This document shows positions 1-64,000 of a stretch of 64,000 nt of DNA, in pieces. Each line of letters opens with the position of its first letter. Position 1 is the stretch's first letter. Source of the stretch: an uncultured Poribacteria bacterium (lineage in GTDB: Bacteria; Poribacteria; WGA-4E; PCPOR2b); assembly GCA_958296125.1 (NCBI GenBank), contig OY282444.1, positions 4,497,623-4,561,622 on the forward strand. Direction: 5' to 3'. The notes under the pieces are model-generated. The model was not told the DNA's origin. It saw nothing but the letters and a program-made list of their open reading frames with translations, and did no database searches. The position numbers and the translations under genes were made by a program.

Positions 1-20
1 GCGGATCTCACGCCTGCCAA

Positions 21-2015
21 TTAAACTAACTCCTCAAAACCCAACTCATGGGGGGATTCGTAGAAGATGGGACGCATCTGCAGATTCGTCTGAATAGGCA
101 TTGCTTCCAGATTGACCGGCAAATAAATCGAGAAGGTCGTCCCGTGCCCTTCCTCGCTATGGAGTTCTGTTCTACCCCGATGGTCGCGGACCGTTCGCTG
201 GACGATGTTCAAACCGAAGCCGCTCCCATGTTGTTTGAGAGTATATCCGGGTTGGTAGAGCTGATCTCGGGCTTCGTAGGGGATGCCGACTCCTGTATCG
301 ATAAAGGAGATTTGGATATGGGAGGTTTCTGGCAGATAGGCAGTTTTGATCTGAAGAAAGCCGCCGCCTTCCATCGCATCAACAGCGTTGATAATCAGAT
401 TGTTAAATGCTTCTTTCAACTGGCTTGAGTCGCCTTTGACCGGGGGCAAGTGTGGATCGAAAATTTGCTGGCACTCAATGGCTTTGGCTTCCAGAATAGG
501 CATCAAGTTTCGCAACAGCGTATCAAGGATTCTGTTAATGTTAATGAGACCCAAGACCGGCTCTTCCGTACGCAACTGCTGCAAAAGTGCAACCATTTCG
601 TTATAGCATTCCTTATGTTGCGTAAAGATTTGATTGAGGGTGGTGTGTAGTTTGGAGTCCGGTTCCGCTTGACGAGATGCGGATCGAAGTTGTCCGCCGG
701 TCGCGCTGACCAAGTTTTTCACACGGTGCAGGTGGGAATAAAGGCTTTGATACGCTTCCGCTCGCGCAACATCCATCAATGAAAGGGTGAGGTGAAAAAT
801 GATACGCGCAGCTGTCTGTGGTTCTGCTTCTAACCAAGCTTGTAAGTCTTTCAGGATTTCTTCATCTCGCTCGTAGAAGTAAAGTTTGGCAAGGTTATGA
901 TAAGGTGATTCATAATCTGGGTAACGTTGGATAGCCTGCTTGAATTCCTCAGCAGCCTTATCAATCATATTCTTTTGGAGATAGAGGAGCCCGAGATTAT
1001 TTTGCACTTGTGGTGAAGGGGAATGTTCCAAGCCAATCTTGTAGGCATCGATGGCGAGGTCTGCATCTTCTGGACGGTCATCGTAGAGGCTTCCAAGCAC
1101 AAAGAACACCTGATCGAGCGGCTCAAAGGTCTGTAACTCGTCGTTACGCTTGATTAATTCGATGAACTGATCTATCGCTTGTTGACGAAATTCTGGGCGT
1201 GCATACCGGCGTTTCGCATAAAGCAGCCCGAGTTCAAAGCGAGCGTCGAAGTGATCTGGATCGCGTTCAATCGCGTACTGCAAACAATCAATTGAACGAT
1301 TCACATCACCATATCGATTTAGGTAAATTTCCGCGAGATGATAGTGGGCATCCGGTTCCCGTGGCTCGACCTCAAGTATTTCTTCAAAAACCCGCTCTGC
1401 GTCTTCCCACCTCTGTTGTTTAATGTACAAGACACCAAGATTATGGCGGGCGGCCTGAAACGTCGGCACACGACTGACAACCTGCTTGAAGTCATCGCAC
1501 GCCTTCTCAAGGTCTCCTAGTTTCTCGTAGAGTAAACCTCGATTGTACCACGCCTCAATGTATGAACGATCCAACTCGATTGTGCGGGTAAACTCGCGGA
1601 TTGCCTGCTCCCACGCTCCTTCAAGTTCCGTCCAATCTTCCAACAACTGTCCAAAAACATAGTGATAGTTCGCATTCTGTGGATTCAGTTCAATTGCTTT
1701 TTGGAGTGCAGCCCTTGCGAGATCGAACTCGCCTTCTTTATAGTAAGCAAAACCGAGACTGTGGTGGACTGCTGCACACTCTGGATTTAACTCGAGCGCA
1801 CGCTTATAAGCATTGATTGCGAGAGAGTACTGGCGCTGGACAGGCTCCAAGTACCAATTGCCAAGCGCGTACTGATCTCGCGCTTCCTTGGAGGTCGGCA
1901 GTGCGGACTCGGTAGCAGAAACATGTGTCTCCGTCTCTACGCTTGGATCGGGTGAAGTATCGTGAAGCTCATGTCCCTGGAAGTGTGATTTTACGGCGGG
2001 CTTTGCGTTGGACAT
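21..2015 (-). CDS. TPR-repeat sensor histidine kinase
   Basis: The 664-residue protein has tetratricopeptide repeats over about residues 45-400. A histidine-kinase module follows. A possible phosphoacceptor box HRVKN lies near residue 430, resembling the H-box of HisKA_2/HWE kinases. The GHKL ATPase then shows an N-box around 535-547 (NNLIINAVDAM), a G1 box DTGVGI at 573-578 and a G2 box GSGFGL near 597. No signal peptide or membrane segment is visible, so it is probably a cytosolic kinase that senses through protein contacts. No response regulator gene is adjacent. The NYN-protein gene lies just upstream on the same strand, 19 bases away, so the two may be co-transcribed. Confidence 0.85.
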   Translation of the reverse strand: MSNAKPAVKSHFQGHELHDTSPDPSVETETHVSATESALPTSKEARDQYALGNWYLEPVQRQYSLAINAYKRALELNPECAAVHHSLGFAYYKEGEFDLARAALQKAIELNPQNANYHYVFGQLLEDWTELEGAWEQAIREFTRTIELDRSYIEAWYNRGLLYEKLGDLEKACDDFKQVVSRVPTFQAARHNLGVLYIKQQRWEDAERVFEEILEVEPREPDAHYHLAEIYLNRYGDVNRSIDCLQYAIERDPDHFDARFELGLLYAKRRYARPEFRQQAIDQFIELIKRNDELQTFEPLDQVFFVLGSLYDDRPEDADLAIDAYKIGLEHSPSPQVQNNLGLLYLQKNMIDKAAEEFKQAIQRYPDYESPYHNLAKLYFYERDEEILKDLQAWLEAEPQTAARIIFHLTLSLMDVARAEAYQSLYSHLHRVKNLVSATGGQLRSASRQAEPDSKLHTTLNQIFTQHKECYNEMVALLQQLRTEEPVLGLININRILDTLLRNLMPILEAKAIECQQIFDPHLPPVKGDSSQLKEAFNNLIINAVDAMEGGGFLQIKTAYLPETSHIQISFIDTGVGIPYEARDQLYQPGYTLKQHGSGFGLNIVQRTVRDHRGRTELHSEEGHGTTFSIYLPVNLEAMPIQTNLQMRPIFYESPHELGFEELV

Positions 2016-2034
2016 GGTTCATCACCTTGGGTGG

Positions 2035-3648
2035 CTATATCAACATCTCATCCCCAATTGGGAAAAACTGATCAGCAATGCGCTGCAGATCCATTGACGT
2101 ATTGTGTTCAAAAGCCGCGACCTCGATGCGCTTCCCGTGCTGTTTAATTAGTTCTGCAAGTGCACAGAAGTCGCCATCTCCACTTGCCAGAATCACGATA
2201 TCTAGTGCATCAAGCATCGACACGATATCGAGGGCAATTCCCACATCCCAATCCCCCTTTGCGGACCCATCGCTGCGCATCCGTAGATCCTTACTCTTAA
2301 TCGTGTACCCGTTATGTTCTAGAAGCGACAAAAATCCAGCCTGATTAATCTCAGGGATTTGGACAACATAGGCGTAAGCGGCGACAAGATTCCGAGGGCC
2401 AACGATGAGGTCTAGTAGCTTGATATAATCGAGCCGTCTTGCGTAGCGATCTTTTGCAGCATAGAACATATTCTGGACATCAACAAAGACTCCAACGCGT
2501 GGCTGTCCTGCCAGCATACGGTTCGCGCCTGCGGTGCTTCCTGTGAGGCTTGTAATTTTTTGGCGGGCCCGTGTGATGATTGCCTTGTATTCCTCGTTGA
2601 CTCCCTGCAAGTAGGAAAATTGAGAATAGAAATTGGATTGTATCTGTTCAAGCACTTGTTGCGAATGATATGCCATCTCCTCAACCGATTTCAATTCCAC
2701 CGTTATCTTTTCCTTTTGTACCTGAAGTTCATGAAACTCACAGCGTTGATTTGAGAACTTTTCCACGTCCTGTTTGAGGCTGCGATTCTCACAGTTGAGT
2801 TGGTCGATACGTAATTCATTTTCCCTATACAATGCTTCTCTCTCTTGTAAAATCTGGTTTTCTTCAACTAATGCCGCTATTTTTTCTTTGAGTTTGTCAT
2901 TCTTATTTTGTAGAATTGTATATCCATTTTTGAGTTCAGAGAGCGCACTATAAAGTTTGTTAATCTGCTGTTGGTTTTGTTTTGGTTCATCGCTCAAGCC
3001 GGATACCTGTCCCGGATCTGAATCTGTCTCAGGAACGGGCGCAATCTGAAGATACTCAGTGTCATCGACAGTCAAAGGGGTGGGGGGCTCCATGGATTCA
3101 GGAACCGGTTTTTCATCGTGGCTGCGATGTGGCGGGATGTTCAGATCTGCGGTGTCTGATTCCAATCGTTCTCCCTCTTGTGCGGTGTCTACTAATGAAG
3201 CATCATTCCTGTCCTCAGGCGGAGGGGCAGGGGGGGGAAGATATTGCTCGTGATCGGCGAGCAGCCTGTGACCGTGCTTCTGTACATCTTCACGCGAATC
3301 GACCAGAAGTGCCCATAGGATCTCACCAAACTCGCCTTCTGCTCGAAGTTGTTCAACGCTTCTCAAGAAGACTTGAATTTCCTGTACATTCATGAATTGG
3401 ACTCGACGAGCAGCTTGTTCTGTCTTCTTTGCGAGGCATTGACTCACAATGTTTTCGGTCAAAGCACCATTAAAAAAGCATGCCGCTAAATCGTGGACAA
3501 TCCAATCTTTGGGAACCTTAGTCTTTCGTTGGCTATCATGAAGGATGCCGCACTGATCCGCCATCGTGATGATTTCTTCTTCACCGAAACAGTCGGTAAT
3601 AATCCAAACCAGTTGGTGTGTAGCAATGTGTGTCTTTACTGGAAGCAT
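2035..3648 (-). CDS. Coiled-coil NYN-domain (LabA/DUF88-type) protein
   Basis: The C-terminal part (about residues 380-537) is a NYN/PIN-like nuclease fold. It has the acidic signature motifs FVDVQNM, KGDWDVGIALD and SGDGDF, which bind metal in this family. A long charged coiled coil (about 215-345) precedes it, after a Pro/Asp/Glu-rich linker. The N-terminus (about 1-120) is not recognised. Family members are putative RNases, so a role in RNA turnover is inferred only. The ATG start is supported by a GGGAG ribosome site 7 bases upstream. The gene lies between a nucleotide-sugar dehydrogenase and the TPR kinase, all on the minus strand. Confidence 0.8.
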   Translation of the reverse strand: MLPVKTHIATHQLVWIITDCFGEEEIITMADQCGILHDSQRKTKVPKDWIVHDLAACFFNGALTENIVSQCLAKKTEQAARRVQFMNVQEIQVFLRSVEQLRAEGEFGEILWALLVDSREDVQKHGHRLLADHEQYLPPPAPPPEDRNDASLVDTAQEGERLESDTADLNIPPHRSHDEKPVPESMEPPTPLTVDDTEYLQIAPVPETDSDPGQVSGLSDEPKQNQQQINKLYSALSELKNGYTILQNKNDKLKEKIAALVEENQILQEREALYRENELRIDQLNCENRSLKQDVEKFSNQRCEFHELQVQKEKITVELKSVEEMAYHSQQVLEQIQSNFYSQFSYLQGVNEEYKAIITRARQKITSLTGSTAGANRMLAGQPRVGVFVDVQNMFYAAKDRYARRLDYIKLLDLIVGPRNLVAAYAYVVQIPEINQAGFLSLLEHNGYTIKSKDLRMRSDGSAKGDWDVGIALDIVSMLDALDIVILASGDGDFCALAELIKQHGKRIEVAAFEHNTSMDLQRIADQFFPIGDEMLI

Positions 3649-3688
3649 GGTAAATCTCCCGAACTTTGCTGTGTATTTATATCTGTTG

Positions 3689-5083
3689 TCAAATTTTTAG
3701 GACTTTGTTCTGGTTTTTCGTAATTGATTTTGTTGCATTCCGTGTGTCTACAACCGTAGCGGCGTGGTCGACAAGCCAACAGTAATCGATATCGGCGTGG
3801 TCTGTCATAATCACCACACAATCAACACGCTGGACCAATTCTGCTGTCAAATCTGCACAGCGATATCGCATCGGCTGTCGGCACCTCGGAGCGACTTCTT
3901 CAACTTCCAATGCCGGTACATACGGGTCGTGGTATAAGATTTCACCACCGCGTCGCGCAAGCATCCGGATTACATCGAGAGCCGGTGATTCGCGGACATC
4001 TCCGACATTTTGCTTGTACGCAGCACCCATAATCAGGATTTTTGATCCATTGATGGCTTTCTGGTGCTGGTTGAGTGCATCGATAATTTTGCCGAGTACA
4101 TACTCTGGCATTGAGCCGTTGATCTCACTCGCAAGTTCAATGAAGCGGGCATGAAACTCGTAAGTTTTTGCCTTCCACGACAGGTAGTGCGGATCGACGG
4201 GGATGCAGTGCCCACCTAGCCCCGGTCCGGGGTAGAACGGCATAAATCCAAACGGTTTTGTGGCGGCAGCATCGACAATTTCCCATACGTCCAGTCCCAT
4301 CTGGTCGCACATCAGTGCCAGTTCGTTGACGAGACCGATATTGACGCTCCGAAAGGTATTTTCCAGCAGTTTGACCATTTCTGCCACCCTTGTCGAAGAG
4401 ACCGCATAAACTTCCTGAATGAACTGCTTATAAAAGAGTTGAGCCACCTGTGTGCATGCAGGGGTCATCCCCCCAACGATTTTCGTCGTATTGGCGGTGG
4501 AGTATATCACATTCCCCGGATCGATCCGTTCGGGGGAAAAGGCGAGAAAAAAATCTTCCCCAACCTGCAAGCCACTTTTTTCAAGTTTCGGTAGCACAAT
4601 CTCCTCTGTTGTACCGGGGTAGGTCGTACTTTCCAAAATAATCAACTGATCTTTGCGTAAATATTGCACAATTTCATCTACCGCGGAGATGATAAAACTC
4701 ATATCCGGATCTTTGCTTTTGCGCAACGGCGTGGGTACGCAAATATTAATCGTATCTAATTCTCTCAAGATGCGATAGTCCGTTGTCGCTCGAATCTGCC
4801 CTCGATGGACGAAAGACGCAAGATCTTCCGAGAGAACATCGGAGACAACCGAAATCCCACCCTGAATACACTCAACCTTGCGGTGATCCACATCAATGCC
4901 GGTAACGGAAAAGCCGGCTTTTGCCATGGTTACCGCGAGTGGAAGACCAACATAGCCAAGTCCAATGACACCCGCGTATGCAGTTTGATTTTCGATCTTC
5001 TTTTGAATCATTTGCTGAAGGCTTTCATGATTTTTAAATCTGCGGTCCTGATACTTCGGATCAAGGGAGCCAGCTTTGGTCAA
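3689..5083 (-). CDS. Nucleotide-sugar dehydrogenase (UDP-GlcNAc/ManNAc 6-dehydrogenase type)
   Basis: This is a UDP-glucose/GDP-mannose dehydrogenase family protein of 464 residues, the usual length. The N-terminal NAD-binding Rossmann motif is GLGYVGLP (about residues 41-48). The central dimerisation domain and the active-site cysteine motif GGHCIPVDPHYLSW are present, as is the C-terminal UDP-binding domain. The sequence resembles the WbpA/WecC/TviB branch, which oxidises UDP-N-acetylhexosamines to uronic acids for surface polysaccharide. The exact substrate cannot be read from the sequence. The start is probably TTG with AGGAG about 10 bases upstream. No other polysaccharide genes are adjacent. 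Confidence 0.88.
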   Translation of the reverse strand: MTKAGSLDPKYQDRRFKNHESLQQMIQKKIENQTAYAGVIGLGYVGLPLAVTMAKAGFSVTGIDVDHRKVECIQGGISVVSDVLSEDLASFVHRGQIRATTDYRILRELDTINICVPTPLRKSKDPDMSFIISAVDEIVQYLRKDQLIILESTTYPGTTEEIVLPKLEKSGLQVGEDFFLAFSPERIDPGNVIYSTANTTKIVGGMTPACTQVAQLFYKQFIQEVYAVSSTRVAEMVKLLENTFRSVNIGLVNELALMCDQMGLDVWEIVDAAATKPFGFMPFYPGPGLGGHCIPVDPHYLSWKAKTYEFHARFIELASEINGSMPEYVLGKIIDALNQHQKAINGSKILIMGAAYKQNVGDVRESPALDVIRMLARRGGEILYHDPYVPALEVEEVAPRCRQPMRYRCADLTAELVQRVDCVVIMTDHADIDYCWLVDHAATVVDTRNATKSITKNQNKVLKI

Positions 5084-5244
5084 GAACTAGATACTCCTGG
5101 CTTTGCCAGAAATTTTGCCATGTTATCAACGGACTAGTTATCAATTCTATCACATCACTATAAAATACATCAATACTTAATCTATGACGCAGGGCAGTTG
5201 CATGTAAATGATTTTGGCACACGACAATACTAAAGTATTACCTT

Positions 5245-6099
5245 TCACGCATCATGCTGCACAAACTTCTGTATCCGCTGCCCTGCTAACACCTCACCCA
5301 CATAGAGGGCATCTTGGGAATCCTTCCAGACTGCGTGAGGAGCGACAAATTCCCCAGGGGCGTGATTTGATTCACCGCCCATCCGCCCCAGAACTTCTCC
5401 ATCGAGGTTTAGGATGCTGACCCGGTGTTGTAGTTCAGCAATATAGAGACACCCATCCACGTCAAGGAAGAAATCGGTTGGTTGGCGGAATCCTGTCCAC
5501 TGATCGATAAAAGTGCCTTGAGGGTCGAAAATCTGAATACGATGATTTTCCCGATCTGCGACATAGACACGATCGTTGTCATCCACCCAGACGCTGTGAG
5601 GTAGATTGAATTCACTAGCCCCGTCGCCGGGCGTGCCCCATGATAGCAGATGTTCTCCTTCGGCAGAGAATTTGTGCATCCGTGTGTTTCCGTAACCATC
5701 AGAAACATAAATTTCGCCCGATGATGACAGTGCGACATCCGTTGGATGATTAAACGGCTCACCGTTTGTAGAAGGTTGGTCAAGTGTACCTATCGTCATC
5801 AGGAGCTCGCCCTCCGGCGTATATTTCAATACCGCATGCAACCACCGGTCAACAAGATAGATCATATCTGCCGTGTCAATGAAAATGCCGTGCGCGTGCT
5901 TTAAGAATCCTTCTCCCCAAGTATTGAGCAAATTGCCATCGCTGTCAAAGACAATCATGGGATGCTCCCCACGATTGTAAACGTAAATTCGATCCTGGGA
6001 ATCAACAGCAACTCCAGCCACCTGTTTGAATTCCCACCCTTCTGGAAGTTGTCCCCAGCCCTCTACAACTTGATATGCAAAGTTCGCATGAGATGCCAT
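5245..6099 (-). CDS. NHL-repeat beta-propeller protein
   Basis: The protein has 284 residues made of repeated NHL-type units such as AVDSQDRIYVYNRG and GIFIDTADMIYLVDR, enough for a six-bladed propeller. It has no signal peptide. It is a close paralogue of the gene at 54931-55791: both begin with a WGQLPEGW segment and share repeat order and length. NHL propellers of this type bind ligands or proteins and resemble the lyase domain of peptidyl-alpha-hydroxyglycine alpha-amidating lyase. The function is not known. A 12-bp inverted repeat at 6161-6202 lies in the upstream region. Confidence 0.75.
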   Translation of the reverse strand: MASHANFAYQVVEGWGQLPEGWEFKQVAGVAVDSQDRIYVYNRGEHPMIVFDSDGNLLNTWGEGFLKHAHGIFIDTADMIYLVDRWLHAVLKYTPEGELLMTIGTLDQPSTNGEPFNHPTDVALSSSGEIYVSDGYGNTRMHKFSAEGEHLLSWGTPGDGASEFNLPHSVWVDDNDRVYVADRENHRIQIFDPQGTFIDQWTGFRQPTDFFLDVDGCLYIAELQHRVSILNLDGEVLGRMGGESNHAPGEFVAPHAVWKDSQDALYVGEVLAGQRIQKFVQHDA

Positions 6100-6160
6100 G
6101 TGTAAATTCTCCTGTTCTGGTCTAACTATTTGTCCATAAGAATGCGTTATAACTCTGTGT

Positions 6161-6202
6161 GCTTGAAACGTGATAAGCCCGCGCTTGTTTCACGTTTCAA
6201 GC
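6161..6202. repeat. Perfect 12-bp inverted repeat
   Basis: GCTTGAAACGTG at 6161-6172 is exactly complementary to 6191-6202, leaving an 18-base loop. It lies between the divergent NHL and WD40 genes. A related motif (AAAACGTG paired with CACGTTTT) occurs after the DUF1854 gene near 48135-48165. It could be an operator or a dispersed palindromic repeat, and there is no long T-tract to make it a clear terminator. Confidence 0.6.
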
Positions 6203-6313
6203 ATTACGCTTCACTTTATCATGGCGGAAAAATAGTTAGGAACTCTAATCCGCTCTCAGCTTCACTGCATAGTGTCGCAGAAATTCATCCATTTGTCAAC
6301 AGAATAGTTTCTG

Positions 6314-6342
6314 ATGACAAGATTGGATCAATCTGATATAAT
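6314..6342 (+). promoter_or_regulatory. Sigma-70 type promoter for the WD40 gene
   Basis: ATGACA at 6314-6319 and TATAAT at 6337-6342 are separated by exactly 17 bases. A TG one base before the -10 box gives an extended -10. The predicted transcript starts near 6349. Between it and the next ORF lies an imperfect hairpin (about 6358-6404) that covers the annotated start of the WD40 gene. Confidence 0.6.
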
Positions 6343-6390
6343 AGACGTTAAGTAGATGAGGGGTGCTTATAATTATTAGTAGTTTGATTT

Positions 6391-7524
6391 ATGAGCACCC
6401 TCAAGTATATCCTAACAATGAGGAATGGACGGGCAAGCGGGAGTAGCAGCTTGCTGGTTTTTATGTTTTGCAGAACATCCATTATACAAAGACATCATAA
6501 TCCAAAGCGAATTGAGGGTTGTGCTACGCTCCAGTGGAAATCATATTTTACCGTTTTTTCGTGCCTTGTGAGTTTGATGAGTGTCTGTGGTGCTGATGAA
6601 AGTGACACTTGGAACAACCCCTTGGAATCCCTCACACTAAAAGGACACAGTGGTTCGGTGCTTGGGGTTGCCTTCTCGCCCGATGGTGAAACTTTGGCGA
6701 GCGGAAGTAGCGATAAGACGATAAGATTGTGGGCTGTGCGGTCCCAGAAGTTGAAACGGACACTGACGGGACACAGCGAGATGGTGACAGCAATCGCCTT
6801 CTCGTCGGACGGACAGATACTGGCGAGCGGAAGCTGGGACAAGACTGTCAGGCTATGGGACGTACAGACGGGAAACCTGAAGGCAGTGCTAAGGGGACAC
6901 AACGGCCGAGTGCATACCTTAGCCTTTTCGGGAAACGGGGCGATACTCGCAAGCGGGGATTCTGACGAGACGGTGAGGCTATGGGATGGGCGGACCGGTG
7001 CATTGCGGCAAACACTAACGGAGAGCGATGGCCCAGTGTTTGCGGTGGCCTTCTCGCCTGACGACAGAACGCTGGCAAGTGGCGGCGAACTTGGCAATAC
7101 CGTCATCAGACTGTGGGATGTGCAGGCCGGGAAGTTGCAGAGAACGCTGAAATGGCGTAGGGTTGATGCTGTGAAGGCACTGGCTTTTTCCCCCGACGGA
7201 CTGACCTTAGCGAACGGGAGCAGTCGTCCCGAAGAAAATACAATAAGACTCTGGAACGTCCGGACATGGGAGTTGATTCGGGCACTGACAGGGCATCGTC
7301 AGGAAGTGACTTCCGTAGTTTTCTCGTCCGACGGAAAGACGCTAGCGAGTGGAAGCTGGGACCGAGCGGTGAGGTTGTGGGACGCACAGACCGGGAGATT
7401 TAAGCGGACGTTGAACGGGCATAGTGGCGCGGTATTTTCTGTCGCTTTCTCACCCGACGGCAAAACGCTGGCGAGTGGAAGTGCTGACAAAACCGTGAGA
7501 CTATGGAGCATGACTGTGAAATAA
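6391..7524 (+). CDS. Seven-bladed WD40 repeat protein
   Basis: Seven WD units can be counted from about residue 80 to the C-terminus, each ending in a strand of the type TVRLWD, so the propeller is complete. Units share the bacterial pattern GHSGSV...AFSPDGKTLASGS. A hydrophobic stretch at about residues 50-65 (FTVFSCLVSLMSVCGA) looks like a signal or lipoprotein segment, so the propeller may be exported. The start is uncertain: the ATG at 6391 lacks a ribosome site and lies in a hairpin, and a later start near residue 45 would suit a signal peptide better. It probably acts as a protein-interaction scaffold; the partner is unknown. Confidence 0.8.
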   Translation: MSTLKYILTMRNGRASGSSSLLVFMFCRTSIIQRHHNPKRIEGCATLQWKSYFTVFSCLVSLMSVCGADESDTWNNPLESLTLKGHSGSVLGVAFSPDGETLASGSSDKTIRLWAVRSQKLKRTLTGHSEMVTAIAFSSDGQILASGSWDKTVRLWDVQTGNLKAVLRGHNGRVHTLAFSGNGAILASGDSDETVRLWDGRTGALRQTLTESDGPVFAVAFSPDDRTLASGGELGNTVIRLWDVQAGKLQRTLKWRRVDAVKALAFSPDGLTLANGSSRPEENTIRLWNVRTWELIRALTGHRQEVTSVVFSSDGKTLASGSWDRAVRLWDAQTGRFKRTLNGHSGAVFSVAFSPDGKTLASGSADKTVRLWSMTVK

Positions 7525-7553
7525 AAGCGGGTGAATACAGAGGGACATGACTC

Positions 7554-8993
7554 ATGCTAAAAAAGAAACACTTTCGTTATCGAGACATCGACGCGCTACG
7601 GGCTGAGATTGCCGAACTCGGACTGAGCATCCGTCTTGAAGAAAAGATTGAAAAACTCCTTGAGCCTGTCCAGATTGGACACAAAGTCGCCGACAACGCA
7701 TTCGGTATCCACCCGATGGAGGGATGTGATGGTACGCTTGATGGCAAGCCCAGCGAACTCACCATCCGCCGCTGGGAACGATTCGGACGAGGTGGTGCGA
7801 AGTTGATATGGGCTGAGGCGACAGCACTCTTTGACGAAGTGAAGTCAAACAGTCGTCAGTTGGTAATCAACGACGAGACAGCGAGTTCGATGGAGTCGAT
7901 ACTCGATTTAACGCGCAACGCTCACCGAGAGGAGTTCGGTCCAAATGAAGAGGTCATCGTTGGAATGCAGTTGACCCATTCGGGGCGGTATAGCTATCAG
8001 AGACCGCTGATTGCTTTTCGCCACCCTGTTGTCGACAAAGTCACACTAATTGATAAAAAAAACAAGATTCCCATCCCTGATGACTATCCTGTTCTGAGCG
8101 ATGACTATCTGGAGCGTCTGGAAGATACCTATGTTGAAGCCGCAAAGTTGGCGTGGAAAATCGGGTTCGATTTCGTTGACCTCAAGCAGTGTCACACCTA
8201 CCTGCTCTCCGAACTTTTGGCAGCGAAGACACGAGCGGGGAAATACGGCGGCAGCTTTGAGAATCGCACCCGGTTGATCCGCAACATCATCGGTAAGATT
8301 CGGGCGGAAGTTGGGGATGGTCTCCTCCTTGGCACCCGACTGAACGTCTACGACGGTGTGGCTTACATGGAAGATTCAGAGACAACGGTAGGGGTTCCAC
8401 GGGACATCCCAACGCCTTACCCTTACGGCTTCGGGGTTGATGAAAATAATCCGCCACAGCCGGATATGGCTGAACCAATCAAGTTGGTTGGGGTCCTCAA
8501 GGAACTTGGGATCAAATTGGTTAACGTCACCACGGGAAGCCCATATTTCAACCCACATATCGGTCGCCCGTTTGAACGCCCACCGATCGATGGTTACGAA
8601 ACCCCCGAACACCCACTAATCGGTGTCGATCGGCATATCCGACTGACGGGGGAAATCCAGCGAGCCTACCCAGACCTGCCGGTTGTCGGCACCGGTTACA
8701 GTTGGTTGCAACAATATATCGTCAACGCCGGCGAGGCGAATGTTCGAGATGGGCGTGTGAGTTTCGTTGCTGTGGGACGTGGTGCGTTGGCTTATCCTGA
8801 CTACGCAAGGGATACGATTGAGGGGGGAGAGATGGTCAGGAAAAAAGTCTGCGTCGCGGTTAGCTATTGCACAGCGTTGATGCGTGCAAAAGCGAATCCG
8901 CTTGGACAATTCGCCGCTGGTTGCGTTCCCCGTGATAAGATTTACGCCCCGATTTACAAGGAAGCAGAAAGGACGTTGACGAAACGCGACTGA
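7554..8993 (+). CDS. NADH:flavin oxidoreductase, Old Yellow Enzyme family
   Basis: The 479-residue protein has the FMN-binding TIM-barrel pattern of the OYE family. The N-terminal segment has HPMEGCDGT, and the barrel has GMQLTHSGRYS, DFVDLKQCHTYLLSELL and a GGSFENRTR segment. No C-terminal FAD/NAD domain follows as in 2,4-dienoyl-CoA reductase, so electrons probably come directly from NAD(P)H. The substrate is unknown; the family reduces activated C=C bonds. A Gfo/Idh gene follows after 37 bases and is probably in the same operon. Confidence 0.85.
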   Translation: MLKKKHFRYRDIDALRAEIAELGLSIRLEEKIEKLLEPVQIGHKVADNAFGIHPMEGCDGTLDGKPSELTIRRWERFGRGGAKLIWAEATALFDEVKSNSRQLVINDETASSMESILDLTRNAHREEFGPNEEVIVGMQLTHSGRYSYQRPLIAFRHPVVDKVTLIDKKNKIPIPDDYPVLSDDYLERLEDTYVEAAKLAWKIGFDFVDLKQCHTYLLSELLAAKTRAGKYGGSFENRTRLIRNIIGKIRAEVGDGLLLGTRLNVYDGVAYMEDSETTVGVPRDIPTPYPYGFGVDENNPPQPDMAEPIKLVGVLKELGIKLVNVTTGSPYFNPHIGRPFERPPIDGYETPEHPLIGVDRHIRLTGEIQRAYPDLPVVGTGYSWLQQYIVNAGEANVRDGRVSFVAVGRGALAYPDYARDTIEGGEMVRKKVCVAVSYCTALMRAKANPLGQFAAGCVPRDKIYAPIYKEAERTLTKRD

Positions 8994-9030
8994 CCTTTGA
9001 TGATTTATTTCTAGAGAAGGAACGAGCCGA

Positions 9031-10140
9031 ATGAGCACACAAGAATTACCCCTTAAAGCCGCCATAGTTGGTCTCCACATCCACGCCGGAAGCCTGCACC
9101 CTGATAAAAACCACGGCTTGCTCAAGTCGTTCAAAGGACAGGAAGATGTCGAGATTGTAGCGTACTGTGAATCCTCACCGGATCAGGCGGAAACGTTAGA
9201 CGAAATCCGCCTTGCTGATCCAGATGCCCGAATCTACACTAACCTCGATGACTTGATGGCGAACGAGGATTTCGACTTTGCCGTTATTATGCTGCCTCCC
9301 AATGAGGCAACCCCCGCGGCGCTGTGTCTGGCAGAGTCAGGTAAACATCTCTTCATTGAGAAGCAGGCTGCACGCACTGCTTCAAATATGAAAGAACTCT
9401 GCAATGTCGTTGCCAACAAAGCGTTGGTAACGCAGGTGGGCTATCCGTGGCCATATCACCCCGTGCCAATCGAGATGAAGCGTCTCATTGCCGCTGGTGC
9501 CCTCGGACGGTTGGTGGACATGGAGGCACGCCTCGTTACGATTCAGGTGAAGCCCGGCCTCCGCGAACCTGATTACTGGATGTATCGAAGTGAGAGCGAA
9601 GGGGGTGGCATCCTTCACATGGAAGGCGGTCATTGGCTGACACTGTTCCGCTTCTTCAGCGATGCGGAGGTGAAATCGGTGACAGCACTCTGTGGACGGG
9701 GAGTAGGCTACATTGAGAAGGGCTTGGAGGACGTGGCAACGGTTGCGCTGGAGTTTGATAACAGCGTCCATGCCTGCTTACACATGGGGTATCTACTGTC
9801 CGGAGCGGGCCCGCGGAACGACACCTATTTTGGGTTGCGGGGAACGCTGGGTGCTGCTACCTGGCAGTCCACCAGCGAAGGCGACTTCACCGTTACCAGC
9901 AGCGCGCCGGGTTGGGAGGCTGCGCCGGAACGACAATTCAGCATGAAGGTCGCAAAGCGTCCGGTATATGCAGACCAGTGGGGCTACGAGTTTGTCGCTG
10001 AATTTATCCGTGCGATTCGTCAAGGGGGCAAGACAACGGTCAGCATCCACGATGCCTATCGGGTGATGCAGATTATCGATGCCAGCTACGAATCTTCTCG
10101 GACCGGACAGCGGATTGAGTTGAGCTCATCTCTTGGATAG
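9031..10140 (+). CDS. Gfo/Idh/MocA family oxidoreductase (EKQ variant)
   Basis: It has an N-terminal Rossmann domain and the C-terminal alpha/beta domain of the GFO_IDH_MocA family, 369 residues in all. The conserved EKP motif that supplies the catalytic lysine reads EKQ here (HLFIEKQAAR), so the Lys is kept but the Pro is lost. The nucleotide-binding loop is also unusual (IVGLHIHAGS rather than GxGxxG). It is probably an NAD(P)-dependent sugar, inositol or related dehydrogenase, or a glycosidase-like member; the substrate is unknown. An AAGGA ribosome site precedes the ATG. It lies 37 bases after the OYE gene. Confidence 0.82.
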   Translation: MSTQELPLKAAIVGLHIHAGSLHPDKNHGLLKSFKGQEDVEIVAYCESSPDQAETLDEIRLADPDARIYTNLDDLMANEDFDFAVIMLPPNEATPAALCLAESGKHLFIEKQAARTASNMKELCNVVANKALVTQVGYPWPYHPVPIEMKRLIAAGALGRLVDMEARLVTIQVKPGLREPDYWMYRSESEGGGILHMEGGHWLTLFRFFSDAEVKSVTALCGRGVGYIEKGLEDVATVALEFDNSVHACLHMGYLLSGAGPRNDTYFGLRGTLGAATWQSTSEGDFTVTSSAPGWEAAPERQFSMKVAKRPVYADQWGYEFVAEFIRAIRQGGKTTVSIHDAYRVMQIIDASYESSRTGQRIELSSSLG

Positions 10141-10222
10141 CCGAACCCACACTCCAATTGGATGCCTTGGCTTGTGAATCGGGGCGTTGCTATTCTAAGA
10201 TTATTAAACAGGAGGATATGCG

Positions 10223-11638
10223 GTGGCAACCATGATTCCTTTTTTTGAACAGGTCAACTTGAACTTTGATACAGCGGCGCGGTTTACCAAACATTCCGAC
10301 GGTCTGCTACAACAGATTAAAATTTGCAATAGCGTTTATCACATGACGTTCCCAATTAAAAAGGACGATGGAACAATCGAGACAATTCACGCATGGCGAG
10401 CTGAGCATAGTCACCACAAACTCCCAACAAAAGGGGGCATCCGTTACAGTACGTTGGTAAATGAGGATGAAGTGATGGCACTTGCGGCGTTGATGACGTA
10501 TAAATGCGCCATCGTTGATGTCCCCTTCGGCGGGGCAAAAGGCGGGGTGCGGATCGACCGCAAACGATATTCTCTGAGTGAGCTGGAACGCATCACACGT
10601 CGTTATACCTACGAATTGATAAAGAAGAATTTCATCGGACCGGGAATAGATGTTCCGGCACCGGATTTCGGTACGGGGGAACGCGAAATGGCATGGATTA
10701 TGGACACGTATATGACAATGACACCTGAAAAACTGGATGTGGCCGCGTGCGTTACTGGAAAACCGATCGCCGAGGAGGGGGTGCATGGGAGACAGGAAGC
10801 GACGGGTAGGGGGATTTACTTCGGACTTCAAGAGGTGTGTCGCTCTGCTGAAGATATGAAAGGGCTCGGTCTTCAGCCGGGTTTGGCGGGGAAGTCGGTT
10901 GCCGTGCAAGGGTTCGGCAACGTTGGTTATCACGCGACGAAATTTTTGCAGGAAGGCGGTGCCGTTATCGTTGGCCTAGCGGAATATAATGGTGCCATTC
11001 ACAATCCTAAGGGGTTAGATGTCGAGAAAGTTGTCTCGCATCGTAGCGAAACGGGTTCAATTCTCAACTTTCCCGGCGCAACCACACACCAGAATCCTGC
11101 CGCCGTTCTTGAACTGGAATGCGATATACTGATTCCAGCGGCACTTGAAAATCAGATTACCCGTGAGAACACCGCCCGGATTCAAGCCAAAATCATCGCC
11201 GAAGCCGCGAACGGTCCCACGACTTTTGAAGCAAACGAGTCCCTTAGAAAAAGAGGCGTGATGATTATTCCCGATACTTATCTGAATGCGGGTGGCGTAA
11301 CAGTTTCTTATTTTGAATGGCTTAGAAACCTTTCACATGTGCGATTCGGACGGCTGGGAAAACGGTTTGAGGAAAGTATGCATACAAATATACTGAAGGC
11401 AATTGAGAAAATAACGGAGAAGGAACTTACCCAAGCAGAGATGAAACAGTTAGGACATGGTCCGGATGAAGCGGATTTAGTCAACTCCGGGCTTGAAGAT
11501 ACGATGATTGTTGCATATCATCAGATTCGGGAAACCCAAAAACAGAACAGGGCAGAAGTTGACTTGAGAACGGCCTCGTTTATTAATGCGATTAACAAAA
11601 TCGCGACATCCTACATGGAACTAGGCATCTTTCCATGA
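10223..11638 (+). CDS. Glu/Leu/Phe/Val dehydrogenase
   Basis: The 471-residue protein has the ELFV dehydrogenase dimerisation domain with the glycine-rich, lysine-containing active site PFGGAKGGV. The NAD(P)-binding domain with VQGFGNVG (around residue 230) follows. This matches NAD-dependent glutamate dehydrogenases or close relatives that interconvert 2-oxo acids and amino acids. The GTG start at 10223 has AGGAGG 8 bases upstream; an ATG at 10232 is the alternative. It stands among catabolic genes on the plus strand. Confidence 0.9.
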
Positions 11639-11687
11639 ACCACCCTAGTCTAAAGACTTGGATTTCCACACCTGAAGGAGTTTTTTG

Positions 11688-12812
11688 ATGAGAATAACAC
11701 ATATCGGTTCAGTCTTGTTGAAACCCACCGGTTGGGTGCTGGTCAAGGTCAAGACTGATGAAGGCATCACCGGCATCGGGGAAGCCTACCACGGGGCAGG
11801 GGTTCATCAAATCGCCGTGGACGAACGGTTGACGAGGCCATTAATCGGTCAAGATCCACGTAACGTCGATAAATTATTCCGCGATATGATGAGTTCTATG
11901 TCCGCTTCGGGCTTTTACCAAGGTGCCGTGATGAGTGCGATCAGCGGGATAGAAAGTGCGCTATGGGACATCACTGGACAGGCGGCTGGTGTTCCGATTT
12001 GGCAGCTGCTGGGAGGCAAGTTTCGGGATAAGATACGGATTTATAATGATTGTCATGCCGGCGAAACGGAGACCCCCGAAGCCTACGCCGCCAAAGCACG
12101 CGAAGTTGAAGCAAGGGGTTTTACCGCCATCAAATTTGACATTGATCCCCTTCCGTCCCGCAGAGACCGATACAATCGTTGTATCAGCAACGATGACATC
12201 GCCCACTATGTTGAGGTGGTAACGGCTATCCGCGAAAGCTTAGATTCTAACACCGACCTCGCGATAGATGCCCACTGGTTTTACGCCCCTGTTGACATTC
12301 TGAAAATCGCACACGCTTTTGAAGACCTCAATCTACTCTGGTTGGAAGATCCCATCCCCCCTGAAAACATAGCGGCGATGGAAGGTGTCACCAAATCCAC
12401 GCGCACACCGATCTGCACCGGCGAAAATTTCTACACTCGATTTGGCTTCCGCGATCTGATCGAAACCCAGGCAGCAGACATTATTTCGCCAGATATGGCA
12501 AAGGCAGGTGGCCTGTTAGAGGGAAGGCGCATCGCAGACCTAGCGGATATGTACTACATCCCCATCGCCCCGCACAATATCGGCAGTCCCGTCCAAACTG
12601 TTGCAAACTGTCATGTGATGGCGGCTGTGCCCAACTTCCTTGTCTTGGAATTCCATCACTTGGACGACCCCTTTTGGGAAGGGATTATCAATGAGGGAAC
12701 CTTAATTCAAGAGGGTCATATCGATGTGCCAAACCTTCCCGGATTAGGGGTCACTTTGAATGAGGACCTACTTAAAAATAACTTCAGGGAAGAATTCGGA
12801 TTCTTTGATTGA
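11688..12812 (+). CDS. Mandelate racemase/muconate lactonizing enzyme family protein
   Basis: This 374-residue member of the enolase superfamily has the N-terminal capping domain followed by the barrel with metal-binding acids (AIDAHW, WLEDPIPPEN, CTGENF). A late histidine sits in the segment APHNIGSPV. The pattern is closest to sugar-acid dehydratases such as the galactonate type, so it probably dehydrates an aldonic acid. The exact sugar cannot be told. The ATG at 11688 has AAGGAG at good spacing, and a TTG one codon earlier is less likely. A terminator hairpin follows directly. Confidence 0.85.
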   Translation: MRITHIGSVLLKPTGWVLVKVKTDEGITGIGEAYHGAGVHQIAVDERLTRPLIGQDPRNVDKLFRDMMSSMSASGFYQGAVMSAISGIESALWDITGQAAGVPIWQLLGGKFRDKIRIYNDCHAGETETPEAYAAKAREVEARGFTAIKFDIDPLPSRRDRYNRCISNDDIAHYVEVVTAIRESLDSNTDLAIDAHWFYAPVDILKIAHAFEDLNLLWLEDPIPPENIAAMEGVTKSTRTPICTGENFYTRFGFRDLIETQAADIISPDMAKAGGLLEGRRIADLADMYYIPIAPHNIGSPVQTVANCHVMAAVPNFLVLEFHHLDDPFWEGIINEGTLIQEGHIDVPNLPGLGVTLNEDLLKNNFREEFGFFD

Positions 12813-12815
12813 ATC

Positions 12816-12856
12816 GGAGGCAATGACCAAATTCCATAGCTTGCCTCCAGTTTTTG
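12816..12856 (+). terminator. Intrinsic terminator after the enolase-superfamily gene
   Basis: GGAGGCAA at 12816-12823 pairs with TTGCCTCC at 12841-12848 and is followed by AGTTTTTG. The right arm plus tail (17 bases from 12841) recurs exactly at 14025-14041. Confidence 0.6.
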
Positions 12857-12889
12857 TCCTATGGACATTGGAAGTGCATTATACAATTT

Positions 12890-12940
12890 GGCTCATGTAA
12901 AAAGAAAGTGCATAGCGCGAACGATTTCTTAACATGAGCC
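12890..12940. repeat. Dispersed palindromic repeat, copy A
   Basis: GGCTCATGT at 12890-12898 pairs with ACATGAGCC at 12932-12940, and the inner AAGAAA pairs with TTTCTT. The outer arm GGCTCATGTTAAGAAATCGT (reverse complement of 12921-12940) is found exactly at 41458-41477 in inverted orientation. It recurs nearly exactly at 47574-47595 and in 55793-55908. All copies are intergenic. Confidence 0.7.
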
Positions 12941-12965
12941 TACAATTTTTTCGATCTGCCTCAGA

Positions 12966-13814
12966 CTACCGAAGGATCCGTTGATCGCTGAGGTCTTTGC
13001 CTCCAACGCTCTTAGAGATGGTTGCGCCCCGGTATTCCTTAATTTCCAGATCGTGAAAAGCGTTGACTATGTGATACTGGGTTGGCAGGTCTTCCCACCT
13101 CGCTTTATGAAACTCCACCGTTCCCTCACCGCGCCACAGTTCTTTGGTAACACTGTTGCTACCCTCTGCCGGTGTGAGTACAGCATAGCCGACATCGCCG
13201 CAACCCCATTCCCCGGTTCGGGGCATATATTTATAGTGCAAGGTCCCCCGCAGCACACCGTCATCCGGGGGTTTTGCTGCCGGTGCAGGATTTGTATCCA
13301 GTGCCACCTGCTCCATGTTCGTTAGTTTCATATCCAAGAACTTGAAGCCGAGCCAACTGGCGATGCAGTGGGTCTCTCCGCGAAGCACGATCGGCTCTGG
13401 AAGTTCGCAGTAGATTTTGGAGAAACCCAACTGCTCACGACCTGTGAGAATCGGATCGCACAGATTTTCCCAAAGCACTGTCAGAAGCCCGCCTTCAGCG
13501 CGGTCTCGTTCCCCATTGAAAATCACAGGAAAGTTGACACCGAGGACATTGTATCCATGACCAGCCAGCCACTCAATTTCTGTCATATACGACGCAGATA
13601 CACTGACGACCGGCTCTGCGCCAACCTCGAAGCGTTCAGGCAAAAATTCCTCAAGTTGTTCACGATTCGTCAAAAAACTGACCGATATGGAGGTTGATTT
13701 TGGGCTGTCCTTGCACTCAAATTTGCGTCCATCGGGCCCTTGCCTCGGTCCCATGCTGGGACCAAAGTGTGTTGGCATCATATACATCTTGTCAGGTCGA
13801 AGTTTGTAAGGCAT
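12966..13814 (-). CDS. Acetoacetate decarboxylase family protein
   Basis: The 282-residue protein matches the acetoacetate decarboxylase fold. The segment LGFSKIYCELPEP holds a lysine where the family has its Schiff-base lysine, and VSVSASYMTEIEWLAGHGYN is typical of the N-terminal half. Family members decarboxylate acetoacetate or act on other beta-keto acids by imine chemistry; many environmental members have no known substrate. The start has TAGGAGG 5 bases from the ATG. It is transcribed toward the enolase-family gene, with repeat copy A between them. Confidence 0.78.
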   Translation of the reverse strand: MPYKLRPDKMYMMPTHFGPSMGPRQGPDGRKFECKDSPKSTSISVSFLTNREQLEEFLPERFEVGAEPVVSVSASYMTEIEWLAGHGYNVLGVNFPVIFNGERDRAEGGLLTVLWENLCDPILTGREQLGFSKIYCELPEPIVLRGETHCIASWLGFKFLDMKLTNMEQVALDTNPAPAAKPPDDGVLRGTLHYKYMPRTGEWGCGDVGYAVLTPAEGSNSVTKELWRGEGTVEFHKARWEDLPTQYHIVNAFHDLEIKEYRGATISKSVGGKDLSDQRILR

Positions 13815-14479
13815 GCTATCCTCCTAAAAAGTAAAACGTCACTGGAACTTTAATATAGGGTAGGGAACAACGATTGTTGTTCCCTACGGAATCGAGCATC
13901 GGGAATTACTAATTTTTATACACCTGTTGCCCCGTTGGGGCTTTAGGTCGCCTATTTTCTGTGTAAAGCCAAACCTATGCCCCACCAACGGCATAAATCT
14001 TTTTCCCTAATTTTTAACCCTGATTTGCCTCCAGTTTTTGTGAGGGATTATGCTCATTGGTTTTGTGATCGATAAAGGAAAACATCCCCAAAAGCGAAGG
14101 AATCCCATACCTATGATAACTACTATCCCCGATATTTTCAACCCTGTTTTGAAAAAACTGGATACTTACCCCCTTAGTCATTGCATTGGCTAAGCCCTTT
14201 CGGATTAACGAAGTTACCTCACAATTGCCGATAGCGGTCAAGCGTCAAAAGACGAAACAGAAACGGCTCCTTCGATTCTTAGCCCGTCGATTCCCAAAAG
14301 GCACAACAGATTCCGTTTGTAATCCGCGTTTGTCGCAACTTTCGCATTACCGTTTGGGGCATGTCAAAACGGTGGAACAGGTGAAGGCAACTGGGTTCTA
14401 TCCACAAATGCTCTATCACCAAGACCAGGGAATGCCCCGCCTGAAGAATTAAATGACAGTAATGATCCAATTTTTATTG
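13815..14479. other. Intergenic region rich in palindromes, no certain gene
   Basis: A perfect 12-bp inverted repeat lies at 13860-13887 (GTAGGGAACAAC with a 4-base loop). A 33-base segment at 13918-13950 matches 50371-50403 in inverted orientation with five differences. A 17-base copy of the terminator arm from 12841 lies at 14025-14041. An 88-codon plus-strand frame at 14186-14452 has a basic segment (KRQKTKQKRLLRFL) that faintly recalls transposase N-termini. It has no ribosome site and may be a decayed insertion-sequence remnant; this is weak. Confidence 0.4.
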
Positions 14480-14508
14480 TTGACAAAATTTTCCGGGTGT
14501 GCTATCCT
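14480..14508 (+). promoter_or_regulatory. Sigma-70 promoter of the leader RNA
   Basis: TTGACA at 14480-14485, a 17-base spacer, and TATCCT at 14503-14508 give a strong promoter just upstream of the structured leader and the DUF1080 gene. Transcription should begin near 14515. Confidence 0.75.
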
Positions 14509-14544
14509 ATCTGTATCCTTTAAAATGAAAGGAGGTGATCATTC

Positions 14545-14589
14545 TTGTTACCATCTAGTGGAATGATCAAGGGAGGTGCTGTCTTTTAG
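14545..14589 (+). CDS. Possible 14-residue leader peptide
   Basis: A TTG codon at 14545 lies just after the very strong ribosome site at 14528-14541 and opens 14 codons (MLPSSGMIKGGAVF) ending in TAG. The frame runs through the left arm of the 12-bp long-range helix, so translation would break that helix. No codon run of one amino acid points to a particular effector. This is a proposal only. Confidence 0.3.
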   Translation: MLPSSGMIKGGAVF

Positions 14590-14662
14590 GAGACAGTGCT
14601 TCCCCATCAAGGGAGATTTTCCCAGAAGACGGTTCCTCCCTTGATCTCAAACGTAGATGCAG

Positions 14663-14695
14663 AGCAGGGCTAATTTTTTAGCCCTGCTTTTTTAT
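14663..14695 (+). terminator. Strong intrinsic terminator in the leader
   Basis: A perfect 11-bp stem AGCAGGGCTAA/TTAGCCCTGCT (14663-14688) with a 4-base loop is followed by a T-tract. It stands 23 bases before the ATG of the DUF1080 gene and upstream of that gene's ribosome site, the placement expected for attenuation. Confidence 0.9.
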
Positions 14696-14718
14696 TTGAC
14701 ATAAAGAGGAGGCAATCG

Positions 14719-15345
14719 ATGATACAAACACCACCAGATACAGCAGTTGTTCTTTTTGATGGCAAAGATCTCAGCAATTGGACGCAGCTTGATGGTGAAG
14801 CGGCAGTTTGGGAGGTTGCTAACGGTGCTATGACCGTGACCGCCGGCGAGGGTGACATCGTAACGCGGGAGAAGTTTACCGATTTTCTGCTTCACTTGGA
14901 ATTCATGACACCTGATATGCCAGATGCAACAGGTCAAGCAAAGGGGAACAGTGGAGTATTCCTCCAGGGTCGATATGAAATTCAGGTCCTCGATTCCTAC
15001 GGAATTGACGTGCCGGGCCAGGGAGACTGCGGCGCAATTTACAACCAATTTGCAACGTTAGTGAACGCTTGCAAGCCGCCGCTTGAATGGCAAACATATG
15101 ACGTGATATTCCGCGCCGCTCGCGTTGATGAGTCAGGAGAGATAGAAGAAAACGCGCGCGTGACTGTGCTGCAGAACGGGATCGTGATACAGAATAATGT
15201 CCAATTGCTGGGCGCGACAGGGGGGGCGACGGACGAAGATGCCGCAGAACCGGGCCCCTTACGACTGCAAGACCACGGTAATTCAGTAAAGTATCGCAAT
15301 ATCTGGATTGTACCGCTTCCGCTGAAGGGCTCGGACGTATACTAA
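14719..15345 (+). CDS. DUF1080 domain protein (3-keto-disaccharide hydrolase-like)
   Basis: The 208-residue protein has the concanavalin-like jelly-roll pattern of DUF1080. It opens with LFDGKDLSNWTQLDG and continues with GNSGVFLQGRYEIQVLDSYG and a C-terminal KYRNIWIVPL strand. Family members include 3-keto-glycoside hydrolases that act with Gfo/Idh oxidoreductases. No signal peptide is visible. AGAGGAGG lies upstream of the ATG. Its expression may depend on the leader RNA and terminator directly upstream. A shorter paralogue lies at 23634-24167. Confidence 0.82.
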   Translation: MIQTPPDTAVVLFDGKDLSNWTQLDGEAAVWEVANGAMTVTAGEGDIVTREKFTDFLLHLEFMTPDMPDATGQAKGNSGVFLQGRYEIQVLDSYGIDVPGQGDCGAIYNQFATLVNACKPPLEWQTYDVIFRAARVDESGEIEENARVTVLQNGIVIQNNVQLLGATGGATDEDAAEPGPLRLQDHGNSVKYRNIWIVPLPLKGSDVY

Positions 15346-15398
15346 TTTGACACTGGTGTACTTTCTTAACCCCCGGAACACGGTCTGGCATTTGTTAA

Positions 15399-16175
15399 TT
15401 ATCCGTACCGGCCTTCGATATAATCTGCCGTTTTTGTACTCTTGGGCATTAGAAACAAATCCTCAGTGCGGGTATGTTCGACAATCTCACCGAGCAGCAT
15501 GAAGATACATTCATCGCTCACACGCCGCGCTTGAGCCATATTGTGCGTGACAATCAGAATGGTGTAGTGCCCCGCGAGCTCCAACATCAATTCTTCAACT
15601 GCCCGCGTCCCTTTGGCATCAAGGGTGGAACACGGTTCGTCCATCAAAATCACTCGCGGTTTCAGCGGCAGCAGCCGAGCTATGCACAACTTTTGCTGCT
15701 GTTCGAGTTGTAAGGTAGTCGCCTTCACCTTTAGTTGATCTTTCAGATCGTCCCAAAGGAAGACCTCCCTTAACGCCGCTTCAACAATCTCGTCAGTTTG
15801 CGACTTCTTCCGCCTGCGCTGTTCAGAATGGATTCGTAAACCGAAAATGATATTTTCGTAAACGGAGATTGGCAGGGGATTTGGACGCTGAAACACCATG
15901 CCGACGTTTTTTCGCAGTTCCGGCAGTGAAACGTCCGAATCGTAGATATTTTTACCGAGGATTTGAACCTCGCCGATCGTCGTGACATTGCCGTAGCGTT
16001 CGTTCACACGGTTGAAACAGCGCAGCAACGTGGTCTTGCCGCATCCGGAGGGTCCAATGAGCCCGGTTATCAAACCGTCAACAATCTTCACGCTCACATT
16101 GATAAGTGCCTGAAAGTCAGCGTACCATAGGTTAAGTTGACTGGTTTCGATGCTATATCTTTTGTCTGCGCTCAT
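15399..16175 (-). CDS. pstB: Phosphate ABC transporter ATPase with degenerate signature motif (second PstB)
   Basis: This 258-residue PstB-family ATPase has Walker A GPSGCGKTT (41-49), Q-loop Gln96, Walker B ILMDE (Asp179, Glu180) and switch His211 (VTHN), all intact. The ABC signature, LSGGQ in the family, reads LQLEQ at 155-159. In a dimer the signature acts in trans, so this subunit can bind ATP but would contribute a poor signature to its partner. Its start overlaps the stop of the other pstB by 4 bases (ATGA), giving translational coupling. It is the last gene of the pst operon. Confidence 0.88.
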   Translation of the reverse strand: MSADKRYSIETSQLNLWYADFQALINVSVKIVDGLITGLIGPSGCGKTTLLRCFNRVNERYGNVTTIGEVQILGKNIYDSDVSLPELRKNVGMVFQRPNPLPISVYENIIFGLRIHSEQRRRKKSQTDEIVEAALREVFLWDDLKDQLKVKATTLQLEQQQKLCIARLLPLKPRVILMDEPCSTLDAKGTRAVEELMLELAGHYTILIVTHNMAQARRVSDECIFMLLGEIVEHTRTEDLFLMPKSTKTADYIEGRYG

Positions 16176-16945
16176 CCAAAGTTTCCATTCACATAGTCGT
16201 AAGTCAGTCTGTTCGCCGGTGAGTCGGAGAAAATGATGTCGTTGTTGTTGATTTCGATTAGCTCGTTCTCGAATATAAAAGCGGTGCGGCCTGCTAAACG
16301 GCGTGCCTGTTGAATCAAATTGGTGACGAGGATGATGGTAATCTGGGAGCGTAATTCTTTGAGGATATCCTCAATTCGCATGGTCGTCACCGGATCGATG
16401 GCAATCGAAAATTCGTCGAGGCAGAGGATTTCGGGTTGGTGTGAGAGGGCGCGGGCGATGGTCAAGCGCTGCTGCTGTCCCCCCGACAGCTTCGTACCAA
16501 GACTTTTGAGCCGATCTTTGACCTCATCCCAAAGTGCTGCCTGTTGCAGACAACGCTCGACAAGTTCGTCTAACTCGCTCCGTTTGCGGATGCCCGCAGT
16601 CCGGGGCGCGAAGGCAACATTATCGTAGATGGACAAGGGCAGGCCGACCGGCAGCGGAAATACCATCCCAATTCGCCGGCGCAGTTGGTTGACGTTTTTG
16701 ATGCTTTTCACATCCGTGCCATCGATTTTCACCGAGCCGCTGACCTGCGCGTTTGGCTCTAATTCAATCGTACGGTTGATAGTTTTCAACAGCGTTGTTT
16801 TACCCGATTGCGCCGGACCGATGATGCCAAGTATTTCATTCTCGTATATATCGAAAGAAATCCCTTTGAGGGCTTCCACCCCGTCGTATCGGACCGTGAG
16901 ATCGGCGATTTCAATTTTCTTTGTAGAATTAGATATTTTTGCCAA
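16172..16945 (-). CDS. pstB: Phosphate ABC transporter ATPase with intact signature but altered Q- and H-loops (first PstB)
   Basis: This 257-residue PstB-family ATPase has Walker A GPAQSGKTT (43-51), signature LSGGQ (153-157) and Walker B ILCLDE (Asp177, Glu178). The Q-loop Gln is Pro97 (MVFPLP) and the switch His is Asn209 (VTNLIQQA). The D-loop also departs from the usual SALD (IAID). The defects complement those of the neighbouring PstB, as in asymmetric heterodimeric ABC transporters that have one catalytic and one degenerate site. It couples by ATGA overlap to the next pstB and follows pstA. Confidence 0.88.
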   Translation of the reverse strand: MAKISNSTKKIEIADLTVRYDGVEALKGISFDIYENEILGIIGPAQSGKTTLLKTINRTIELEPNAQVSGSVKIDGTDVKSIKNVNQLRRRIGMVFPLPVGLPLSIYDNVAFAPRTAGIRKRSELDELVERCLQQAALWDEVKDRLKSLGTKLSGGQQQRLTIARALSHQPEILCLDEFSIAIDPVTTMRIEDILKELRSQITIILVTNLIQQARRLAGRTAFIFENELIEINNNDIIFSDSPANRLTYDYVNGNFG

Positions 16946-17035
16946 TGTTTTAGATCTTACCGTAAACTAAAATTCCCAGAATCGGATTTCACATTCCTCT
17001 CAGTTTCTAATTACCACCGATTCTCAACTGAAAGC

Positions 17036-17986
17036 CTACCACCGTTTCCGAGACCGCAGATACACGCGCAGCACAATCGCTAGCGCGTTCACCATCAGCA
17101 CAGTGCCCAAAAGCACAATGGCTGTACCGTACTCTAAAGCGTCGGGAACGCCCGGAACTTGCGTCGAAAGTTGGTACAGGTGCATTGAGAGTGCCATAAA
17201 CCGATCGAACAGACCGTAGGCAAGCACATCCCCTTCAGAGATGGCCTTAAAAAATACTGCTCCGGTAAACATAATCGGCGCAGTCTCGCCCGCCGCCCTT
17301 GACACTTGTAAAATTACCCCGGTAAGTATACCGCTGATTGAATTTGGCAGGACGATGCCACGAATCGTCTGCCACCGCGTTGCGCCGGTATTCCAACACG
17401 CTTCCCGGAATGCCATCGGAACAGCCCCGAGTGCTTCTTTTGTGCTTGCAATGATAACCGGCAACGTCATAATCGCCAATGTGAGCGAGGCGGCTAAAAC
17501 CGAACGCCCCATCCTTGCAAAATACACGAAGGCACCGACACCAAAAAGTGCGTGAACGATACTCGGCACACCGGCGAGATTGACCACTGCAAGGTTGATT
17601 ATTCGGGTGAACCAACTTTCGCGGGCGTATTCGTTTAGATAGACTGCTGCTAGCACGCCAACCGGTGCGGAAACGAGCAGCGAAATTATCACGATGTAAA
17701 TTGTTCCAAGCAGCGGTGCCCATATCCCACCGGCTCTCATCCCCTTTTCAGGATTCATGAAAAAGAACTCCGGTGACAAGATCGGTGCCGCCTTGACAAA
17801 GAGATATACAACGATGAGAACAAGTGGCAAAATCATCAATAGCGTCATCACGAAGAAGATGCATCGTGCGATATTCTCCGTCAGTTGTTTTTTGCGACTC
17901 TGCTCGGTTGCCGTGAACATCAATTTAGGTTCGATGATTTCTGGAGAGTCTGGAGAGGTGGAGGAGGGGACCGTATCTGTTGGCAT
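17036..17986 (-). CDS. pstA: Phosphate ABC transporter permease PstA
   Basis: This 316-residue inner-membrane permease has a long cytoplasmic N-terminus and about six membrane segments. The binding-protein-dependent transport loop near residue 225 (EACWNTGATRWQTIRGIVLP) contacts the ATPase. With PstC it forms the phosphate channel. It lies 19 bases after pstC and 90 bases before the first pstB in the same operon. Confidence 0.93.
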   Translation of the reverse strand: MPTDTVPSSTSPDSPEIIEPKLMFTATEQSRKKQLTENIARCIFFVMTLLMILPLVLIVVYLFVKAAPILSPEFFFMNPEKGMRAGGIWAPLLGTIYIVIISLLVSAPVGVLAAVYLNEYARESWFTRIINLAVVNLAGVPSIVHALFGVGAFVYFARMGRSVLAASLTLAIMTLPVIIASTKEALGAVPMAFREACWNTGATRWQTIRGIVLPNSISGILTGVILQVSRAAGETAPIMFTGAVFFKAISEGDVLAYGLFDRFMALSMHLYQLSTQVPGVPDALEYGTAIVLLGTVLMVNALAIVLRVYLRSRKRW

Positions 17987-18005
17987 GTAATTTTCCAGAT
18001 GAACG

Positions 18006-18914
18006 CTACGCCTTTTCGCGGATGCCTTTAATCACAAGGTCTGTGACAAAGTTCACGATAAATGTAATTGAAAACAGCAAAACGCCGATGATAAACAACA
18101 CACGATAATGATCGCTTCCCACTGCTGCCTCACCTAATTCGGCTGCAATCGTGGCGGTCAATGTGCGGACAGAATCGAAAGGACTGGTCGGAATTTTCAC
18201 TGCATGACCCGTTGTCATCAGCACCGCCATGGTTTCACCCACAGCGCGGCCAACACCCAATAGCACCGCTGCGAGCAGTCCATTCTTCGCTGTGGGCAGC
18301 AACACGCGATAAATCACTTGCCATCGCGTTGCGCCGAGTGCTTCAGCGGCTTCTCGATACGAATCCGGGACAGCTTTGAGCGCGTCCTCACCGATAGAGA
18401 CAATAATGGGGACGCTCATCAGTGCCAGAATGATGCCACCGTTTAGCATCGTCAAGCCAATCGGCACGGTGAACAGTTCGATAATCAGCGCGTTCATCAC
18501 CGTCAAACCGATAAAGCCCCACACGACGGACGGAATTGCCGCGAGTAACTCAATGACGATTTTGAGTGTCTCTTTCAGTTTTGGCCCACAAAATTCGGAC
18601 ACGAAGATAGCTGCCCCAAGCCCAAATGGTACAGCGATAACCATCGCCAAGGCGGTCACGCTAAACGTGCCTGCGATTAATGCCAATACGCCGTAACGTT
18701 TGTTATTTAGAGAGGTGGGATACCAATCGGGGCTTGTGAGAAACTCAACGATATCCAGTCCGCCGAAGAAAAACCCCATCCCTTCGCGGAAGACAAAGAA
18801 AAATATGCCAAAGACGAAAATAATTGCGCTGATACCGCACAGACGAATAATTCCTTCGATAACTGGCTCAAGCCAACGTTCCAGTTGATGAAAAACGTTC
18901 GCGATTGTTTTCAT
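18006..18914 (-). CDS. pstC: Phosphate ABC transporter permease PstC
   Basis: This 302-residue permease has six predicted membrane segments and the EAA-type loop EAAEALGATRWQVIYRVLLP, which couples to the ATPase. The C-terminus has the typical PstC segment before the last membrane helix. It pairs with PstA. The gene sits between pstS and pstA, 57 bases after the former. Confidence 0.93.
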   Translation of the reverse strand: MKTIANVFHQLERWLEPVIEGIIRLCGISAIIFVFGIFFFVFREGMGFFFGGLDIVEFLTSPDWYPTSLNNKRYGVLALIAGTFSVTALAMVIAVPFGLGAAIFVSEFCGPKLKETLKIVIELLAAIPSVVWGFIGLTVMNALIIELFTVPIGLTMLNGGIILALMSVPIIVSIGEDALKAVPDSYREAAEALGATRWQVIYRVLLPTAKNGLLAAVLLGVGRAVGETMAVLMTTGHAVKIPTSPFDSVRTLTATIAAELGEAAVGSDHYRVLFIIGVLLFSITFIVNFVTDLVIKGIREKA

Positions 18915-18971
18915 AATTGATTATCATCCATTAGCGATCAGCACCGTAATTCGACAAGCATCTATCACGGT

Positions 18972-19880
18972 TCATTGCTGTCCGACGGGGACGTAACCCG
19001 TTTTCTCAACAATCGCCTGTCCCGCTGGCGAAAAGATCCAATCCAGGAAAGACTGTTCCTGCGGTTCTGGTGTTCCTAGCGAATACATATACAAGGGCCG
19101 TGTAATTGGATACACGCCATCCATCACGCCTTGGACTGTGGGTGCGTAGGCGGTATCACCGATGTTTTTGGCAATTTTGAGCATCTTCACCTCTACTGTA
19201 GCGTACCCCATGCCGCTATAACCAATTGCACACGGTGTATGTGCAATGAGTCCGACAACATCCTTGGAACCGTGTAGGTCTCTTGAGCCGAGCTTATAAT
19301 CTCGATGCCTGCCGAGAATCGCCTCGCGGAAATAGAAGAACGTCCCGGAATTCGATTGTCGGCTCACCCGAATAATCTCGTCATTGACGCACTTGCTATT
19401 TTCGATGCCGAGTTGAGACCATTTAGTTAGGTTTCCACCTTCTCCGTAGATGTTGGCGAGTTGATCTATCGAGATTTCATCGAGCGGGTTGTCCTTGTGG
19501 ACGTAAACAGCAAGCGCATCGTGTCCAACGATGAACTCTTTCGGGGCTTCGCCGGTATTCTGTTTCGCGCGTTCACCCTCCTCTGGGGTTATTTGACGGC
19601 TACAATTCGCGATGTCCACCGTGTTACTAATCAGCGCAGCGATGCCGGTTCCTGAACCGCCACCGGAAACCTCAATGGACACATTGGGCTCGACTGTAGC
19701 GTATTCCTCTGCCCACCCCTGTGCGAGATTGACCATCGTATCAGAGCCGGCGTTCTGAATCACGAACTTTTCCGCTTTGTCAGTCTCATTTTTCCCACCA
19801 ATCTCATCCTTCTTTGAACATCCGCTTGAAAAGAGACAAGATGCCACTATAACAATAGCGCACAGCACCTTATTGAACAT
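18972..19880 (-). CDS. pstS: Phosphate-binding lipoprotein PstS
   Basis: The periplasmic phosphate receptor has a lipoprotein signal (hydrophobic core then SSGC, Cys near residue 21). The phosphate-binding segments are GSDTM and SGGGSGTGIAAL, with SRQSNSGTFFYF further on. The ATG at 19880 is chosen because AGGAGGAGG precedes it and because upstream in-frame codons are highly basic and lie inside phoU. The start overlaps the end of phoU by 11 bases, so translation is probably coupled. Length 302 residues. Confidence 0.93.
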   Translation of the reverse strand: MFNKVLCAIVIVASCLFSSGCSKKDEIGGKNETDKAEKFVIQNAGSDTMVNLAQGWAEEYATVEPNVSIEVSGGGSGTGIAALISNTVDIANCSRQITPEEGERAKQNTGEAPKEFIVGHDALAVYVHKDNPLDEISIDQLANIYGEGGNLTKWSQLGIENSKCVNDEIIRVSRQSNSGTFFYFREAILGRHRDYKLGSRDLHGSKDVVGLIAHTPCAIGYSGMGYATVEVKMLKIAKNIGDTAYAPTVQGVMDGVYPITRPLYMYSLGTPEPQEQSFLDWIFSPAGQAIVEKTGYVPVGQQ

Positions 19881-20997
19881 TATCCTCCTCCTTCTTAACA
19901 TCATCGCCGAGAATTGCCTGAACCAGTTCTCGAAGATGTGTCTCAAAAAATTGAAATGTCTTTTGATATGCAGCTTGGACTTCCTCTTCAGTCCCCTCAA
20001 GTCTTGATGGATCTTGCATTTCCCAACTGATACGAACCGGCCTCGACGGCGACGATGGGAGCGCTCTTTCTGCCTCCTCACAGAGCGATACAATGATCTC
20101 GTAATCTTTGAGGTCTAAGATTTGGCTTAAATATTTGGAAGTCTGGCCAGAAATATCAATACCTTTTTCCGCCATAAATTGTACGGTTTTTGAATCTAGA
20201 GGCTGGGATGCGACACCGGCACTGCTGAACAGAATCCTTTTCGATCCGAGTGCATTGCCGATACCGACGGCCATCTGTCCTCGGCACGCATCATGTTCGG
20301 CGACAAAAAGCACTCGCAACGCCTGCTGGTAGTCATGTCTTAGATCTTCACCGGTACACATATACAAGACTTCCTCACAAATATTGCTTGCCTGATTCGC
20401 TACACGCTCCAAGCAACTGACAATCGTGACCAGGGGCACCAGTGCCTCTGATGGCAATGCGCCCTTGATATGTAATTGGATTAAGTCGCGATGAATTTCA
20501 TAGCGCAGGTTGTCTATCGTTCGTTCTTTTTCCTTTTCCCTTGTCGCCTTCGCCAATTCAGCATCGTTTTCACCAAAGGCTTGCAGGGCATTACGGAGGA
20601 ACGGAATTGCAAGGTTGGCAATGTCGATGAGTGTGGGGTAGGAGGCCTGGGCACCCAAGTCACTGACGATCGAAAATCGCCGAGCAATGGTTTTCGCATA
20701 ATCACCGACACGCTCCAATTCGGTGTTGATCTTGATGACCGAATAAACAAAGCGCATTTGACCCGCGACAGGCAGGTGCTTAATCAGGAATCTCTGGCAA
20801 AGTGATTCCAGTGCCTCCTCTAACTCATCAATGTACCGGTCCCTTAAGATCACAGCATAAGCCAACTGTCGATCATTATGCTTAATCGCACCCAGACAGG
20901 TCTCTAACGCTTTTTCGGCTAATTCGCCCATCTCAATTACCTTACTGCGAATCAGGTCAATATCCTGTTGCATATTGGCTTCCAAGTGAGATTGCAT
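19870..20997 (-). CDS. phoU: PhoU fused to an ArsC/low-molecular-weight phosphatase-like domain lacking its catalytic Cys
   Basis: Residues about 5-215 are the two three-helix bundles of PhoU, the negative regulator linking the Pst transporter to the phosphate response. Residues about 225-365 match the low-molecular-weight tyrosine phosphatase/arsenate reductase fold: VLFVAEHDACRGQMA, then a hydrophobic strand with SLC (Cys306) and a WEMQDP segment that keeps the catalytic-loop DP (329-330). The P-loop nucleophile, the first Cys of CX5R, is Ala233, while Arg239 is kept, so catalysis is unlikely. The domain may instead bind phosphate or arsenate as a sensor. ATG at 20997 has GGAGGGG upstream. 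Confidence 0.88.
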   Translation of the reverse strand: MQSHLEANMQQDIDLIRSKVIEMGELAEKALETCLGAIKHNDRQLAYAVILRDRYIDELEEALESLCQRFLIKHLPVAGQMRFVYSVIKINTELERVGDYAKTIARRFSIVSDLGAQASYPTLIDIANLAIPFLRNALQAFGENDAELAKATREKEKERTIDNLRYEIHRDLIQLHIKGALPSEALVPLVTIVSCLERVANQASNICEEVLYMCTGEDLRHDYQQALRVLFVAEHDACRGQMAVGIGNALGSKRILFSSAGVASQPLDSKTVQFMAEKGIDISGQTSKYLSQILDLKDYEIIVSLCEEAERALPSSPSRPVRISWEMQDPSRLEGTEEEVQAAYQKTFQFFETHLRELVQAILGDDVKKEEDNVQ

Positions 20998-21077
20998 ATC
21001 GTGTCCCCTCCAACGTTTGTTACGATACATGGTGGCATATGATACTGATGGGACAAGCACAAATAAAACATCCCTTG

Positions 21078-22112
21078 CTAAAACCTGAAGAATGCCGTCA
21101 AACGCGGCGTAATCGCTGCGTCAGGTTTGGTACTGTTATCAGGTTCATCGTAAAAAACAAAGGCGAGATTGGGCATGATATGGAACGCCTCGATTGGTGT
21201 CCAATCCAACCCAACAAGAATCATATTCGGTGCTGCTGTATCCTCAAAAGGGATATAAGCAATTCGCTTCCCAGAGGGGTTCGGATCGAACAATCGATCA
21301 AATCGAGCGAAAGCCCACACCTTATTCTCGATCAATTGCGCTGCACCGAACACCGAGCTCGCTAAAAGGTTCAGGTCGTCCTTCTGCCTCGTCTGATTGG
21401 CAAGCTGAACGCCGAGTCGAAATTGTTTCTGCTGATAGCCGAGCAAACCTTGTAATGTGTACCATCTGCCCCGATCTGCCGCATTTTCCAAATCGGCATA
21501 TCCTTCAACGATAATGCCTTTAACAGGCTTGGCTGCGAGCGAAAAAGCGATCTTCTTGTTATCATCAATTTCCGCACTTGTGCCCATCCCATTTGCGAAT
21601 GTCAAATGGTAGCTAACTTTCTTTGATTTGTCAAGATCGCCTTGTAGGGCTATACCGAAGTCGGAGCCACTCCCCATTTTGTGAAGGTCAACCACCGTTT
21701 TTGCAACAGATCGATAGCCCCACACCCTTTCAACATTCTTCCAAGTCGGGTTGCTGGATAATCCGAAATAAATATTTGTCCGCCACTTGGGTTGCTTCCA
21801 CCTTATGTAGCCGTTTTTTAGCACCGGCACAGTCTTTGAGGATGTCTGGCGGGATGCAGGAAATGATTGACCATTCATTTCCAGGCGAAACCGCATGGAA
21901 AATGTGTCCGACAACTCCTTGTCGTAATCAAAGTAGACGCGCCGATACTGAAATCCATTTCGATTCTCAAGTTCAGCGTCGTGAGCCTTCAGCACGTAGT
22001 AATAATCGCCAAAAAAGTAACCACTAATCTTGCCCGCATCGCCCCATAAAACAGCGGGACTACTCAACAATAGACACATAAAAGGCAAAATGCCGTATCG
22101 AAAACATCTCAT
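21078..22112 (-). CDS. Outer-membrane porin, probably phosphate-related
   Basis: The 344-residue protein begins with a signal peptide (MRCFRYGILPFMCLLLSS, then AVLWGD) and continues as alternating aromatic-rich strands that end in Phe, typical of an outer-membrane beta-barrel. Gene order upstream of phoU and pstS suggests a phosphate-selective OprP/OprO-like role, inferred from context. The ATG at 22112 has GGAGG upstream. In-frame codons farther upstream are only translated tandem repeats and are rejected as the start. Confidence 0.8.
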   Translation of the reverse strand: MRCFRYGILPFMCLLLSSPAVLWGDAGKISGYFFGDYYYVLKAHDAELENRNGFQYRRVYFDYDKELSDTFSMRFRLEMNGQSFPASRQTSSKTVPVLKNGYIRWKQPKWRTNIYFGLSSNPTWKNVERVWGYRSVAKTVVDLHKMGSGSDFGIALQGDLDKSKKVSYHLTFANGMGTSAEIDDNKKIAFSLAAKPVKGIIVEGYADLENAADRGRWYTLQGLLGYQQKQFRLGVQLANQTRQKDDLNLLASSVFGAAQLIENKVWAFARFDRLFDPNPSGKRIAYIPFEDTAAPNMILVGLDWTPIEAFHIMPNLAFVFYDEPDNSTKPDAAITPRLTAFFRF

Positions 22113-22144
22113 CGTAAAGCCTCCGTTCGATAAAGTTTTTGTGC

Positions 22145-22174
22145 AATCACATTTTTGTGAATCACATTTTTGTG
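22145..22174. repeat. Tandem 15-bp duplication upstream of the porin-phoU-pst genes
   Basis: AATCACATTTTTGTG occurs twice in direct succession (22145-22159 and 22160-22174), followed by a partial third AGTCAC. It lies 33 bases upstream of the porin start codon and may contain operator copies. Confidence 0.8.
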
Positions 22175-22194
22175 AGTCACTAACATCAGTCAAC

Positions 22195-22238
22195 TTAAAT
22201 ATACCATAAATACCAATTAAATATACCATAAATACCAA
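22195..22238. repeat. Tandem 22-bp duplication upstream of the porin gene
   Basis: TTAAATATACCATAAATACCAA is perfectly repeated at 22195-22216 and 22217-22238. The AT-rich unit on the minus strand could duplicate a promoter or activator site for the phosphate genes. No consensus Pho box is recognised. Confidence 0.8.
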
Positions 22239-22258
22239 AAATTGTCACGAAAAAGAGC

Positions 22259-22318
22259 GTTATGAAATATGTCCCTACGAAAAGGAGCCTCGATTGGGAC
22301 AAGGTGGAAATTCATAAC
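22259..22318. repeat. Interrupted palindrome in the fbp-porin intergenic region
   Basis: GTTATGAA (22259-22266) pairs with TTCATAAC (22311-22318), and the inner TGTCCC (22270-22275) pairs with GGGACA (22296-22301). The rest of 22319-22517 shows no gene or clear signal. Confidence 0.5.
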
Positions 22319-22517
22319 GAGTCCGATGGAGACTGTTGATTTGCCAGCTTAAGTGATAGTAATCAAATCTTAATTAGTTTTTAACTGAAAAACGATCGGA
22401 ATCTCTATTGGCATTTCTATGACTTTGTTGTGTGAATTTGCATATCACTGTTCCTGATAGAGTGCCCCAAAATTCAAAAAAATTGCCGATCCACAGATGG
22501 TTAGCAAAGTTTCGGCG

Positions 22518-23525
22518 TTATACCCCCCAAAACGACAACACCTGCTTAACCTCATCTCTGCTACCAACAATCAACGGCGTTCGCTCGTGGATGGATCGCG
22601 GTTGTTTTTCTAGGATGCGCTGTCTCCCATCGCTGGCAATTCCCCCAGCCTGCTCTGCCAAGAAGGCTATCGGGTTAGCTTCATATAACAACCGCAGCTT
22701 ACCGAATCGATCCTTCTGCGTCGGCGGATATAGGAACACGCCGCCGCGGAGGAGTGTGCGATGGAAGTCGGAAACCAGCGAGCCAACGTATCGAAGACTG
22801 TAGCCCTTTGCTGCTTCCGACTTTGCCCATTTAAGGTATTTTTGCACCCCTCGTGGAAAGGTCAGAGAGTAGGCTTCGTTGACACTATAGGTTTTGCCAT
22901 TTTCCGGCATCTGCACATTTTCCTGTGTCAACACGTACGCCCCAATTGATGGGTCGAGTGTGAAAATATGAACACCGTCCCCTGCGGTATAGACCATCAC
23001 TGTGCTGCTGCCGTACAGCACATAGCCGGCGGCGACCTGTTGAATGCCGGGCTGAAGAATATGCGGTATCGCATCGTTCCGATCGATATCAGGTTTACGT
23101 CGAAGGATTGAGAAAATGGTGCCAATTGGTACGTTCACATCAATGTTGCTTGAGCCATCGAGGGGATCAAATAGGACTACGTATCTCCCCTCTTCTCCGA
23201 CTTCCTGAACGATGCGCGGTTCAGCATCTTCCTCAGAAATCATCATACCGACATTTCCGCGATATCCTAAACATCGCATGAGCGTTTCGTTAGCGATAAC
23301 ATCAAGTTTTTGAACCATCTCTCCCTGAACGTTGTTTGCCCCGGTCGCACCGAGAACGTCAAGGAGTCCCGCTTGACGGACCCGATCCTGTATAATCTTT
23401 GTCGCTAACGTGATTCCTGACAGCAACCAACTGAACTCTCCTGTTGCACCGGGGTAACGCTGTTGCCCCTCGATGATATGCTGCTGAATCGTTACAATTG
23501 GTCTATCTGGCGGCACATTTGCCAT
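22518..23525 (-). CDS. fbp: Fructose-1,6-bisphosphatase class I
   Basis: The 335-residue protein is a class I FBPase. The metal-binding motifs are EEDAEPRIV and FDPLDGSSNIDVNVPIGTIFSI, and the sugar-phosphate segment is YVGSLVSDFHRTLLRGG. It hydrolyses fructose 1,6-bisphosphate to fructose 6-phosphate in gluconeogenesis. The ATG at 23525 (MANVPPDRPIV) has AAAGGAG upstream; codons before it are discarded. A DUF1080 gene lies 108 bases upstream on the same strand. Confidence 0.95.
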   Translation of the reverse strand: MANVPPDRPIVTIQQHIIEGQQRYPGATGEFSWLLSGITLATKIIQDRVRQAGLLDVLGATGANNVQGEMVQKLDVIANETLMRCLGYRGNVGMMISEEDAEPRIVQEVGEEGRYVVLFDPLDGSSNIDVNVPIGTIFSILRRKPDIDRNDAIPHILQPGIQQVAAGYVLYGSSTVMVYTAGDGVHIFTLDPSIGAYVLTQENVQMPENGKTYSVNEAYSLTFPRGVQKYLKWAKSEAAKGYSLRYVGSLVSDFHRTLLRGGVFLYPPTQKDRFGKLRLLYEANPIAFLAEQAGGIASDGRQRILEKQPRSIHERTPLIVGSRDEVKQVLSFWGV

Positions 23526-23633
23526 CGTTTCTGCTCCTTTTGTGGGGAGATGCTTCAAAAAGCCGAGCACGTGCCCGGTTGGGGAACGTAATAAATAGAG
23601 CGTTGAGTTCAAGCCATTGCTTCATATCCGTTA

Positions 23634-24167
23634 CTACAATTCCCGAATGTGAATGTTACGGAATTGAACGGGGCCATGGTCGCCCTGTAACATCAGGGGG
23701 GCCTTGGGTGGATTGTCGTCACCGAGTTGGCCGCCTGTGGGTCCCTCAATGGTCACGTTATCGTGAATCTTGACCCCATTTAAAAATACCGTCAGATTCA
23801 TACCCTTGAGCGTTGCATCTACTGTTTGCCATTCCCCTGCCGGCTTGCTTGCTTCGGTATCTACATGCTTCTGATTATAAAGGGCACCATTCTCCGCCGG
23901 GTACGAGTAGGTCTTTCCCAGACTGTCTAAAATCTGGAGTTCATATCGACCCCGGAGGTAGATGCCACTGTTGCTATCCTGTGGCACGAGATATTCGATA
24001 TGCAGTTCAAAGTCGCCGAACTCTTGCTCCGTGATGATGTCCACACCTTTATCGGTGTTGTCAAGGATGCCATCATGAACAACCCATTTGTGTTCTTGGT
24101 CTGGATGCCGCATCCGCCAACCGGCTAGATCTGTTCCATTAAAAAGTTGAATTGATTCGTTTGCCAT
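23634..24167 (-). CDS. DUF1080 domain protein, short form
   Basis: The 177-residue single jelly-roll domain has SIQLFNGTDLAGWRMR at the N-terminus, GIYLRGRYELQILDS in the middle and FRNIHIREL at the end. It has no signal peptide. Relatives include 3-keto-disaccharide hydrolases that work with Gfo/Idh dehydrogenases in non-canonical glycoside breakdown, and a Gfo/Idh gene lies directly upstream on the same strand. AAAGGAG precedes the ATG. Confidence 0.82.
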   Translation of the reverse strand: MANESIQLFNGTDLAGWRMRHPDQEHKWVVHDGILDNTDKGVDIITEQEFGDFELHIEYLVPQDSNSGIYLRGRYELQILDSLGKTYSYPAENGALYNQKHVDTEASKPAGEWQTVDATLKGMNLTVFLNGVKIHDNVTIEGPTGGQLGDDNPPKAPLMLQGDHGPVQFRNIHIREL

Positions 24168-24297
24168 GAACGCTGTCTCCTTTGTAGTGAATTCAATTAC
24201 GCTTATAAGGGGTTGCTTCAGTCAACAGGGTCACCTCCACTCACCCCAAATCGTAAAGGCGAGATGCCCCCGCCTATCTCCCAACCAAAATTAGCCA

Positions 24298-25404
24298 TTA
24301 ACCACCGGGGATGTAAAGGGTTCGATCTGCAACAGGTAATGCCACACGACCACCCCCTTGCAGGTGCGAATGTGCGATACCAAATTGCGCCTCCACCGAT
24401 TGCATCGTCACATCAATATTTCCAGCGGTACGTTCACCCGTTTCGATCTCGCGGATGATATTACGAATCGTGCACACCGTGGGACTTTCGCCGATCGGCT
24501 TGATAACCTGTTCTTCAACGACAGCCCCGCCTTTCGCACTTCGACGGACGCACAAAACATCGCCGTTGTCCCATGCGTAGGCATGTCCTTCGGTGCCGTG
24601 TACATCAACGCTGAATGGCCCAGATATGGGTAGAAAAACCCCTTCTGTGTCGTTCTCATAGCCAATACGGAAGAAGTCGACCATGGGATCGGCAATCTCT
24701 TCCCCAGAGGGCGGCACAAAGCAATGCCCATCCGGGTCGTAGTCCGGGTACGCGCGGGGGCGTTGATCAGCGTTCGCAGCTAATGGTTCACCCCGCTGCA
24801 CGAGGCGGCCCTCCACCCAAATTGGCATCGGGTCGCCGAGCAACATAGATACAAGGTCCAGTGTGTGGGGGTGGTGCTTGATGATGTCGGTATAGCTGGA
24901 CATCACGGCATAGCGAGGTGCGCCGATATCCCCTTGAGCGATGGCATCGCGCAGCCGAATATAACCGTCATGATGTCGGCGCATCGCGCCCCAGTTGAAG
25001 GCGACGTTATTTGTTTTACACGCGGCGGCGATGCGGTCGGCTTCCGCCAACGACGCACACAGCCCCTTCTCCGAATATATCCCTCGCACACCGTGCTCTG
25101 CCGCGAAGATAATCGGTTCAGCGCGTGCGAATGATGGCGTGGTCACGCTCACGATATCCGGCTTTTCCTGCTCAATCATCTCACGATAATCGAGATAAGT
25201 GTTGGTCATGCCGAACCGATCGATGAACCGTTTTAGACGCTCTGCCCCACGATTGGCAACGGCCACCACCTCGGTCTGCTCAATAGCAGTATAGGCACTG
25301 AAGTGGCCATAAGGGCTCGAAAATTGATTGACCGAGAGTTCATCTTCAATTAAGCCGCCCATACGACCGGTGCCGATAATAGCGACACGGTATAAATTCG
25401 TCAT
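24298..25404 (-). CDS. Gfo/Idh/MocA family oxidoreductase (EKG variant)
   Basis: The 368-residue protein has the Rossmann motif GTGRMGG near the N-terminus and the family C-terminal domain. The EKP motif reads EKG (IYSEKGLCA), keeping the Lys but not the Pro. It is probably an NAD(P)-dependent oxidoreductase acting on a sugar derivative. It is 130 bases upstream of the short DUF1080 gene in the same direction, a pairing seen in keto-glycoside pathways. AAAAGGAG lies upstream of the ATG. Confidence 0.83.
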   Translation of the reverse strand: MTNLYRVAIIGTGRMGGLIEDELSVNQFSSPYGHFSAYTAIEQTEVVAVANRGAERLKRFIDRFGMTNTYLDYREMIEQEKPDIVSVTTPSFARAEPIIFAAEHGVRGIYSEKGLCASLAEADRIAAACKTNNVAFNWGAMRRHHDGYIRLRDAIAQGDIGAPRYAVMSSYTDIIKHHPHTLDLVSMLLGDPMPIWVEGRLVQRGEPLAANADQRPRAYPDYDPDGHCFVPPSGEEIADPMVDFFRIGYENDTEGVFLPISGPFSVDVHGTEGHAYAWDNGDVLCVRRSAKGGAVVEEQVIKPIGESPTVCTIRNIIREIETGERTAGNIDVTMQSVEAQFGIAHSHLQGGGRVALPVADRTLYIPGG

Positions 25405-25814
25405 TTTTTCTCCTTTTGGGCTGTACTTCTTTGAGTGGGTGTGAAATTCCTAAATTGAGATACGAACGAAGAAAATGCCAAGATCCATACACATAACACC
25501 AAACTATAAGAGCACCAATCTCAGATATAAGAACCCCGTTCTTGTCAAGATATTATAGCATAATTGCAGTGGGATAGTTCAGAAATAGATTGACACTTTC
25601 GCCGAGTTTTGGATTGCATGGAGATCTCCAAATCTGGCACAATTAGGTTGTTCCCTCAAAACAACCACGGTTCCCAAGGAGATCTACAACCAATTATCAC
25701 CCACAATCAATCGATTTGTCAACTCGTATCACAACACTTGCTAATTGCTGCTGAGATATGGTATCCTCATCATGTCATTATAGTATTTCTTCAGGAACGG
25801 AGGCATCTACCATC
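25405..25814. other. Divergent intergenic region with candidate promoters
   Basis: On the minus strand an extended -10 (TGCTATAAT, complement of 25552-25560) could drive the Gfo/Idh gene at 24298-25404. On the plus strand TTGCTA (25738-25743) and TATCCT (25762-25767), 18 bases apart, could drive the gene at 25815. No other gene is seen. Confidence 0.4.
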
Positions 25815-26831
25815 ATGAAACCTGTTCGTTTGGGATTTATTGGCCTCGGCCATATCACCACTCGGTCACACTTGCCAGCCCTGGCACCGTTGATCGAAGC
25901 CGGTGAGGCCACTTTGCAAGCATTCTGCGATGTGAATGAAGAGACCGCAAAAACACAAGCTGCAATCTTCGGTGCACAGACAACCTACACCGATCACCAC
26001 AAAATGTGTGACAAAGAAGACCTTGACGCAATTTACCTTTGCATTCCGCCGACACTCCACACAGACGAAATCCTCATCGCCGCGGATAAGGGGGTTGCTA
26101 TCTTTGTCGAAAAACCACAAACACTGGACATGGCACAAGCAGTTCGGTTCAATACTGCTATCCAAGACGCAGGCGTTGTCTCCCAAGTCGGCTTTATGAG
26201 TCGTTATTATCCTACGGCAGAAGAAGTATGTCGGAGATTACAGGGATGCACGTTACGACACGTCTTGGTGCAACGTCTCTACAGCGGTAAACCGATCCGT
26301 TATTGGACCAGCCGCTTTGAGTTATGCGGCGGCTCATTCGTTGAGAACACCATCCACACGGTAGACCTGTTGCGATACTTCTTGGGAGATATTGAAACCC
26401 TATCGGCGTTCTACGTCGAGCGGAAGCCCGGCGAAGGGCCCGAGCCGATGAACTTGCCGCACGTGTACAATGTCAATTACCGCTTCGCTAGTGGTGTCAC
26501 TGCCAATGTGAGTGTTTCGCGAGTACTGACGAATGTGAGTGTGTCACGGCAGGAAGTTATGCTGGTCAGCGATGATTCGCTGATTGAGTGGTCAGGCCAA
26601 AAAGTTGTGGAGAATGGCGAGACTGTTTGGGAAACGACGGAAAACGTTAACCCTTTTGCCCTGCAAGCACGAGCTTTTATTCAAGCTGTGCAGTCTAGCG
26701 ACACTAGCATGATGCGGAGTTCTTATGCGAGCAGCATGAATAGTCTGGCAGCGGTTCTCGGAGCCAATGCATCGGCGGCACGAGGTGGCGAATTAATTCA
26801 GTTGGAAGATTTTACTGCCGGCCGCATCTGA
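25815..26831 (+). CDS. Gfo/Idh/MocA family oxidoreductase
   Basis: The 338-residue protein begins MKPVRLGFIGLGHITTR with the GLGHI nucleotide loop, keeps the canonical EKP (VAIFVEKPQTL) and has the family C-terminal domain. It is probably an NAD(P)-dependent dehydrogenase of a sugar or polyol. The ATG at 25815 is chosen over one at 25758 because homologous sequence begins there and GGAGG lies upstream. It converges with the PhyH gene at 26871. Confidence 0.85.
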   Translation: MKPVRLGFIGLGHITTRSHLPALAPLIEAGEATLQAFCDVNEETAKTQAAIFGAQTTYTDHHKMCDKEDLDAIYLCIPPTLHTDEILIAADKGVAIFVEKPQTLDMAQAVRFNTAIQDAGVVSQVGFMSRYYPTAEEVCRRLQGCTLRHVLVQRLYSGKPIRYWTSRFELCGGSFVENTIHTVDLLRYFLGDIETLSAFYVERKPGEGPEPMNLPHVYNVNYRFASGVTANVSVSRVLTNVSVSRQEVMLVSDDSLIEWSGQKVVENGETVWETTENVNPFALQARAFIQAVQSSDTSMMRSSYASSMNSLAAVLGANASAARGGELIQLEDFTAGRI

Positions 26832-26870
26832 TAAAACACCGCTGATGTTTTAGGTGGTAATTTGCATTAA

Positions 26871-27707
26871 CTACATCTTTTGCTTTTTCTGTGAACCGGT
26901 GGGATGGTAGTACGGCTCCAGCAACAGGTGCGACTTGGCGGGGTCAGCGGCGGTACGCGCTAACAGATCGGTTGAAGGTTCGCAGCCCGGCCAATTGACC
27001 ATGTACGAAGGACCGTACTGGTACGACAACCAAGCATGCGCTTCGCGGGTTGGCGGTTTGAATGCGTGAGAGAGGTTCTCAGTGAACAGAACACCTGATC
27101 CAGCTCGCAGCGGAACGTTGCATAGCGGCTCAACTGCGTTCAGATCCGTATTCTCATAGGGGTGTGGAAGGTTGGCTTTGTGGCTGGCGGAGATTGCACA
27201 GAACGCCCCGGCACCATCGGCGGTGTCAGCCAGCGCAATTAGGCAGGTGAGCATCAGACAACGGAATTGACCATCCCCAAAGCAACGGTAACGAGCATAA
27301 CGTCTCGGGTCCGCAGCACCGCCTTGGGTGAGCCAGCTGTATCTTCTCGGTGCTCTGAGTATTGCCCGCGAGCCGACGAGACGGTATTGGCGTCCCCAGA
27401 TGAATTCCTGCACATAATTGAGGACACGCGGCAGCGCCATGGCATCCTCAACGGTGCCCCTGCCTTCAATGATGTTGACCAATTCGCATCCATAGGGACC
27501 CTCCGGCAAGAGCGTTATATTTTCTGGTGTTGCCGCCTCAATCCTTACCAGCGTATCCTGCGCCTGCGAAACCTGGTCCGGGGTCAGGAGGTCATCTAAC
27601 ACCAGATAGCCGGTGGTATCGAAGAAATGCTTATCTTCAACGGGGGTCTCGGACTCACCGAGGCCAATCTGCAAGTCAAAAACATCTGCTTCCGTGGCTG
27701 GTTTCAT
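26871..27707 (-). CDS. Phytanoyl-CoA dioxygenase (PhyH) family protein with altered metal site
   Basis: The 278-residue PhyH-fold protein has DTTGYLVLDDLLT at the start and the later SASHKANLPHP and FTENLSHAF segments. Fe(II)/2-oxoglutarate oxygenases of this branch carry a His near a GG pair for the metal; here that segment reads LTQGGAADPRR, so the first His seems replaced by Gln. The last His is present. Activity is therefore doubtful. The ATG at 27707 has GGAAGGGAG just upstream. A paralogue with His in place lies 140 bases upstream. Confidence 0.75.
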   Translation of the reverse strand: MKPATEADVFDLQIGLGESETPVEDKHFFDTTGYLVLDDLLTPDQVSQAQDTLVRIEAATPENITLLPEGPYGCELVNIIEGRGTVEDAMALPRVLNYVQEFIWGRQYRLVGSRAILRAPRRYSWLTQGGAADPRRYARYRCFGDGQFRCLMLTCLIALADTADGAGAFCAISASHKANLPHPYENTDLNAVEPLCNVPLRAGSGVLFTENLSHAFKPPTREAHAWLSYQYGPSYMVNWPGCEPSTDLLARTAADPAKSHLLLEPYYHPTGSQKKQKM

Positions 27708-27847
27708 AGGACTCCCTTCCGAATCCCCAGTGCTCATCGTTTCTCGCATCAAAGGAACTAGAAAGCGAGTTTTTTGGTTTGGGTAACACTCGGTTTCTTC
27801 AGCTTTCTGAGGGATTATGATCCACCCTCAATTCATCGGGACCAATG

Positions 27848-28672
27848 TTAGGGCACATCGGCTTCGGCTGCATGAGCAAACGGGGATGGCCCCTGGATAA
27901 GTTCGAGGCGGCGTGGGTTTGCACGCTCCTCAAAACCCGCTGCTGTCATTGCCAAATCGTGCCAAGTGCAGTGAAACGCCGGTGCGTAGGAATAGAACAA
28001 CGTCCGACGTACCTTCAAACCGTGGTTCTCCACAGCCCCGTGGGATAGGTCCTCAGAGAAAATGATGGCATCGCCGGCTTTACACGGCAGCGGCTGCACA
28101 AGCGGATGGGCAGGGTCCGGAATCTGCCCTACGAGCGGATTGGTGAAGTTACTCTTGTGGCTTCCGGGGATAACCGCAAAACAACCGTCTTCGACATCAA
28201 CGTCCGTCAGCGCATAGCCGATTTTCACACTCACACACTTGAATCCTCCGTCCCGAAAGGCGTACTCGCTATAAGGCAGCAACTCCGCATAACCGTGATG
28301 GAACCGAAACGCCCCGCCGCTATTCCGTGACATAAAGCTGGCTGCATCGAGCCGGCTGGATTCGCCAATCATCTCTTCGATATAGTGAAGGGTCTGCGGC
28401 AAGTCGATGAGTTCCTCAAAGGGACCGCCATAGCGGAGCACCTCACAGTCATAATCGCCCAAGCTGCCCTCTGGCGAGTTACCTGTCTTGGCGTAAACGT
28501 TGTCCGAGGTACGATATTTCCTTTCAGCACCTAAGGCTGTGGTCTGGTTATCATCGAGCGTTTCAAGATAATCGATGGGCTCGTTGAGCCGACGACGCAT
28601 ATCGGGGGACAGAACCCCTCGCAGTACCAAGTACCCATGTAGATCAAACAGGTATCTCTCTTCCGGTGTCAT
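27848..28672 (-). CDS. Phytanoyl-CoA dioxygenase (PhyH) family protein
   Basis: The 274-residue protein opens with LFDLHGYLVLRGVLSPDMRRRL. It has FRFHHGYAELLPY, where the metal ligands are expected, followed by VIPGSHKSNF and FSEDLSHGAVE with the distal His. It is probably an Fe(II)/2-oxoglutarate-dependent oxygenase with an unknown small-molecule substrate. No clear ribosome site precedes the ATG. It is followed in the same direction by the PhyH paralogue at 26871. Confidence 0.83.
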   Translation of the reverse strand: MTPEERYLFDLHGYLVLRGVLSPDMRRRLNEPIDYLETLDDNQTTALGAERKYRTSDNVYAKTGNSPEGSLGDYDCEVLRYGGPFEELIDLPQTLHYIEEMIGESSRLDAASFMSRNSGGAFRFHHGYAELLPYSEYAFRDGGFKCVSVKIGYALTDVDVEDGCFAVIPGSHKSNFTNPLVGQIPDPAHPLVQPLPCKAGDAIIFSEDLSHGAVENHGLKVRRTLFYSYAPAFHCTWHDLAMTAAGFEERANPRRLELIQGPSPFAHAAEADVP

Positions 28673-28731
28673 GGGGTATGCTTCTATATTTGAGTTAGCT
28701 CCGTTGGAATGTGACTTTCGTTGGGGGCATT

Positions 28732-29001
28732 TTAGTTTGTTTCATCGAAGCCACTTTCAACTAATTTCAATAGGACTTCAACAGCTTCTTCTTCGTCCGG
28801 GCCCTCTGCTCTAATAGTAAGTTGGGTGCCGCGTCCAGCCGCTAACATCATGATTCCCATGATACTTTTTGCGTTTACTTTCATCAACCCTTTTTGGATG
28901 TAGATGCTGGAAGAGAATTGATTCGCTGCTTGGGACAACACTCCGGCGGGACGTGCATGCAAGCCGAGCGCATTGCGAATTGTTACCAATTTTTCAACCA
29001 T
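28732..29001 (-). CDS. ptsH: Phosphocarrier protein HPr
   Basis: The 89-residue HPr has His15 in LHARPAG, the site phosphorylated from PEP via enzyme I, and Ser46 in KSIMGIMML, the site acted on by HPr kinase. The ATG at 29001 follows AAGGAA; the longer frame upstream overlaps hprK and is rejected. It lies 35 bases after hprK. No PTS enzyme I or sugar permease is in the window, so a regulatory role is likely. Confidence 0.92.
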   Translation of the reverse strand: MVEKLVTIRNALGLHARPAGVLSQAANQFSSSIYIQKGLMKVNAKSIMGIMMLAAGRGTQLTIRAEGPDEEEAVEVLLKLVESGFDETN

Positions 29002-29036
29002 AACTATCTTCCTTATCGGTTGATGGGGGATGCTCG

Positions 29037-30056
29037 CTAAATTATTTTCGACTTCGTCGGCTTCAAAATTTCGCGATGAAGGGTCGTGTGCTGCCATTCA
29101 TCAAGCGTGGTTTCATCGTTCCGTTCTGCCATTTCCCCAATGAGGGTCTCATTGAATTCTTTCGCCACGTGAAACCCCAATTTTTGCCCCCAGAGATTCA
29201 TTGCCGCAACTTCAATCAGGTTTGAGATATTTCGCCCGGTCGCTACAGGGATGAGAACGCATGGTATCCGTTCGTTGTGGAAAGTGTAGACCTCCTCATC
29301 AAGCCCTGTGCGGTTGTACGCTTTGGTCTCGTCCCAAAGTTCAAGTGTCACAACCAGTTCAACCTGCGTGCGATCGCCGACCGCAGTGACCCCAAAGAGT
29401 CCAACCACATCGACAATCCCTAGCCCCCGGACTTCCATATAGTGTTTCAACGGTTGCGCGCGCATTCCAAAAACACGGTGTCCGGATACGCGTTTCAAAA
29501 GGACAGTATCATCGGCAATAAGGCGATGTCCCCTTTGTAGGAGCTCCAAGGCGCATTCGCTTTTGCCAATTCCACTGGCACCGAGAATTAAGACACCGAC
29601 CCCGAACACATCAACCAAGTTCCCATGAACATACTCCGATGGTCCAAATTCATCTTCGAGGAATGGCAGCAGCCGAGTTGTAAAAACAGCAGATGATAGC
29701 CGAGTGCTCAAGATTGGAATATTTACATGATTGCCAATAGCGACAAGTTCTGAAGGGATTGGTAGGCTACTTGTAACGACCACGCATGGGAGAGCGTAAG
29801 AGAAGAATTTCTGTAAGATTTCAGTTCGATCTGAAGGCGTGAGACTTTCTATGTATGAAATTTCGCCGTGCCCCAAAATCTGAACCCGTTCATGCCCAAA
29901 GTGGTCGTAATGTCCACACAGGGCAAGCCCTGGGCGGTTCGATTCCGCTGTTTTGAGTGCACGATCTAGTCCATCGTATCCAGCCGTGACCTTCAGTTGT
30001 AGCTCGTAACCGGCATATTTGATTAGCTGACGCACCGTCATTATGTGGTCTAGCAT
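29037..30056 (-). CDS. hprK: HPr kinase/phosphorylase
   Basis: The 339-residue bifunctional enzyme phosphorylates and dephosphorylates Ser46 of HPr. The N-terminal domain resembles MurF-like folds. The C-terminal kinase has the P-loop GASGIGKS (about 158-165) and the family signature with DETKAYNRTGLDEE. The start could be the ATG at 30056 (GGGGG upstream) or the one five codons later. It sits between hpf and ptsH, so kinase and substrate are co-transcribed. Confidence 0.92.
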   Translation of the reverse strand: MLDHIMTVRQLIKYAGYELQLKVTAGYDGLDRALKTAESNRPGLALCGHYDHFGHERVQILGHGEISYIESLTPSDRTEILQKFFSYALPCVVVTSSLPIPSELVAIGNHVNIPILSTRLSSAVFTTRLLPFLEDEFGPSEYVHGNLVDVFGVGVLILGASGIGKSECALELLQRGHRLIADDTVLLKRVSGHRVFGMRAQPLKHYMEVRGLGIVDVVGLFGVTAVGDRTQVELVVTLELWDETKAYNRTGLDEEVYTFHNERIPCVLIPVATGRNISNLIEVAAMNLWGQKLGFHVAKEFNETLIGEMAERNDETTLDEWQHTTLHREILKPTKSKII

Positions 30057-30232
30057 TCGACTGTTCCCCCGGTAAATTCACCCAAGTTTTTCTGATCAAT
30101 GTGGCAACTTAGGAGAGGGAGAGGCCACCCAATGGATTATGGCAGGTTTTGATCGGAGGCGAATCGGACCGAACGTTTGTGGCTTGGTGAGGCTTAGACT
30201 ATCGGTCAGTGGAGCCCCTCCCTCGAACACCT

Positions 30233-30802
30233 CTAGACAAATTGAGGTTCGACCCATCCATACTCACCGTTATCATCTTCATACACAAGGTTCACCTGAT
30301 TCGTCTGCGCGTTTAAGAAAAGCAACAATACCTCTCCAGAAGTCCGAAGCTGCATGACAGCCTCACCTACGCTCATCGGCTTGGAAGCGAATTTTTCAGG
30401 AGCCCTGAAGTGAGGTGCCGGCATATTTGATGGATCGCCCGTATCGAATTCCACCGGTGCGCTCTCCTCATTGCCGCTTAACTGCACTGCGACCTCACGC
30501 CGAGACAGACGGTGTCGCCGGTCCGTGATTCTCTCTTTATGGCGACGAATCTGTATCTCAATTTTGTTGATTACATCGTCGAGCGACGAGAACACATCGT
30601 GCGTTTCGCCTTGGGCATGGAACGTCGCTTTCCGCGTTACAAGTGTAATTTCCGATCGGTAGCGGTTTTTCTCCACCTCCATAACCACCTGAAAATCAAT
30701 AATAGGGTTAAAAATTGATTCGATTTTCTTAGCCCGCTTCTCAATGTAAGTTTGAATATCATCTGTAATTTCAAGGTGCCGACCAGTAAGATGGATTTGC
30801 AT
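30233..30802 (-). CDS. hpf: Ribosome hibernation promoting factor, long form
   Basis: The 189-residue protein has the N-terminal S30AE domain (MQIHLTGRHLEITDDIQTYI; EVEKNRYRSEITL). After a linker comes the C-terminal dimerisation domain (VGEAVMQLRTSGEVLLLFLNAQTNQVNLVYED). Long HPF dimerises 70S ribosomes into inactive 100S particles when growth stops. It lies directly after rpoN, as in many diderm bacteria. Confidence 0.92.
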   Translation of the reverse strand: MQIHLTGRHLEITDDIQTYIEKRAKKIESIFNPIIDFQVVMEVEKNRYRSEITLVTRKATFHAQGETHDVFSSLDDVINKIEIQIRRHKERITDRRHRLSRREVAVQLSGNEESAPVEFDTGDPSNMPAPHFRAPEKFASKPMSVGEAVMQLRTSGEVLLLFLNAQTNQVNLVYEDDNGEYGWVEPQFV

Positions 30803-30881
30803 ACTTTCAGACTCCCTTCGTTGAATTAATGCTTCATTGGCGGCTGCCGATTCACCACAAATCGGCTAGTTGTTAATTATC

Positions 30882-32588
30882 CTACCATTTCCGTTTCCTT
30901 TTGGGAGAGGGTAGAATACCGAGCTCCTCACGGTATTTGGCAACAGTTCGCCTGGCCGTATGAACTCCTTGCGCTGCCAGCGTATCAGAGATTGCCTTAT
31001 CACTCAACGGTTTTGCCGTATCCTCGTTTTCAATCATGTCCTTAATTTTCTCTTTGACTGTGGTCGCAGCCATATTTGATCCGGAATCGGTCGAGAGTTC
31101 GCCGCTGAAAAAGTATTTCAGTCTATAGATGCCTTGAGGTGTTTCGACATACTTATTCGACGTGACCCGGCTGACAGTTGATTCATGGACACCTGCCATC
31201 TCTGCTATCTGCTTCAATACTAAAGGTTTAAGTCCTTCAACGCCTTGCTCCAAGAAACCTGCCTGTACCTCAAAAATTGCGTCCGTTACCCTTGCGATTG
31301 TTTGGCGACGCTGCACAATACTTTGTAACAAATCTCTCGCCTGAATTCTACGAGCGTCTAGCCACTCTTTTGTTTTGGTATCTAAGTTCTTGCTTCCATT
31401 GGTCATCCAATCCACATAAACTGGATTCAAACGAAGTCGAGGCATACCGTCGTCATTTGTACTAATTCGGTATTCTCCGTCAATGTTCTCAACGATGACA
31501 TCAGGTATGATTATTTCGGGGGTTCTTGGATCTATCGGATCGGAAAAGTGGCGGCCCGGATAGGGATCCAAAGTGCCAATTAGTTCCCGTGCTGCTACGA
31601 TTTCACCAATCTGTACCCCAAGTCCTTGGGCGATACGCTGCAGGTGATTATTCGTTAAATCCTCCCAATGGTGCTTGATAACCTCTTCTGCAAGTGAATT
31701 ATCAATTTGAGCAGCTCTCATCTGTATAAGGAGGGTTTCCGGGATTGTTCGGTAGGCAATACCGATGGGCTCAAAATGGTTTTGAATGAAGTGCAAGACA
31801 GCCTCTACCTCAGCCGTGTCGCAACCGACAACGCCTGCAATATCTTCGAGGGTGATGCTGTAGATATTTAACTGACCATCTTCCTTTTTAACTGTGTAGG
31901 TCTGTTCATCCTCCGCATCGGTTATCAGCCAACAGCTATCTTCCGATTTCACAGCAGTGGTCGCATTTTGAGACAGCGAAATTTCATCAGTTTCAAGTTC
32001 CTTACGCAGCCCTTTTTCGAGTACTTTTCGCAGGTCTTCTGAGAGGGCCCCAGTGTCTAAATCACTTTGGAACGAGGCGTTTATACCAAACAGGGGAACA
32101 GTTCGCAACTGACCGTTATCGTCAAGATTGCCAATAATCTGCTCACTAATCCTCCGGTCCATTTCCGAAAAAGGGGCGACGCTGAGCTGTTGCATCAGAA
32201 AATCGTGCAGCGACTGGAAGCAAGCGATATCCGATGGACGCTGATTTTCGTTGTTCTCCCAATGCTCAAACTCCCCGCTCTCACCCCGGTGGAGGGCATC
32301 ATCTAAAAAATCCTTCCAGTCAAAATCTGGCTCTTTATCTTCACGGTCGACAATCTCTTCAGGCTCATTCCATTGGGTATCCGGATCGAGTCCTTCTAAA
32401 TCGGTGATATCTTCGGTCTCGCTATCATCCGGTATCTCCTCTAAGAGCGGATTTTGCTCCAATTGCTGACTCAAATGTTGCGTCAGATCGAGCCGTGACA
32501 TCAGAAGTACCTGAATCGCTTGCTGTAGTTTGGGGGTCATGACCACCCGGTGCTGTAAGCTCGCGGTTTGTCTTATTCCAATGTTCAT
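30882..32588 (-). CDS. rpoN: RNA polymerase sigma-54 factor RpoN
   Basis: The 568-residue sigma-54 has a Gln-rich N-terminal activator region (KLQQAIQVLLMSRLDL), an acidic linker, the core-binding domain, the HTH segment and the RpoN box ARRTVAKYRE at 545-554. It directs RNA polymerase to -24/-12 promoters that need an AAA+ activator. A clear candidate promoter lies at 44019-44034. The linker region around 150-250 is longer than in E. coli. The gene sits between lptB and hpf. Confidence 0.95.
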   Translation of the reverse strand: MNIGIRQTASLQHRVVMTPKLQQAIQVLLMSRLDLTQHLSQQLEQNPLLEEIPDDSETEDITDLEGLDPDTQWNEPEEIVDREDKEPDFDWKDFLDDALHRGESGEFEHWENNENQRPSDIACFQSLHDFLMQQLSVAPFSEMDRRISEQIIGNLDDNGQLRTVPLFGINASFQSDLDTGALSEDLRKVLEKGLRKELETDEISLSQNATTAVKSEDSCWLITDAEDEQTYTVKKEDGQLNIYSITLEDIAGVVGCDTAEVEAVLHFIQNHFEPIGIAYRTIPETLLIQMRAAQIDNSLAEEVIKHHWEDLTNNHLQRIAQGLGVQIGEIVAARELIGTLDPYPGRHFSDPIDPRTPEIIIPDVIVENIDGEYRISTNDDGMPRLRLNPVYVDWMTNGSKNLDTKTKEWLDARRIQARDLLQSIVQRRQTIARVTDAIFEVQAGFLEQGVEGLKPLVLKQIAEMAGVHESTVSRVTSNKYVETPQGIYRLKYFFSGELSTDSGSNMAATTVKEKIKDMIENEDTAKPLSDKAISDTLAAQGVHTARRTVAKYREELGILPSPKRKRKW

Positions 32589-32734
32589 GACTTAATCTCC
32601 TCAAGTGAGTGCGTAGGTTATGAATTTGCCGAAACCTGTTAAGGGCTTCACAAAAACTTTATTACAATCGATTCTAGACACCCGTGACCGGTGAGCACTA
32701 TCCGACAACCCTGTTCCAAACAAGGCTGTCGGGA

Positions 32735-33478
32735 CTATACCTGAGGTCGCCGCAGTTCAAAATTATGCCCTAAATACTGTTCCCTAGCAATTTCACTCTC
32801 AACGAGTGCTTCAGGGGTGCCGCTTAGCGTGATCTTACCATCAGTTATTAAATAAGCGCGGTCAACGATTCCTAGCATTTCCGCAGCATTATGGTCTGTG
32901 ATTAACACGCCGAGGTTCCGATCGCGTAAGTGTAAGATGAGCTGCTTAATATCTTGAACCGCAATTGGATCTATGCCTGAAAATGGCTCATCCAATAAAA
33001 TAAAGGACGGAGATGCTGCCAGTGCTCTTGCAATTTCAGCACGACGACATTCCCCGCCCGAAAGGGTATATGCCTTACGATCTGCCAATTCAGAAATGCC
33101 AAGTTCTGCCATCAGTTGTGCACTTCGTTGGTCACGCTCGCTTTTGGGAATATCGCGCACTTCTAAGATGGCTTCGATGTTCTGCTTGACTGTCAGCTTC
33201 CGAAAGATGGAGGTCTCCTGAGCAAGATAACCGATGCCCCGTCGCGCCCGTTTATACATCGGCAAAAATGTGATGTCTTCATCATCATAAATGATTCGCC
33301 CCGCATTAGGGCGGATCAATCCGACAACCATATAAAATGTTGTTGATTTTCCTGCCCCGTTTGGTCCCAGCAAGCCGACAATCTCACCTGTTTCAACTTC
33401 AAGGTTTACTCGGTTGACAACAAGGGGCCCACGTTTTGTATAACTTTTGACAAGTTCATGAGTTTGAAGGACCGCCAC
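32735..33478 (-). CDS. lptB: Lipopolysaccharide export ATPase LptB
   Basis: The 247-residue ABC ATPase has Walker A GPNGAGKST, signature LSGGE, Walker B FILLDEPFSGIDP and switch His in ITDHN. The sequence GIGYLAQETSIFRKLTVKQN is characteristic of LptB. It powers LPS transport from the inner membrane with LptFG, which are not in the window. Its start overlaps lptA by 23 bases. Confidence 0.94.
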   Translation of the reverse strand: MAVLQTHELVKSYTKRGPLVVNRVNLEVETGEIVGLLGPNGAGKSTTFYMVVGLIRPNAGRIIYDDEDITFLPMYKRARRGIGYLAQETSIFRKLTVKQNIEAILEVRDIPKSERDQRSAQLMAELGISELADRKAYTLSGGECRRAEIARALAASPSFILLDEPFSGIDPIAVQDIKQLILHLRDRNLGVLITDHNAAEMLGIVDRAYLITDGKITLSGTPEALVESEIAREQYLGHNFELRRPQV

Positions 33479-34085
33479 TGTTGTCTTCCTCCTCTCCCTC
33501 TCCTTCCTGCGAATCCGATTCAGGTTCCTTTTTGGGCTTCACACGAAACCGGATCTTTATATTTCCCTCTCCGGAGCGTTCACCGGTAAGACGGTTATAT
33601 GTGAAAGTATCAGCTTCCAATCGGTCTTCATTTTGAAGAACGACAACGTTATCTCGAAATTTTATAATATCGGTAAGGTGGTTCAAGATCGCGTGAGCAC
33701 AAGTGACAAAAATATCGCCATCCCGAAGCTCGACGTTTCCTTCCGCAACGGTTTTGACGGTTTCATTCGTTTCAACGTTTTCATAAATAGTCACTTTATC
33801 GGCGTTGAGGAATCCGTCGGGCCTTTCGATTTGAACATTACCGGTAAAAATTGTCAATCCTTCTTTGTCACGTTGCTCGAAGCGGTCTGCGTGTTTAACA
33901 TCAATCACGTCCCCATCTGACATCACTTCATCGCTCATTGCCTCTTGTTGAGGCGGGGTTGTCTCTTGTTCATCGGCCGGAAACGCACGGCTGCTGAACA
34001 AAAAAATGCTAAAGAGCAGACCAATCATGCAAAGCATAGATACGAGAGGGCTGGGAATTGTTGCAGAATTAATTCTCAGTTGCAT
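33456..34085 (-). CDS. lptA: LptA/OstA-like periplasmic LPS transport protein
   Basis: The protein has a signal segment (SMLCMIGLLFSIFLFSSRAFPAD) followed by the OstA beta-jellyroll repeats: VIDVKHADRFEQRDKEGLTI, NVQIERPDGFLNADKVTIY and so on. It bridges LPS across the periplasm. The start is uncertain: ATGs at 34124, 34097 and 34085 are in frame, and the last is preferred because AAAGGA lies 13 bases upstream and it gives a compact signal peptide. The C-terminus is acidic and Glu-rich. It overlaps lptC. Confidence 0.85.
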   Translation of the reverse strand: MQLRINSATIPSPLVSMLCMIGLLFSIFLFSSRAFPADEQETTPPQQEAMSDEVMSDGDVIDVKHADRFEQRDKEGLTIFTGNVQIERPDGFLNADKVTIYENVETNETVKTVAEGNVELRDGDIFVTCAHAILNHLTDIIKFRDNVVVLQNEDRLEADTFTYNRLTGERSGEGNIKIRFRVKPKKEPESDSQEGEGEEEDNSGGPSNS

Positions 34086-34656
34086 CAAATTTCTCATCCT
34101 TTGGATAAATTTTAGATCGGACATCTTTCATTATAACAACCTCAAGTGCCGGGTCCCCTTCCATTTCTTGACCGATCATTGTTGAGTCACCCCGCACGAT
34201 TTTGGAAGCGTTCGGCGTATACAACTTGCCATCACTATTTCGCCAGTGAAGTTCATCGGTGTATAGGTGCCCATCTTGGCTCTTTCCAACAACGTTCTCG
34301 AGAACATGAACATCATTGCTTGATTGAATAATCTCGCCATGGTCACCTGTTATCGTTATTGCCAACTTGCCGTCTTGAAAGATTTGGACTGTTGGGTTTT
34401 GAAGGTACGTAATTTCTTTCAGGAATTCTGCTTTATCCGCAACAAGCGTCCACCGGGCGATGCCGCCTTCCCTGTGTTGGGTTGAAAAGTCATACAATAT
34501 CTGTTGAGGTTTTTCTTGAACCGGTTGCGTCAGTTCTTCGTCTGCCTTATCGCAGCCAATAGTGAGCAGGCTCAAAACTACCAAAAGGGGATATGCGTGG
34601 AACGTGATGTGTAAGCCTATATGTCGGTTATTTGGGTTTTGTTTTCCAGCGTTCAT
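34069..34656 (-). CDS. lptC: LptC-like LPS export lipoprotein
   Basis: About 195 residues from the ATG at 34656, with a hydrophobic segment ending LLTIGC (possible lipidation Cys at 35). The LptC/OstA-like beta-strand domain follows (RWTLVADKAEFLKEITYLQNP; GDHGEIIQSSNDVHVLENV). In the LPS bridge LptC passes LPS to LptA. The start overlaps the end of the acyltransferase gene by 29 bases, and the end overlaps lptA, so the genes are tightly coupled. Codons before 34656 are rejected as they lie inside the acyltransferase. Confidence 0.82.
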   Translation of the reverse strand: MNAGKQNPNNRHIGLHITFHAYPLLVVLSLLTIGCDKADEELTQPVQEKPQQILYDFSTQHREGGIARWTLVADKAEFLKEITYLQNPTVQIFQDGKLAITITGDHGEIIQSSNDVHVLENVVGKSQDGHLYTDELHWRNSDGKLYTPNASKIVRGDSTMIGQEMEGDPALEVVIMKDVRSKIYPKDEKFDATEN

Positions 34657-35521
34657 GCATCCAAATCCACTGTTCCGGGTAGCGTCGAATGTAAGATTCA
34701 ATGACCTTTGTGAACCGCTGCGTGTTGACCAAAAGATCTTGTTCTTTGTCTCCACTCTGTTGTAGAGATAATGGTGCTTCGACAACAGCACGGTGTGAAT
34801 CATCGGGTTGACGGATAATAAACGTTGGCAAAATTGCAGCTCCCGTCTTGAGTGCAAGGGCTACCGGGCCATAAGGCGTATAGGCCGGTCTGCCGAAAAA
34901 ATCAACGAAAATCCCTTGGGTGCGGGTGTCCACATCTGCGAGAATAGCAATCAGTTCGTTTCGCCTCAGACAACGTAACGCTTCGCGAACCGATCGGTCT
35001 CGATCTATGCCTTGCCAGCCAACCTTTTCCCGATAGGTACTAACAATGGCATCTAAACGCTTCGATCGTAACTGACGGGTGATGCCACGGATTGTATAAC
35101 CGTTTGCGAGGATGCTGGCACCAAGAAGTTCCCAATTGCCAAAATGTGCTGTCAGGATGATTGCACCTTCGCCTTGAGCTAGTGCCCGATCAATATGCTC
35201 TCTGCCTTCAAAGGTAACAAGCCGATGGATTTGCTCAGGAGACGTGCCTGGCAGCTGCATAAATTCCATCAAATTTTTACCCATGTTGTGAAAACAACGT
35301 CGAGCGAGTTGCTCGTCCATCGGTTGCCCTATCCCAAGGCTCTGTTTTAGATGCTTGCACGCCCTGCCCTTTTGGCGGCGGGACAGCCAAAAAACAGTTG
35401 TTGCTAGATAAACGCCGATGGATAGAGCCGGTTTACGAGGCAACCGTGCAATGCACTGACCTATACATTTTGCTGTGAATGCGTAACAATAGTCTTTCAG
35501 GATTCGCCACATACCTACCAT
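34628..35521 (-). CDS. Lysophospholipid/lipid A acyltransferase (LpxL/HtrB family)
   Basis: The 297-residue protein belongs to the LpxL acyltransferase family, with the catalytic motif HFGNWE (LTAHFGNWELLGA) and a later FFGRPA segment. These enzymes add secondary acyl chains to lipid A at the inner membrane. The basic, partly hydrophobic N-terminus fits membrane association. It is the first gene of the lptC-lptA-lptB-rpoN-hpf-hprK-ptsH cluster. Confidence 0.9.
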   Translation of the reverse strand: MVGMWRILKDYCYAFTAKCIGQCIARLPRKPALSIGVYLATTVFWLSRRQKGRACKHLKQSLGIGQPMDEQLARRCFHNMGKNLMEFMQLPGTSPEQIHRLVTFEGREHIDRALAQGEGAIILTAHFGNWELLGASILANGYTIRGITRQLRSKRLDAIVSTYREKVGWQGIDRDRSVREALRCLRRNELIAILADVDTRTQGIFVDFFGRPAYTPYGPVALALKTGAAILPTFIIRQPDDSHRAVVEAPLSLQQSGDKEQDLLVNTQRFTKVIESYIRRYPEQWIWMHERWKTKPK

Positions 35522-35665
35522 CTATTATAGCAAATTTAACCTTCAATGACAAGGAAATTCATGGTGGCAAGGGGGAATTTAGATTAGTTGGCATAAAAAT
35601 TGAGCGTTGGCATCAATTTCTGCTGTCAGTAGATCCAAATGTTTGAAAATTTACTGAATTTTTGC

Positions 35666-35694
35666 TTGAGCGTGGGATTTATATGTGTTAAGAT
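35666..35694 (+). promoter_or_regulatory. Sigma-70 type promoter upstream of the small ORF
   Basis: TTGAGC (35666-35671), a 17-base spacer and TAAGAT (35689-35694) precede the 38-codon ORF and rsgA. They point away from the divergent acyltransferase gene. Confidence 0.55.
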
Positions 35695-35744
35695 AATTGA
35701 ACCTTCCTACACAATCAAATCATACTGAAAGGTGGTGCAAAGTC

Positions 35745-35861
35745 ATGCGAGAAATACTTAAACAGATTAGCTTCGGTAGACAAAATAGTGCATTGGAAAA
35801 TCAGGGAACTCGTCTTGACTTTGGCCATCCGCGTTTTGGGTCAGTGAGAACGGCTGCTTAA
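35745..35861 (+). CDS. 38-residue small protein or leader peptide
   Basis: An ATG at 35745 preceded by GAAAGGTGGT at good spacing opens 38 codons (beginning MREILKQISFGRQ, ending SVRTAA). A sigma-70 promoter lies 50 bases upstream and a strong intrinsic terminator 22 bases downstream, so it forms a complete small transcription unit. The peptide is hydrophilic and not recognised. It may be a true small protein or a leader that controls read-through into rsgA. Confidence 0.55.
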   Translation: MREILKQISFGRQNSALENQGTRLDFGHPRFGSVRTAA

Positions 35862-35882
35862 ATCTCGTTTGGTGTAATGTCG

Positions 35883-35920
35883 AAAAGCCCGTAAGGATGA
35901 GTTTCCTTACGGGCTTTTTT
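35883..35920 (+). terminator. Strong intrinsic terminator between the small ORF and rsgA
   Basis: A long perfect stem AAAAGCCCGTAAGGA/TCCTTACGGGCTTTT with a short loop is followed by a T-run. It ends 23 bases before the rsgA start codon, leaving no room for another promoter, so rsgA is either driven by read-through or from elsewhere. Confidence 0.9.
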
Positions 35921-35943
35921 ATGACCTTGTGAGGTTACATTTT

Positions 35944-36945
35944 ATGGATAAAGGAATCGTTATCAAAGCACATGGCGGAGTTTATGATGTCCAAATCGGA
36001 GGGCAGCTTTACCACTGCTTATTGCGGCATCATATCATCGAAGCGGATAGGCGGGAACGTGCAGAAACGAAGGAGTTACCGTACGTGGATCTGGTTTCCG
36101 TCGGCGATCGAGTCCAAATCTCTCGGTCAGGGTCGAAAGTGGATGGGGGGTATATTGAGGAAATTCTCCCACGTCAGACACAATTCGGCCGGACGCGCGT
36201 CAACAAATTGCCACAGGTCATTGTAGCCAACCTCGATCTGCTGCTGATTATCTTTGCGGCGCGAGACCCGCAACTCAAGTTACGCATGCTGGATCGATTT
36301 CTTGTGACTGCGGAGGCATCGGGGATGTTACCCGTAATTTGCATTAACAAGATAGACCTGGTGCAACTGGAAAAGTTAAAAGCACAGATGGCACTGTACG
36401 AGAAAATCGGTTACAATGTGATTTACACAAGTATCGTAACGGGTGCTGGAATCGATGAAATGCGCGCGGTAATGAAGAATCAGATCTCCGCTATCGTCGG
36501 ATCATCTGGCGTTGGTAAATCGTCGCTGCTCAACGAAATCCAGCCGGGCTTGCGGCTACGCGTCGGCGAGGTTGATGAACGGATGCACAAGGGACAGCAC
36601 ACCACAACGGAGGTCGCCCTTTTGCCACTCCATTTCGGTGGGTTCGTTGCAGATACACCGGGCATCCGCACACTCGGCTTGTTTGAGATTGATGATGAGC
36701 AGGGACTGGACATCCACTTCCCCGAAATGCGTCCCTACATTCCCGAATGCAAATTTGCAGCGTGCACCCATCAACATGAACCGGGGTGCGCGGTCAAAAG
36801 TGCCGTTGAGGGTGGGGAGATTAGTGAGCTACGGTACGATAGCTACTTGCGCATATCGGGATTTAGCGCAGGAAGATTTGAGCGTGAAGAACCGAGGAAA
36901 GAAAAAAAACGCTATGAGAGGAGGCGTAAACGTGCGAAGAGATAG
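35944..36945 (+). CDS. rsgA: Ribosome small-subunit GTPase RsgA (YjeQ)
   Basis: The protein has an N-terminal OB-fold and a circularly permuted GTPase domain: CINKIDL (G4) before GSSGVGKSSLL (G1), then DTPGIR (G3). The zinc-binding C-terminus has a CKFAACTHQHEPGC pattern. It releases late 30S assembly factors. The ATG at 35944 has GAGG upstream; a GTG five codons earlier is an alternative. The stop overlaps the start of the next gene by 14 bases. Confidence 0.95.
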   Translation: MDKGIVIKAHGGVYDVQIGGQLYHCLLRHHIIEADRRERAETKELPYVDLVSVGDRVQISRSGSKVDGGYIEEILPRQTQFGRTRVNKLPQVIVANLDLLLIIFAARDPQLKLRMLDRFLVTAEASGMLPVICINKIDLVQLEKLKAQMALYEKIGYNVIYTSIVTGAGIDEMRAVMKNQISAIVGSSGVGKSSLLNEIQPGLRLRVGEVDERMHKGQHTTTEVALLPLHFGGFVADTPGIRTLGLFEIDDEQGLDIHFPEMRPYIPECKFAACTHQHEPGCAVKSAVEGGEISELRYDSYLRISGFSAGRFEREEPRKEKKRYERRRKRAKR

Positions 36946-37768
36946 TGGACATCAAGTGATTGAAAAATTGAGGCGAATCATTGAAAAGAACGAGCAGAAA
37001 CTCACCTATTTTCAGAATCGGTTGAAGCAAGCTGAGTTCATTGATCAGCCGAACCAGCGTCTGATTGGCACCGCAGCAGGAAAGACAGATTCATATACAG
37101 ATCAGTTGGCGGTCCTACAAACCCAGTTACGCGAGTTAGAAAAGTTTTACGGTGGTCGCGTAAAACTGAGAACAACAGAAGAGCGAGATTTGCGGCGGAC
37201 CTGGGGTTGGACAAATGAGCCCACGCTTCGCAATCGCTTGCGTACTGAATTTATGCCATTCCAAACTTATGTTGATAACTGGCACCGTTGGCTCACTGAC
37301 GAAGACACGCACCCGTTTTCAATTGATCTACCAAGCGGTGAACTGGTTGGCTTTATGCTAATCAGATGCACCAGCAGAGATTGGAAAGCCGCGACCCTTG
37401 AGTTTATTGTGATTCGACCGGATTGCCGTTATCATGGGTATGGCACAGAGGCGATGCAACAGGCAATTGACCTCGCGTTTGAACATCTCGGCGTGGAGAC
37501 TTTTGGGCTTCACGTCAATGTTGATAACTATGGTGCCTTTCTCTGTTTCGAGAGGTGTAGGTTGGAGTGTGTTGACCAAGGGCGTTACGGGAACTTGGAG
37601 TGCTATCGCATGGAGATGCGTCGTGAAGTTTGGGAAAGCGTTAGACCCGCCGAGTCGATTCCAGAACACGATGCCCGCGAGACACCAGTTGCTGATGGAA
37701 AGGAATCCAGTCCCTATCTCACCGAGAAACTACTGGCACCCTTAAAGGAGCTCATTTCCAATCGTTGA
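36932..37768 (+). CDS. GNAT acetyltransferase with N-terminal coiled coil
   Basis: The 278-residue protein has a coiled coil (about 5-75) followed by a GNAT domain of the RimJ/RimL type (TTEERDLRR; FIVIRPDCRYHGYGTEAMQQAI as the acetyl-CoA-binding segment; HVNVDNYGAFLCFERC). The GTG at 36932 is the preferred start because AGGAGG lies 7 bases upstream; an ATG at 36914 is the alternative. It overlaps rsgA by 14 bases, so the two are coupled. It may acetylate a protein or small molecule; the target is unknown. The 3' end overlaps the convergent lipoprotein gene by 27 bases. Confidence 0.82.
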   Translation: MRRDSGHQVIEKLRRIIEKNEQKLTYFQNRLKQAEFIDQPNQRLIGTAAGKTDSYTDQLAVLQTQLRELEKFYGGRVKLRTTEERDLRRTWGWTNEPTLRNRLRTEFMPFQTYVDNWHRWLTDEDTHPFSIDLPSGELVGFMLIRCTSRDWKAATLEFIVIRPDCRYHGYGTEAMQQAIDLAFEHLGVETFGLHVNVDNYGAFLCFERCRLECVDQGRYGNLECYRMEMRREVWESVRPAESIPEHDARETPVADGKESSPYLTEKLLAPLKELISNR

Positions 37769-38770
37769 ATGCGAGGCTTGGTCTTCCACCAATTCAAAGG
37801 ACTCTAATTCAAACACAACATCAACCGTAACATCATCACGGGTCTGAGATTGAGTGAATTTGATGATGCCAACATTGGGAGCAAGCCATTTCTGTGCCAC
37901 CGTCGTGTCGAGGGGGTGATCGAAAATGCTCCACTTAAACGCTTCCTGCACCTGAAAGACGTTCTCAAACGTGCCTGCCGGAACTGTCAGGGCCTCCTCT
38001 GAAAGCACCTCAAATTCATCAGCACCACCACCGATCGGAAATAGTTCGGGGGTCAACTTCGCCTGAAAGTTTGTTTGCCATTTATTTCCCGGGATCAGCG
38101 GAAAATTGTAAAGCGGCAAAAAGGGGGCGAAGAGAATTGTATCTTCTGTGCCGGAGGTAATATTCTGTGCGTGTTGGAGGATTCCTGTGGCAACACCATT
38201 TTCAGTTTTATAGCCCAAGTAGGAAAAATTGACGATGCCTTCCAGTCCCTCGTCAGGACTCGATTTTTGTAAGACATAGCTTTTAACTGTTCGGTCGCTA
38301 GTGACTTGGATCTCGATAATGTCAACGATTTCAAAGATAACCCGATTTCCTTTATCATCGCGGTAGTTCCACTTATTGCCAACAGCGAGTGGATAGTAAT
38401 CCCCCGGACGGGTCCGCCACACACGGATGTCAATGGTGCTGGTGGTCGATTTCCTTCCGTCACTTACGGTGACTTCAATCAGGTATTTTCGCTCCTCTTC
38501 GGGAGCAGTCCAAATCGCACCGAGATCATCGCCGTGAATCGTACCGCCGGTCGCATACCATTCAAAGGACAGGTTGTCGCCATCAACGTCGATGGCTTTA
38601 AGTTTGATGCCAACTTGTGTGCTGGGTTCAACAATATCGGATTCAACCTCGAAGACAGCAATCCTTGGTGCGAAATTTGTCTCACGGTCGCCTTCACTGC
38701 ACCCCAGAATCAAGAAAAGAGGGATGGCTATAAACAGAGGGTACAAGTTCAACCGCTTGAGTAAAAACAT
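37742..38770 (-). CDS. Lipoprotein with Ig/PKD-like domain
   Basis: The 342-residue protein has a lipoprotein signal ending LILGC (Cys24). A PKD-like bacterial Ig domain follows (about 40-130; FEWYATGGTIHGDDLGAIWTA), then a larger unrecognised domain with YYPLAVGNKWNYRDDKGNR, a phrase common in surface lipoproteins of environmental bacteria. The ATG at 38770 has AAGGAG upstream. The function is unknown; a role at the outer membrane is likely. Confidence 0.78.
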   Translation of the reverse strand: MFLLKRLNLYPLFIAIPLFLILGCSEGDRETNFAPRIAVFEVESDIVEPSTQVGIKLKAIDVDGDNLSFEWYATGGTIHGDDLGAIWTAPEEERKYLIEVTVSDGRKSTTSTIDIRVWRTRPGDYYPLAVGNKWNYRDDKGNRVIFEIVDIIEIQVTSDRTVKSYVLQKSSPDEGLEGIVNFSYLGYKTENGVATGILQHAQNITSGTEDTILFAPFLPLYNFPLIPGNKWQTNFQAKLTPELFPIGGGADEFEVLSEEALTVPAGTFENVFQVQEAFKWSIFDHPLDTTVAQKWLAPNVGIIKFTQSQTRDDVTVDVVFELESFELVEDQASHSTIGNELL

Positions 38771-38891
38771 AGTAGGGGCTCCTTCACGAATGTGGAATGG
38801 TTGTTGCCCCAACGAAATTGGGACTCAACAAAAGCATAAAACGCTGGAGTAAATGAAAAGATTACATCCGGAAAGATTTAACTTCTAAAGT

Positions 38892-39971
38892 TTAACCCAA
38901 CTCCCAACCGTATTCCCTCGCCGGGATGTATGGAAGCTGTCCGCTCGTGAGCATTAACTCGAGTGGAGATGCCTTTTGAGTCAATGGAAACGTGATTTTA
39001 ACTTGACCGAGCCGCTCCGATTCATAGGCGGCGAGGCACATCTCCAAAGCGATTCGACCATCGTATCCGCTGGAAACGCTCTCTCTGTCCTCATCGAGAC
39101 AAGCGACCATTTCCCACGCGCCTTCGCTCGGTACATTTCCTGTCGAATTTCCGACAATTTCGCTGCCTATTGCCTCAATTTGCTCTCCCTCACGGAAGTC
39201 TCCCAAACCTCCGTCCTTCTTCCAAAGCCGGATCAACGGTTGCCAACCACGCTGCGGACGAACCTCTATCCGTCCTTCGCTTCCCTCAAGGATGAAACAA
39301 CCGTCAAGCCGGTAATTCCAGTGGCCGCCCGTCATGAGCAGCGCGGTGACACCATTGTTGAGGCCGAAAAAGCTCGTAACCCGTTCGCGTTCATCGCGCC
39401 GGTCAACAGTTGCGACGACCCATTCCGGATCTCCACCGAACCATCGAATGGCATCGCAGCTGTGCGTCCCGTTATGCAGCAGCGTACTGGTATCGCCGTA
39501 ATTCTGAACCTCAATATGTAGGAGGGCCCCAAGGGCACCGTCATCCACCATCTGCTTGACACGACACCAATTCGGTTCATACCGCATGGTGTGGTCAATC
39601 GCCAGTTTCGTTCCAGCCTGCTCGCACGCTTTGACGGCTCGGTCCGCATCGTTCATGTTCAATGCCATCGGCTTTTCGCAGAGGATTGCTTTAGCTCCTG
39701 CTTCCGCTGCTGCAATTGTCGGCTCCACATGCTCCCGGTTGTGCGTTGTTACGCCGACGATATCAAGCCTTTCTTTGCTTAACATTTGTCGCATGTCCGT
39801 GTACGCCGATGGAATCTCAAATCTTTCAACGAGCGCGTTCACCTTCTCTTCAAGGATATCGCAGGCGGCAACAACCTCCACGCGGTCCTGTAGTTGCTGA
39901 AACGCCGTTGCGTAATATGTCCCAATGCTGCCACAACCGATAATTCCGACGCGATACTTCGTTTTGGACAT
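38892..39971 (-). CDS. Gfo/Idh/MocA family oxidoreductase
   Basis: The 359-residue protein has the Rossmann loop GCGSIGTYY and canonical EKP (AILCEKPMALNM). HTMRYEPNW and the C-terminal domain follow. It is probably an NAD(P)-dependent dehydrogenase of a sugar or inositol derivative. TAGGGAG lies upstream of the ATG. The HEAT fragment and the cyclase gene lie directly upstream in the same direction. Confidence 0.86.
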   Translation of the reverse strand: MSKTKYRVGIIGCGSIGTYYATAFQQLQDRVEVVAACDILEEKVNALVERFEIPSAYTDMRQMLSKERLDIVGVTTHNREHVEPTIAAAEAGAKAILCEKPMALNMNDADRAVKACEQAGTKLAIDHTMRYEPNWCRVKQMVDDGALGALLHIEVQNYGDTSTLLHNGTHSCDAIRWFGGDPEWVVATVDRRDERERVTSFFGLNNGVTALLMTGGHWNYRLDGCFILEGSEGRIEVRPQRGWQPLIRLWKKDGGLGDFREGEQIEAIGSEIVGNSTGNVPSEGAWEMVACLDEDRESVSSGYDGRIALEMCLAAYESERLGQVKITFPLTQKASPLELMLTSGQLPYIPAREYGWELG

Positions 39972-39995
39972 ACTTCAGCTCCCTACTTGTGGTGT

Positions 39996-40307
39996 TTATC
40001 GGCTTAACTTCTTCAATAGTGCCCCTACCGTCTCAAGCCTTAATGACTTGTGAGGATACTCGAAAGGATAGCAGAAGTCTCGATTGGCATCTCCAAGAAC
40101 TTCGATTAGCATAGGGATTGCACATTTATCCCCGCGTTCACCCAACGCTTCTACCAACCTTATCAACGAATGGGCAGCACCTTGATAGTTATTATTATTG
40201 CTGAGTGTGTTTATCAAGGCGGAGAAGCCCTGCTCTCCGAACTTTGCCAATGCTTGCGCTGCATCGTGTTGTATCCAGCTGCAGTTAAGGGAATAGCCAA
40301 AACCCGA
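39996..40307 (-). pseudogene. HEAT-repeat gene fragment
   Basis: The frame directly after the cyclase stop codon reads HEAT-like sequence (HDAAQALAKFGEQGFSALINTL, then AAHSLIRLVEALGERGDKCAIPMLIEVLGDANRD) for about 100 codons. It has no good start: a TTG at 40250 lies inside the repeat. It appears to be the surviving 3' part of a HEAT-repeat gene whose beginning was lost next to the cyclase gene. Confidence 0.5.
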
Positions 40308-41270
40308 TCAGCGGATCGCAATCGGATTGCCCGGAGATCCAGTGCCACCTTTCAATTTCAGAGGCGCAAAGATAAAGGCGAACTCGTAGACCTTATCCGC
40401 TGCGAGCTCTGCGGTGATGAGATTCTCAATGTTATAGATGCCGTTTTTGGCAATGAACAGTTGATGGACAGGGGCAAAAACCGATTCGTCAGGATTCGGG
40501 ATTACTTCGATTGCCCAGTTATCCGCACCCGCCATAACAATCTGTTTGTCAACCAAATACTTGCCCGCGTCTATACCGATACCGGGCTCCGATCCGTTAT
40601 AGCGTTCATTGTCTGTCATCCAGAATTTACCCCAGCCGGTGTGAGTAATAACCACATCGCCCGGACGTATCTCCACACCCTGCTTTTTTAACGCGCCTTC
40701 TATATCTTCAACGGTGATTTCGTAGCCGCCCTCCAGATGCTCAACGCCTTTATAACCAGCAACGTCGATCAGGACCCCGCGGGTGACGAAAACACCCACA
40801 TTCTCCACGCCCAGTTTCTTCAGTCCATCGGGCTTGGCAAAGTCAAGTCGATTGTTTCCATTGTAGAAAAGATCACCGATACCGATATGTCCCAATCCAT
40901 CGAATTGGGTGCCAATCTGTCCAATTTCGCCACTGACAATCTCATCATGCCACGTGACCTTGTTTTTATGGTCGGTGCTACCGGTTTGCGGAATCAACAG
41001 GCTATAGTGGCGTGTGCCGAATAGCGGCATTCCTGCTTCGTAAACTCGACCGAGTTGGTAGACTTTTCCTTCCTTAATCAGGCTGGCAGCTTCCAAAACC
41101 TTTGTAGCTGTCAGCAGGTTTGCTGCACCGCGCTGATCATCTTTTCCCCATTTGGAGGGATACCAGTTGGATTCCTCCGTAAGCGTCCAAGTTGCTGTCA
41201 GCGCAATGAGTAACACCGCGGAACATAAAATTGCGAAAAAATTGACGACGTTTTTGCGTTTGTGAGACAT
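40308..41270 (-). CDS. Cyclase family protein (kynurenine-formamidase-like), membrane-anchored or secreted
   Basis: The 320-residue protein has an N-terminal hydrophobic segment (about 10-28) followed by the metal-dependent cyclase domain. GQIGTQFDGLGHIGIGD stands for the metal-binding HxGTHxD region, VVITHTGWGKFW follows, and the typical end is LKGGTGSPGNPIAIR. Family members hydrolyse or cyclise amides and lactones; the substrate is unknown. AAAGGAG lies upstream of the ATG. The HEAT fragment continues in the same frame after its TGA. Confidence 0.83.
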   Translation of the reverse strand: MSHKRKNVVNFFAILCSAVLLIALTATWTLTEESNWYPSKWGKDDQRGAANLLTATKVLEAASLIKEGKVYQLGRVYEAGMPLFGTRHYSLLIPQTGSTDHKNKVTWHDEIVSGEIGQIGTQFDGLGHIGIGDLFYNGNNRLDFAKPDGLKKLGVENVGVFVTRGVLIDVAGYKGVEHLEGGYEITVEDIEGALKKQGVEIRPGDVVITHTGWGKFWMTDNERYNGSEPGIGIDAGKYLVDKQIVMAGADNWAIEVIPNPDESVFAPVHQLFIAKNGIYNIENLITAELAADKVYEFAFIFAPLKLKGGTGSPGNPIAIR

Positions 41271-41693
41271 TGTTTTCTCCTTTCGTTTGAGGGAATTCTA
41301 TCACATTCGTCGTAGCGGAAGTTGGTTGGTGCTATACTAGGCATGCCTTTCAGTTGCTCTTCGGTCAATTGAAAGGACACACCTTTATTGCGGGGCGTTC
41401 AGTGTAGCAAAATGCGTGGGTAAAGTCAAACAAATTTCTAAGGAGGGTTTCGGATTAGGCTCATGTTAAGAAATCGTGCAAATTCTCTTTGCATTTTGCA
41501 CTTTCTTTTGACATAAACCCCTTTTTTATAAGCCCCGTAGGTCGGTCTTCCTAGCCCGACTGCACCAACGAGGGGTAGCCTTCAATGCCAACCGTCGGTT
41601 TGCCATTGGCTTTGGGAAAAATTGGCATGTATTTTCTGCGCTTGAAATCAAAGTCGGTTCGGGTCTCCATGATATTCCCCTCCCAATCAGGAT
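41271..41693. other. Intergenic region with repeat copy B
   Basis: The region holds repeat copy B (41458-41514). A later segment (about 41540-41580, GTAGGTCGGTCTTCCTAGCCCGAC) has the look of short dispersed palindromes seen elsewhere in the window. No gene is supported. Confidence 0.4.
41458..41514. repeat. Dispersed palindromic repeat, copy B
   Basis: The left arm begins GGCTCATGTTAAGAAATCGT and is the exact reverse complement of the right arm of copy A. The right arm (TGCACTTTCTTTTGACAT) is imperfect. Confidence 0.65.
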
Positions 41694-43724
41694 TCAAAAC
41701 TTAACCGTCAATTCACCCACGAACTGTTTTGCCCGATTGCGGCTGCCAAAGACTTCGTAGAGGTTACCAGAAGCATCAAAATAACGACGCACAAAGTTAC
41801 GACTAGTCTCCGCCGGATTCAGATCGGTGTATTCCAACCACAGATTGACATCTGTGAATATATCCCAATTTCCCCCAACAGCCAGAGAACTTGCATCACC
41901 TTCCCCCTCCTGAGCTTGGCGGTTCAGATCTGGAAAGAGTGCCTGTTGATAGAGGTCTGTTGTACCGTCGATCCGTTCAGCATACAGATTAAGTTCCTTG
42001 TAGTGGTAGGCATTGGGGTTTGTGATAAATTTCAGATTTGCAACGACAGTGTTCGTCAACGCTTGGGTCTCAAAATCGTAGCTATCTTCTTCCTTCGGCG
42101 GCGTTCTATAGCGTTCATCCTGCTCTCCGTAGGTGAAGACATCCGCAAGGGTCAGGTTCCAATTTTCCGAGAGATTATATGTCCAAAAGAAGGAGTTGTT
42201 CAACTGTAACAGATTCAATTGGTCATCAACATCCGCGGCCTCGTCGATATCCTCGTAATCTTCGAGGAAATCACTGTCACGGTTGACTGCCCTCGTATTA
42301 TAAACCGCGTTCATGTGCGATGGCTTAATCGTAAAACCTTCGATAGAATATTGGCGAATGATTAAATCGCTTCCATCACGCAGGTAGATGTGACCGAGGG
42401 GATCTAAGGTGAGGAAAGCGAGATCATGGTCTTCTGCACTCCGTCTGTCCACTTCATAAACCACGCGTCCTCTGTAGCTTCCGACACTATTAAATCGCTG
42501 CACGCGCGCAATGACGTTGTGATAGATTGTTTCGCGAATCTCTTTAACTTTCAGATCTTCCTCCATCTCCTTTTTGTTCTCATCTTTCTCGTCTTCTTCA
42601 TCAAGATATTCGTCGAGGTAACGGCGATATTCCGCTTCCTCAAGCAGACGAATCCGCCGGTGCAAGATATCCAGATCTGACGATTGCGAATTGGGGTTAA
42701 GAAAGGCAGAGCGCGGGCGAGTGGTATCAATGACCGAATTGACAAGTCCTGTGCCGGTTGCATAAACATTGGCGAGTCCCTGCCCGGACGGTGAAACAAC
42801 GTCCAAGAAATTTGCGCGTGGGCTTCCCAAAAACCGTTGGAACTGGCTCGTATCTTTAACCAAAATCTCACCTGTCGCCAAGGTGGCAACGGCGATAGGT
42901 TTGATGAATTCTCCCGCGCCACGTCCCTTTACCCCAAAGTTCAACATAAACTCCCCGTCCGCGTTCAACTTGACCACACGGTGATTGCCGGTGTCCGCAA
43001 TTAGCACATTCCCTTCAATGTCAATTTCGATATCTGAGGCATCGCTGTCAAACTCGCCGTTGCCCGCACCGTATCTGCCAAAGGTGCTCAATTTCTCCCC
43101 GTCCGCATCAAATTTGTGAACCTTTGCGTTTTTCGCATCCAGCGCGTACAGTTGGTTTTGGCTATCCACATCAATGAGAAGCGATCGGTCATGGTTCCTC
43201 GGTTGATAGGCGAATGCCGTTTTCCCCTCTTCGTCAATCATCAAGCGCGTGGGTAGAACCACTTTGGGGCGCACGTCAATTGCATCCACAACGTAGGTAT
43301 GTAGTAATTCGCCATCTCGATTGAACTTGTAAACACAGGGTCCAAACCAATAAAGCCTCGGATCCGCAGTCTCCGGGATATGATGGGGCACAGCCTGATC
43401 AACAACGTAGATATTTCCGTTTCCATCGACAGCAACGTCACCTGGCTTTCTGAGTATGTTGTCCACCGTTTTTTCTTCCGGAATTTGCATGATGAACTCA
43501 CCTGTCGATGACAATTTCTGGACCAGTCGGTTATCTGCGTCGCTGACGTAAATGTTGCCTGTGCTGTCAAATCCAACATGAATATTTTTGCTAAAAAATC
43601 CATCCGTTGAGCCCTTCCCACCGAACTCCTGCTCGAACTTCAGAAATCCCACAGCAAATACTGCGCCCGCCTGCCACACAAAAAGAGCAGCGGTAATAAG
43701 CAAAAGAACAATCACTTTTTTCAT
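41694..43724 (-). CDS. Exported NHL-repeat protein with C-terminal beta-barrel-like region
   Basis: The 676-residue protein has a signal peptide (about 1-24, ending AVFA). NHL/6-bladed propeller repeats follow (about 30-310; VSDADNRLVQKL, DVAVDGNGNIYVVDQ, IEGNVLIADTGNHRVVKL), then a highly charged Glu/Lys stretch (about 355-405). The C-terminal third alternates hydrophobic and polar residues and ends in Phe (GELTVKF), as outer-membrane barrels do. It may be a surface propeller anchored by a barrel. The sigma-54 promoter region separates it from the divergent lipoprotein gene. Confidence 0.75.
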   Translation of the reverse strand: MKKVIVLLLITAALFVWQAGAVFAVGFLKFEQEFGGKGSTDGFFSKNIHVGFDSTGNIYVSDADNRLVQKLSSTGEFIMQIPEEKTVDNILRKPGDVAVDGNGNIYVVDQAVPHHIPETADPRLYWFGPCVYKFNRDGELLHTYVVDAIDVRPKVVLPTRLMIDEEGKTAFAYQPRNHDRSLLIDVDSQNQLYALDAKNAKVHKFDADGEKLSTFGRYGAGNGEFDSDASDIEIDIEGNVLIADTGNHRVVKLNADGEFMLNFGVKGRGAGEFIKPIAVATLATGEILVKDTSQFQRFLGSPRANFLDVVSPSGQGLANVYATGTGLVNSVIDTTRPRSAFLNPNSQSSDLDILHRRIRLLEEAEYRRYLDEYLDEEDEKDENKKEMEEDLKVKEIRETIYHNVIARVQRFNSVGSYRGRVVYEVDRRSAEDHDLAFLTLDPLGHIYLRDGSDLIIRQYSIEGFTIKPSHMNAVYNTRAVNRDSDFLEDYEDIDEAADVDDQLNLLQLNNSFFWTYNLSENWNLTLADVFTYGEQDERYRTPPKEEDSYDFETQALTNTVVANLKFITNPNAYHYKELNLYAERIDGTTDLYQQALFPDLNRQAQEGEGDASSLAVGGNWDIFTDVNLWLEYTDLNPAETSRNFVRRYFDASGNLYEVFGSRNRAKQFVGELTVKF

Positions 43725-43871
43725 TAGAATCAGATCCTCTCAAATGATTTAGTTGTATATTGCACGTAACATGACTTATGTTGGCGTTTGCTTGGTCAAT
43801 TCACTGATTGGTTGTGCTCAGTATAGCACGGACTGTCCAAAAATTCAAGCCTTAGAATGTGCGGATCAATA

Positions 43872-43939
43872 GGTGTGTCTATTTAGGGACACACCATTCC
43901 ATTCGCGCTTGTCCCAAGTGTCACTGAACTGAGACACTT
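43872..43939. promoter_or_regulatory. Two inverted repeats, candidate activator sites
   Basis: GGTGTGTC (43872-43879) pairs with GACACACC (43888-43895), and AAGTGTC (43916-43922) pairs with GACACTT (43933-43939). Both share the GTGTC/GACAC core and lie about 80-150 bases upstream of the sigma-54 promoter, a usual place for an enhancer-binding protein. Confidence 0.6.
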
Positions 43940-44018
43940 TCCCTTCCCTCCTGACTTCGTTTTCCCCTCTGTGTCTGTAATCATCTCAAATCCTTTAAGG
44001 GGAAAGGATTGATGGTTT

Positions 44019-44034
44019 TGGCACGCGGCTTGCA
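44019..44034 (+). promoter_or_regulatory. Sigma-54 (-24/-12) promoter
   Basis: TGGCACG, four bases, then TTGCA. The invariant GG (44020-44021) and GC (44032-44033) are ten bases apart, exactly the consensus. Transcription should start near 44045, upstream of the lipoprotein gene at 44114 and perhaps of the ABC/DUF1854 genes. Confidence 0.8.
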
Positions 44035-44113
44035 TATAACATCTGACGCAGTTTTGAAACCTGTGCAAGGTCAGCAAGCTGAAACACAATCTGAGGTCAG
44101 GGGGAATAAGATC

Positions 44114-44857
44114 ATGTTAGTTCGTATGTCATTCACAATAACAATGTCTATTTTTCTAGCGGGATGGATCTGTTGCATCATGTTTGGTTGTAATGACCAA
44201 TCGGCGGCATCGCCTGTGGCACCTGAAATTCAACTCTTGCAAGTGGGGGCATTTCACAGCGATGAGGTCTCAGCAAAATCAGGCGAAGTCTGGCTGGGAT
44301 TGTACCCGACACCCGATGGGTACGCGCTTATCCCTTCGAGAATTACGGTGGAAACTGTTTATGATCCGCTCGTTGATGATGAAGAAGAAAAGACTGGCAA
44401 AGCAGTATCAGTAAATGAGCAAACGCGCCCGCTCTTTTTGATAAAGGGCTTAGATGCACCGACAAGAGAATCCATCAAAACACTATCCGCTGAACAGACA
44501 ATTTTGCCCCCGGGTAAGTCCCTTGACCTTAGATTGGACAGCAAAAATGAGTATCAGTTGACGGCTTATGGCACGGAGAGTATAGGGCTGAACGGATTTA
44601 CTTCACTTGAGAACTACAGGCTCGAACTATCGAAGGGACAGTTTTCTCAGGAACTGCTTGCATACGACTCAACGAATGGTGCCATACCCAGCCTACTCTG
44701 GACAGGCGATCTGGATGGGGATGGTCAATTGGATCTGCTCATTAACGCGACTCCCCACTACGCCGTATATTCTGCACCGATGCTGTTTCTTTCGTCAATG
44801 GCTAAGGACGGTAATTTAGTCCAGAAGGTTGCCATCTTTATCGCCATCGGCTGCTAG
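44114..44857 (+). CDS. Lipoprotein with a DxDGDG repeat-like segment
   Basis: The 247-residue protein has a lipoprotein signal ending IMFGC (Cys26). The middle is not recognised; near the C-terminus the segment GDLDGDGQLDLLIN resembles FG-GAP/calcium-binding loops. The ATG at 44114 follows GGGGG. It lies about 70 bases after the sigma-54 start, so its expression should need RpoN and an activator. The function is unknown. Confidence 0.7.
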   Translation: MLVRMSFTITMSIFLAGWICCIMFGCNDQSAASPVAPEIQLLQVGAFHSDEVSAKSGEVWLGLYPTPDGYALIPSRITVETVYDPLVDDEEEKTGKAVSVNEQTRPLFLIKGLDAPTRESIKTLSAEQTILPPGKSLDLRLDSKNEYQLTAYGTESIGLNGFTSLENYRLELSKGQFSQELLAYDSTNGAIPSLLWTGDLDGDGQLDLLINATPHYAVYSAPMLFLSSMAKDGNLVQKVAIFIAIGC

Positions 44858-45128
44858 TGCACACGATACACCTCCTGATAAATCTCATTATTTATGGAAC
44901 GAATCAATTCAAGAACTCATAACTGTAACGCAAGTTGCTCCTTATTCCAGAACAACCGCAGCTTTCAATGACCGCAAACCAATCGAGTGGATTTTCGTCC
45001 CAATCTTTCTACCTATCCGTAAAAACTTGGTTTCTGCCCCTTTTTTGAATCCCCTCTGGTTTCCCCGACCCTTCGCATCGCCCAGCCCTGATTTTCCTTC
45101 AACATTTTCTATGTTCCTTCGTCCAAAA

Positions 45129-45160
45129 AAAACCGTGCCAAAATTCGTTGGTACGGTTTT
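45129..45160. terminator. Strong hairpin upstream of the ABC transporter gene
   Basis: AAAACCGTGCCAA (45129-45141) pairs over 13 bp, with one G-U, with 45148-45160; the loop is 6 bases. The plus strand continues TTTTCGTTCTTG, and the minus side has a run of eight T, so it can work in either direction. It lies 31 bases before the ABC gene start and could limit read-through from the lipoprotein gene. The rest of 44858-45191 shows no gene. Confidence 0.5.
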
Positions 45161-45191
45161 CGTTCTTGTGCTTCAGCAAGGAGGTTTTCTT

Positions 45192-47558
45192 ATGCACAGC
45201 GGGGGATTTTCTAGACGAGACATGCATCGACTGGCTCGCTCTTCCGGTAGTAGGAATACCGATAGACAGCCCGATGTAGAGACGACAACTTTGGAAGAAG
45301 TTCCGGCAGCACTCCAACGTCAATTTGAGGATTTATTGGATGGAGAAGAAGATATTAAAATTGCTATCTCGACAGATCTACAGTTTGATGGCACTTACGG
45401 GAAAGATTGGGTGTTAGCGACGGAAAAACGCCTGCTCACTTTTAACCAGAATGGTGCACCCGCACCTGAAATCCGAAATATTGCGCTCGAAGCCATTGAC
45501 GAGATCCAAATACGAGAGTTACATGGCAATAATTTCATGAAAGTGCGAACCTCAGAGGGCGCATTTGAAGTAGCGCGCTACTCCAAGCGGTTTGCTCCCA
45601 AGTTTGCCGAAGCAACGCCAGAAATTGAATCTTTAATTGACAAAATTAAGCCGGATGACGTGGATAAATCTAAGCGGCATCGGAAGTACGTCGATCCCGG
45701 AAAAAAGAAGATTAGATGTGAAACCTGTGGACGGCCGATTCCACGGTGGTCTGAGGTCTGCCCAAACTGCGTCGAAAAAGGGAAATTGCTCTTCCGCCTA
45801 CTAAAATACGCGCTCCCATTTTGGCGTGTTTCTATCCCGGCACTACTCATCATGCTGGTCATACGGCTTGTAGACCTCTATCCCCCTATTCTGGGGCAGC
45901 GGCTTATTGATAACATCCTTATTCCTGCAACACTGGCAATAACTGGTGGACAGTCTGTTGAACCGGGCGTATTTGGACAACTTGTGACAATTGTGCTTTT
46001 GATGATCGGAGCGCACGCCTTCACAGCAGTTTTCTCAGCGGTGCGGGGATACATGATGACGTGGGTCGGTCAGCGTATCACCCTGAGATTGCGGAATGAT
46101 GCCTATCAGCATATGAGCATCCTCTCGCTTGATTTCTACCAGGATCGGGAGACGGGGAATCTGATGTCGCGCATCACTCAGGACATCGGACGGCTGCGGG
46201 ACTTCATCGCTGAAGGATTACAGGACATTATCGGCGATTCAATGACGCTGATCTATATGTGTATCATCATGTTCCTCTATAGCTGGCAGCTTGCACTCTG
46301 GGTCCTACTTCCGATTCCTTTCATTGTCCTTTTCTCATTCTATTTTGGACATAAGATGCACAAGGTTTTCCACGTCCTGTGGAAGCGCTACGCTGGGATT
46401 AGCACAATTTTAGCAAGCACGATTCCGGGGGTACGGGTTGTTAAGGCGTTTACCCGTGAGAAATACGAGGTCGAGCGTTTTCAAGAACAGACCCATCTGG
46501 TTTTTGACGGGGAGATGAGTGCCGCCAAACTGTGGACGCTTTATCAACCCATCATGATCTTCATGACATTTATTGGAACCATTTTCATCTGGTTAGTTGG
46601 GGGACGACAGATTCTCAACGGAACTTTAACGTTCGGTGAGTTGACGTTATTCATGACCTATATGACGCGGTTTTTACAGCCCGTACGGACGCTTGCTCAG
46701 ATGAACCGTCGATTCCTGAGAGCCGCCACTTCTGCTGAACGGGTCTTTGAGATCCTTGACACGCCTCCTAGCGTTGCGAGTAGTAAAGATGCTATTGACC
46801 TTCCAAATATGCGGGGTCAGGTCGAATTTCGTGACGTTTTTTTCTCTTACGATGGTGAGAAAAATGCCATCAATGGCACCAGTTTTACCGTCGAGCCGGG
46901 AGAAATGATTGGGCTCGTCGGACATAGCGGCGCGGGCAAAAGTACCCTCATCAATTTGGTTACCCGATTCTATGATCCCAACGAAGGTGAAATTCTCATT
47001 GATGGGCATGATAGCCGCGACATCGAACTCAAGTCCTTGCGGGGGCAAATTGGCGTGGTGCTGCAGGATCCATTCCTGTTTGAAGGCACCGTCGCCGACA
47101 ATATCGGTTACGGAAAACCGGCTGCGACTCGTCAGGAGATTATCGCAGCGGCCAAAGCCGCAAACGCCCACGATTTTATCGTTAAATTTCCCGATGGTTA
47201 CGACACGACGGTCGGTGAAAGAGGTACGCGCGTCTCTGGCGGAGAACGTCAACGGATCTCCATCGCTCGTGCTATCCTGAAGAATCCGCGCATTCTCATC
47301 CTTGATGAAGCGACTTCGTCTGTGGATACGGAGACTGAGTCAAGAATCCAAGAGGCGTTGGGGCGGCTGATTCGAGGACGAACCGTCTTTGCGATCGCAC
47401 ACCGCCTTTCGACACTTAAACACTCTAATCGTCTGGTCGTCCTCAAAGAAGGGCAAATTGATGAGATTGGCACACACAAGGAGCTCATCACCAAAGGCGG
47501 TACTTATGCCGGCTTATGTGAAAAGCAGATGGAGCTCTCAAAGATTCGGGCGTGGTAG
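45192..47558 (+). CDS. ABC exporter with N-terminal PH-like domain and zinc ribbon (cyanophycin-associated type)
   Basis: The 788-residue protein starts with a small mixed domain (about 35-150; WVLATEKRLLTF, resembling bacterial PH-like domains). A zinc ribbon CxxC-x10-CxxC (Cys176, 179, 190, 193) follows, then a six-helix type I exporter domain with DFYQDRETGNLMSRI. The nucleotide-binding domain has Walker A GHSGAGKST, signature VSGGE, Walker B ILILDEA and switch His in IAHR. The next gene is DUF1854, the usual partner of this ABC type, which is often annotated as linked to cyanophycin metabolism. The ATG has AAGGAGG 7 bases upstream. Confidence 0.85.
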   Translation: MHSGGFSRRDMHRLARSSGSRNTDRQPDVETTTLEEVPAALQRQFEDLLDGEEDIKIAISTDLQFDGTYGKDWVLATEKRLLTFNQNGAPAPEIRNIALEAIDEIQIRELHGNNFMKVRTSEGAFEVARYSKRFAPKFAEATPEIESLIDKIKPDDVDKSKRHRKYVDPGKKKIRCETCGRPIPRWSEVCPNCVEKGKLLFRLLKYALPFWRVSIPALLIMLVIRLVDLYPPILGQRLIDNILIPATLAITGGQSVEPGVFGQLVTIVLLMIGAHAFTAVFSAVRGYMMTWVGQRITLRLRNDAYQHMSILSLDFYQDRETGNLMSRITQDIGRLRDFIAEGLQDIIGDSMTLIYMCIIMFLYSWQLALWVLLPIPFIVLFSFYFGHKMHKVFHVLWKRYAGISTILASTIPGVRVVKAFTREKYEVERFQEQTHLVFDGEMSAAKLWTLYQPIMIFMTFIGTIFIWLVGGRQILNGTLTFGELTLFMTYMTRFLQPVRTLAQMNRRFLRAATSAERVFEILDTPPSVASSKDAIDLPNMRGQVEFRDVFFSYDGEKNAINGTSFTVEPGEMIGLVGHSGAGKSTLINLVTRFYDPNEGEILIDGHDSRDIELKSLRGQIGVVLQDPFLFEGTVADNIGYGKPAATRQEIIAAAKAANAHDFIVKFPDGYDTTVGERGTRVSGGERQRISIARAILKNPRILILDEATSSVDTETESRIQEALGRLIRGRTVFAIAHRLSTLKHSNRLVVLKEGQIDEIGTHKELITKGGTYAGLCEKQMELSKIRAW

Positions 47559-47573
47559 GAATGAGACGTGAAA

Positions 47574-47595
47574 CGAACAATTTCTTAACATGAGC
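47574..47595. repeat. Dispersed palindromic repeat, partial copy C
   Basis: CGAACAATTTCTTAACATGAGC matches the right half of copy A with one difference. It lies in the short gap between the ABC and DUF1854 genes, directly before the latter's ribosome site. Confidence 0.6.
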
Positions 47596-47618
47596 GAAAT
47601 GTGAAAGGAGTAGATGCT

Positions 47619-48128
47619 GTGGAGCAGCCCATTCGGATCGAAGATGAAGTCCAATTTCTTGACCCCAAACTGGTGAAAATTAGCCGCAACCAGTTTGCAG
47701 ACATGGAAGCAGAGCTGCCAGATGGTTCAGTTCATGCGCCTGTTGAGCCGGTACGCACGTTTCCATTGACCCAACCGGACCAATATATCAGCTTGCTTGA
47801 CGCTAACAAAAACGAGCTTGGCTTGATTGAGGACATAAAGCAGTTGAGAAAAGCGGATCGGACAGTCCTTGCGGAAGAGCTAAAAAAATGCTATTTTATG
47901 CCGAAAATTACGAAGATTCACTCCCTTGAGGGACGGTTCGGCATCACGCAGTGGGAAGCTGAAACTAACAGCGGCTCCGTTTCTTTTGATCTACGCTCTC
48001 GGCATGACATCACCTCACTCGATGGCGGACGGCTGCTGATTAAAGATGTTGATGGGAATCGATACGAAATTGTCAACTATCATCGGCTAGATCCGAAGAG
48101 TGTAGCCCTCCTTGAAACACAGATCTGA
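47619..48128 (+). CDS. DUF1854 domain protein
   Basis: The 169-residue protein matches DUF1854 (for example LGLIEDIKQLRKADRTVLAE, KIHSLEGRFGITQWEAET and RSRHDITSLDGGRLLIKD). In other bacteria this family sits beside the same ABC type and cyanophycin genes. The GTG at 47619 is preferred because AAAGGAG lies 8 bases upstream; the GTG at 47601 precedes that site. A role together with the ABC protein is inferred from adjacency. Confidence 0.8.
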   Translation: MEQPIRIEDEVQFLDPKLVKISRNQFADMEAELPDGSVHAPVEPVRTFPLTQPDQYISLLDANKNELGLIEDIKQLRKADRTVLAEELKKCYFMPKITKIHSLEGRFGITQWEAETNSGSVSFDLRSRHDITSLDGGRLLIKDVDGNRYEIVNYHRLDPKSVALLETQI

Positions 48129-48190
48129 TGTGCAAAACGTGAAACGGAAAGGCGACCCACGTTTTACGTAAGGATTGCGTTAAACCCCCA

Positions 48191-48742
48191 ATGGATCGTG
48201 CGACACTTGCTCTCATTCTCAGTATCATCGCTGTCATACTTGCTGCCTCTAAATGGATCTATGACCTTCAGGCGGATCGCACCAGCAGGCGAATTCACGG
48301 TCAAAGGCGACGAGGAAGTGCTCTCAGAGTCGAGCTATTAGCAAAACAGACAAACTGTTTTATTACGTACGGCGGACATCTGTTGTTTCTCGTTTCGTGT
48401 CGCATCTATAATGAAGGGGATCAGGTCCCTGCTACAATTCAGGCGTGCCAGTTCCAGGCAAAAATTGGGCACAGGTGGCAAGATACGAAATTATACCAAA
48501 CACCTCACGCAATGCTCTTTCCGAGTTTACTCCGCAACAGTCTCCCTATCATCATCGAGCCGGAACAACGAGAGGACTTCTATGAAGTTTTTGCGATCGA
48601 TGAGTTGATTCCGAGCACCACGATTAAAATCTGCCTCAAGTTCCAAACTAGGCGTGGAAAGATAATAGTGTGTCGAGATAAATTTACCCATCGGGTTGAT
48701 GAGCACTCTGTTTTTGATATTCTGTTCCGTGTATTTGAATAA
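48191..48742 (+). CDS. Membrane-anchored protein of unknown function
   Basis: The 183-residue protein has one N-terminal membrane helix (about 5-22) and a basic segment just after it. The rest has a beta-rich pattern with RVELLAKQTNCFITYGGHLL. I do not recognise the family. The ATG lacks a strong ribosome site. It follows the DUF1854 gene after 62 bases that include an AAAACGTG/CACGTTTT inverted repeat. Confidence 0.6.
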   Translation: MDRATLALILSIIAVILAASKWIYDLQADRTSRRIHGQRRRGSALRVELLAKQTNCFITYGGHLLFLVSCRIYNEGDQVPATIQACQFQAKIGHRWQDTKLYQTPHAMLFPSLLRNSLPIIIEPEQREDFYEVFAIDELIPSTTIKICLKFQTRRGKIIVCRDKFTHRVDEHSVFDILFRVFE

Positions 48743-48929
48743 GGAAGATACCAGTACACGTCGGCGGAGTGGAACTATCTATTTGCATAAAAACTCGTGT
48801 GTTCGCTATACCTATTATTTAATACCTAACTCCAGTTGTTACCTTCTCGCCGAGTAGGTAATTTGAGTTGATTTCTCATTGGGTGACAATTTAGGTGCGT
48901 ACACAACAACAATATTTAAGGAGAAACTT

Positions 48930-50357
48930 ATGAATCGGAAAAAGCACGTTGCCATTTGGATAGGAATTTTATCGTTAACTTTCATCTTGGCAACTTATGG
49001 GCAGGTTGAGCAAACTGAAATCTCACAAGGTGCGGGGGAAATCGCACGTTTATACGGAAGAGCACCAGATTTGGAAGAACTAGCTTTGTGGAAAATGGGG
49101 CGTTCGGGATTTGGATTAACTTTCATTGATGGCGACCCGTTCTTGCGATTTCAGTTGCAGCCGGATATAGATCTCGGCAAAGTCGGATTTGGACTGGATG
49201 TTGTGATACTTTACAACCCCTCCGCCGACGAAGGAGAATACAAAATCCTCGCTGAAGATGGCGAAACATGGAACAATATAAGTACCATCCTGCGGGTCGT
49301 GCGCTATGTGCGTTATGGCTCTCTCAGTGAGTCGTTTTACGCCCGTTTCGGTGAGTTGGACTACGTCACTATCGGTCACGGGTTCATTATGTCGGGGTAT
49401 TCAAACTATGACCGCCGGGGCTTGCGCCTAAACCTCAGTACGGAAACAAAAAAGGTTGGGGTTGAAACAATCATTAACAACGTCGGTGCCCCAACCGTTT
49501 TCGGCGGACGGATGTTTGTTCGTCCCCTGCAAAAGGAGGAGGGCGGTATGCCAATCCTCAATAGTCTTGAACTCGGCGCAACCTATCTGACGGACATTGA
49601 ACCCAATCTGATTCCGGGTGAAGATTCGCTTATCGCATTGGGGGCCGATGTTAGTTTCCCGCTCATTAACAATCGGATACTGCGCCTAGACGTATACGAT
49701 GATGTGGCTTTCTTGAACACGAAACCGAGCTCGAAAGCAGATGAGGATGAGCTTGAGATAACCGATGTCGCAATAGGAAATGCTATCGGAATCGGTTTAT
49801 CGTTTCCCAAAGCCCTTTTCAAGGTGGAATACCGCAATTTTGGCGAAGGATTTCACCCAACCATTTTTGACTACACCTATGATGATGCCAAAGGTGTTCC
49901 CGACTTTCTCGGCATGGATGAAGAGGACGACCCAAGTCAGGCAAGACAAGGTTATTTCTCAATGCTCGCCGTGAGGCCGATTCCGCAAATCAATCTCATA
50001 GCGACGTTTGAAGACTATACAACCACAGATCCAAAGTTATACGCCGGCATCACGGAATCCGGTATAGCGGACCGGGTATCGTTCCGGGCATTCTACGTCA
50101 AACGCAACCTCGGCGAGCCAGATCCCGGTTTTCCAGAGAAAGCAGGCAGTGAAGATCCGGATGTTTTCACAGATATCTTCCGCCTCGATAGCAAATCCGC
50201 GTTCACCGTGCGAATTGGATATGAGATCTTTCCCAGGTTCGAGATTGCAATTCTCCGTGAATACCGTTTCCATCAGGTAGAAGATGCGGCGGGTGAGATA
50301 AGCTTTGAGCCAATTCAGAAAACCTCGGTTGAAGCCGGTTTCAGGCTCAATTTCTGA
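48930..50357 (+). CDS. Putative outer-membrane beta-barrel protein
   Basis: The 475-residue protein has an N-terminal signal peptide (MNRKKHVAIWIGILSL, then TFILATYG). Alternating strands follow, and it ends AGFRLNF with terminal Phe, as in outer-membrane barrels. Segments such as VRYVRYGSLSESFYARFGELD fit barrel strands. The family is not recognised. The ATG at 48930 follows AAGGAG at 6-base spacing. Confidence 0.7.
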   Translation: MNRKKHVAIWIGILSLTFILATYGQVEQTEISQGAGEIARLYGRAPDLEELALWKMGRSGFGLTFIDGDPFLRFQLQPDIDLGKVGFGLDVVILYNPSADEGEYKILAEDGETWNNISTILRVVRYVRYGSLSESFYARFGELDYVTIGHGFIMSGYSNYDRRGLRLNLSTETKKVGVETIINNVGAPTVFGGRMFVRPLQKEEGGMPILNSLELGATYLTDIEPNLIPGEDSLIALGADVSFPLINNRILRLDVYDDVAFLNTKPSSKADEDELEITDVAIGNAIGIGLSFPKALFKVEYRNFGEGFHPTIFDYTYDDAKGVPDFLGMDEEDDPSQARQGYFSMLAVRPIPQINLIATFEDYTTTDPKLYAGITESGIADRVSFRAFYVKRNLGEPDPGFPEKAGSEDPDVFTDIFRLDSKSAFTVRIGYEIFPRFEIAILREYRFHQVEDAAGEISFEPIQKTSVEAGFRLNF

Positions 50358-50370
50358 CGTGAGAAACCTC

Positions 50371-50403
50371 CGCCCCAAAACCCCAACGGGGCGACATGTG
50401 TAT
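50371..50403. repeat. Second dispersed repeat family, inverted copy
   Basis: Read on the minus strand this 33-base segment matches 13918-13950 with five differences; the shared core GCCCCGTTGGGG is identical in both. A nearby palindrome, GGTCAGGCA (50424-50432) with TGCCTGACC (50459-50467), encloses CCCGATAAATCGGG. Confidence 0.6.
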
Positions 50404-50542
50404 CGAAACGCACCACCCCTGTAGGTCAGGCATCCCCGATAAATCGGGATTTTCAACTTGCCTGACCCTCCCGCTCAATCCAATATCGGCAGGTAGCCTG
50501 TAGGTCCAGATTCATATCTCGATACCCAAATGTCAACAGAAA

Positions 50543-51640
50543 CTAGTCAATCTCCCGAAAGTCGGGCACTTCAACGGGTTTGCCGCCATTCGCAATCGAC
50601 TCCTCAGAAACCAGCCCCGGCACCGTGAAGTCCATAGCGTCATAGACATCAATTGGCGGTTTGGTGTCGTGAATGATGCTATCGACAAAACCCCGCATCT
50701 CAAAATACTCCTCGGTCACATCTCCTGTCTTCACTGCTTCCTCCGGCGGGTTCTTCCAGCTCTCTGGCAGAAAGTCGTCCTCAAAGTCTGCAAGCGGTTG
50801 CCACTCACCCTGTTGATGGTAATCTGCCAACCAAACTTTCTCCACATCCCTAAGTCCCCGCGTGCCTTCGTAACAACCTTTCGTCCCCTGCAAACTCAAG
50901 TATGAATTCGCCGGACGGTTGGAGAGCATATCAATCCGAATCTTAATCAGTGCCCCACTTTCGGTCTTACACAACATCATGACTGTGTCTTCCATCGCGT
51001 GCTCCGGGTCGGTATGCACCCCAGTCCCAAGACAACACACCGAAACGACCCGTTCATCAAACCAGTGCATCACCGGTCCCAAGCTATGCGTCGCATAGTT
51101 ACATCGGTTTATTCCGACCTGCCAATCGTATCGCCAAGTCGGATTGCCACTGCTGTCGTGATGCAACACTTTGATGTCATGGAGATATTCACCCTCGCCA
51201 AAGTAGATGTCTCCGAACAAGCCTTGACGAACCATGTTCCCGATCAGCATATTTGACCGCGTATAGCACTTGTTCTCAGCCATCATATATTTTGTTTTGC
51301 TCTTTCTCACTGCTCTGACCAACTCGTAGCACTGTTCAATAGAGGTTGCCGCTGTCACCTCGCTGACCACATGCTTTCCTGCCTCCAGTGCTGAAATAGA
51401 CTGCGGCACATGCAGATTTTCAGGTGTCCCCAACACGACGATATCAATATCATCCGCGAGCATATCTTCATAGGCTGTGAACCGTTTTGGGACACTAAAT
51501 CGCTCCCCGACCTCATGGAGAGTATCTTCATTCAGATCGCAAATTGCGGTCACCTCTGTTTCTGTAATGGTTGTGAAGGGACGGATATGCCCGGCTCCTC
51601 TGCCTGCTCCAACGATGCCAACTTTTAATCGATCCTTCAT
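50543..51640 (-). CDS. Gfo/Idh/MocA family oxidoreductase lacking the EKP lysine
   Basis: The 365-residue protein has the Rossmann motif GAGRGAGH and the family C-terminal domain. Where relatives have EKP it reads SEVTA (HVVSEVTAATS), so the catalytic Lys is missing. It may use another residue or have a non-oxidoreductase role. The C-terminal part keeps the usual HSLGPVMHWF segment. The ATG at 51640 has AAGGGAG upstream. Confidence 0.82.
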   Translation of the reverse strand: MKDRLKVGIVGAGRGAGHIRPFTTITETEVTAICDLNEDTLHEVGERFSVPKRFTAYEDMLADDIDIVVLGTPENLHVPQSISALEAGKHVVSEVTAATSIEQCYELVRAVRKSKTKYMMAENKCYTRSNMLIGNMVRQGLFGDIYFGEGEYLHDIKVLHHDSSGNPTWRYDWQVGINRCNYATHSLGPVMHWFDERVVSVCCLGTGVHTDPEHAMEDTVMMLCKTESGALIKIRIDMLSNRPANSYLSLQGTKGCYEGTRGLRDVEKVWLADYHQQGEWQPLADFEDDFLPESWKNPPEEAVKTGDVTEEYFEMRGFVDSIIHDTKPPIDVYDAMDFTVPGLVSEESIANGGKPVEVPDFREID

Positions 51641-51941
51641 CTGAAGCTCCCTTTTTGCGTTTTTTAGCACTTTCAAACGTTCCTTGATAGGTACGTGACC
51701 ACAACCCTTGCCTCTGCTGCCGAAAGGGGAGTAAGATATCCTCGGAAAAAGTAAGAGAATTTATGGTCAGGCACTTTGGACACCACGCAGAGATTTTACT
51801 TCATTGTTAGCAATTGTGCAATCGTATAGTTTCGGAGTCGGGCTGTTTAATTTTCCAGTTAGATCTGCCGATGCTGATGTTACGTCGAAAGGCAGATCCC
51901 TTCGGGCCCGCGAAGCGAGACCTTACAAGTTTCAGTGAACC
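51641..51941. other. Intergenic region, no gene seen
   Basis: About 300 bases between the Gfo/Idh and HEAT genes. It contains a palindrome-like GGGCCCGCGAAGCGAGACC near 51905-51925 and no supported ORF. Confidence 0.3.
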
Positions 51942-52844
51942 TTACTCTTGCTTTGCCAGTTCGATTTTTGCCAGTTCGATCGTTACAGGTTGAGAGATCT
52001 CCTCCATCGCAGCTAACACTCGCGCTGCATACAGACGAGCCCCAGCCACTTTACAACTCAGCACCTCTGTCAAGACGCGAATAGCTATGTCTTGTTTGGA
52101 ACTGTTAATTTGAGCTAGCGCATAAGCGGTATTGGCACGCACCCACGGCGACTCATCACTTAATGCGTTTATTAACGCAGGGGTGGCACCTTGAGCCGAT
52201 ACGCCAATCTGACCCAATGCCTTCGCCGCAATGCCACGGAGGCTTATCTGTTGATGACTTAGTGCCTGTATCAACCCAGGAATAGCTGCCTCAGCCGGTT
52301 CACCAATCTGACCTAGCATCGAAGCCGCCCAGACACGAACATTGGTATGCTCATCGCTCAATGCTTGAATTAAGGCGAGCACAACTGTCTGAGACGATTG
52401 ATCAATCTTGCCCAGTGCCGAAGCAGCATTTTGACGGACTTCCCATTGTTTGTCGCCTAATGCCTGCACCAACGCGGGGATCGCATCAGATTCACCAATC
52501 CGACCCAAGGCATGAGCCGCAGTGGAACGAACAACAGAATCTTTGCTCTTCAGTGATCGTATGAGCTCAGATACGGTAGGGGAACCTATCTGAACTAAAG
52601 CGGAGGCAGCCGCAGCCCGAACCTCGCCGCGATTATCCTTCAATGCCTGAACTAACACTGTGACAGAGGCCGGATCGCCAATCTGTCCTAACGCATGAGC
52701 GGCTTTGCGACGAATCTCGACTATCTGTTCTTTGTCCTGAAGCTGTTCGATGAAAGAGCCCATCTCCTGCCTCTCCGCTGCGAGTCCAATAGTTATTGCA
52801 CTCATAAGCCCCCAAAAAATCAGACTAACCCTACAACATTTCAT
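51942..52844 (-). CDS. Exported HEAT-repeat protein
   Basis: The 300-residue protein has an N-terminal signal peptide (about 1-23) followed by about eight HEAT/PBS-lyase-type repeats of the form VRAAAASALVQIG...TVSELIRSLK. Such alpha-solenoids bind other proteins. The export signal suggests a periplasmic scaffold. AGGAGG precedes the ATG. The partner is unknown. Confidence 0.82.
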   Translation of the reverse strand: MKCCRVSLIFWGLMSAITIGLAAERQEMGSFIEQLQDKEQIVEIRRKAAHALGQIGDPASVTVLVQALKDNRGEVRAAAASALVQIGSPTVSELIRSLKSKDSVVRSTAAHALGRIGESDAIPALVQALGDKQWEVRQNAASALGKIDQSSQTVVLALIQALSDEHTNVRVWAASMLGQIGEPAEAAIPGLIQALSHQQISLRGIAAKALGQIGVSAQGATPALINALSDESPWVRANTAYALAQINSSKQDIAIRVLTEVLSCKVAGARLYAARVLAAMEEISQPVTIELAKIELAKQE

Positions 52845-53700
52845 GATTCATCCTCCTGTTCATATAGACGTTAAAATCAAATGATGATTTACCGTCGAGG
52901 AATAAGAATTTAATCGCTCATACATTTCGACCGACTCTCTTCATCTCCCTTTCTCACAATTTGCTCCCTTACAAAGGGGGTTACCTGTTTCAAGAAGAAG
53001 TTAGATGAGGTGTAGAAGAAACAGGGAGAGTTAGAGGAATTGAATGATTGATTGAATTACCAATCCCTAAATAACTCCCCGTGGCCATTTTTCTTCAAAG
53101 TATCTTCATCTTCGGAAGATTATCAAGTCGAAATGTTCACAACAAGGAAAGTTTTATTTTCCTTATTGTGAATAATACCACACAAATATAAAGTAGTCAA
53201 GCTAAAATTACGAGTCTGTAGAACAACAAACCTTCCCATAAAGATTGATAAGTGTGATATAATAATCCAAGTTGCTAGTAGTAGGCATACCCCGTGTGCC
53301 GTAACCATTGTGCAAATTACGGGATGGCGGAGCGCGCCGACTACGATGCCTTGAGAATACAAGTATCGTAGGTTGAGTTGAACGGAGTGAAATCCAACGC
53401 GCACAGCCAATGCACCTGTGAACTAATGAACCAACAAAAGCTCCAGAGGGGCGATAGGGGCAACTTGCGTTATAATATCAAGGGCGTGGTGTCGTTGGGA
53501 CGGTAGGAGGGTCTGGCTGGACGGTGCTAACAAACTTGGAGGTTGAGGGTTTAGCCGGGCACGATTTCCCGCCTAAAGCTGTGCATACCTTGAATCTTCA
53601 CTGCGTTACGTTCTGCATAGTTCAGCGACACGCTCTAATCTTCCTCGGAGGGATTCTCGCAAAACGTAACTCGATGTGCATTGTGGCAGGCAATAAGACC
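52845..53700. other. Long intergenic region, no certain gene
   Basis: A 15-bp hairpin with one mismatch lies at 53136-53172 (TTCACAACAAGGAAA with a 7-base loop). An extended -10 box TGATATAAT lies at 53255-53263 on the plus strand without a good -35. A segment near 53365-53398 (GTAGGTTGAGTTGAACGGAG) has the look of a dispersed palindromic repeat. Short frames here do not look like proteins. Confidence 0.4.
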
Positions 53701-54765
53701 TCACTTATAAAGAGTTGTTTCAGGATGATAGCGCGCCCAAGCAAACCAGTAGATATTCATCGCCGGCACTCGCTCTAGCGTGTATCCTTTGAGTTTGCCT
53801 TCCGCTGCCATCCCTGTGATAAGGTTCCACGTTGTTCCCGTTGTGGCATCTTTAACAAAGTAACCCTGCACTGGCTTAAACCTCAATGTTTGCCCTTTCA
53901 CAGCGCGGAGAAAAACGGCGGTCGCATTCGACTCCAAATCATGGAAAGCTAACACCGGCACGTCACCCACTTCGTCGTTGATAATTGATTGCTTCTTAAA
54001 AGCTGTAAAAGGATAAGCGCGATAGCTTTCATTGATGTGGATGCCAACAACTAGTGCTTTATTCATCAAGCGGTTATCGATATACTGTGTGCCGCTGATA
54101 CCTGCGTTGGAACTGGCATGATACGCGGCGTAGTTATCGGTTCTTATATCTTGAATTTGTCTCTCCGGGCGACGAAAATCATTTGGCACCGAGAGCACTT
54201 TTGTCAATGGATGGTTACGTTTCCAATCCTTCCATGTGATTCGCGGTGTACCGGCTAACATCTTTAACTGCTGCCCCTTGAGTTTACCTTGCACCGCTTC
54301 ACCGGTGATGTGCGACCAGAGAGTCCGGGTTTGGTGGTCATACATAAGTAGCGCATCGCGAAAGAGTTTGCCGGATACACCGAACGTGTAGATTTTTCCA
54401 TCAAGTTCACGACTATACACGATAGCCGTCTTGCAGAGCGGTCACCAAGTTGTCGCAATCTTGAGGCCGCCGATCTCATCGTTGACGATTTCGTGTCCAT
54501 TAAGCAGATTGATTGAATAGGCGCGGCTTTCACCGTTGAAATTAACGCCGATGACCGGTGAGTCAACCGCCAATTTTGCTTTGTTGGCAGAGACAAATTC
54601 AGGATTTAGGATTGCAGGAATCGCATCATACGGTAGGACTGTTAAGATGCGGTCATCTGAATAATCTCTTGCCGATGCTATCGCATTAACCTCTCCCGAA
54701 TATCGGGCACAACCGAACAGTGTGAACGCTGCTGTTGTCAGCAAGAGGATTAGATTTTTTTTCAT
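53701..54765 (-). CDS. DUF3179 lipoprotein, candidate selenoprotein (in-frame UGA)
   Basis: The single frame of 354 codons is interrupted only by UGA at 54442-54444 (codon 108). Both halves are DUF3179: LNGHEIVNDEIGGLKIATTW before it and PLCKTAIVYSRELDGKIYTF after. In the family a Cys stands here in a CPLC motif, so reading UGA as selenocysteine gives UPLC. A SECIS-like hairpin lies directly downstream. A lipoprotein signal ends TLFGC (Cys19), and AAAGGGGG precedes the ATG. The second DUF3179-like half (about 240-354) lacks the Cys pair. The alternative is a nonsense mutation or sequencing error. Confidence 0.75.
54409..54429 (-). promoter_or_regulatory. SECIS-like hairpin after the in-frame UGA
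   Basis: In the mRNA, ACGGCUAU pairs over 8 bp (one G-U) with AUAGUCGU around a 5-base loop CGUGU. It begins 12 bases after the UGA, so the loop is 20 bases downstream. Its G in the first two loop positions and the spacing fit the bacterial SECIS model (loop about 16-37 bases from UGA). Confidence 0.7.
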
Positions 54766-54930
54766 TTTTCCCCCTTTTAACTTTAGCTGTAGGTACACTT
54801 TCTGAGAACATTCTCAAAAGAGATGGGAAGGATTTCAAATTATTGTGTTCAGAAAAGTATACCATGCCGTTAGCAAGTATTCGTAATTTAACTCACGAAT
54901 TGTTCAAATTCTACCCGGAGGTACAGTGTT

Positions 54931-55791
54931 ATGATATATGGTTCAGGTAGCCACACCTATGAGGTGCAAGAAAATTGGGGCCAACTCCCCGAAGGTTGGA
55001 AATTTGGTTGGATCCCCGCAGTCGCGGTGGATTCACAAGACAGGATTTATGTTTACAGCCGAAGCGAACGGCCGCTGGTTGTGTTCGATCGCGAAGGTAA
55101 CTTCCTCGCATCGTGGGGGGAGGACATCCTCAAGGATTCGCACGGCATTTTTATCGATGCCGAGGATCACATCTATTGTGTTGAGCGAGAGGTGCATGTC
55201 ATGCACAAATTCACCTCTGACGGAGAGCTCCTGATGACGTTGGGGACCCCCGATCAGCCCGGTGCAGCGGGTGAACCTTTCAATTTGCCGACAGACCTCG
55301 CGCTCGGTCCTGATGGCGAGATATTTATCAGTGATGGATACGGCAACGCACGGATCCACAAATACTCCCCAGATGGTGAGTACATTATGTCTTGGGGAGC
55401 GCCGGGAACAGGTCCGGGCGAATTCGATCTACCGCACTGTGTTCGGGTAGACCGTCACAACCGTGTACTGGTCGCAGACCGGGTGAACAATCGCATCCAG
55501 TTTTTCACGCTTGATGGTGAATATATCGACGAGTGGGACGGATTCCTACATCCAGATACCATCTTTATTGATGACAACGATATTGTTTATGTCGCGGAGT
55601 TAGATCAGCGCGTCACGATTCTGACGCTTGATGGCGAGATTATTACCCAATGGGGTAGTGAGCGCGGCAGCACTGTGCCCGGCGAATTCTTCGCTTGTCC
55701 ACACGGTATCTGGGTGGATTCGCAGGGCGATCTCTATGTCAGCGAAGTGCAGGCGGATGGTCGCTTGCAGAAGTTTATCCGGCAAAAGTAA
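54931..55791 (+). CDS. NHL-repeat beta-propeller protein
   Basis: The 286-residue NHL propeller is a paralogue of the gene at 5245-6099, with the same opening (WGQLPEGW), repeat order and length. Repeats such as AVDSQDRIYVYSRSERP and ISDGYGNARIHKYSPDG fill the protein. There is no signal peptide. CGGAGG lies upstream of the ATG. Repeat copy D begins just after the stop codon. Confidence 0.8.
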   Translation: MIYGSGSHTYEVQENWGQLPEGWKFGWIPAVAVDSQDRIYVYSRSERPLVVFDREGNFLASWGEDILKDSHGIFIDAEDHIYCVEREVHVMHKFTSDGELLMTLGTPDQPGAAGEPFNLPTDLALGPDGEIFISDGYGNARIHKYSPDGEYIMSWGAPGTGPGEFDLPHCVRVDRHNRVLVADRVNNRIQFFTLDGEYIDEWDGFLHPDTIFIDDNDIVYVAELDQRVTILTLDGEIITQWGSERGSTVPGEFFACPHGIWVDSQGDLYVSEVQADGRLQKFIRQK

Positions 55792-55792
55792 C

Positions 55793-55908
55793 GGCTTCAT
55801 GTATAAAGAAAGTGCAAAGCGCGACGAGAAACCGAGTTTTTCCCCGCTCTCGGGATCCTCTCGGACTTGAAAACTCGGTTTCTGTTGCACGATTTCTTAA
55901 CATGAGCG
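55793..55908. repeat. Dispersed palindromic repeat, copy D with nested inverted repeat
   Basis: The outer arms (TTCATGTATAAAGAAAGTGC at 55796-55815 and CGATTTCTTAACATGAGCG near 55890-55908) match copy A. Inside lies a perfect 13-bp inverted repeat GAAACCGAGTTTT (55828-55840, 55870-55882), as if a second palindrome were inserted. Confidence 0.7.
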
Positions 55909-55922
55909 ACATGATTTATGGC

Positions 55923-55951
55923 TTGACCGGCGATACAATGTATGCTATTTT
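55923..55951 (+). promoter_or_regulatory. Candidate promoter upstream of the lipoprotein gene
   Basis: TTGACC (55923-55928) and TATTTT (55946-55951) are 17 bases apart. A short leader and a terminator follow before the gene at 56078. Confidence 0.4.
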
Positions 55952-56000
55952 ACCTCAAGAATCCATTTTTGACTGCTCCCAATGTTAAAACATGGTTTGA

Positions 56001-56050
56001 CCCAATGCTGTCCGTTCCGAAGACTAGGAAAGTATTGGGCTTGTTTTTTT
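56001..56050 (+). terminator. Intrinsic terminator in the leader of the lipoprotein gene
   Basis: CCCAATGCT (56001-56009) pairs with AGTATTGGG (56031-56039, one G-U) and is followed by CTTGTTTTTTT. It lies 27 bases before the GTG start at 56078, upstream of that gene's GAGGAGG ribosome site. Confidence 0.7.
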
Positions 56051-56077
56051 ACTGTCAATTCGAGGAGGAATTAAAGG

Positions 56078-56578
56078 GTGAAACCGGTAAAGATTATTCT
56101 GATTTTATGCTGGGGTTGTGTTGCTTGGCTAGGATGTGGAAAGACGTATCAATCCATTGCTATCAACAACTTGGGGGCACAGCTAAATCGTTACGAAGGA
56201 CAGCGTATATCAATACTTGGCGTTCCCGAAGCTCCTCATCACGGTGATTTCTTGCCACCAATGCCCTACAACGAAGGACAATGGAGGATCGTTGTCAACG
56301 GTATTAACTGCACGGAGAAGGTCAATTTCGAGAACCAGCCTCGCATCCGATCGATGCTCCAAATGGCGGCAGCCGCCCGGAGGGAAAATCGTCCAGTTAA
56401 AGTCTCAGGGGTTGTCGAGGGCGGGCAGTTAGATATAGAGTATTTTGAGGGGATTCGCACCGATACAGCATGGCATAAAAATAAAAATCCGTACTACTCT
56501 TATGCTGCCTACTATGAATGGTATCCGTTTGCCTATAGCCCAAATGCTAGGGGCCCAAAAAGTTCAAAGATACGGTAA
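56078..56578 (+). CDS. Small lipoprotein of unknown function
   Basis: The 166-residue protein has a GTG start 11 bases after GAGGAGG, a lipoprotein signal ending WLGC (Cys20) and a compact domain with a possible OB-fold-like pattern (RYEGQRISILGVPEAP; RPVKVSGVVEGGQLDIEYFEGI). The C-terminus is Tyr-rich. The family is not recognised. Confidence 0.7.
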   Translation: MKPVKIILILCWGCVAWLGCGKTYQSIAINNLGAQLNRYEGQRISILGVPEAPHHGDFLPPMPYNEGQWRIVVNGINCTEKVNFENQPRIRSMLQMAAAARRENRPVKVSGVVEGGQLDIEYFEGIRTDTAWHKNKNPYYSYAAYYEWYPFAYSPNARGPKSSKIR

Positions 56579-56651
56579 CGCAATCCGCGGATAATTCAAA
56601 AAACTATATTCTGCATGACGCAAAATATAAGCCGCATGTCCAACCGGGCTG

Positions 56652-58040
56652 TCATACCAACTTCTTGAACACAAACGCTCCTAACTCGTAGCTTATCACG
56701 CGATTCTCATCATCAAACTTAAAGAGGGCAATTTCCCCGGCTGCACGCCCACCAAGAACAAGCCATTCCTCCTCCTTATTTGTCGGTTCGAGGACTGCCG
56801 GGGCGTGTAGGGAATACACAGACCCACCGTGAGCCGCAAGCTGCAGGCTGCCATCACGCATCTCAATATTCACATCAATGCCCGGTTCGGCGCGATAGTA
56901 ACCAATGAAAGGCCGCAATGCTTCTGGTGTTGGCTCATGCGTTGGTTGTTCTGGTACAGGCTGCACCGCTTCGTCAGCATTCAGCACCATCTCAAGCACC
57001 TCCTGTGCGATCTCAAGCCCTCCATGCGGAGGCCACATATTGATGAGAACAACCACGCCCGTTTTGCTTGGAACGTTAAACCACACCTGTGTTCCAAAGC
57101 CGTGGATCCCGCCACCGTGATTGTGATAGATGTGGTTACCGATACGGGTCGCCCGCCAGCCTAGGCACTGCCCCGACGACCAGTCCGGATCGACATATTG
57201 CGGCTGTTGAATCTCCACAAGCGTTTGCCCCTTGAGTACCTGTGCCCCGCGGCGATCTCCGCCATCGGTTTGGAATTGGAACGACACCCACTTTGCCAAG
57301 TCGCTGACACTAGAATGCAGTTGGCCCGCCGATGAGATTCCGTTCAGATGAGCGTAAGGGGCACATTCAGGATGGTCTTGGTAGGGCGTTGGGTTATAAC
57401 CGACGAAGAAGTGAGGACGCAACTCGTCTGTGAGGTCAAAGACCGTGGACGTTAGACCGAGTGGCTCAATAATATTAGCGTGGACGTACTCGGTGTATGG
57501 CGTACCAGTGAGCCGATATATCACCTCGCCGAGTAATCCAAATGCAAGGTTTGAGTATTTGAAAGCAGAGTCCTGCGGGATGACAATACCTGTCTCCGGC
57601 AGTTTGACAAGCATCTCTTCGCGGCTTGGGAAGTTAAGATCGTTCCAACCGTGTGTCGGCGACTCGGTGACTAAGCCAGAGCGGTGCGTCAGCAATCGTC
57701 GGATCGTCACACCTTCGACCTCGCCGCGGATAGCGCGAGCCGAAGCGAACTCGGGAATGTGCTCCGCTAGGGGGTCTTCCAACTTGAGCCGCCCTTCATC
57801 CCGCAACTGCATAACCGCAGTTGTCGTGAATGTCTTGGTCACTGAAGCGATGCGGGCAATCGTGTTTTCAGTCGGCTTTTTGCTCAAATCAAGATCCGCT
57901 GCGCCGAACCCGCCGAACCAAGCGAGTTCCTGATCCCGGATAATGCCGAGTGCCATGCCGGGAAGTCTATACTTCGAGACCTTTGTTTCTGCCAAATGTT
58001 TGATGTCTGGTATCAGGGTTTGGAGAACACAATCTGCCAT
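56652..58040 (-). CDS. Serine hydrolase, class C beta-lactamase family
   Basis: The 462-residue protein has the serine motif SVTK (about residue 66), the YSN motif (FKYSNLAFGLLGEV) and a HNHGGGIHGFGT segment corresponding to the third motif, followed by a C-terminal DUF3471-like strand domain. It is probably a peptidase or esterase rather than a beta-lactamase, and no signal peptide is visible. AGGGAG precedes the ATG. The PLP-lyase gene lies directly upstream in the same direction. Confidence 0.86.
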   Translation of the reverse strand: MADCVLQTLIPDIKHLAETKVSKYRLPGMALGIIRDQELAWFGGFGAADLDLSKKPTENTIARIASVTKTFTTTAVMQLRDEGRLKLEDPLAEHIPEFASARAIRGEVEGVTIRRLLTHRSGLVTESPTHGWNDLNFPSREEMLVKLPETGIVIPQDSAFKYSNLAFGLLGEVIYRLTGTPYTEYVHANIIEPLGLTSTVFDLTDELRPHFFVGYNPTPYQDHPECAPYAHLNGISSAGQLHSSVSDLAKWVSFQFQTDGGDRRGAQVLKGQTLVEIQQPQYVDPDWSSGQCLGWRATRIGNHIYHNHGGGIHGFGTQVWFNVPSKTGVVVLINMWPPHGGLEIAQEVLEMVLNADEAVQPVPEQPTHEPTPEALRPFIGYYRAEPGIDVNIEMRDGSLQLAAHGGSVYSLHAPAVLEPTNKEEEWLVLGGRAAGEIALFKFDDENRVISYELGAFVFKKLV

Positions 58041-58051
58041 TCGTAATCTCC

Positions 58052-59290
58052 CTATTCCGTCGATTGAGGTTTGGACCCCGCCAAAACCGCTTCCGGGCTT
58101 GCGCCGACAAGGCTGTAATAAACCTCCGGATCGGTCGCTCCCTCGGTCGCAATGATGACGATCCGACTGTTACAATCAAGCCCAAGCTGCTGACGCAGAT
58201 TTTCATCGCGGGTCGCTGCTAAAAATCCTGCCCATCCTGCAATCCCCGTTTCACCAATAACCACCGGGGAATCTCCACCGACACCTGCCGCTGCCTGCCG
58301 TATGGCATCAACAGTCGCTTCATCAGGGATGGTAAGGAAAGCGAACGCACCATCGCCTAGGATACGCCACGCTTGGGCCGAAGCCGATTGAACGACCAGT
58401 CCATCCATAACTGACCGACCATCCCCACTGACGGTTGCCGCCCTGTTTTCAATCGCGCTTTGGTATAGGCAAGCAGATGCGGTAGGTTCAACAACAACGA
58501 CCCGCGGATGGTTGTTCCCATATCGATCCCACAAATGCCCACAGGTCGCACCGGCAAATCGACCCCCACCGCCGGGGACAAAGACATGGGTGGATGGCTG
58601 GGCATCGCTGACTTGTTGAACGATTTCGGCCGCGACCATTGCGTAGCCCTGCATAATCTCACGAGATATGTGGGGATACTCAGCAGACTTGTCATCCGAG
58701 ACGATAAAATAGCCCAATGCCTTGGCCTCTCCATAGGAACGTTGCACCGCTCGATCATAGTTCCCCGGCACCCGCACCACCTCTGCGCCGTAGGCGGCAA
58801 TCGCTGCCTCCCTACCGGCACTGACACCATCGTTCATGTAGATCACACACCGACAACCAAACATACGGGCACCCCACGCCAATGCTCGCCCATGGTTGCC
58901 CGACGTTGCCGCCGAGACGACAATCTCTTGCGTCACCGATTCATACTTCCGATCTACCAAGTCCTGCGTCGTAACTGTTTCCACACCGGTGGCTTTTTTG
59001 ATCTCGCCCTTCAGCACGGACAGCATGGCGTAGACGGGACCCGTTGGTTTGAAACTTCCCACCTCGAATCGATACCCCTCGTGCTTGCACCATAGGGCAT
59101 CGACACCGCTAGCGGAAGCAAGACCGTTCAACGCAATCAGTGGTGTCGGTTGATAACCGGGCAAATTTGTCACCTCTGCTTCCACATCAGCAAAGGCTTC
59201 CTGATTCAGTAACACCTTCTGTGCTGGACCGTAGTCCGGGGGCGGGTGAGCCTGTGGGTTAATAAAAAGATTGGTTCGGTAGGCATTCAT
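58052..59290 (-). CDS. PLP-dependent lyase, diaminopropionate ammonia-lyase-like
   Basis: About 412 residues of a fold-type II PLP enzyme. The Schiff-base lysine lies in GSFKPTGPVYAM, and the family segments SAATSGNHGRALAWGARMFGC and GGGGRFAGATCGHLW follow. Length and motifs are closest to 2,3-diaminopropionate ammonia-lyases; threonine-dehydratase-like enzymes are the alternative. The start is uncertain: the ATG at 59290 is preferred over a TTG at 59362, but neither has a clear ribosome site. It lies between ggt and the serine hydrolase. Confidence 0.78.
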   Translation of the reverse strand: MNAYRTNLFINPQAHPPPDYGPAQKVLLNQEAFADVEAEVTNLPGYQPTPLIALNGLASASGVDALWCKHEGYRFEVGSFKPTGPVYAMLSVLKGEIKKATGVETVTTQDLVDRKYESVTQEIVVSAATSGNHGRALAWGARMFGCRCVIYMNDGVSAGREAAIAAYGAEVVRVPGNYDRAVQRSYGEAKALGYFIVSDDKSAEYPHISREIMQGYAMVAAEIVQQVSDAQPSTHVFVPGGGGRFAGATCGHLWDRYGNNHPRVVVVEPTASACLYQSAIENRAATVSGDGRSVMDGLVVQSASAQAWRILGDGAFAFLTIPDEATVDAIRQAAAGVGGDSPVVIGETGIAGWAGFLAATRDENLRQQLGLDCNSRIVIIATEGATDPEVYYSLVGASPEAVLAGSKPQSTE

Positions 59291-59388
59291 GGTTTTTCGA
59301 TTTGCATTTGCAGGTGTTTGTTCCCTAACCTTCGGAAGGGTTTTGCTAAACTTTCCGAACAAGTTCTCATAATACAGACTAGGCGTTG

Positions 59389-60987
59389 TTACAAGGACAC
59401 CACCCGACCTTCGCCTCGTGGGTCAGTGCCCCCGGATTGGACGGTCGGATCGTCTGAAAGCACGATGGCGTGACCGGGGCCGCCGATACCTGATTGTGGC
59501 TCAACCTGATGCCCTCGTCCTCGCAGCCCTTCGAGTACCTCTGCACCGGCACGCTCTTCGACACCAATTGGTTCTGCCCCTTCGTTGTGTACGCGGGGTG
59601 CATCTAGGGCTTCTTGAGCAGTCATTTGCAGATCGATGAGGTTCACCGAGATACTGAGCTGATTGTTCGGAATAGTACGGCCACCGGGGATGCCATAAGT
59701 AGCGAAAGGAGCGTCGTTTCGCAACGCGAGCATCGGTGCCATGTTATGCAACGGATGTTTGCCGGGCGAGATAGAATTGGCGAAACCCGGTCGCGGATCG
59801 AAACGACCAACCCCGTGACCAAACAGTAGTCCGGTACCCGGTACGGTAAACATTGAGCCAAACCCGCCGCCATGCGTTTGTGTGAGACTCACCATGTTCC
59901 CACGACTATCTGCTGTGGAGATATGGCTGGTGCAATTGAGCGGTTCGTAATACACAATTTTACCCGGCTTCGGTGATTTCAGACCCTCTTTCAACTGCGG
60001 TGTGAATTTAGTGACGAACGAATCCGAAAGTTCCGCTGAGATATCAATCTCCACAAAATCGGGATCCCCGAATCGACTGAGCCGCTCATACCAACCGATT
60101 TTCATCGCTTCGGCGAGGAGGTGCGTTCGTTCAACGAGAGAGGTATTGCCAACGTCGTATGACTCGATTAACCGGAGCATCTGCAAGGTGGTCAATCCCC
60201 CTGCACCAAGTGGGGCTGTATAGCCCCGATATCCCTGATAACTAATTTCGTATGGCTCAAGCACCCTCGGTGCATAACGCTGAAAATCTTCAACGGTCAA
60301 GCAGCCACCACTTTCTTGGATGTAATCGGCGATCTTTTGTGCGATACTCCCCTGATAGAAGGCGGAGGATCCACCCTCAGCGACGGTCTCCAGCGTTCGG
60401 GCGAGATCGGGGTTTGTAAGCCTTTCACCCGGCTTCGGTGGACGACCATTTTTCAGAAAAACACGCGCGGTCTCTGGAAAATCCTGAAGCCATCGTTTCG
60501 CGTTCCCAGCCATGCCATTTCGATTAGCCGTGTTGGGAACGAATCCGTAACGGGCGGATCGGATAGCCGGTTTAATCACTTCAGCGAGTGGCATAGATCC
60601 AAATTGCTGAAGTGCCAAACATAATCCTGCCACCACGCCGGGGACACCAACTGCCAAGGGTCCATGGAGATTAACTCTCCCCGGCACTCGGTAGCCTGCT
60701 GGGGTATCCGTTTTTTCGATGGTAAACATCTGATCCGACGCGGCGGCCGGTGCCACTGTATTGTAGTCAATGGAGACAACCCTTCGCTGATCAGCCAAGT
60801 AGATGACCATACAGCCGCCATAACCCGCTATACCGTTGTGGCTCGGTTCCACGACCCCTTCGGTGAAAGCAGCCGCAACAGCAGCATCCACAGCGTTACC
60901 TCCCGATCGAAGGATGTTCATACCAGCGTTGGCAGTCCTGGGGTGGGGGCCAACTACAGTGCCGTACTTTCGTTGACGTGGTTTCAT
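59389..60987 (-). CDS. ggt: Gamma-glutamyltransferase
   Basis: The 532-residue proenzyme has the large-subunit start with GGNAVDAAVAAAF. The autoprocessing threonine lies in CTSHISTADSRGN and is followed by VSLTQTHGGGFGSM and YGIPGGRTIPN of the small subunit. It cleaves gamma-glutamyl bonds such as in glutathione. No signal peptide is visible, so a cytoplasmic form is possible. AAAGGAA precedes the ATG. With the PLP lyase and serine hydrolase it forms a three-gene amino-acid or peptide catabolic set. Confidence 0.9.
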   Translation of the reverse strand: MKPRQRKYGTVVGPHPRTANAGMNILRSGGNAVDAAVAAAFTEGVVEPSHNGIAGYGGCMVIYLADQRRVVSIDYNTVAPAAASDQMFTIEKTDTPAGYRVPGRVNLHGPLAVGVPGVVAGLCLALQQFGSMPLAEVIKPAIRSARYGFVPNTANRNGMAGNAKRWLQDFPETARVFLKNGRPPKPGERLTNPDLARTLETVAEGGSSAFYQGSIAQKIADYIQESGGCLTVEDFQRYAPRVLEPYEISYQGYRGYTAPLGAGGLTTLQMLRLIESYDVGNTSLVERTHLLAEAMKIGWYERLSRFGDPDFVEIDISAELSDSFVTKFTPQLKEGLKSPKPGKIVYYEPLNCTSHISTADSRGNMVSLTQTHGGGFGSMFTVPGTGLLFGHGVGRFDPRPGFANSISPGKHPLHNMAPMLALRNDAPFATYGIPGGRTIPNNQLSISVNLIDLQMTAQEALDAPRVHNEGAEPIGVEERAGAEVLEGLRGRGHQVEPQSGIGGPGHAIVLSDDPTVQSGGTDPRGEGRVVSL

Positions 60988-61047
60988 AGGAGATTTCCTT
61001 TGGTTTTATTCAAATTCGCTTTGAGGTGAGCGGGTTGCGTTGGGTTA

Positions 61048-62049
61048 TCAAGCTCTATCAAATTCAGACATCTGAACCGGCGCATTCCGTTCAGCACTCA
61101 GTTTAGCCGCTTCGATCACCGCCATCGAGTGACGCACAGAATATCCACTTGCATCGGGTTCACGGCCTTCGAGGCAGCAGGTCGCAAACTCCCGTATCTG
61201 ATTGGACATGCCCTCTCGGCTTGATCCTTCCACCGATACTTCCTTGCCGTTGACGGTCAATTTATCACCTGTCAGCATCATTGAGCCTTTGCTTCCGACA
61301 ATGTACTGATCGTGGGCACCGGTGTGACAAACAACCGTTTGCGACAGTACGCTCACCGCGCCATTTTCATGCGTCATCATGGCGGTATAGGAGTCTTTTT
61401 GTCCTCGGTACAGATCGGTGCTCTCTGACCCTTGGGCGTAGACCTGCGTTACCGGCGAATTAAGATACCAGTGTAAGATGTCATATTCATGCGGGCCAAA
61501 GCAGTAAAGAACGCAGATTCCGCCCATCTCCAGATTGAGATACCAATGTCGGGAGTCGCTCCCCGCTGGTGTTGGGTCGAAAAAGCTGTACCGTCGCCGT
61601 ATCAGATGTCCCACTTGCCCGATTTCTCCGTCAGCAATCATTTTCCGTATCGTACGGCTTACCGGGTAGTACCGCATCACTTGGCCCACCATCAAAATCT
61701 TTCCGGCGCGAGCACAGGCATCGATCATCCGGTCACAATCTACAAGTGTCAAAGCCATCGGCTTTTCCACCAACACATGCTTCCCCGCCTCTGCAGCGGC
61801 AACCACCTGATTCGCGTGTAAAGCGTGAGGTGTACAGACATGCACCGCCTCCACCCGCGCATCCGCTAAAAGCGGCTCAAGGTCTGTATAGGCAGTGGCA
61901 CCAAATTCTTCTGCTACTGCACCCACCCGGGCGGGGTCTACATCCATAACTGCGACCAGTCGAATATTATCGTTTGCTTCGATTGCGTTCAGATGCGATC
62001 GGGCAATTCCTCCAGCGCCGATAACGCCCACCGACAGTCCATCGCTCAT
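61048..62049 (-). CDS. Gfo/Idh/MocA family oxidoreductase
   Basis: The 333-residue protein has the Rossmann motif GAGGIARSH and canonical EKP (HVLVEKPMAL). GQVMRYYPVSR and the C-terminal domain follow. It is probably an NAD(P)-dependent sugar or inositol dehydrogenase. TGAGGAG lies upstream of the ATG. It is divergent from the PhyH gene at 62271 and 61 bases downstream of ggt in the same direction. Confidence 0.87.
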   Translation of the reverse strand: MSDGLSVGVIGAGGIARSHLNAIEANDNIRLVAVMDVDPARVGAVAEEFGATAYTDLEPLLADARVEAVHVCTPHALHANQVVAAAEAGKHVLVEKPMALTLVDCDRMIDACARAGKILMVGQVMRYYPVSRTIRKMIADGEIGQVGHLIRRRYSFFDPTPAGSDSRHWYLNLEMGGICVLYCFGPHEYDILHWYLNSPVTQVYAQGSESTDLYRGQKDSYTAMMTHENGAVSVLSQTVVCHTGAHDQYIVGSKGSMMLTGDKLTVNGKEVSVEGSSREGMSNQIREFATCCLEGREPDASGYSVRHSMAVIEAAKLSAERNAPVQMSEFDRA

Positions 62050-62270
62050 AGCTATCTCCTCAGCTGAAATCTCTCTATCCGCACAAACCTGTGTCCAAAG
62101 GCTGGAATAGGATTCATTATACAGATATATACGCTCGCGTCAATTAAAAAATAGTGCCGACATTTTGCCAAATCACTTTGTGCTGGATCTCGCTCACAAA
62201 ATCATCTATAATGTTGTTGACCCACGCAAATCTCAAAATTAATCGACTATGAGCAACAGGAGGAATCACG

Positions 62271-63098
62271 ATGGTAAACGGATACTTAACAGAGGAACAA
62301 CGCAAACACTGGAATGAGCAAGGCTATCTCGTTGCGAAACAGGTGCTATCTCCCGAAGAGGTCCGCACGCTTTTGGAGGCTGTCGATCTGGTTATTGAAA
62401 ACTATGTTCGGGAAGAACATGGTCCAGATGCCCCCCAGTTTGGTCAAGGGGCTTTCACCATTATTCGTGCGATTGAAAGAACAGATGCACTGGATACCTT
62501 GACAGATCACCCCAATATCTTTGGGACGATTCTCGCATTGATGGGACCCTACCTCCAGATTATGGGAACGCAGATCTACACTCGGCACCCCAGCGATGAC
62601 CCTTTACTGGGTTTCCATACGGATGCCGGGCCTTCGCTACAACAGATCCACCCCCACCCCCAAAGCCTCCCGCTACAATTTAAGGTTCAGTTCTTCCTGA
62701 CCGATGTATCAAAGCCGGACAGCGCGAACTTTATGCTGGTGCCGGGCAGTCACCGAAAGCCTTTCCCCGAACACCCGGAACCGGGATTTATTCCAGAAGG
62801 AGCGATCCAAGTGCTTGCCGATGCGGGCGATGCGGTCATCTTTCCGTGGGCGCAGTGGCACTCGGTTGGATCGAATAAAACCGATCAGATTCGGAAAAGC
62901 GTCACCTTCCGTTATGGTCAGATGTGGAGCCGCCCTTACGACTACGAAACCCTGCCGTCGCATGTGCTGGAGCGGATGACACCTCGCCGGAGACGCTTAT
63001 TCGGGTACATGGGCGAGGACTATCATCCGACCGATTACTTCAAACCGCATGACCAGTTGGAGATTATCCTCGGTGATGAGTGGAAGCTATTGGCATGA
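62271..63098 (+). CDS. Phytanoyl-CoA dioxygenase (PhyH) family protein
   Basis: The 275-residue PhyH protein has an intact metal site: HTD in LLGFHTDAGPSLQQ and the distal His in PWAQWHSVGSN. The 2-oxoglutarate-binding Arg probably follows in the KSVTFRYGQ region. It is probably an Fe(II)/2-oxoglutarate-dependent oxygenase with an unknown substrate. AGGAGG lies upstream of the ATG. An SDR gene follows after 88 bases and may be in the same operon. Confidence 0.87.
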   Translation: MVNGYLTEEQRKHWNEQGYLVAKQVLSPEEVRTLLEAVDLVIENYVREEHGPDAPQFGQGAFTIIRAIERTDALDTLTDHPNIFGTILALMGPYLQIMGTQIYTRHPSDDPLLGFHTDAGPSLQQIHPHPQSLPLQFKVQFFLTDVSKPDSANFMLVPGSHRKPFPEHPEPGFIPEGAIQVLADAGDAVIFPWAQWHSVGSNKTDQIRKSVTFRYGQMWSRPYDYETLPSHVLERMTPRRRRLFGYMGEDYHPTDYFKPHDQLEIILGDEWKLLA

Positions 63099-63186
63099 AA
63101 CGTAAAAGATGGTGGGAGAAAGGAAAGGAAGTCCGTTCAACTTCCCCAATTTTCTGGTTTCCTACCCTCTGTGAGAAAGGACAAAA

Positions 63187-63945
63187 ATGGTTGATTTACA
63201 AGGCAAGGTCGCTTTAATCACCGGCTCATCGCGCGGGATTGGGCGTGGGTGTGCGATTGAGATGGCGACGTGCGGTGCCGATATTGTAATTAACTACCGG
63301 ACCCATCCCGATGAGGCGGAAGAGGTCGCTGAAATCGTCCGAGGTCTTGGGCGGAATGCCATCACCGTTGCTGCTGACATTGCAGAGCGAGATGCTGTTG
63401 AGGCGATGGTGCAGCAGGGGATTGATCGGTTTGGAAAGATAGACATCCTCGTGAATAATGCAGCGATGAGCATTCGCAAGCCGTTTCTGGAAATTCCTGT
63501 CGCCGATGTGTCACGGACGATTAATGTCTGCATGTGGGGAGTGTTTCATTGCAGTCAGGTTGCTGCACGCCACATGGTAGAGCGCTGCGAAGGTGGAAAA
63601 ATCTTGATTATCAGTTCCGTCCACGCCTTTATTCCCTTTGGACGTTCTGTTGCGTACAATACCGCGAAGGCGGGAATCAACCACATGGGGTACACAATGG
63701 CGACAGAATTGACCGAGCATCGTATCAACGTCAACGTCATTGAGCCGGGGTGGACAGATACGCCGGGAGAGCGAAATTTTGCAACGGAAGAGGAACTAAG
63801 AGAGGGCGGCAAAAAATTACCGTGGGGCAGACTGGGAACGATTGAGGACATCGGAAAAGCAGCGGCGTTTCTCTGCTCCGATGCGGCAGATTATATTACT
63901 GGTGCTTGCTTGCGAGTGGATGGCGGTTTCTGGCTGCCGAGGTAA
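63187..63945 (+). CDS. Short-chain dehydrogenase/reductase
   Basis: The 252-residue classical SDR has the cofactor motif TGSSRGIG (13-20), NNAAMS and the catalytic Tyr and Lys in YNTAKAG. The C-terminus ends GGFWLPR with a substrate loop before it. It is an NAD(P)-dependent oxidoreductase on an alcohol or keto group, with unknown substrate. AAAGGAC precedes the ATG. Its closeness to the PhyH gene suggests a joint pathway of hydroxylation and then oxidation. Confidence 0.9.
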   Translation: MVDLQGKVALITGSSRGIGRGCAIEMATCGADIVINYRTHPDEAEEVAEIVRGLGRNAITVAADIAERDAVEAMVQQGIDRFGKIDILVNNAAMSIRKPFLEIPVADVSRTINVCMWGVFHCSQVAARHMVERCEGGKILIISSVHAFIPFGRSVAYNTAKAGINHMGYTMATELTEHRINVNVIEPGWTDTPGERNFATEEELREGGKKLPWGRLGTIEDIGKAAAFLCSDAADYITGACLRVDGGFWLPR

Positions 63946-64000
63946 CACAACATTCACAACCACTCCTGATGTCTGAAAAATTATTTGCGTTTATATTGGT

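Follow-up and report, generated by a model that had tools for sequence, protein, structure and literature searches.

The closest described counterparts of the locus analyzed here are sigma-54/bEBP promoters of the NtrC/PspF type, which combine a -24/-12 consensus and two dyads 100 to 160 bp upstream with a genome that encodes a full sigma-54 and many bEBPs. The available text of a review places bEBP sites about 100 to 150 bp upstream (PMC7057263). A designed sigma-54 C-terminal peptide, RpoN*, blocks RpoN promoters in Pseudomonas, as described in the accessible part of its report (PMC5626770).

We investigated a stretch of 64,000 nucleotides (the window; G000:C1:4497623-4561622) from a poribacterial genome that consists of one contig of 5,156,246 bp. 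The locus shares all of the NtrC/PspF-type features named above. Unlike these promoters, it has a lineage-specific exported protein as its target, and the exact sequence of its site 2 is found a single time in a genome. We propose, with a probability of about 0.82, that a sigma-54 promoter with two upstream bEBP sites drives one gene, encoding a 247-aa exported protein at 44114 (Table 1). This reading builds on what the sequences contain: the elements in their particular geometry, conserved together with the target gene, a full sigma-54 and GAFTGA-bearing bEBPs.

Table 1. Features of the locus and of the second sigma-54-family protein (window positions unless a contig or locus is named)
Feature	Position	Strand	Remarks
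rpoN, full-length sigma-54	30882..32588	-	AID, CBD and DBD all present
Sigma-70-like TTGAAT-17-TATACT	43820..43848	-	Possible promoter of divergent NHL-repeat gene; strip conserved in genus
Dyad 1, GGTGTGTC-tatttagg-GACACACC	43872..43895	.	Predicted activator site; center ~-160 from predicted start
Dyad 2, AAGTGTC-actgaactga-GACACTT	43916..43939	.	Predicted activator site; center ~-117 from predicted start
Inverted repeat AATCCTTT-N6-AAAGGATT	43989..44010	.	Abuts -24 on upstream side; weakly conserved
Sigma-54 -24/-12 promoter, TGGCACGCGGCTTGCA	44019..44034	+	Direct reading; predicted start ~44044
Target gene, 247 aa	44114..44857	+	N-terminal signal/anchor; C-terminal DxDxDG motif; weak FG-GAP match
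Terminator-like hairpin, 13-bp	45129..45160	+	Directly before ribosome-binding site of ABC gene; kept in 6/6 genus genomes
ABC exporter	45192..47558	+	Nearest NF052233, below its cut-off; probably separate unit
DUF1854 protein	47601..48128	+	Nearest NF052234, below its cut-off
DBD-only sigma-54 relative	L298:1441-2814; 444-aa form G000:C1:518853-520184	-	PF04552

Promoter Element and Upstream Dyads

Direct reading of the sequence confirmed the exact-consensus -24/-12 element reported in the first-pass annotation, with ten bases between the GG at 44020-44021 and the GC at 44032-44033. A scan of the window allowing up to two mismatches resulted in nine matches (6.2 in shuffled sequence), with this element as the sole exact one. 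Genome-wide, exact TGGCACGNNNNTTGCW occurs four times, the window promoter included. When the upstream region (350 bp) was Markov-shuffled 3,000 times, the observed score or dyad count was never reached. The matrix used for -24/-12 scores has a maximum of 19.5.

The two GTGTC/GACAC palindromes described upstream of the promoter were likewise present in their reported places, starting at -144 and -101 relative to the -24 element. The dyad alone is not enriched in the genome (25 places for GTGTC-N6-12-GACAC versus 31 for the reversed control), and the window holds the only pair of such dyads that are no more than 50 bp apart.

We infer binding, activation, the start site and an activating signal along the following lines. 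RNA polymerase carrying the sigma-54 encoded by rpoN in the window would be held closed at the promoter, and AAA+ bEBP dimers, bound to the GTGT...ACAC dyads at distances of about 117 and 160 bp, would form an active ring upstream. This ring would loop to the promoter and open the closed complex by ATP hydrolysis, and transcription would begin at about 44044.

Target Gene and Extent of the Transcription Unit

A hydrophobic stretch lies at the N terminus of the target protein, and a D-x-D-x-D near the C terminus is invariant among its homologues. Pfam gave a weak FG-GAP match and nothing else, and an AlphaFold prediction (four sequences, mean pLDDT 33) was not used. The "lipoprotein" label previously given to the 44114 product appears doubtful, as only 6 of the 10 homologues, including the window protein, have the lipobox cysteine and 4 lack it.

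We found the target gene in 9 of the 97 relatives searched, a count that leaves out a match in G091 (43 residues, E 1e-4) and short fragments of the N-terminal part in G002, G003 and G004. Such fragments, encoding the first 28 to 38 residues, lie elsewhere in G002 (L177:1501-1614), G004 (L178) and G003 (L180). The homologues in G007 (same family) and in G009 and G012 (another family) show 42 to 55% identity to the target protein (42 to 43% for G009 and G012). In these three genomes, which represent two other genera, the neighbors of the homologue are unrelated to those in the window, and neither ABC nor DUF1854 genes are nearby.

The best family matches of the two genes downstream of the target gene are the cyanophycin-associated ABC transporter (NF052233) and DUF1854 protein (NF052234). 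Unlike these systems, the window pair reaches neither curated cut-off (657 of 880 bits and 118 of 150 bits, respectively) and probably lies outside the sigma-54 unit. The storage-polymer link suggested earlier is not supported, since it would depend on family names whose cut-offs are not reached.

The sigma-54 transcript might extend over the ABC exporter gene and the DUF1854 gene, forming an operon of at least three genes with the hairpin as an attenuator. Strand and gene order are the same in all six genus genomes, the distance from the ABC to the DUF1854 gene is 12 bp (stop codon included) in four congeners, and the hairpin has no clean U tract. Nevertheless, we consider this longer unit unlikely. 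The 335 bases between the target gene and the ABC gene are mostly poorly conserved and end in the conserved hairpin (-17.7 kcal/mol, z -4.4), a putative terminator or attenuator. Moreover, the promoter-bearing gene in G007, G009 and G012 has no ABC or DUF1854 gene near it, and the ABC-DUF1854 loci examined in G007, G008 and order-level relatives have no target-gene homologue alongside. Because the conserved hairpin intervenes, and because NF052234 matches occur in 83 of 97 relatives versus 9 of 97 for the target gene, we take the transcription unit to be the target gene alone, with read-through possible. The first assumption, that this promoter controls the ABC exporter and the DUF1854 protein, is thus not supported; relatives carry the pair without the target gene.

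Conservation of the Promoter and the Dyads

We compared the window genome with five congeners. The TGGCAC-N5-TTGC core is invariant in all six genomes, with variation in the five spacer bases. The contig of G001 stops just upstream of the promoter, which left four congeners for the comparison of the dyads (G002, G003, G004 and G005), all of which carry both dyads in GTGT...ACAC form; dyad 1 of G003 has GATACAC in place of GACACAC. The distance between the dyads is constant at 42 to 43 bp in the window and the congeners, and the stretch from dyad 2 to the promoter is about 20 bases longer in the window than in the congeners, corresponding to about two helical turns. Exact GTGTCACTGAA-N4-GACAC (site 2) occurs once per genome in five of the six genomes, always at this locus; the contig of the sixth ends before site 2.

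The pattern could also be followed with the target gene, beyond the genus as well. A -24/-12-like site lies 67 to 96 bp before the start in 9 of 10 full-length homologue copies (nine genomes) and 67 to 85 bp before it in G007, G009 and G012, with weak matches in G007 (12.2) and G012 (12.6) on the matrix used. G009 has two GTGT-N8-ACAC dyads, which start 144 and 125 bp upstream of the -24 element; in G012 the first dyad, which is imperfect, starts at -144, and manual counting places the start of the second at -127. In G007 the dyads start at -277 and -230, the second being imperfect; without a 132-bp element they would fall at -145 and -98. This element (L172:1060-1191), located between the dyads and the promoter, has 13-bp perfect terminal inverted repeats.

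Several observations count against our reading: the dyads are not enriched in the genome, their GTGT-to-ACAC spacing varies (8, 10 or 12), the second dyad of G007 is imperfect, the -24/-12 matches in G007 and G012 are weak, no bEBP gene was found in the flanks examined, and a second target-gene copy in G001 (C21) lacks the -24/-12 promoter, the dyads and the lipobox cysteine. Absence of the palindromes from orthologous regions had been named as evidence against the first-pass annotation; the dyads are present there, and its claim was not refuted. Dyads that would serve as activator sites are conserved about 100 to 160 bp upstream. We judge the promoter and the dyads to be real because they are conserved in relatives, which we regard as the decisive support.

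Instead of being bEBP sites, the GTGT...ACAC dyads could act as operators, either for a repressor or for the divergent NHL-repeat gene. Short dyads of this kind suit many dimeric regulators, which speaks for such a role, as does their location between two divergent genes, 24 to 91 bp upstream of the sigma-70-like site. However, the NHL gene is not a neighbor in G007, G009 and G012, yet dyads accompany the -24/-12 site there at similar distances, and we regard operators as improbable. That the -24/-12 element is a chance match, with another sigma factor transcribing the target gene, is highly improbable: the genome-wide count of TGGCACGNNNNTTGCW with up to one mismatch is just 1.5 times that of the reversed-pattern control (60 versus 40), but the element is conserved in all six genus genomes and in two other genera.

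Sigma-54, Activators and the Search for a Regulon

The presence of rpoN in the window was confirmed with all three sigma-54 domains, providing the genome with a full-length sigma-54. The sigma-54 activator domain gave 22 matches genome-wide, 20 of them strong. A script detected a GAFTGA-like loop in 14 bEBP sequences, and L020, L023 and L025 were without it. The examined flanks of the target gene contain no bEBP gene (14 of the genome's 20 bEBP sequences were used).

Orthologues of the bEBPs were assigned by reciprocal best hits against six genomes, with only 5 bEBPs for G008 and 14 for G012. With the N-terminal 336 aa of L010 (4167409, REC-PAS-AAA-Fis) as the query, orthologues with at least 63% identity were found in 8 of the 9 genomes that carry the target gene and in 1 of the 88 that lack it. 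The case for L010 as the activator is weakened by another sigma-54-like promoter, which follows the L010 gene in G007, G009 and G012 and has upstream GTTNCAAAATGTNNCAC repeats unlike the target-gene dyads, and L010 probably serves another promoter. A conserved sigma-54-like promoter with upstream GTTNCAAAATGTNNCAC repeats follows the L010-type bEBP (L197, L198, L190) and precedes a gene for a 362-aa protein without a Pfam match; the copy in the window's own genome is upstream of G000:C1:2480092. A second candidate, L018, was rejected: it precedes a promoter with AGTGTGCG-N6-CGCACACT, and the reciprocal comparison gave no orthologue in G009 and G012.

Among 27 sigma-54-like promoters, hand-picked from the 60 genomic sites with up to one mismatch, two GTGT dyads were found in the window only, and 2696407 has one. 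The upstream dyads differ among the sigma-54-like promoters of the genome, as would be expected if every bEBP has its own site. At two of these promoters (G000:C1:1028479 and 3468092) the same TGTTCA-N5-TGAACA dyad is found around -90 to -100; it is probably the site of another bEBP. One-mismatch -24/-12 sites 50 to 80 bp before PspA, Hsp20 and ClpB-like genes (G000:C1:5129289, 2874303 and 1586299) suggest a sigma-54 stress set.

The window aside, GTGTC-N6-12-GACAC occurs at 23 places, and at one of these (432219) a strong -24/-12 element lies within 400 bp. We dismissed it as a regulon member since its dyad is downstream of the -24/-12 element and within a duplicated coding region. With up to two mismatches, GTGTCACTGAA-N4-GACAC occurs at 18 places in the six genus genomes, and all five exact ones are at the target locus. 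The one-mismatch place (G002) has no -24/-12 element within 400 bp. One of the 12 two-mismatch places is dyad 1 of G002, and for two more a -24/-12-like site (12.2 and 14.8 bits) lies no farther than 400 bp away. The regulon for which a genome scan with the motif pair had been proposed did not emerge, as exact site 2 is found only here. The first-pass annotation thus holds for the sigma-54 promoter, the paired repeats (probably activator sites) and rpoN, and is not supported for the regulon, the control of the ABC/DUF1854 genes and the lipoprotein.

A Second Sigma-54-Family Protein

PF04552 has a second match at 518910, in a 457-aa protein for which Pfam gives Sigma54_DBD alone; neither the activator-interacting nor the core-binding domain was found by Pfam. 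The profile alignment covers residues 300 to 440 only, about the last 140 residues. TIGR02395 matches residues 210 to 438, and a remnant of the core-binding domain is possible on this alignment. The protein is strongly conserved, and the HESTVSR helix and RRTVTYYR are retained in all nine aligned sequences. The DBD-only protein was found in 12 of 97 genomes (two as contig-end fragments), namely in all nine with the target gene and in G008, G074 and G083. Shared ancestry suffices to explain this overlap, the clade being small.

Judged by its retained motifs, the DBD-only protein could compete with sigma-54 at -24/-12 promoters. More speculatively, and with little probability in our estimate, the clade's -24/-12 promoters, including that of the window, may be read by both sigma-54 and the DBD-only protein, the latter as a natural regulated roadblock. 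Its DBD, carried on an N-terminal half of other origin, would bind the same elements without recruiting polymerase. In comparison with RpoN*, as far as the accessible part of PMC5626770 describes it, the shared feature is the sigma-54 C-terminal DNA-binding part without the remaining sigma-54. Unlike RpoN*, the poribacterial protein is natural and measures 444 to 457 aa; it retains the -12 helix as well as the RpoN box, and its N-terminal half shows no clear match to sigma-54. The truncated RpoN proteins of Neisseria are a different case, as their missing domains include the DNA-binding one; the available text of that study does not mention Poribacteria (PMC12316311).

Significance

As far as sequence comparison can tell, the promoter is real, conserved and ordinary in kind. 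A literature search combining Poribacteria with sigma-54 and sigma-factor terms found no study of the subject. For Poribacteria, the locus provides a sigma-54 promoter that is well supported and has predicted activator sites, and it links one lineage-specific exported protein to a predicted activator-controlled signal. The DBD-only sigma-54 relative would be of greater importance if it is true that it acts at such promoters.

Follow-up and report, generated by a model that had tools for sequence, protein, structure and literature searches.

Comparative sequence evidence for a selenocysteine-encoding branch of the DUF3179 family in Poribacteria

The window analyzed here (the whole 64,000-nucleotide stretch of DNA under study) contains a minus-strand reading frame, 54765–53701, that is interrupted by a single UGA at 54444–54442, and the question raised by this locus is whether that codon ends a gene, marks a damaged one or is read as an amino acid. 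Translation with TGA rendered as U gives one internal UGA plus the terminal TGA, and the read-through protein matches DUF3179 (PF11376) across residues 47–350 (profile positions 2–292 of 292, E 1.1e-84), such that the domain runs on both sides of the UGA, as the first-pass annotation had described. At 284.8 bits against a curated cut-off of 27 this is a full-length family match, and the sole Pfam match of the protein; no NCBIfam model matches it, and a PDB sequence search returned no match. The UGA replaces the first Cys of the CPLC motif of the family, a position at which the homologues indeed carry Cys. Standard ORF calling cuts the gene into two products of 118 and 239 aa.

Table 1. Features of the Sec-DUF3179 locus, in window coordinates.
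Feature	Position	Strand	Remark
Gene for the predicted Sec-containing DUF3179 protein	53701..54765	−	354 codons plus terminal TGA stop at 53703–53701
In-frame UGA, codon 108, predicted to be read as Sec	54442..54444	−	first position of U/C-P-L-C
Cys111, proposed UxxC partner of Sec108	54433..54435	−	
Bacterial SECIS hairpin	54409..54429	−	8-bp stem with one G-U pair; CGUGU loop whose second base is G
Signal peptide with a candidate lipobox, LFG-C (Cys19), at its end	54709..54765	−	from sequence
Candidate ribosome-binding site AGGGGG	54770..54775	−	4 nt upstream of ATG; from sequence
Repeat 1, residues 46–192	54190..54630	−	with HEIVND and UPLC
Repeat 2, residues 236–354	53704..54060	−	homologous to repeat 1; without CPLC motif

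The DUF3179 domain proves to be a duplication, its two repeats aligning at E 1e-32 with UPLC retained in repeat 1 only. Across 47 aligned sequences Pro55, Glu92, Asn95, Asp96, Sec/Cys108, Trp150, Gly160, and Pro348 are invariant (position 108 always being U or C), whereas Cys111 is lost once and His91 is missing twice. Apart from the lipobox Cys, the mature protein has no Sec or Cys other than Sec108 and Cys111. The lipobox residue is present here and in some close relatives, and missing from part of the orthologues; the protein of this genome is probably lipid-anchored.

The UGA codon is conserved. DUF3179 genes containing UGA occur in 69 of the 85 genomes of the phylum Poribacteria, with the codon present in every orthologue of this clade within the order; every internal stop within the Poribacteria DUF3179 matches is TGA, with neither TAA nor TAG found among them, and the other DUF3179 copies examined in the phylum have Cys at this codon. 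A wider genome collection shows this codon as UGA also in Chloroflexota, Acidobacteriota, Methylomirabilota, and Armatimonadota, and more distant homologues carry TGC or TGT there. The locus thus shows the signature of a selenoprotein gene, a single in-frame UGA where homologues have Cys, and no other sense codon was seen at the aligned CPLC position, close relatives having UGA and homologues Cys. In a quick tree of 99 proteins, built with residue 108 masked, the UGA and Cys proteins fall on opposite sides of one branch (SH-aLRT 98); because the sampling took a UGA-type query as its starting point, reversions to Cys elsewhere may have escaped it. In several orthologues from two genera of the order (g10 and g11; L171–L175, L186–L194) the DUF3179 match is broken into two pieces, and additional residues lie within the second half. 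A divergent UGA subgroup (L176, L177, L178) reads W-U-H-L-C instead of W-U-P-L-C and has a shorter stem after the codon.

The hairpin that the first-pass annotation had drawn, 8 bp closed by a 5-nt loop with G as its second base and set 12 nt beyond the UGA, was recovered exactly. Downstream of the codon the order on the coding strand is CCGCTCTGCAAG (12 nt) followed by ACGGCTAT-CGTGT-ATAGTCGT at 54429–54409; as RNA, the element is ACGGCUAU-CGUGU-AUAGUCGU. Folded alone, the 50 nt from the UGA reach −12.2 kcal/mol (z −1.05), and since 34 of 200 shuffles were equally stable, the fold energy by itself is not beyond chance. Reshuffling the codons after the UGA among synonyms, with the amino acids kept, returned 8 pairs at the hairpin site in 96 of 100,000 draws. 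The inner 6-bp stem is fully paired at 58 of 63 distinct UGA loci versus 0 of 87 Cys loci. Across 20 sequences spanning phyla, stem covariation is 0.349, where shuffling gives a mean of 0.171 (none of 500 shuffles as high; slid controls ≤0.10), two of the stem pairs showing CG/GC and UA/CG exchanges in 7 and 8 sequences. Among 65 orthologues from the order, Thr113–Tyr117 are encoded by ACG GCT ATC GTG TAT with only two synonymous exceptions, and Ser replaces Thr113 in two rows; fourfold codons outside the hairpin have a mean heterozygosity of 0.58, and resampling gives p 5e-5 for the hairpin codons, which is the limit of the test. All aligned loci have G at loop position 2. It is these comparative data, much stronger than the fold energy, that settle the reality of the hairpin: a conserved, covarying stem-loop that follows the UGA directly and keeps the G of its apical loop, and whose covariation and synonymous constraint are, at the level of sequence, the marks of a selected RNA element overlaid on coding sequence.

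An Rfam SECIS_1 search returned no match in this genome, nor in any of the control genomes. A covariance model of the hairpin, run against its own genome, had the DUF3179 gene as its only convincing match (E 1e-15, the gene being in the training set); the other matches, at E 0.03 and weaker, accompany no plausible selenoprotein frame.

The machinery required to read such an element is complete. The host genome is a single 5.16-Mb Poribacteria contig, its nearest relatives bearing the name Candidatus Poribacteria, and selA, selB, selC, and selD, whose presence the first-pass annotation had left to be searched for, were all found in it. A selC–selB–selA cluster occupies genome positions 47917–51463, with selC (a tRNA-Sec with UCA anticodon, 76.6 bits) next to selB (370 bits, including the winged-helix domains of SelB); selA scores 601 bits. 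Among genomes with a UGA-form DUF3179, 64 of 69 have selA, versus 8 of 16 without the UGA form (Fisher p 2e-4, in a test that ignores relatedness); the five UGA-form genomes without a selA match are all draft assemblies, and one relative with Cys copies of DUF3179 only (G015) has no selA. The selD gene (locus L026; contig 1302552–1303472, plus strand) has its own in-frame UGA, within a CG-U-AAK motif that fits the UxxK motif of Sec-type SelD (PMC9312934), and a SECIS-like hairpin with loop AGUU follows this codon; selD is thus a second predicted selenoprotein gene in this genome.

Two readings would do without selenocysteine. If the UGA were a genuine stop, or an error of sequencing or assembly, the locus would be a pseudogene or split gene. 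In favour of this, UGA does serve as a stop in this genetic code, terminating this same gene, and the nearest relatives in the collections are represented by metagenome-assembled genomes; UGA nevertheless recurs at this codon in dozens of species from five phyla, each assembled separately, the remaining frame is open and conserved, selection acts on the synonymous sites of the hairpin codons, and selABCD are all in the genome, so that we give this reading a practically negligible probability. Alternatively, a standard amino acid such as Cys or Trp could be inserted at UGA, whether by code reassignment or by a UCA tRNA charged with Cys. Cys is the homologous residue in non-UGA members, and natural UGA-to-Cys tRNAs exist; against this, the DUF3179 gene itself terminates at UGA, the UCA tRNA found in the sel cluster is the tRNA-Sec, beside selA and selB, SelB-dependent decoding needs just such a conserved and covarying hairpin at SECIS distance, and Cys could be obtained directly from TGT or TGC. 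Decoding as a standard amino acid is accordingly very improbable. The reading that we prefer, UGA at codon 108 as selenocysteine, draws together selABCD, the conserved UGA/Cys site, a covarying and constrained hairpin confined to UGA forms, and the single supported branch; on comparative grounds we hold it to be nearly certain, and the proposal first made from this sequence stands in that respect.

On the selenocysteine reading, SelB carrying Sec-tRNA-Sec would bind the hairpin just 3′ of the UGA during translation and selenocysteine would be placed at residue 108. The protein would then be exported via its signal peptide (here probably to be lipid-anchored), after which Sec108-Pro-Leu-Cys111 could work as a selenenylsulfide/selenol redox centre of the thiol-disulfide type. 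Comparative sequence supports recoding as a selected trait, together with the hairpin and the machinery; we infer the Sec residue itself, the export and the redox chemistry, the last from Sec108 and Cys111 being the only candidates for such a pair in the mature protein besides the lipobox Cys. A redox use of the pair is likely, judged from these residues, and the explanation as a whole (an exported DUF3179 selenoprotein, with Sec108 placed via SelB and the hairpin, and a Sec–Cys redox centre) appears highly probable.

A third alternative accepts the insertion of Sec and questions its use: rather than forming a classical thiol-redox pair, Sec108, Cys111, and perhaps His91 would bind a metal or modified cluster within Rieske-like repeats, the second Rieske ligand motif C-P-x-H having turned into U/C-P-L-C. 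Both AlphaFold models have high confidence (pLDDT 91 and 96) and show DUF3179 as mostly beta; Rieske ferredoxins are the first Foldseek matches of the whole model, and NirD, a Rieske ferredoxin, and oxygenase domains those of repeat 1, with Foldseek probabilities for the Rieske-fold matches of up to 1.00 and 0.99. In addition, C-P-L resembles the second motif in this genome's own Rieske proteins and His91 stands 17 residues ahead of residue 108. Yet all Foldseek E-values exceed 0.03 and TM-scores are at most about 0.58, profile comparison with the Rieske domains of this genome detected no sequence relation (hhalign E 0.096, probability 0.6%), the Cys of the first Rieske motif is absent, and His91 is replaced in 2 of 19 aligned UGA members; membership of the Rieske domain (PF00355) calls for CxH...CxxH ligands and a sequence match, which the protein lacks. 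We therefore consider metal or cluster binding unlikely. The broader proposal, that DUF3179 selenoproteins are a tandem Rieske-like fold with Sec at a former iron–sulfur ligand position, is doubtful but somewhat less so, and the model-based Rieske likeness is best treated as a tentative lead, not a result. If true, it would place selenium, in a metal-binding or selenenylsulfide centre, within a Rieske-like fold, an arrangement of which we know no example.

Regarding gene context, no conserved partner gene is shared among the loci checked across the order. A divergent gene encoding an NHL-repeat (beta-propeller) protein lies upstream of the Sec-DUF3179 gene (window 54931–55791, plus strand), a neighbor seen within the genus only and absent beside the other loci checked. 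In one related Poribacteria genome ArsS directly follows the Sec-DUF3179 gene (L033:4080–5054; TIGR04167, 416.8 bits); ArsS is a radical SAM family, likewise named (seleno)protein by NCBI.

The first-pass annotation knew of no DUF3179 selenoprotein, a doubt that can be answered. Two reviews (PMC9312934, PMC13188914) count "DUF3179 domain-containing protein, pfam11376, UxxC/T" as a predicted selenoprotein of prokaryotes, the former crediting it to Zhang and Gladyshev 2007, from an Olavius algarvensis symbiont, and NCBI gives the product name "DUF3179 domain-containing (seleno)protein" in a haloarchaeal plasmid record; the selenocysteine claim is thus right, but of a kind already known. What we describe is a well-supported new branch of a known predicted selenoprotein family. 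We found no literature treating Poribacteria together with "selenoprotein" (single mentions of "selenocysteine" do co-occur with Poribacteria), so the lineage, the near-fixation and the multi-phylum spread are additions as far as the searched literature shows; nor, within the same limits, did we find an earlier report of the duplicated domain or of the tentative Rieske-like fold. Standard annotation risks splitting such genes into two false ones, which would hide an almost universal Poribacteria protein. The single Sec/Cys divide across five phyla in one selenoprotein subfamily offers a useful case for studying the retention of Sec, and concrete residues of interest (Sec108, Cys111, His91, Glu92, Asn95, and Asp96) emerge from the model and alignments.

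Set against known systems, the Rieske-fold proteins, including NirD, are the first fold matches of both models and have a C-P-x-x motif in a comparable place; DUF3179 differs in having no significant sequence relation to them, in missing the Cys of motif 1 and in the replacement of the motif 2 His by Cys. Bacterial UxxC selenoproteins (thioredoxin-like and others) share the UxxC Sec, a SECIS straight after the UGA and selABCD, whereas DUF3179 is mostly beta and duplicated, and finds its first fold matches among Rieske-like proteins instead of thioredoxin-like ones. The Cys-type DUF3179 proteins, which carry CPLC and occur widely among bacteria and haloarchaea, have the same domain with the HEIVND and CPLC signatures, but use a Cys codon, never have the full hairpin stem (0/87), sit on a separate side of the tree and in nearly all cases carry Tyr or Phe before the motif where the UGA form has Trp. 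A further comparison is with the known DUF3179 selenoprotein (PF11376, UxxC/T), made via the motif given in the reviews: the Pfam family is the same and Sec comes first in UxxC, here UPLC, but where that protein is credited to an Olavius algarvensis symbiont, the branch described here is almost fixed in Poribacteria and extends to four further phyla.
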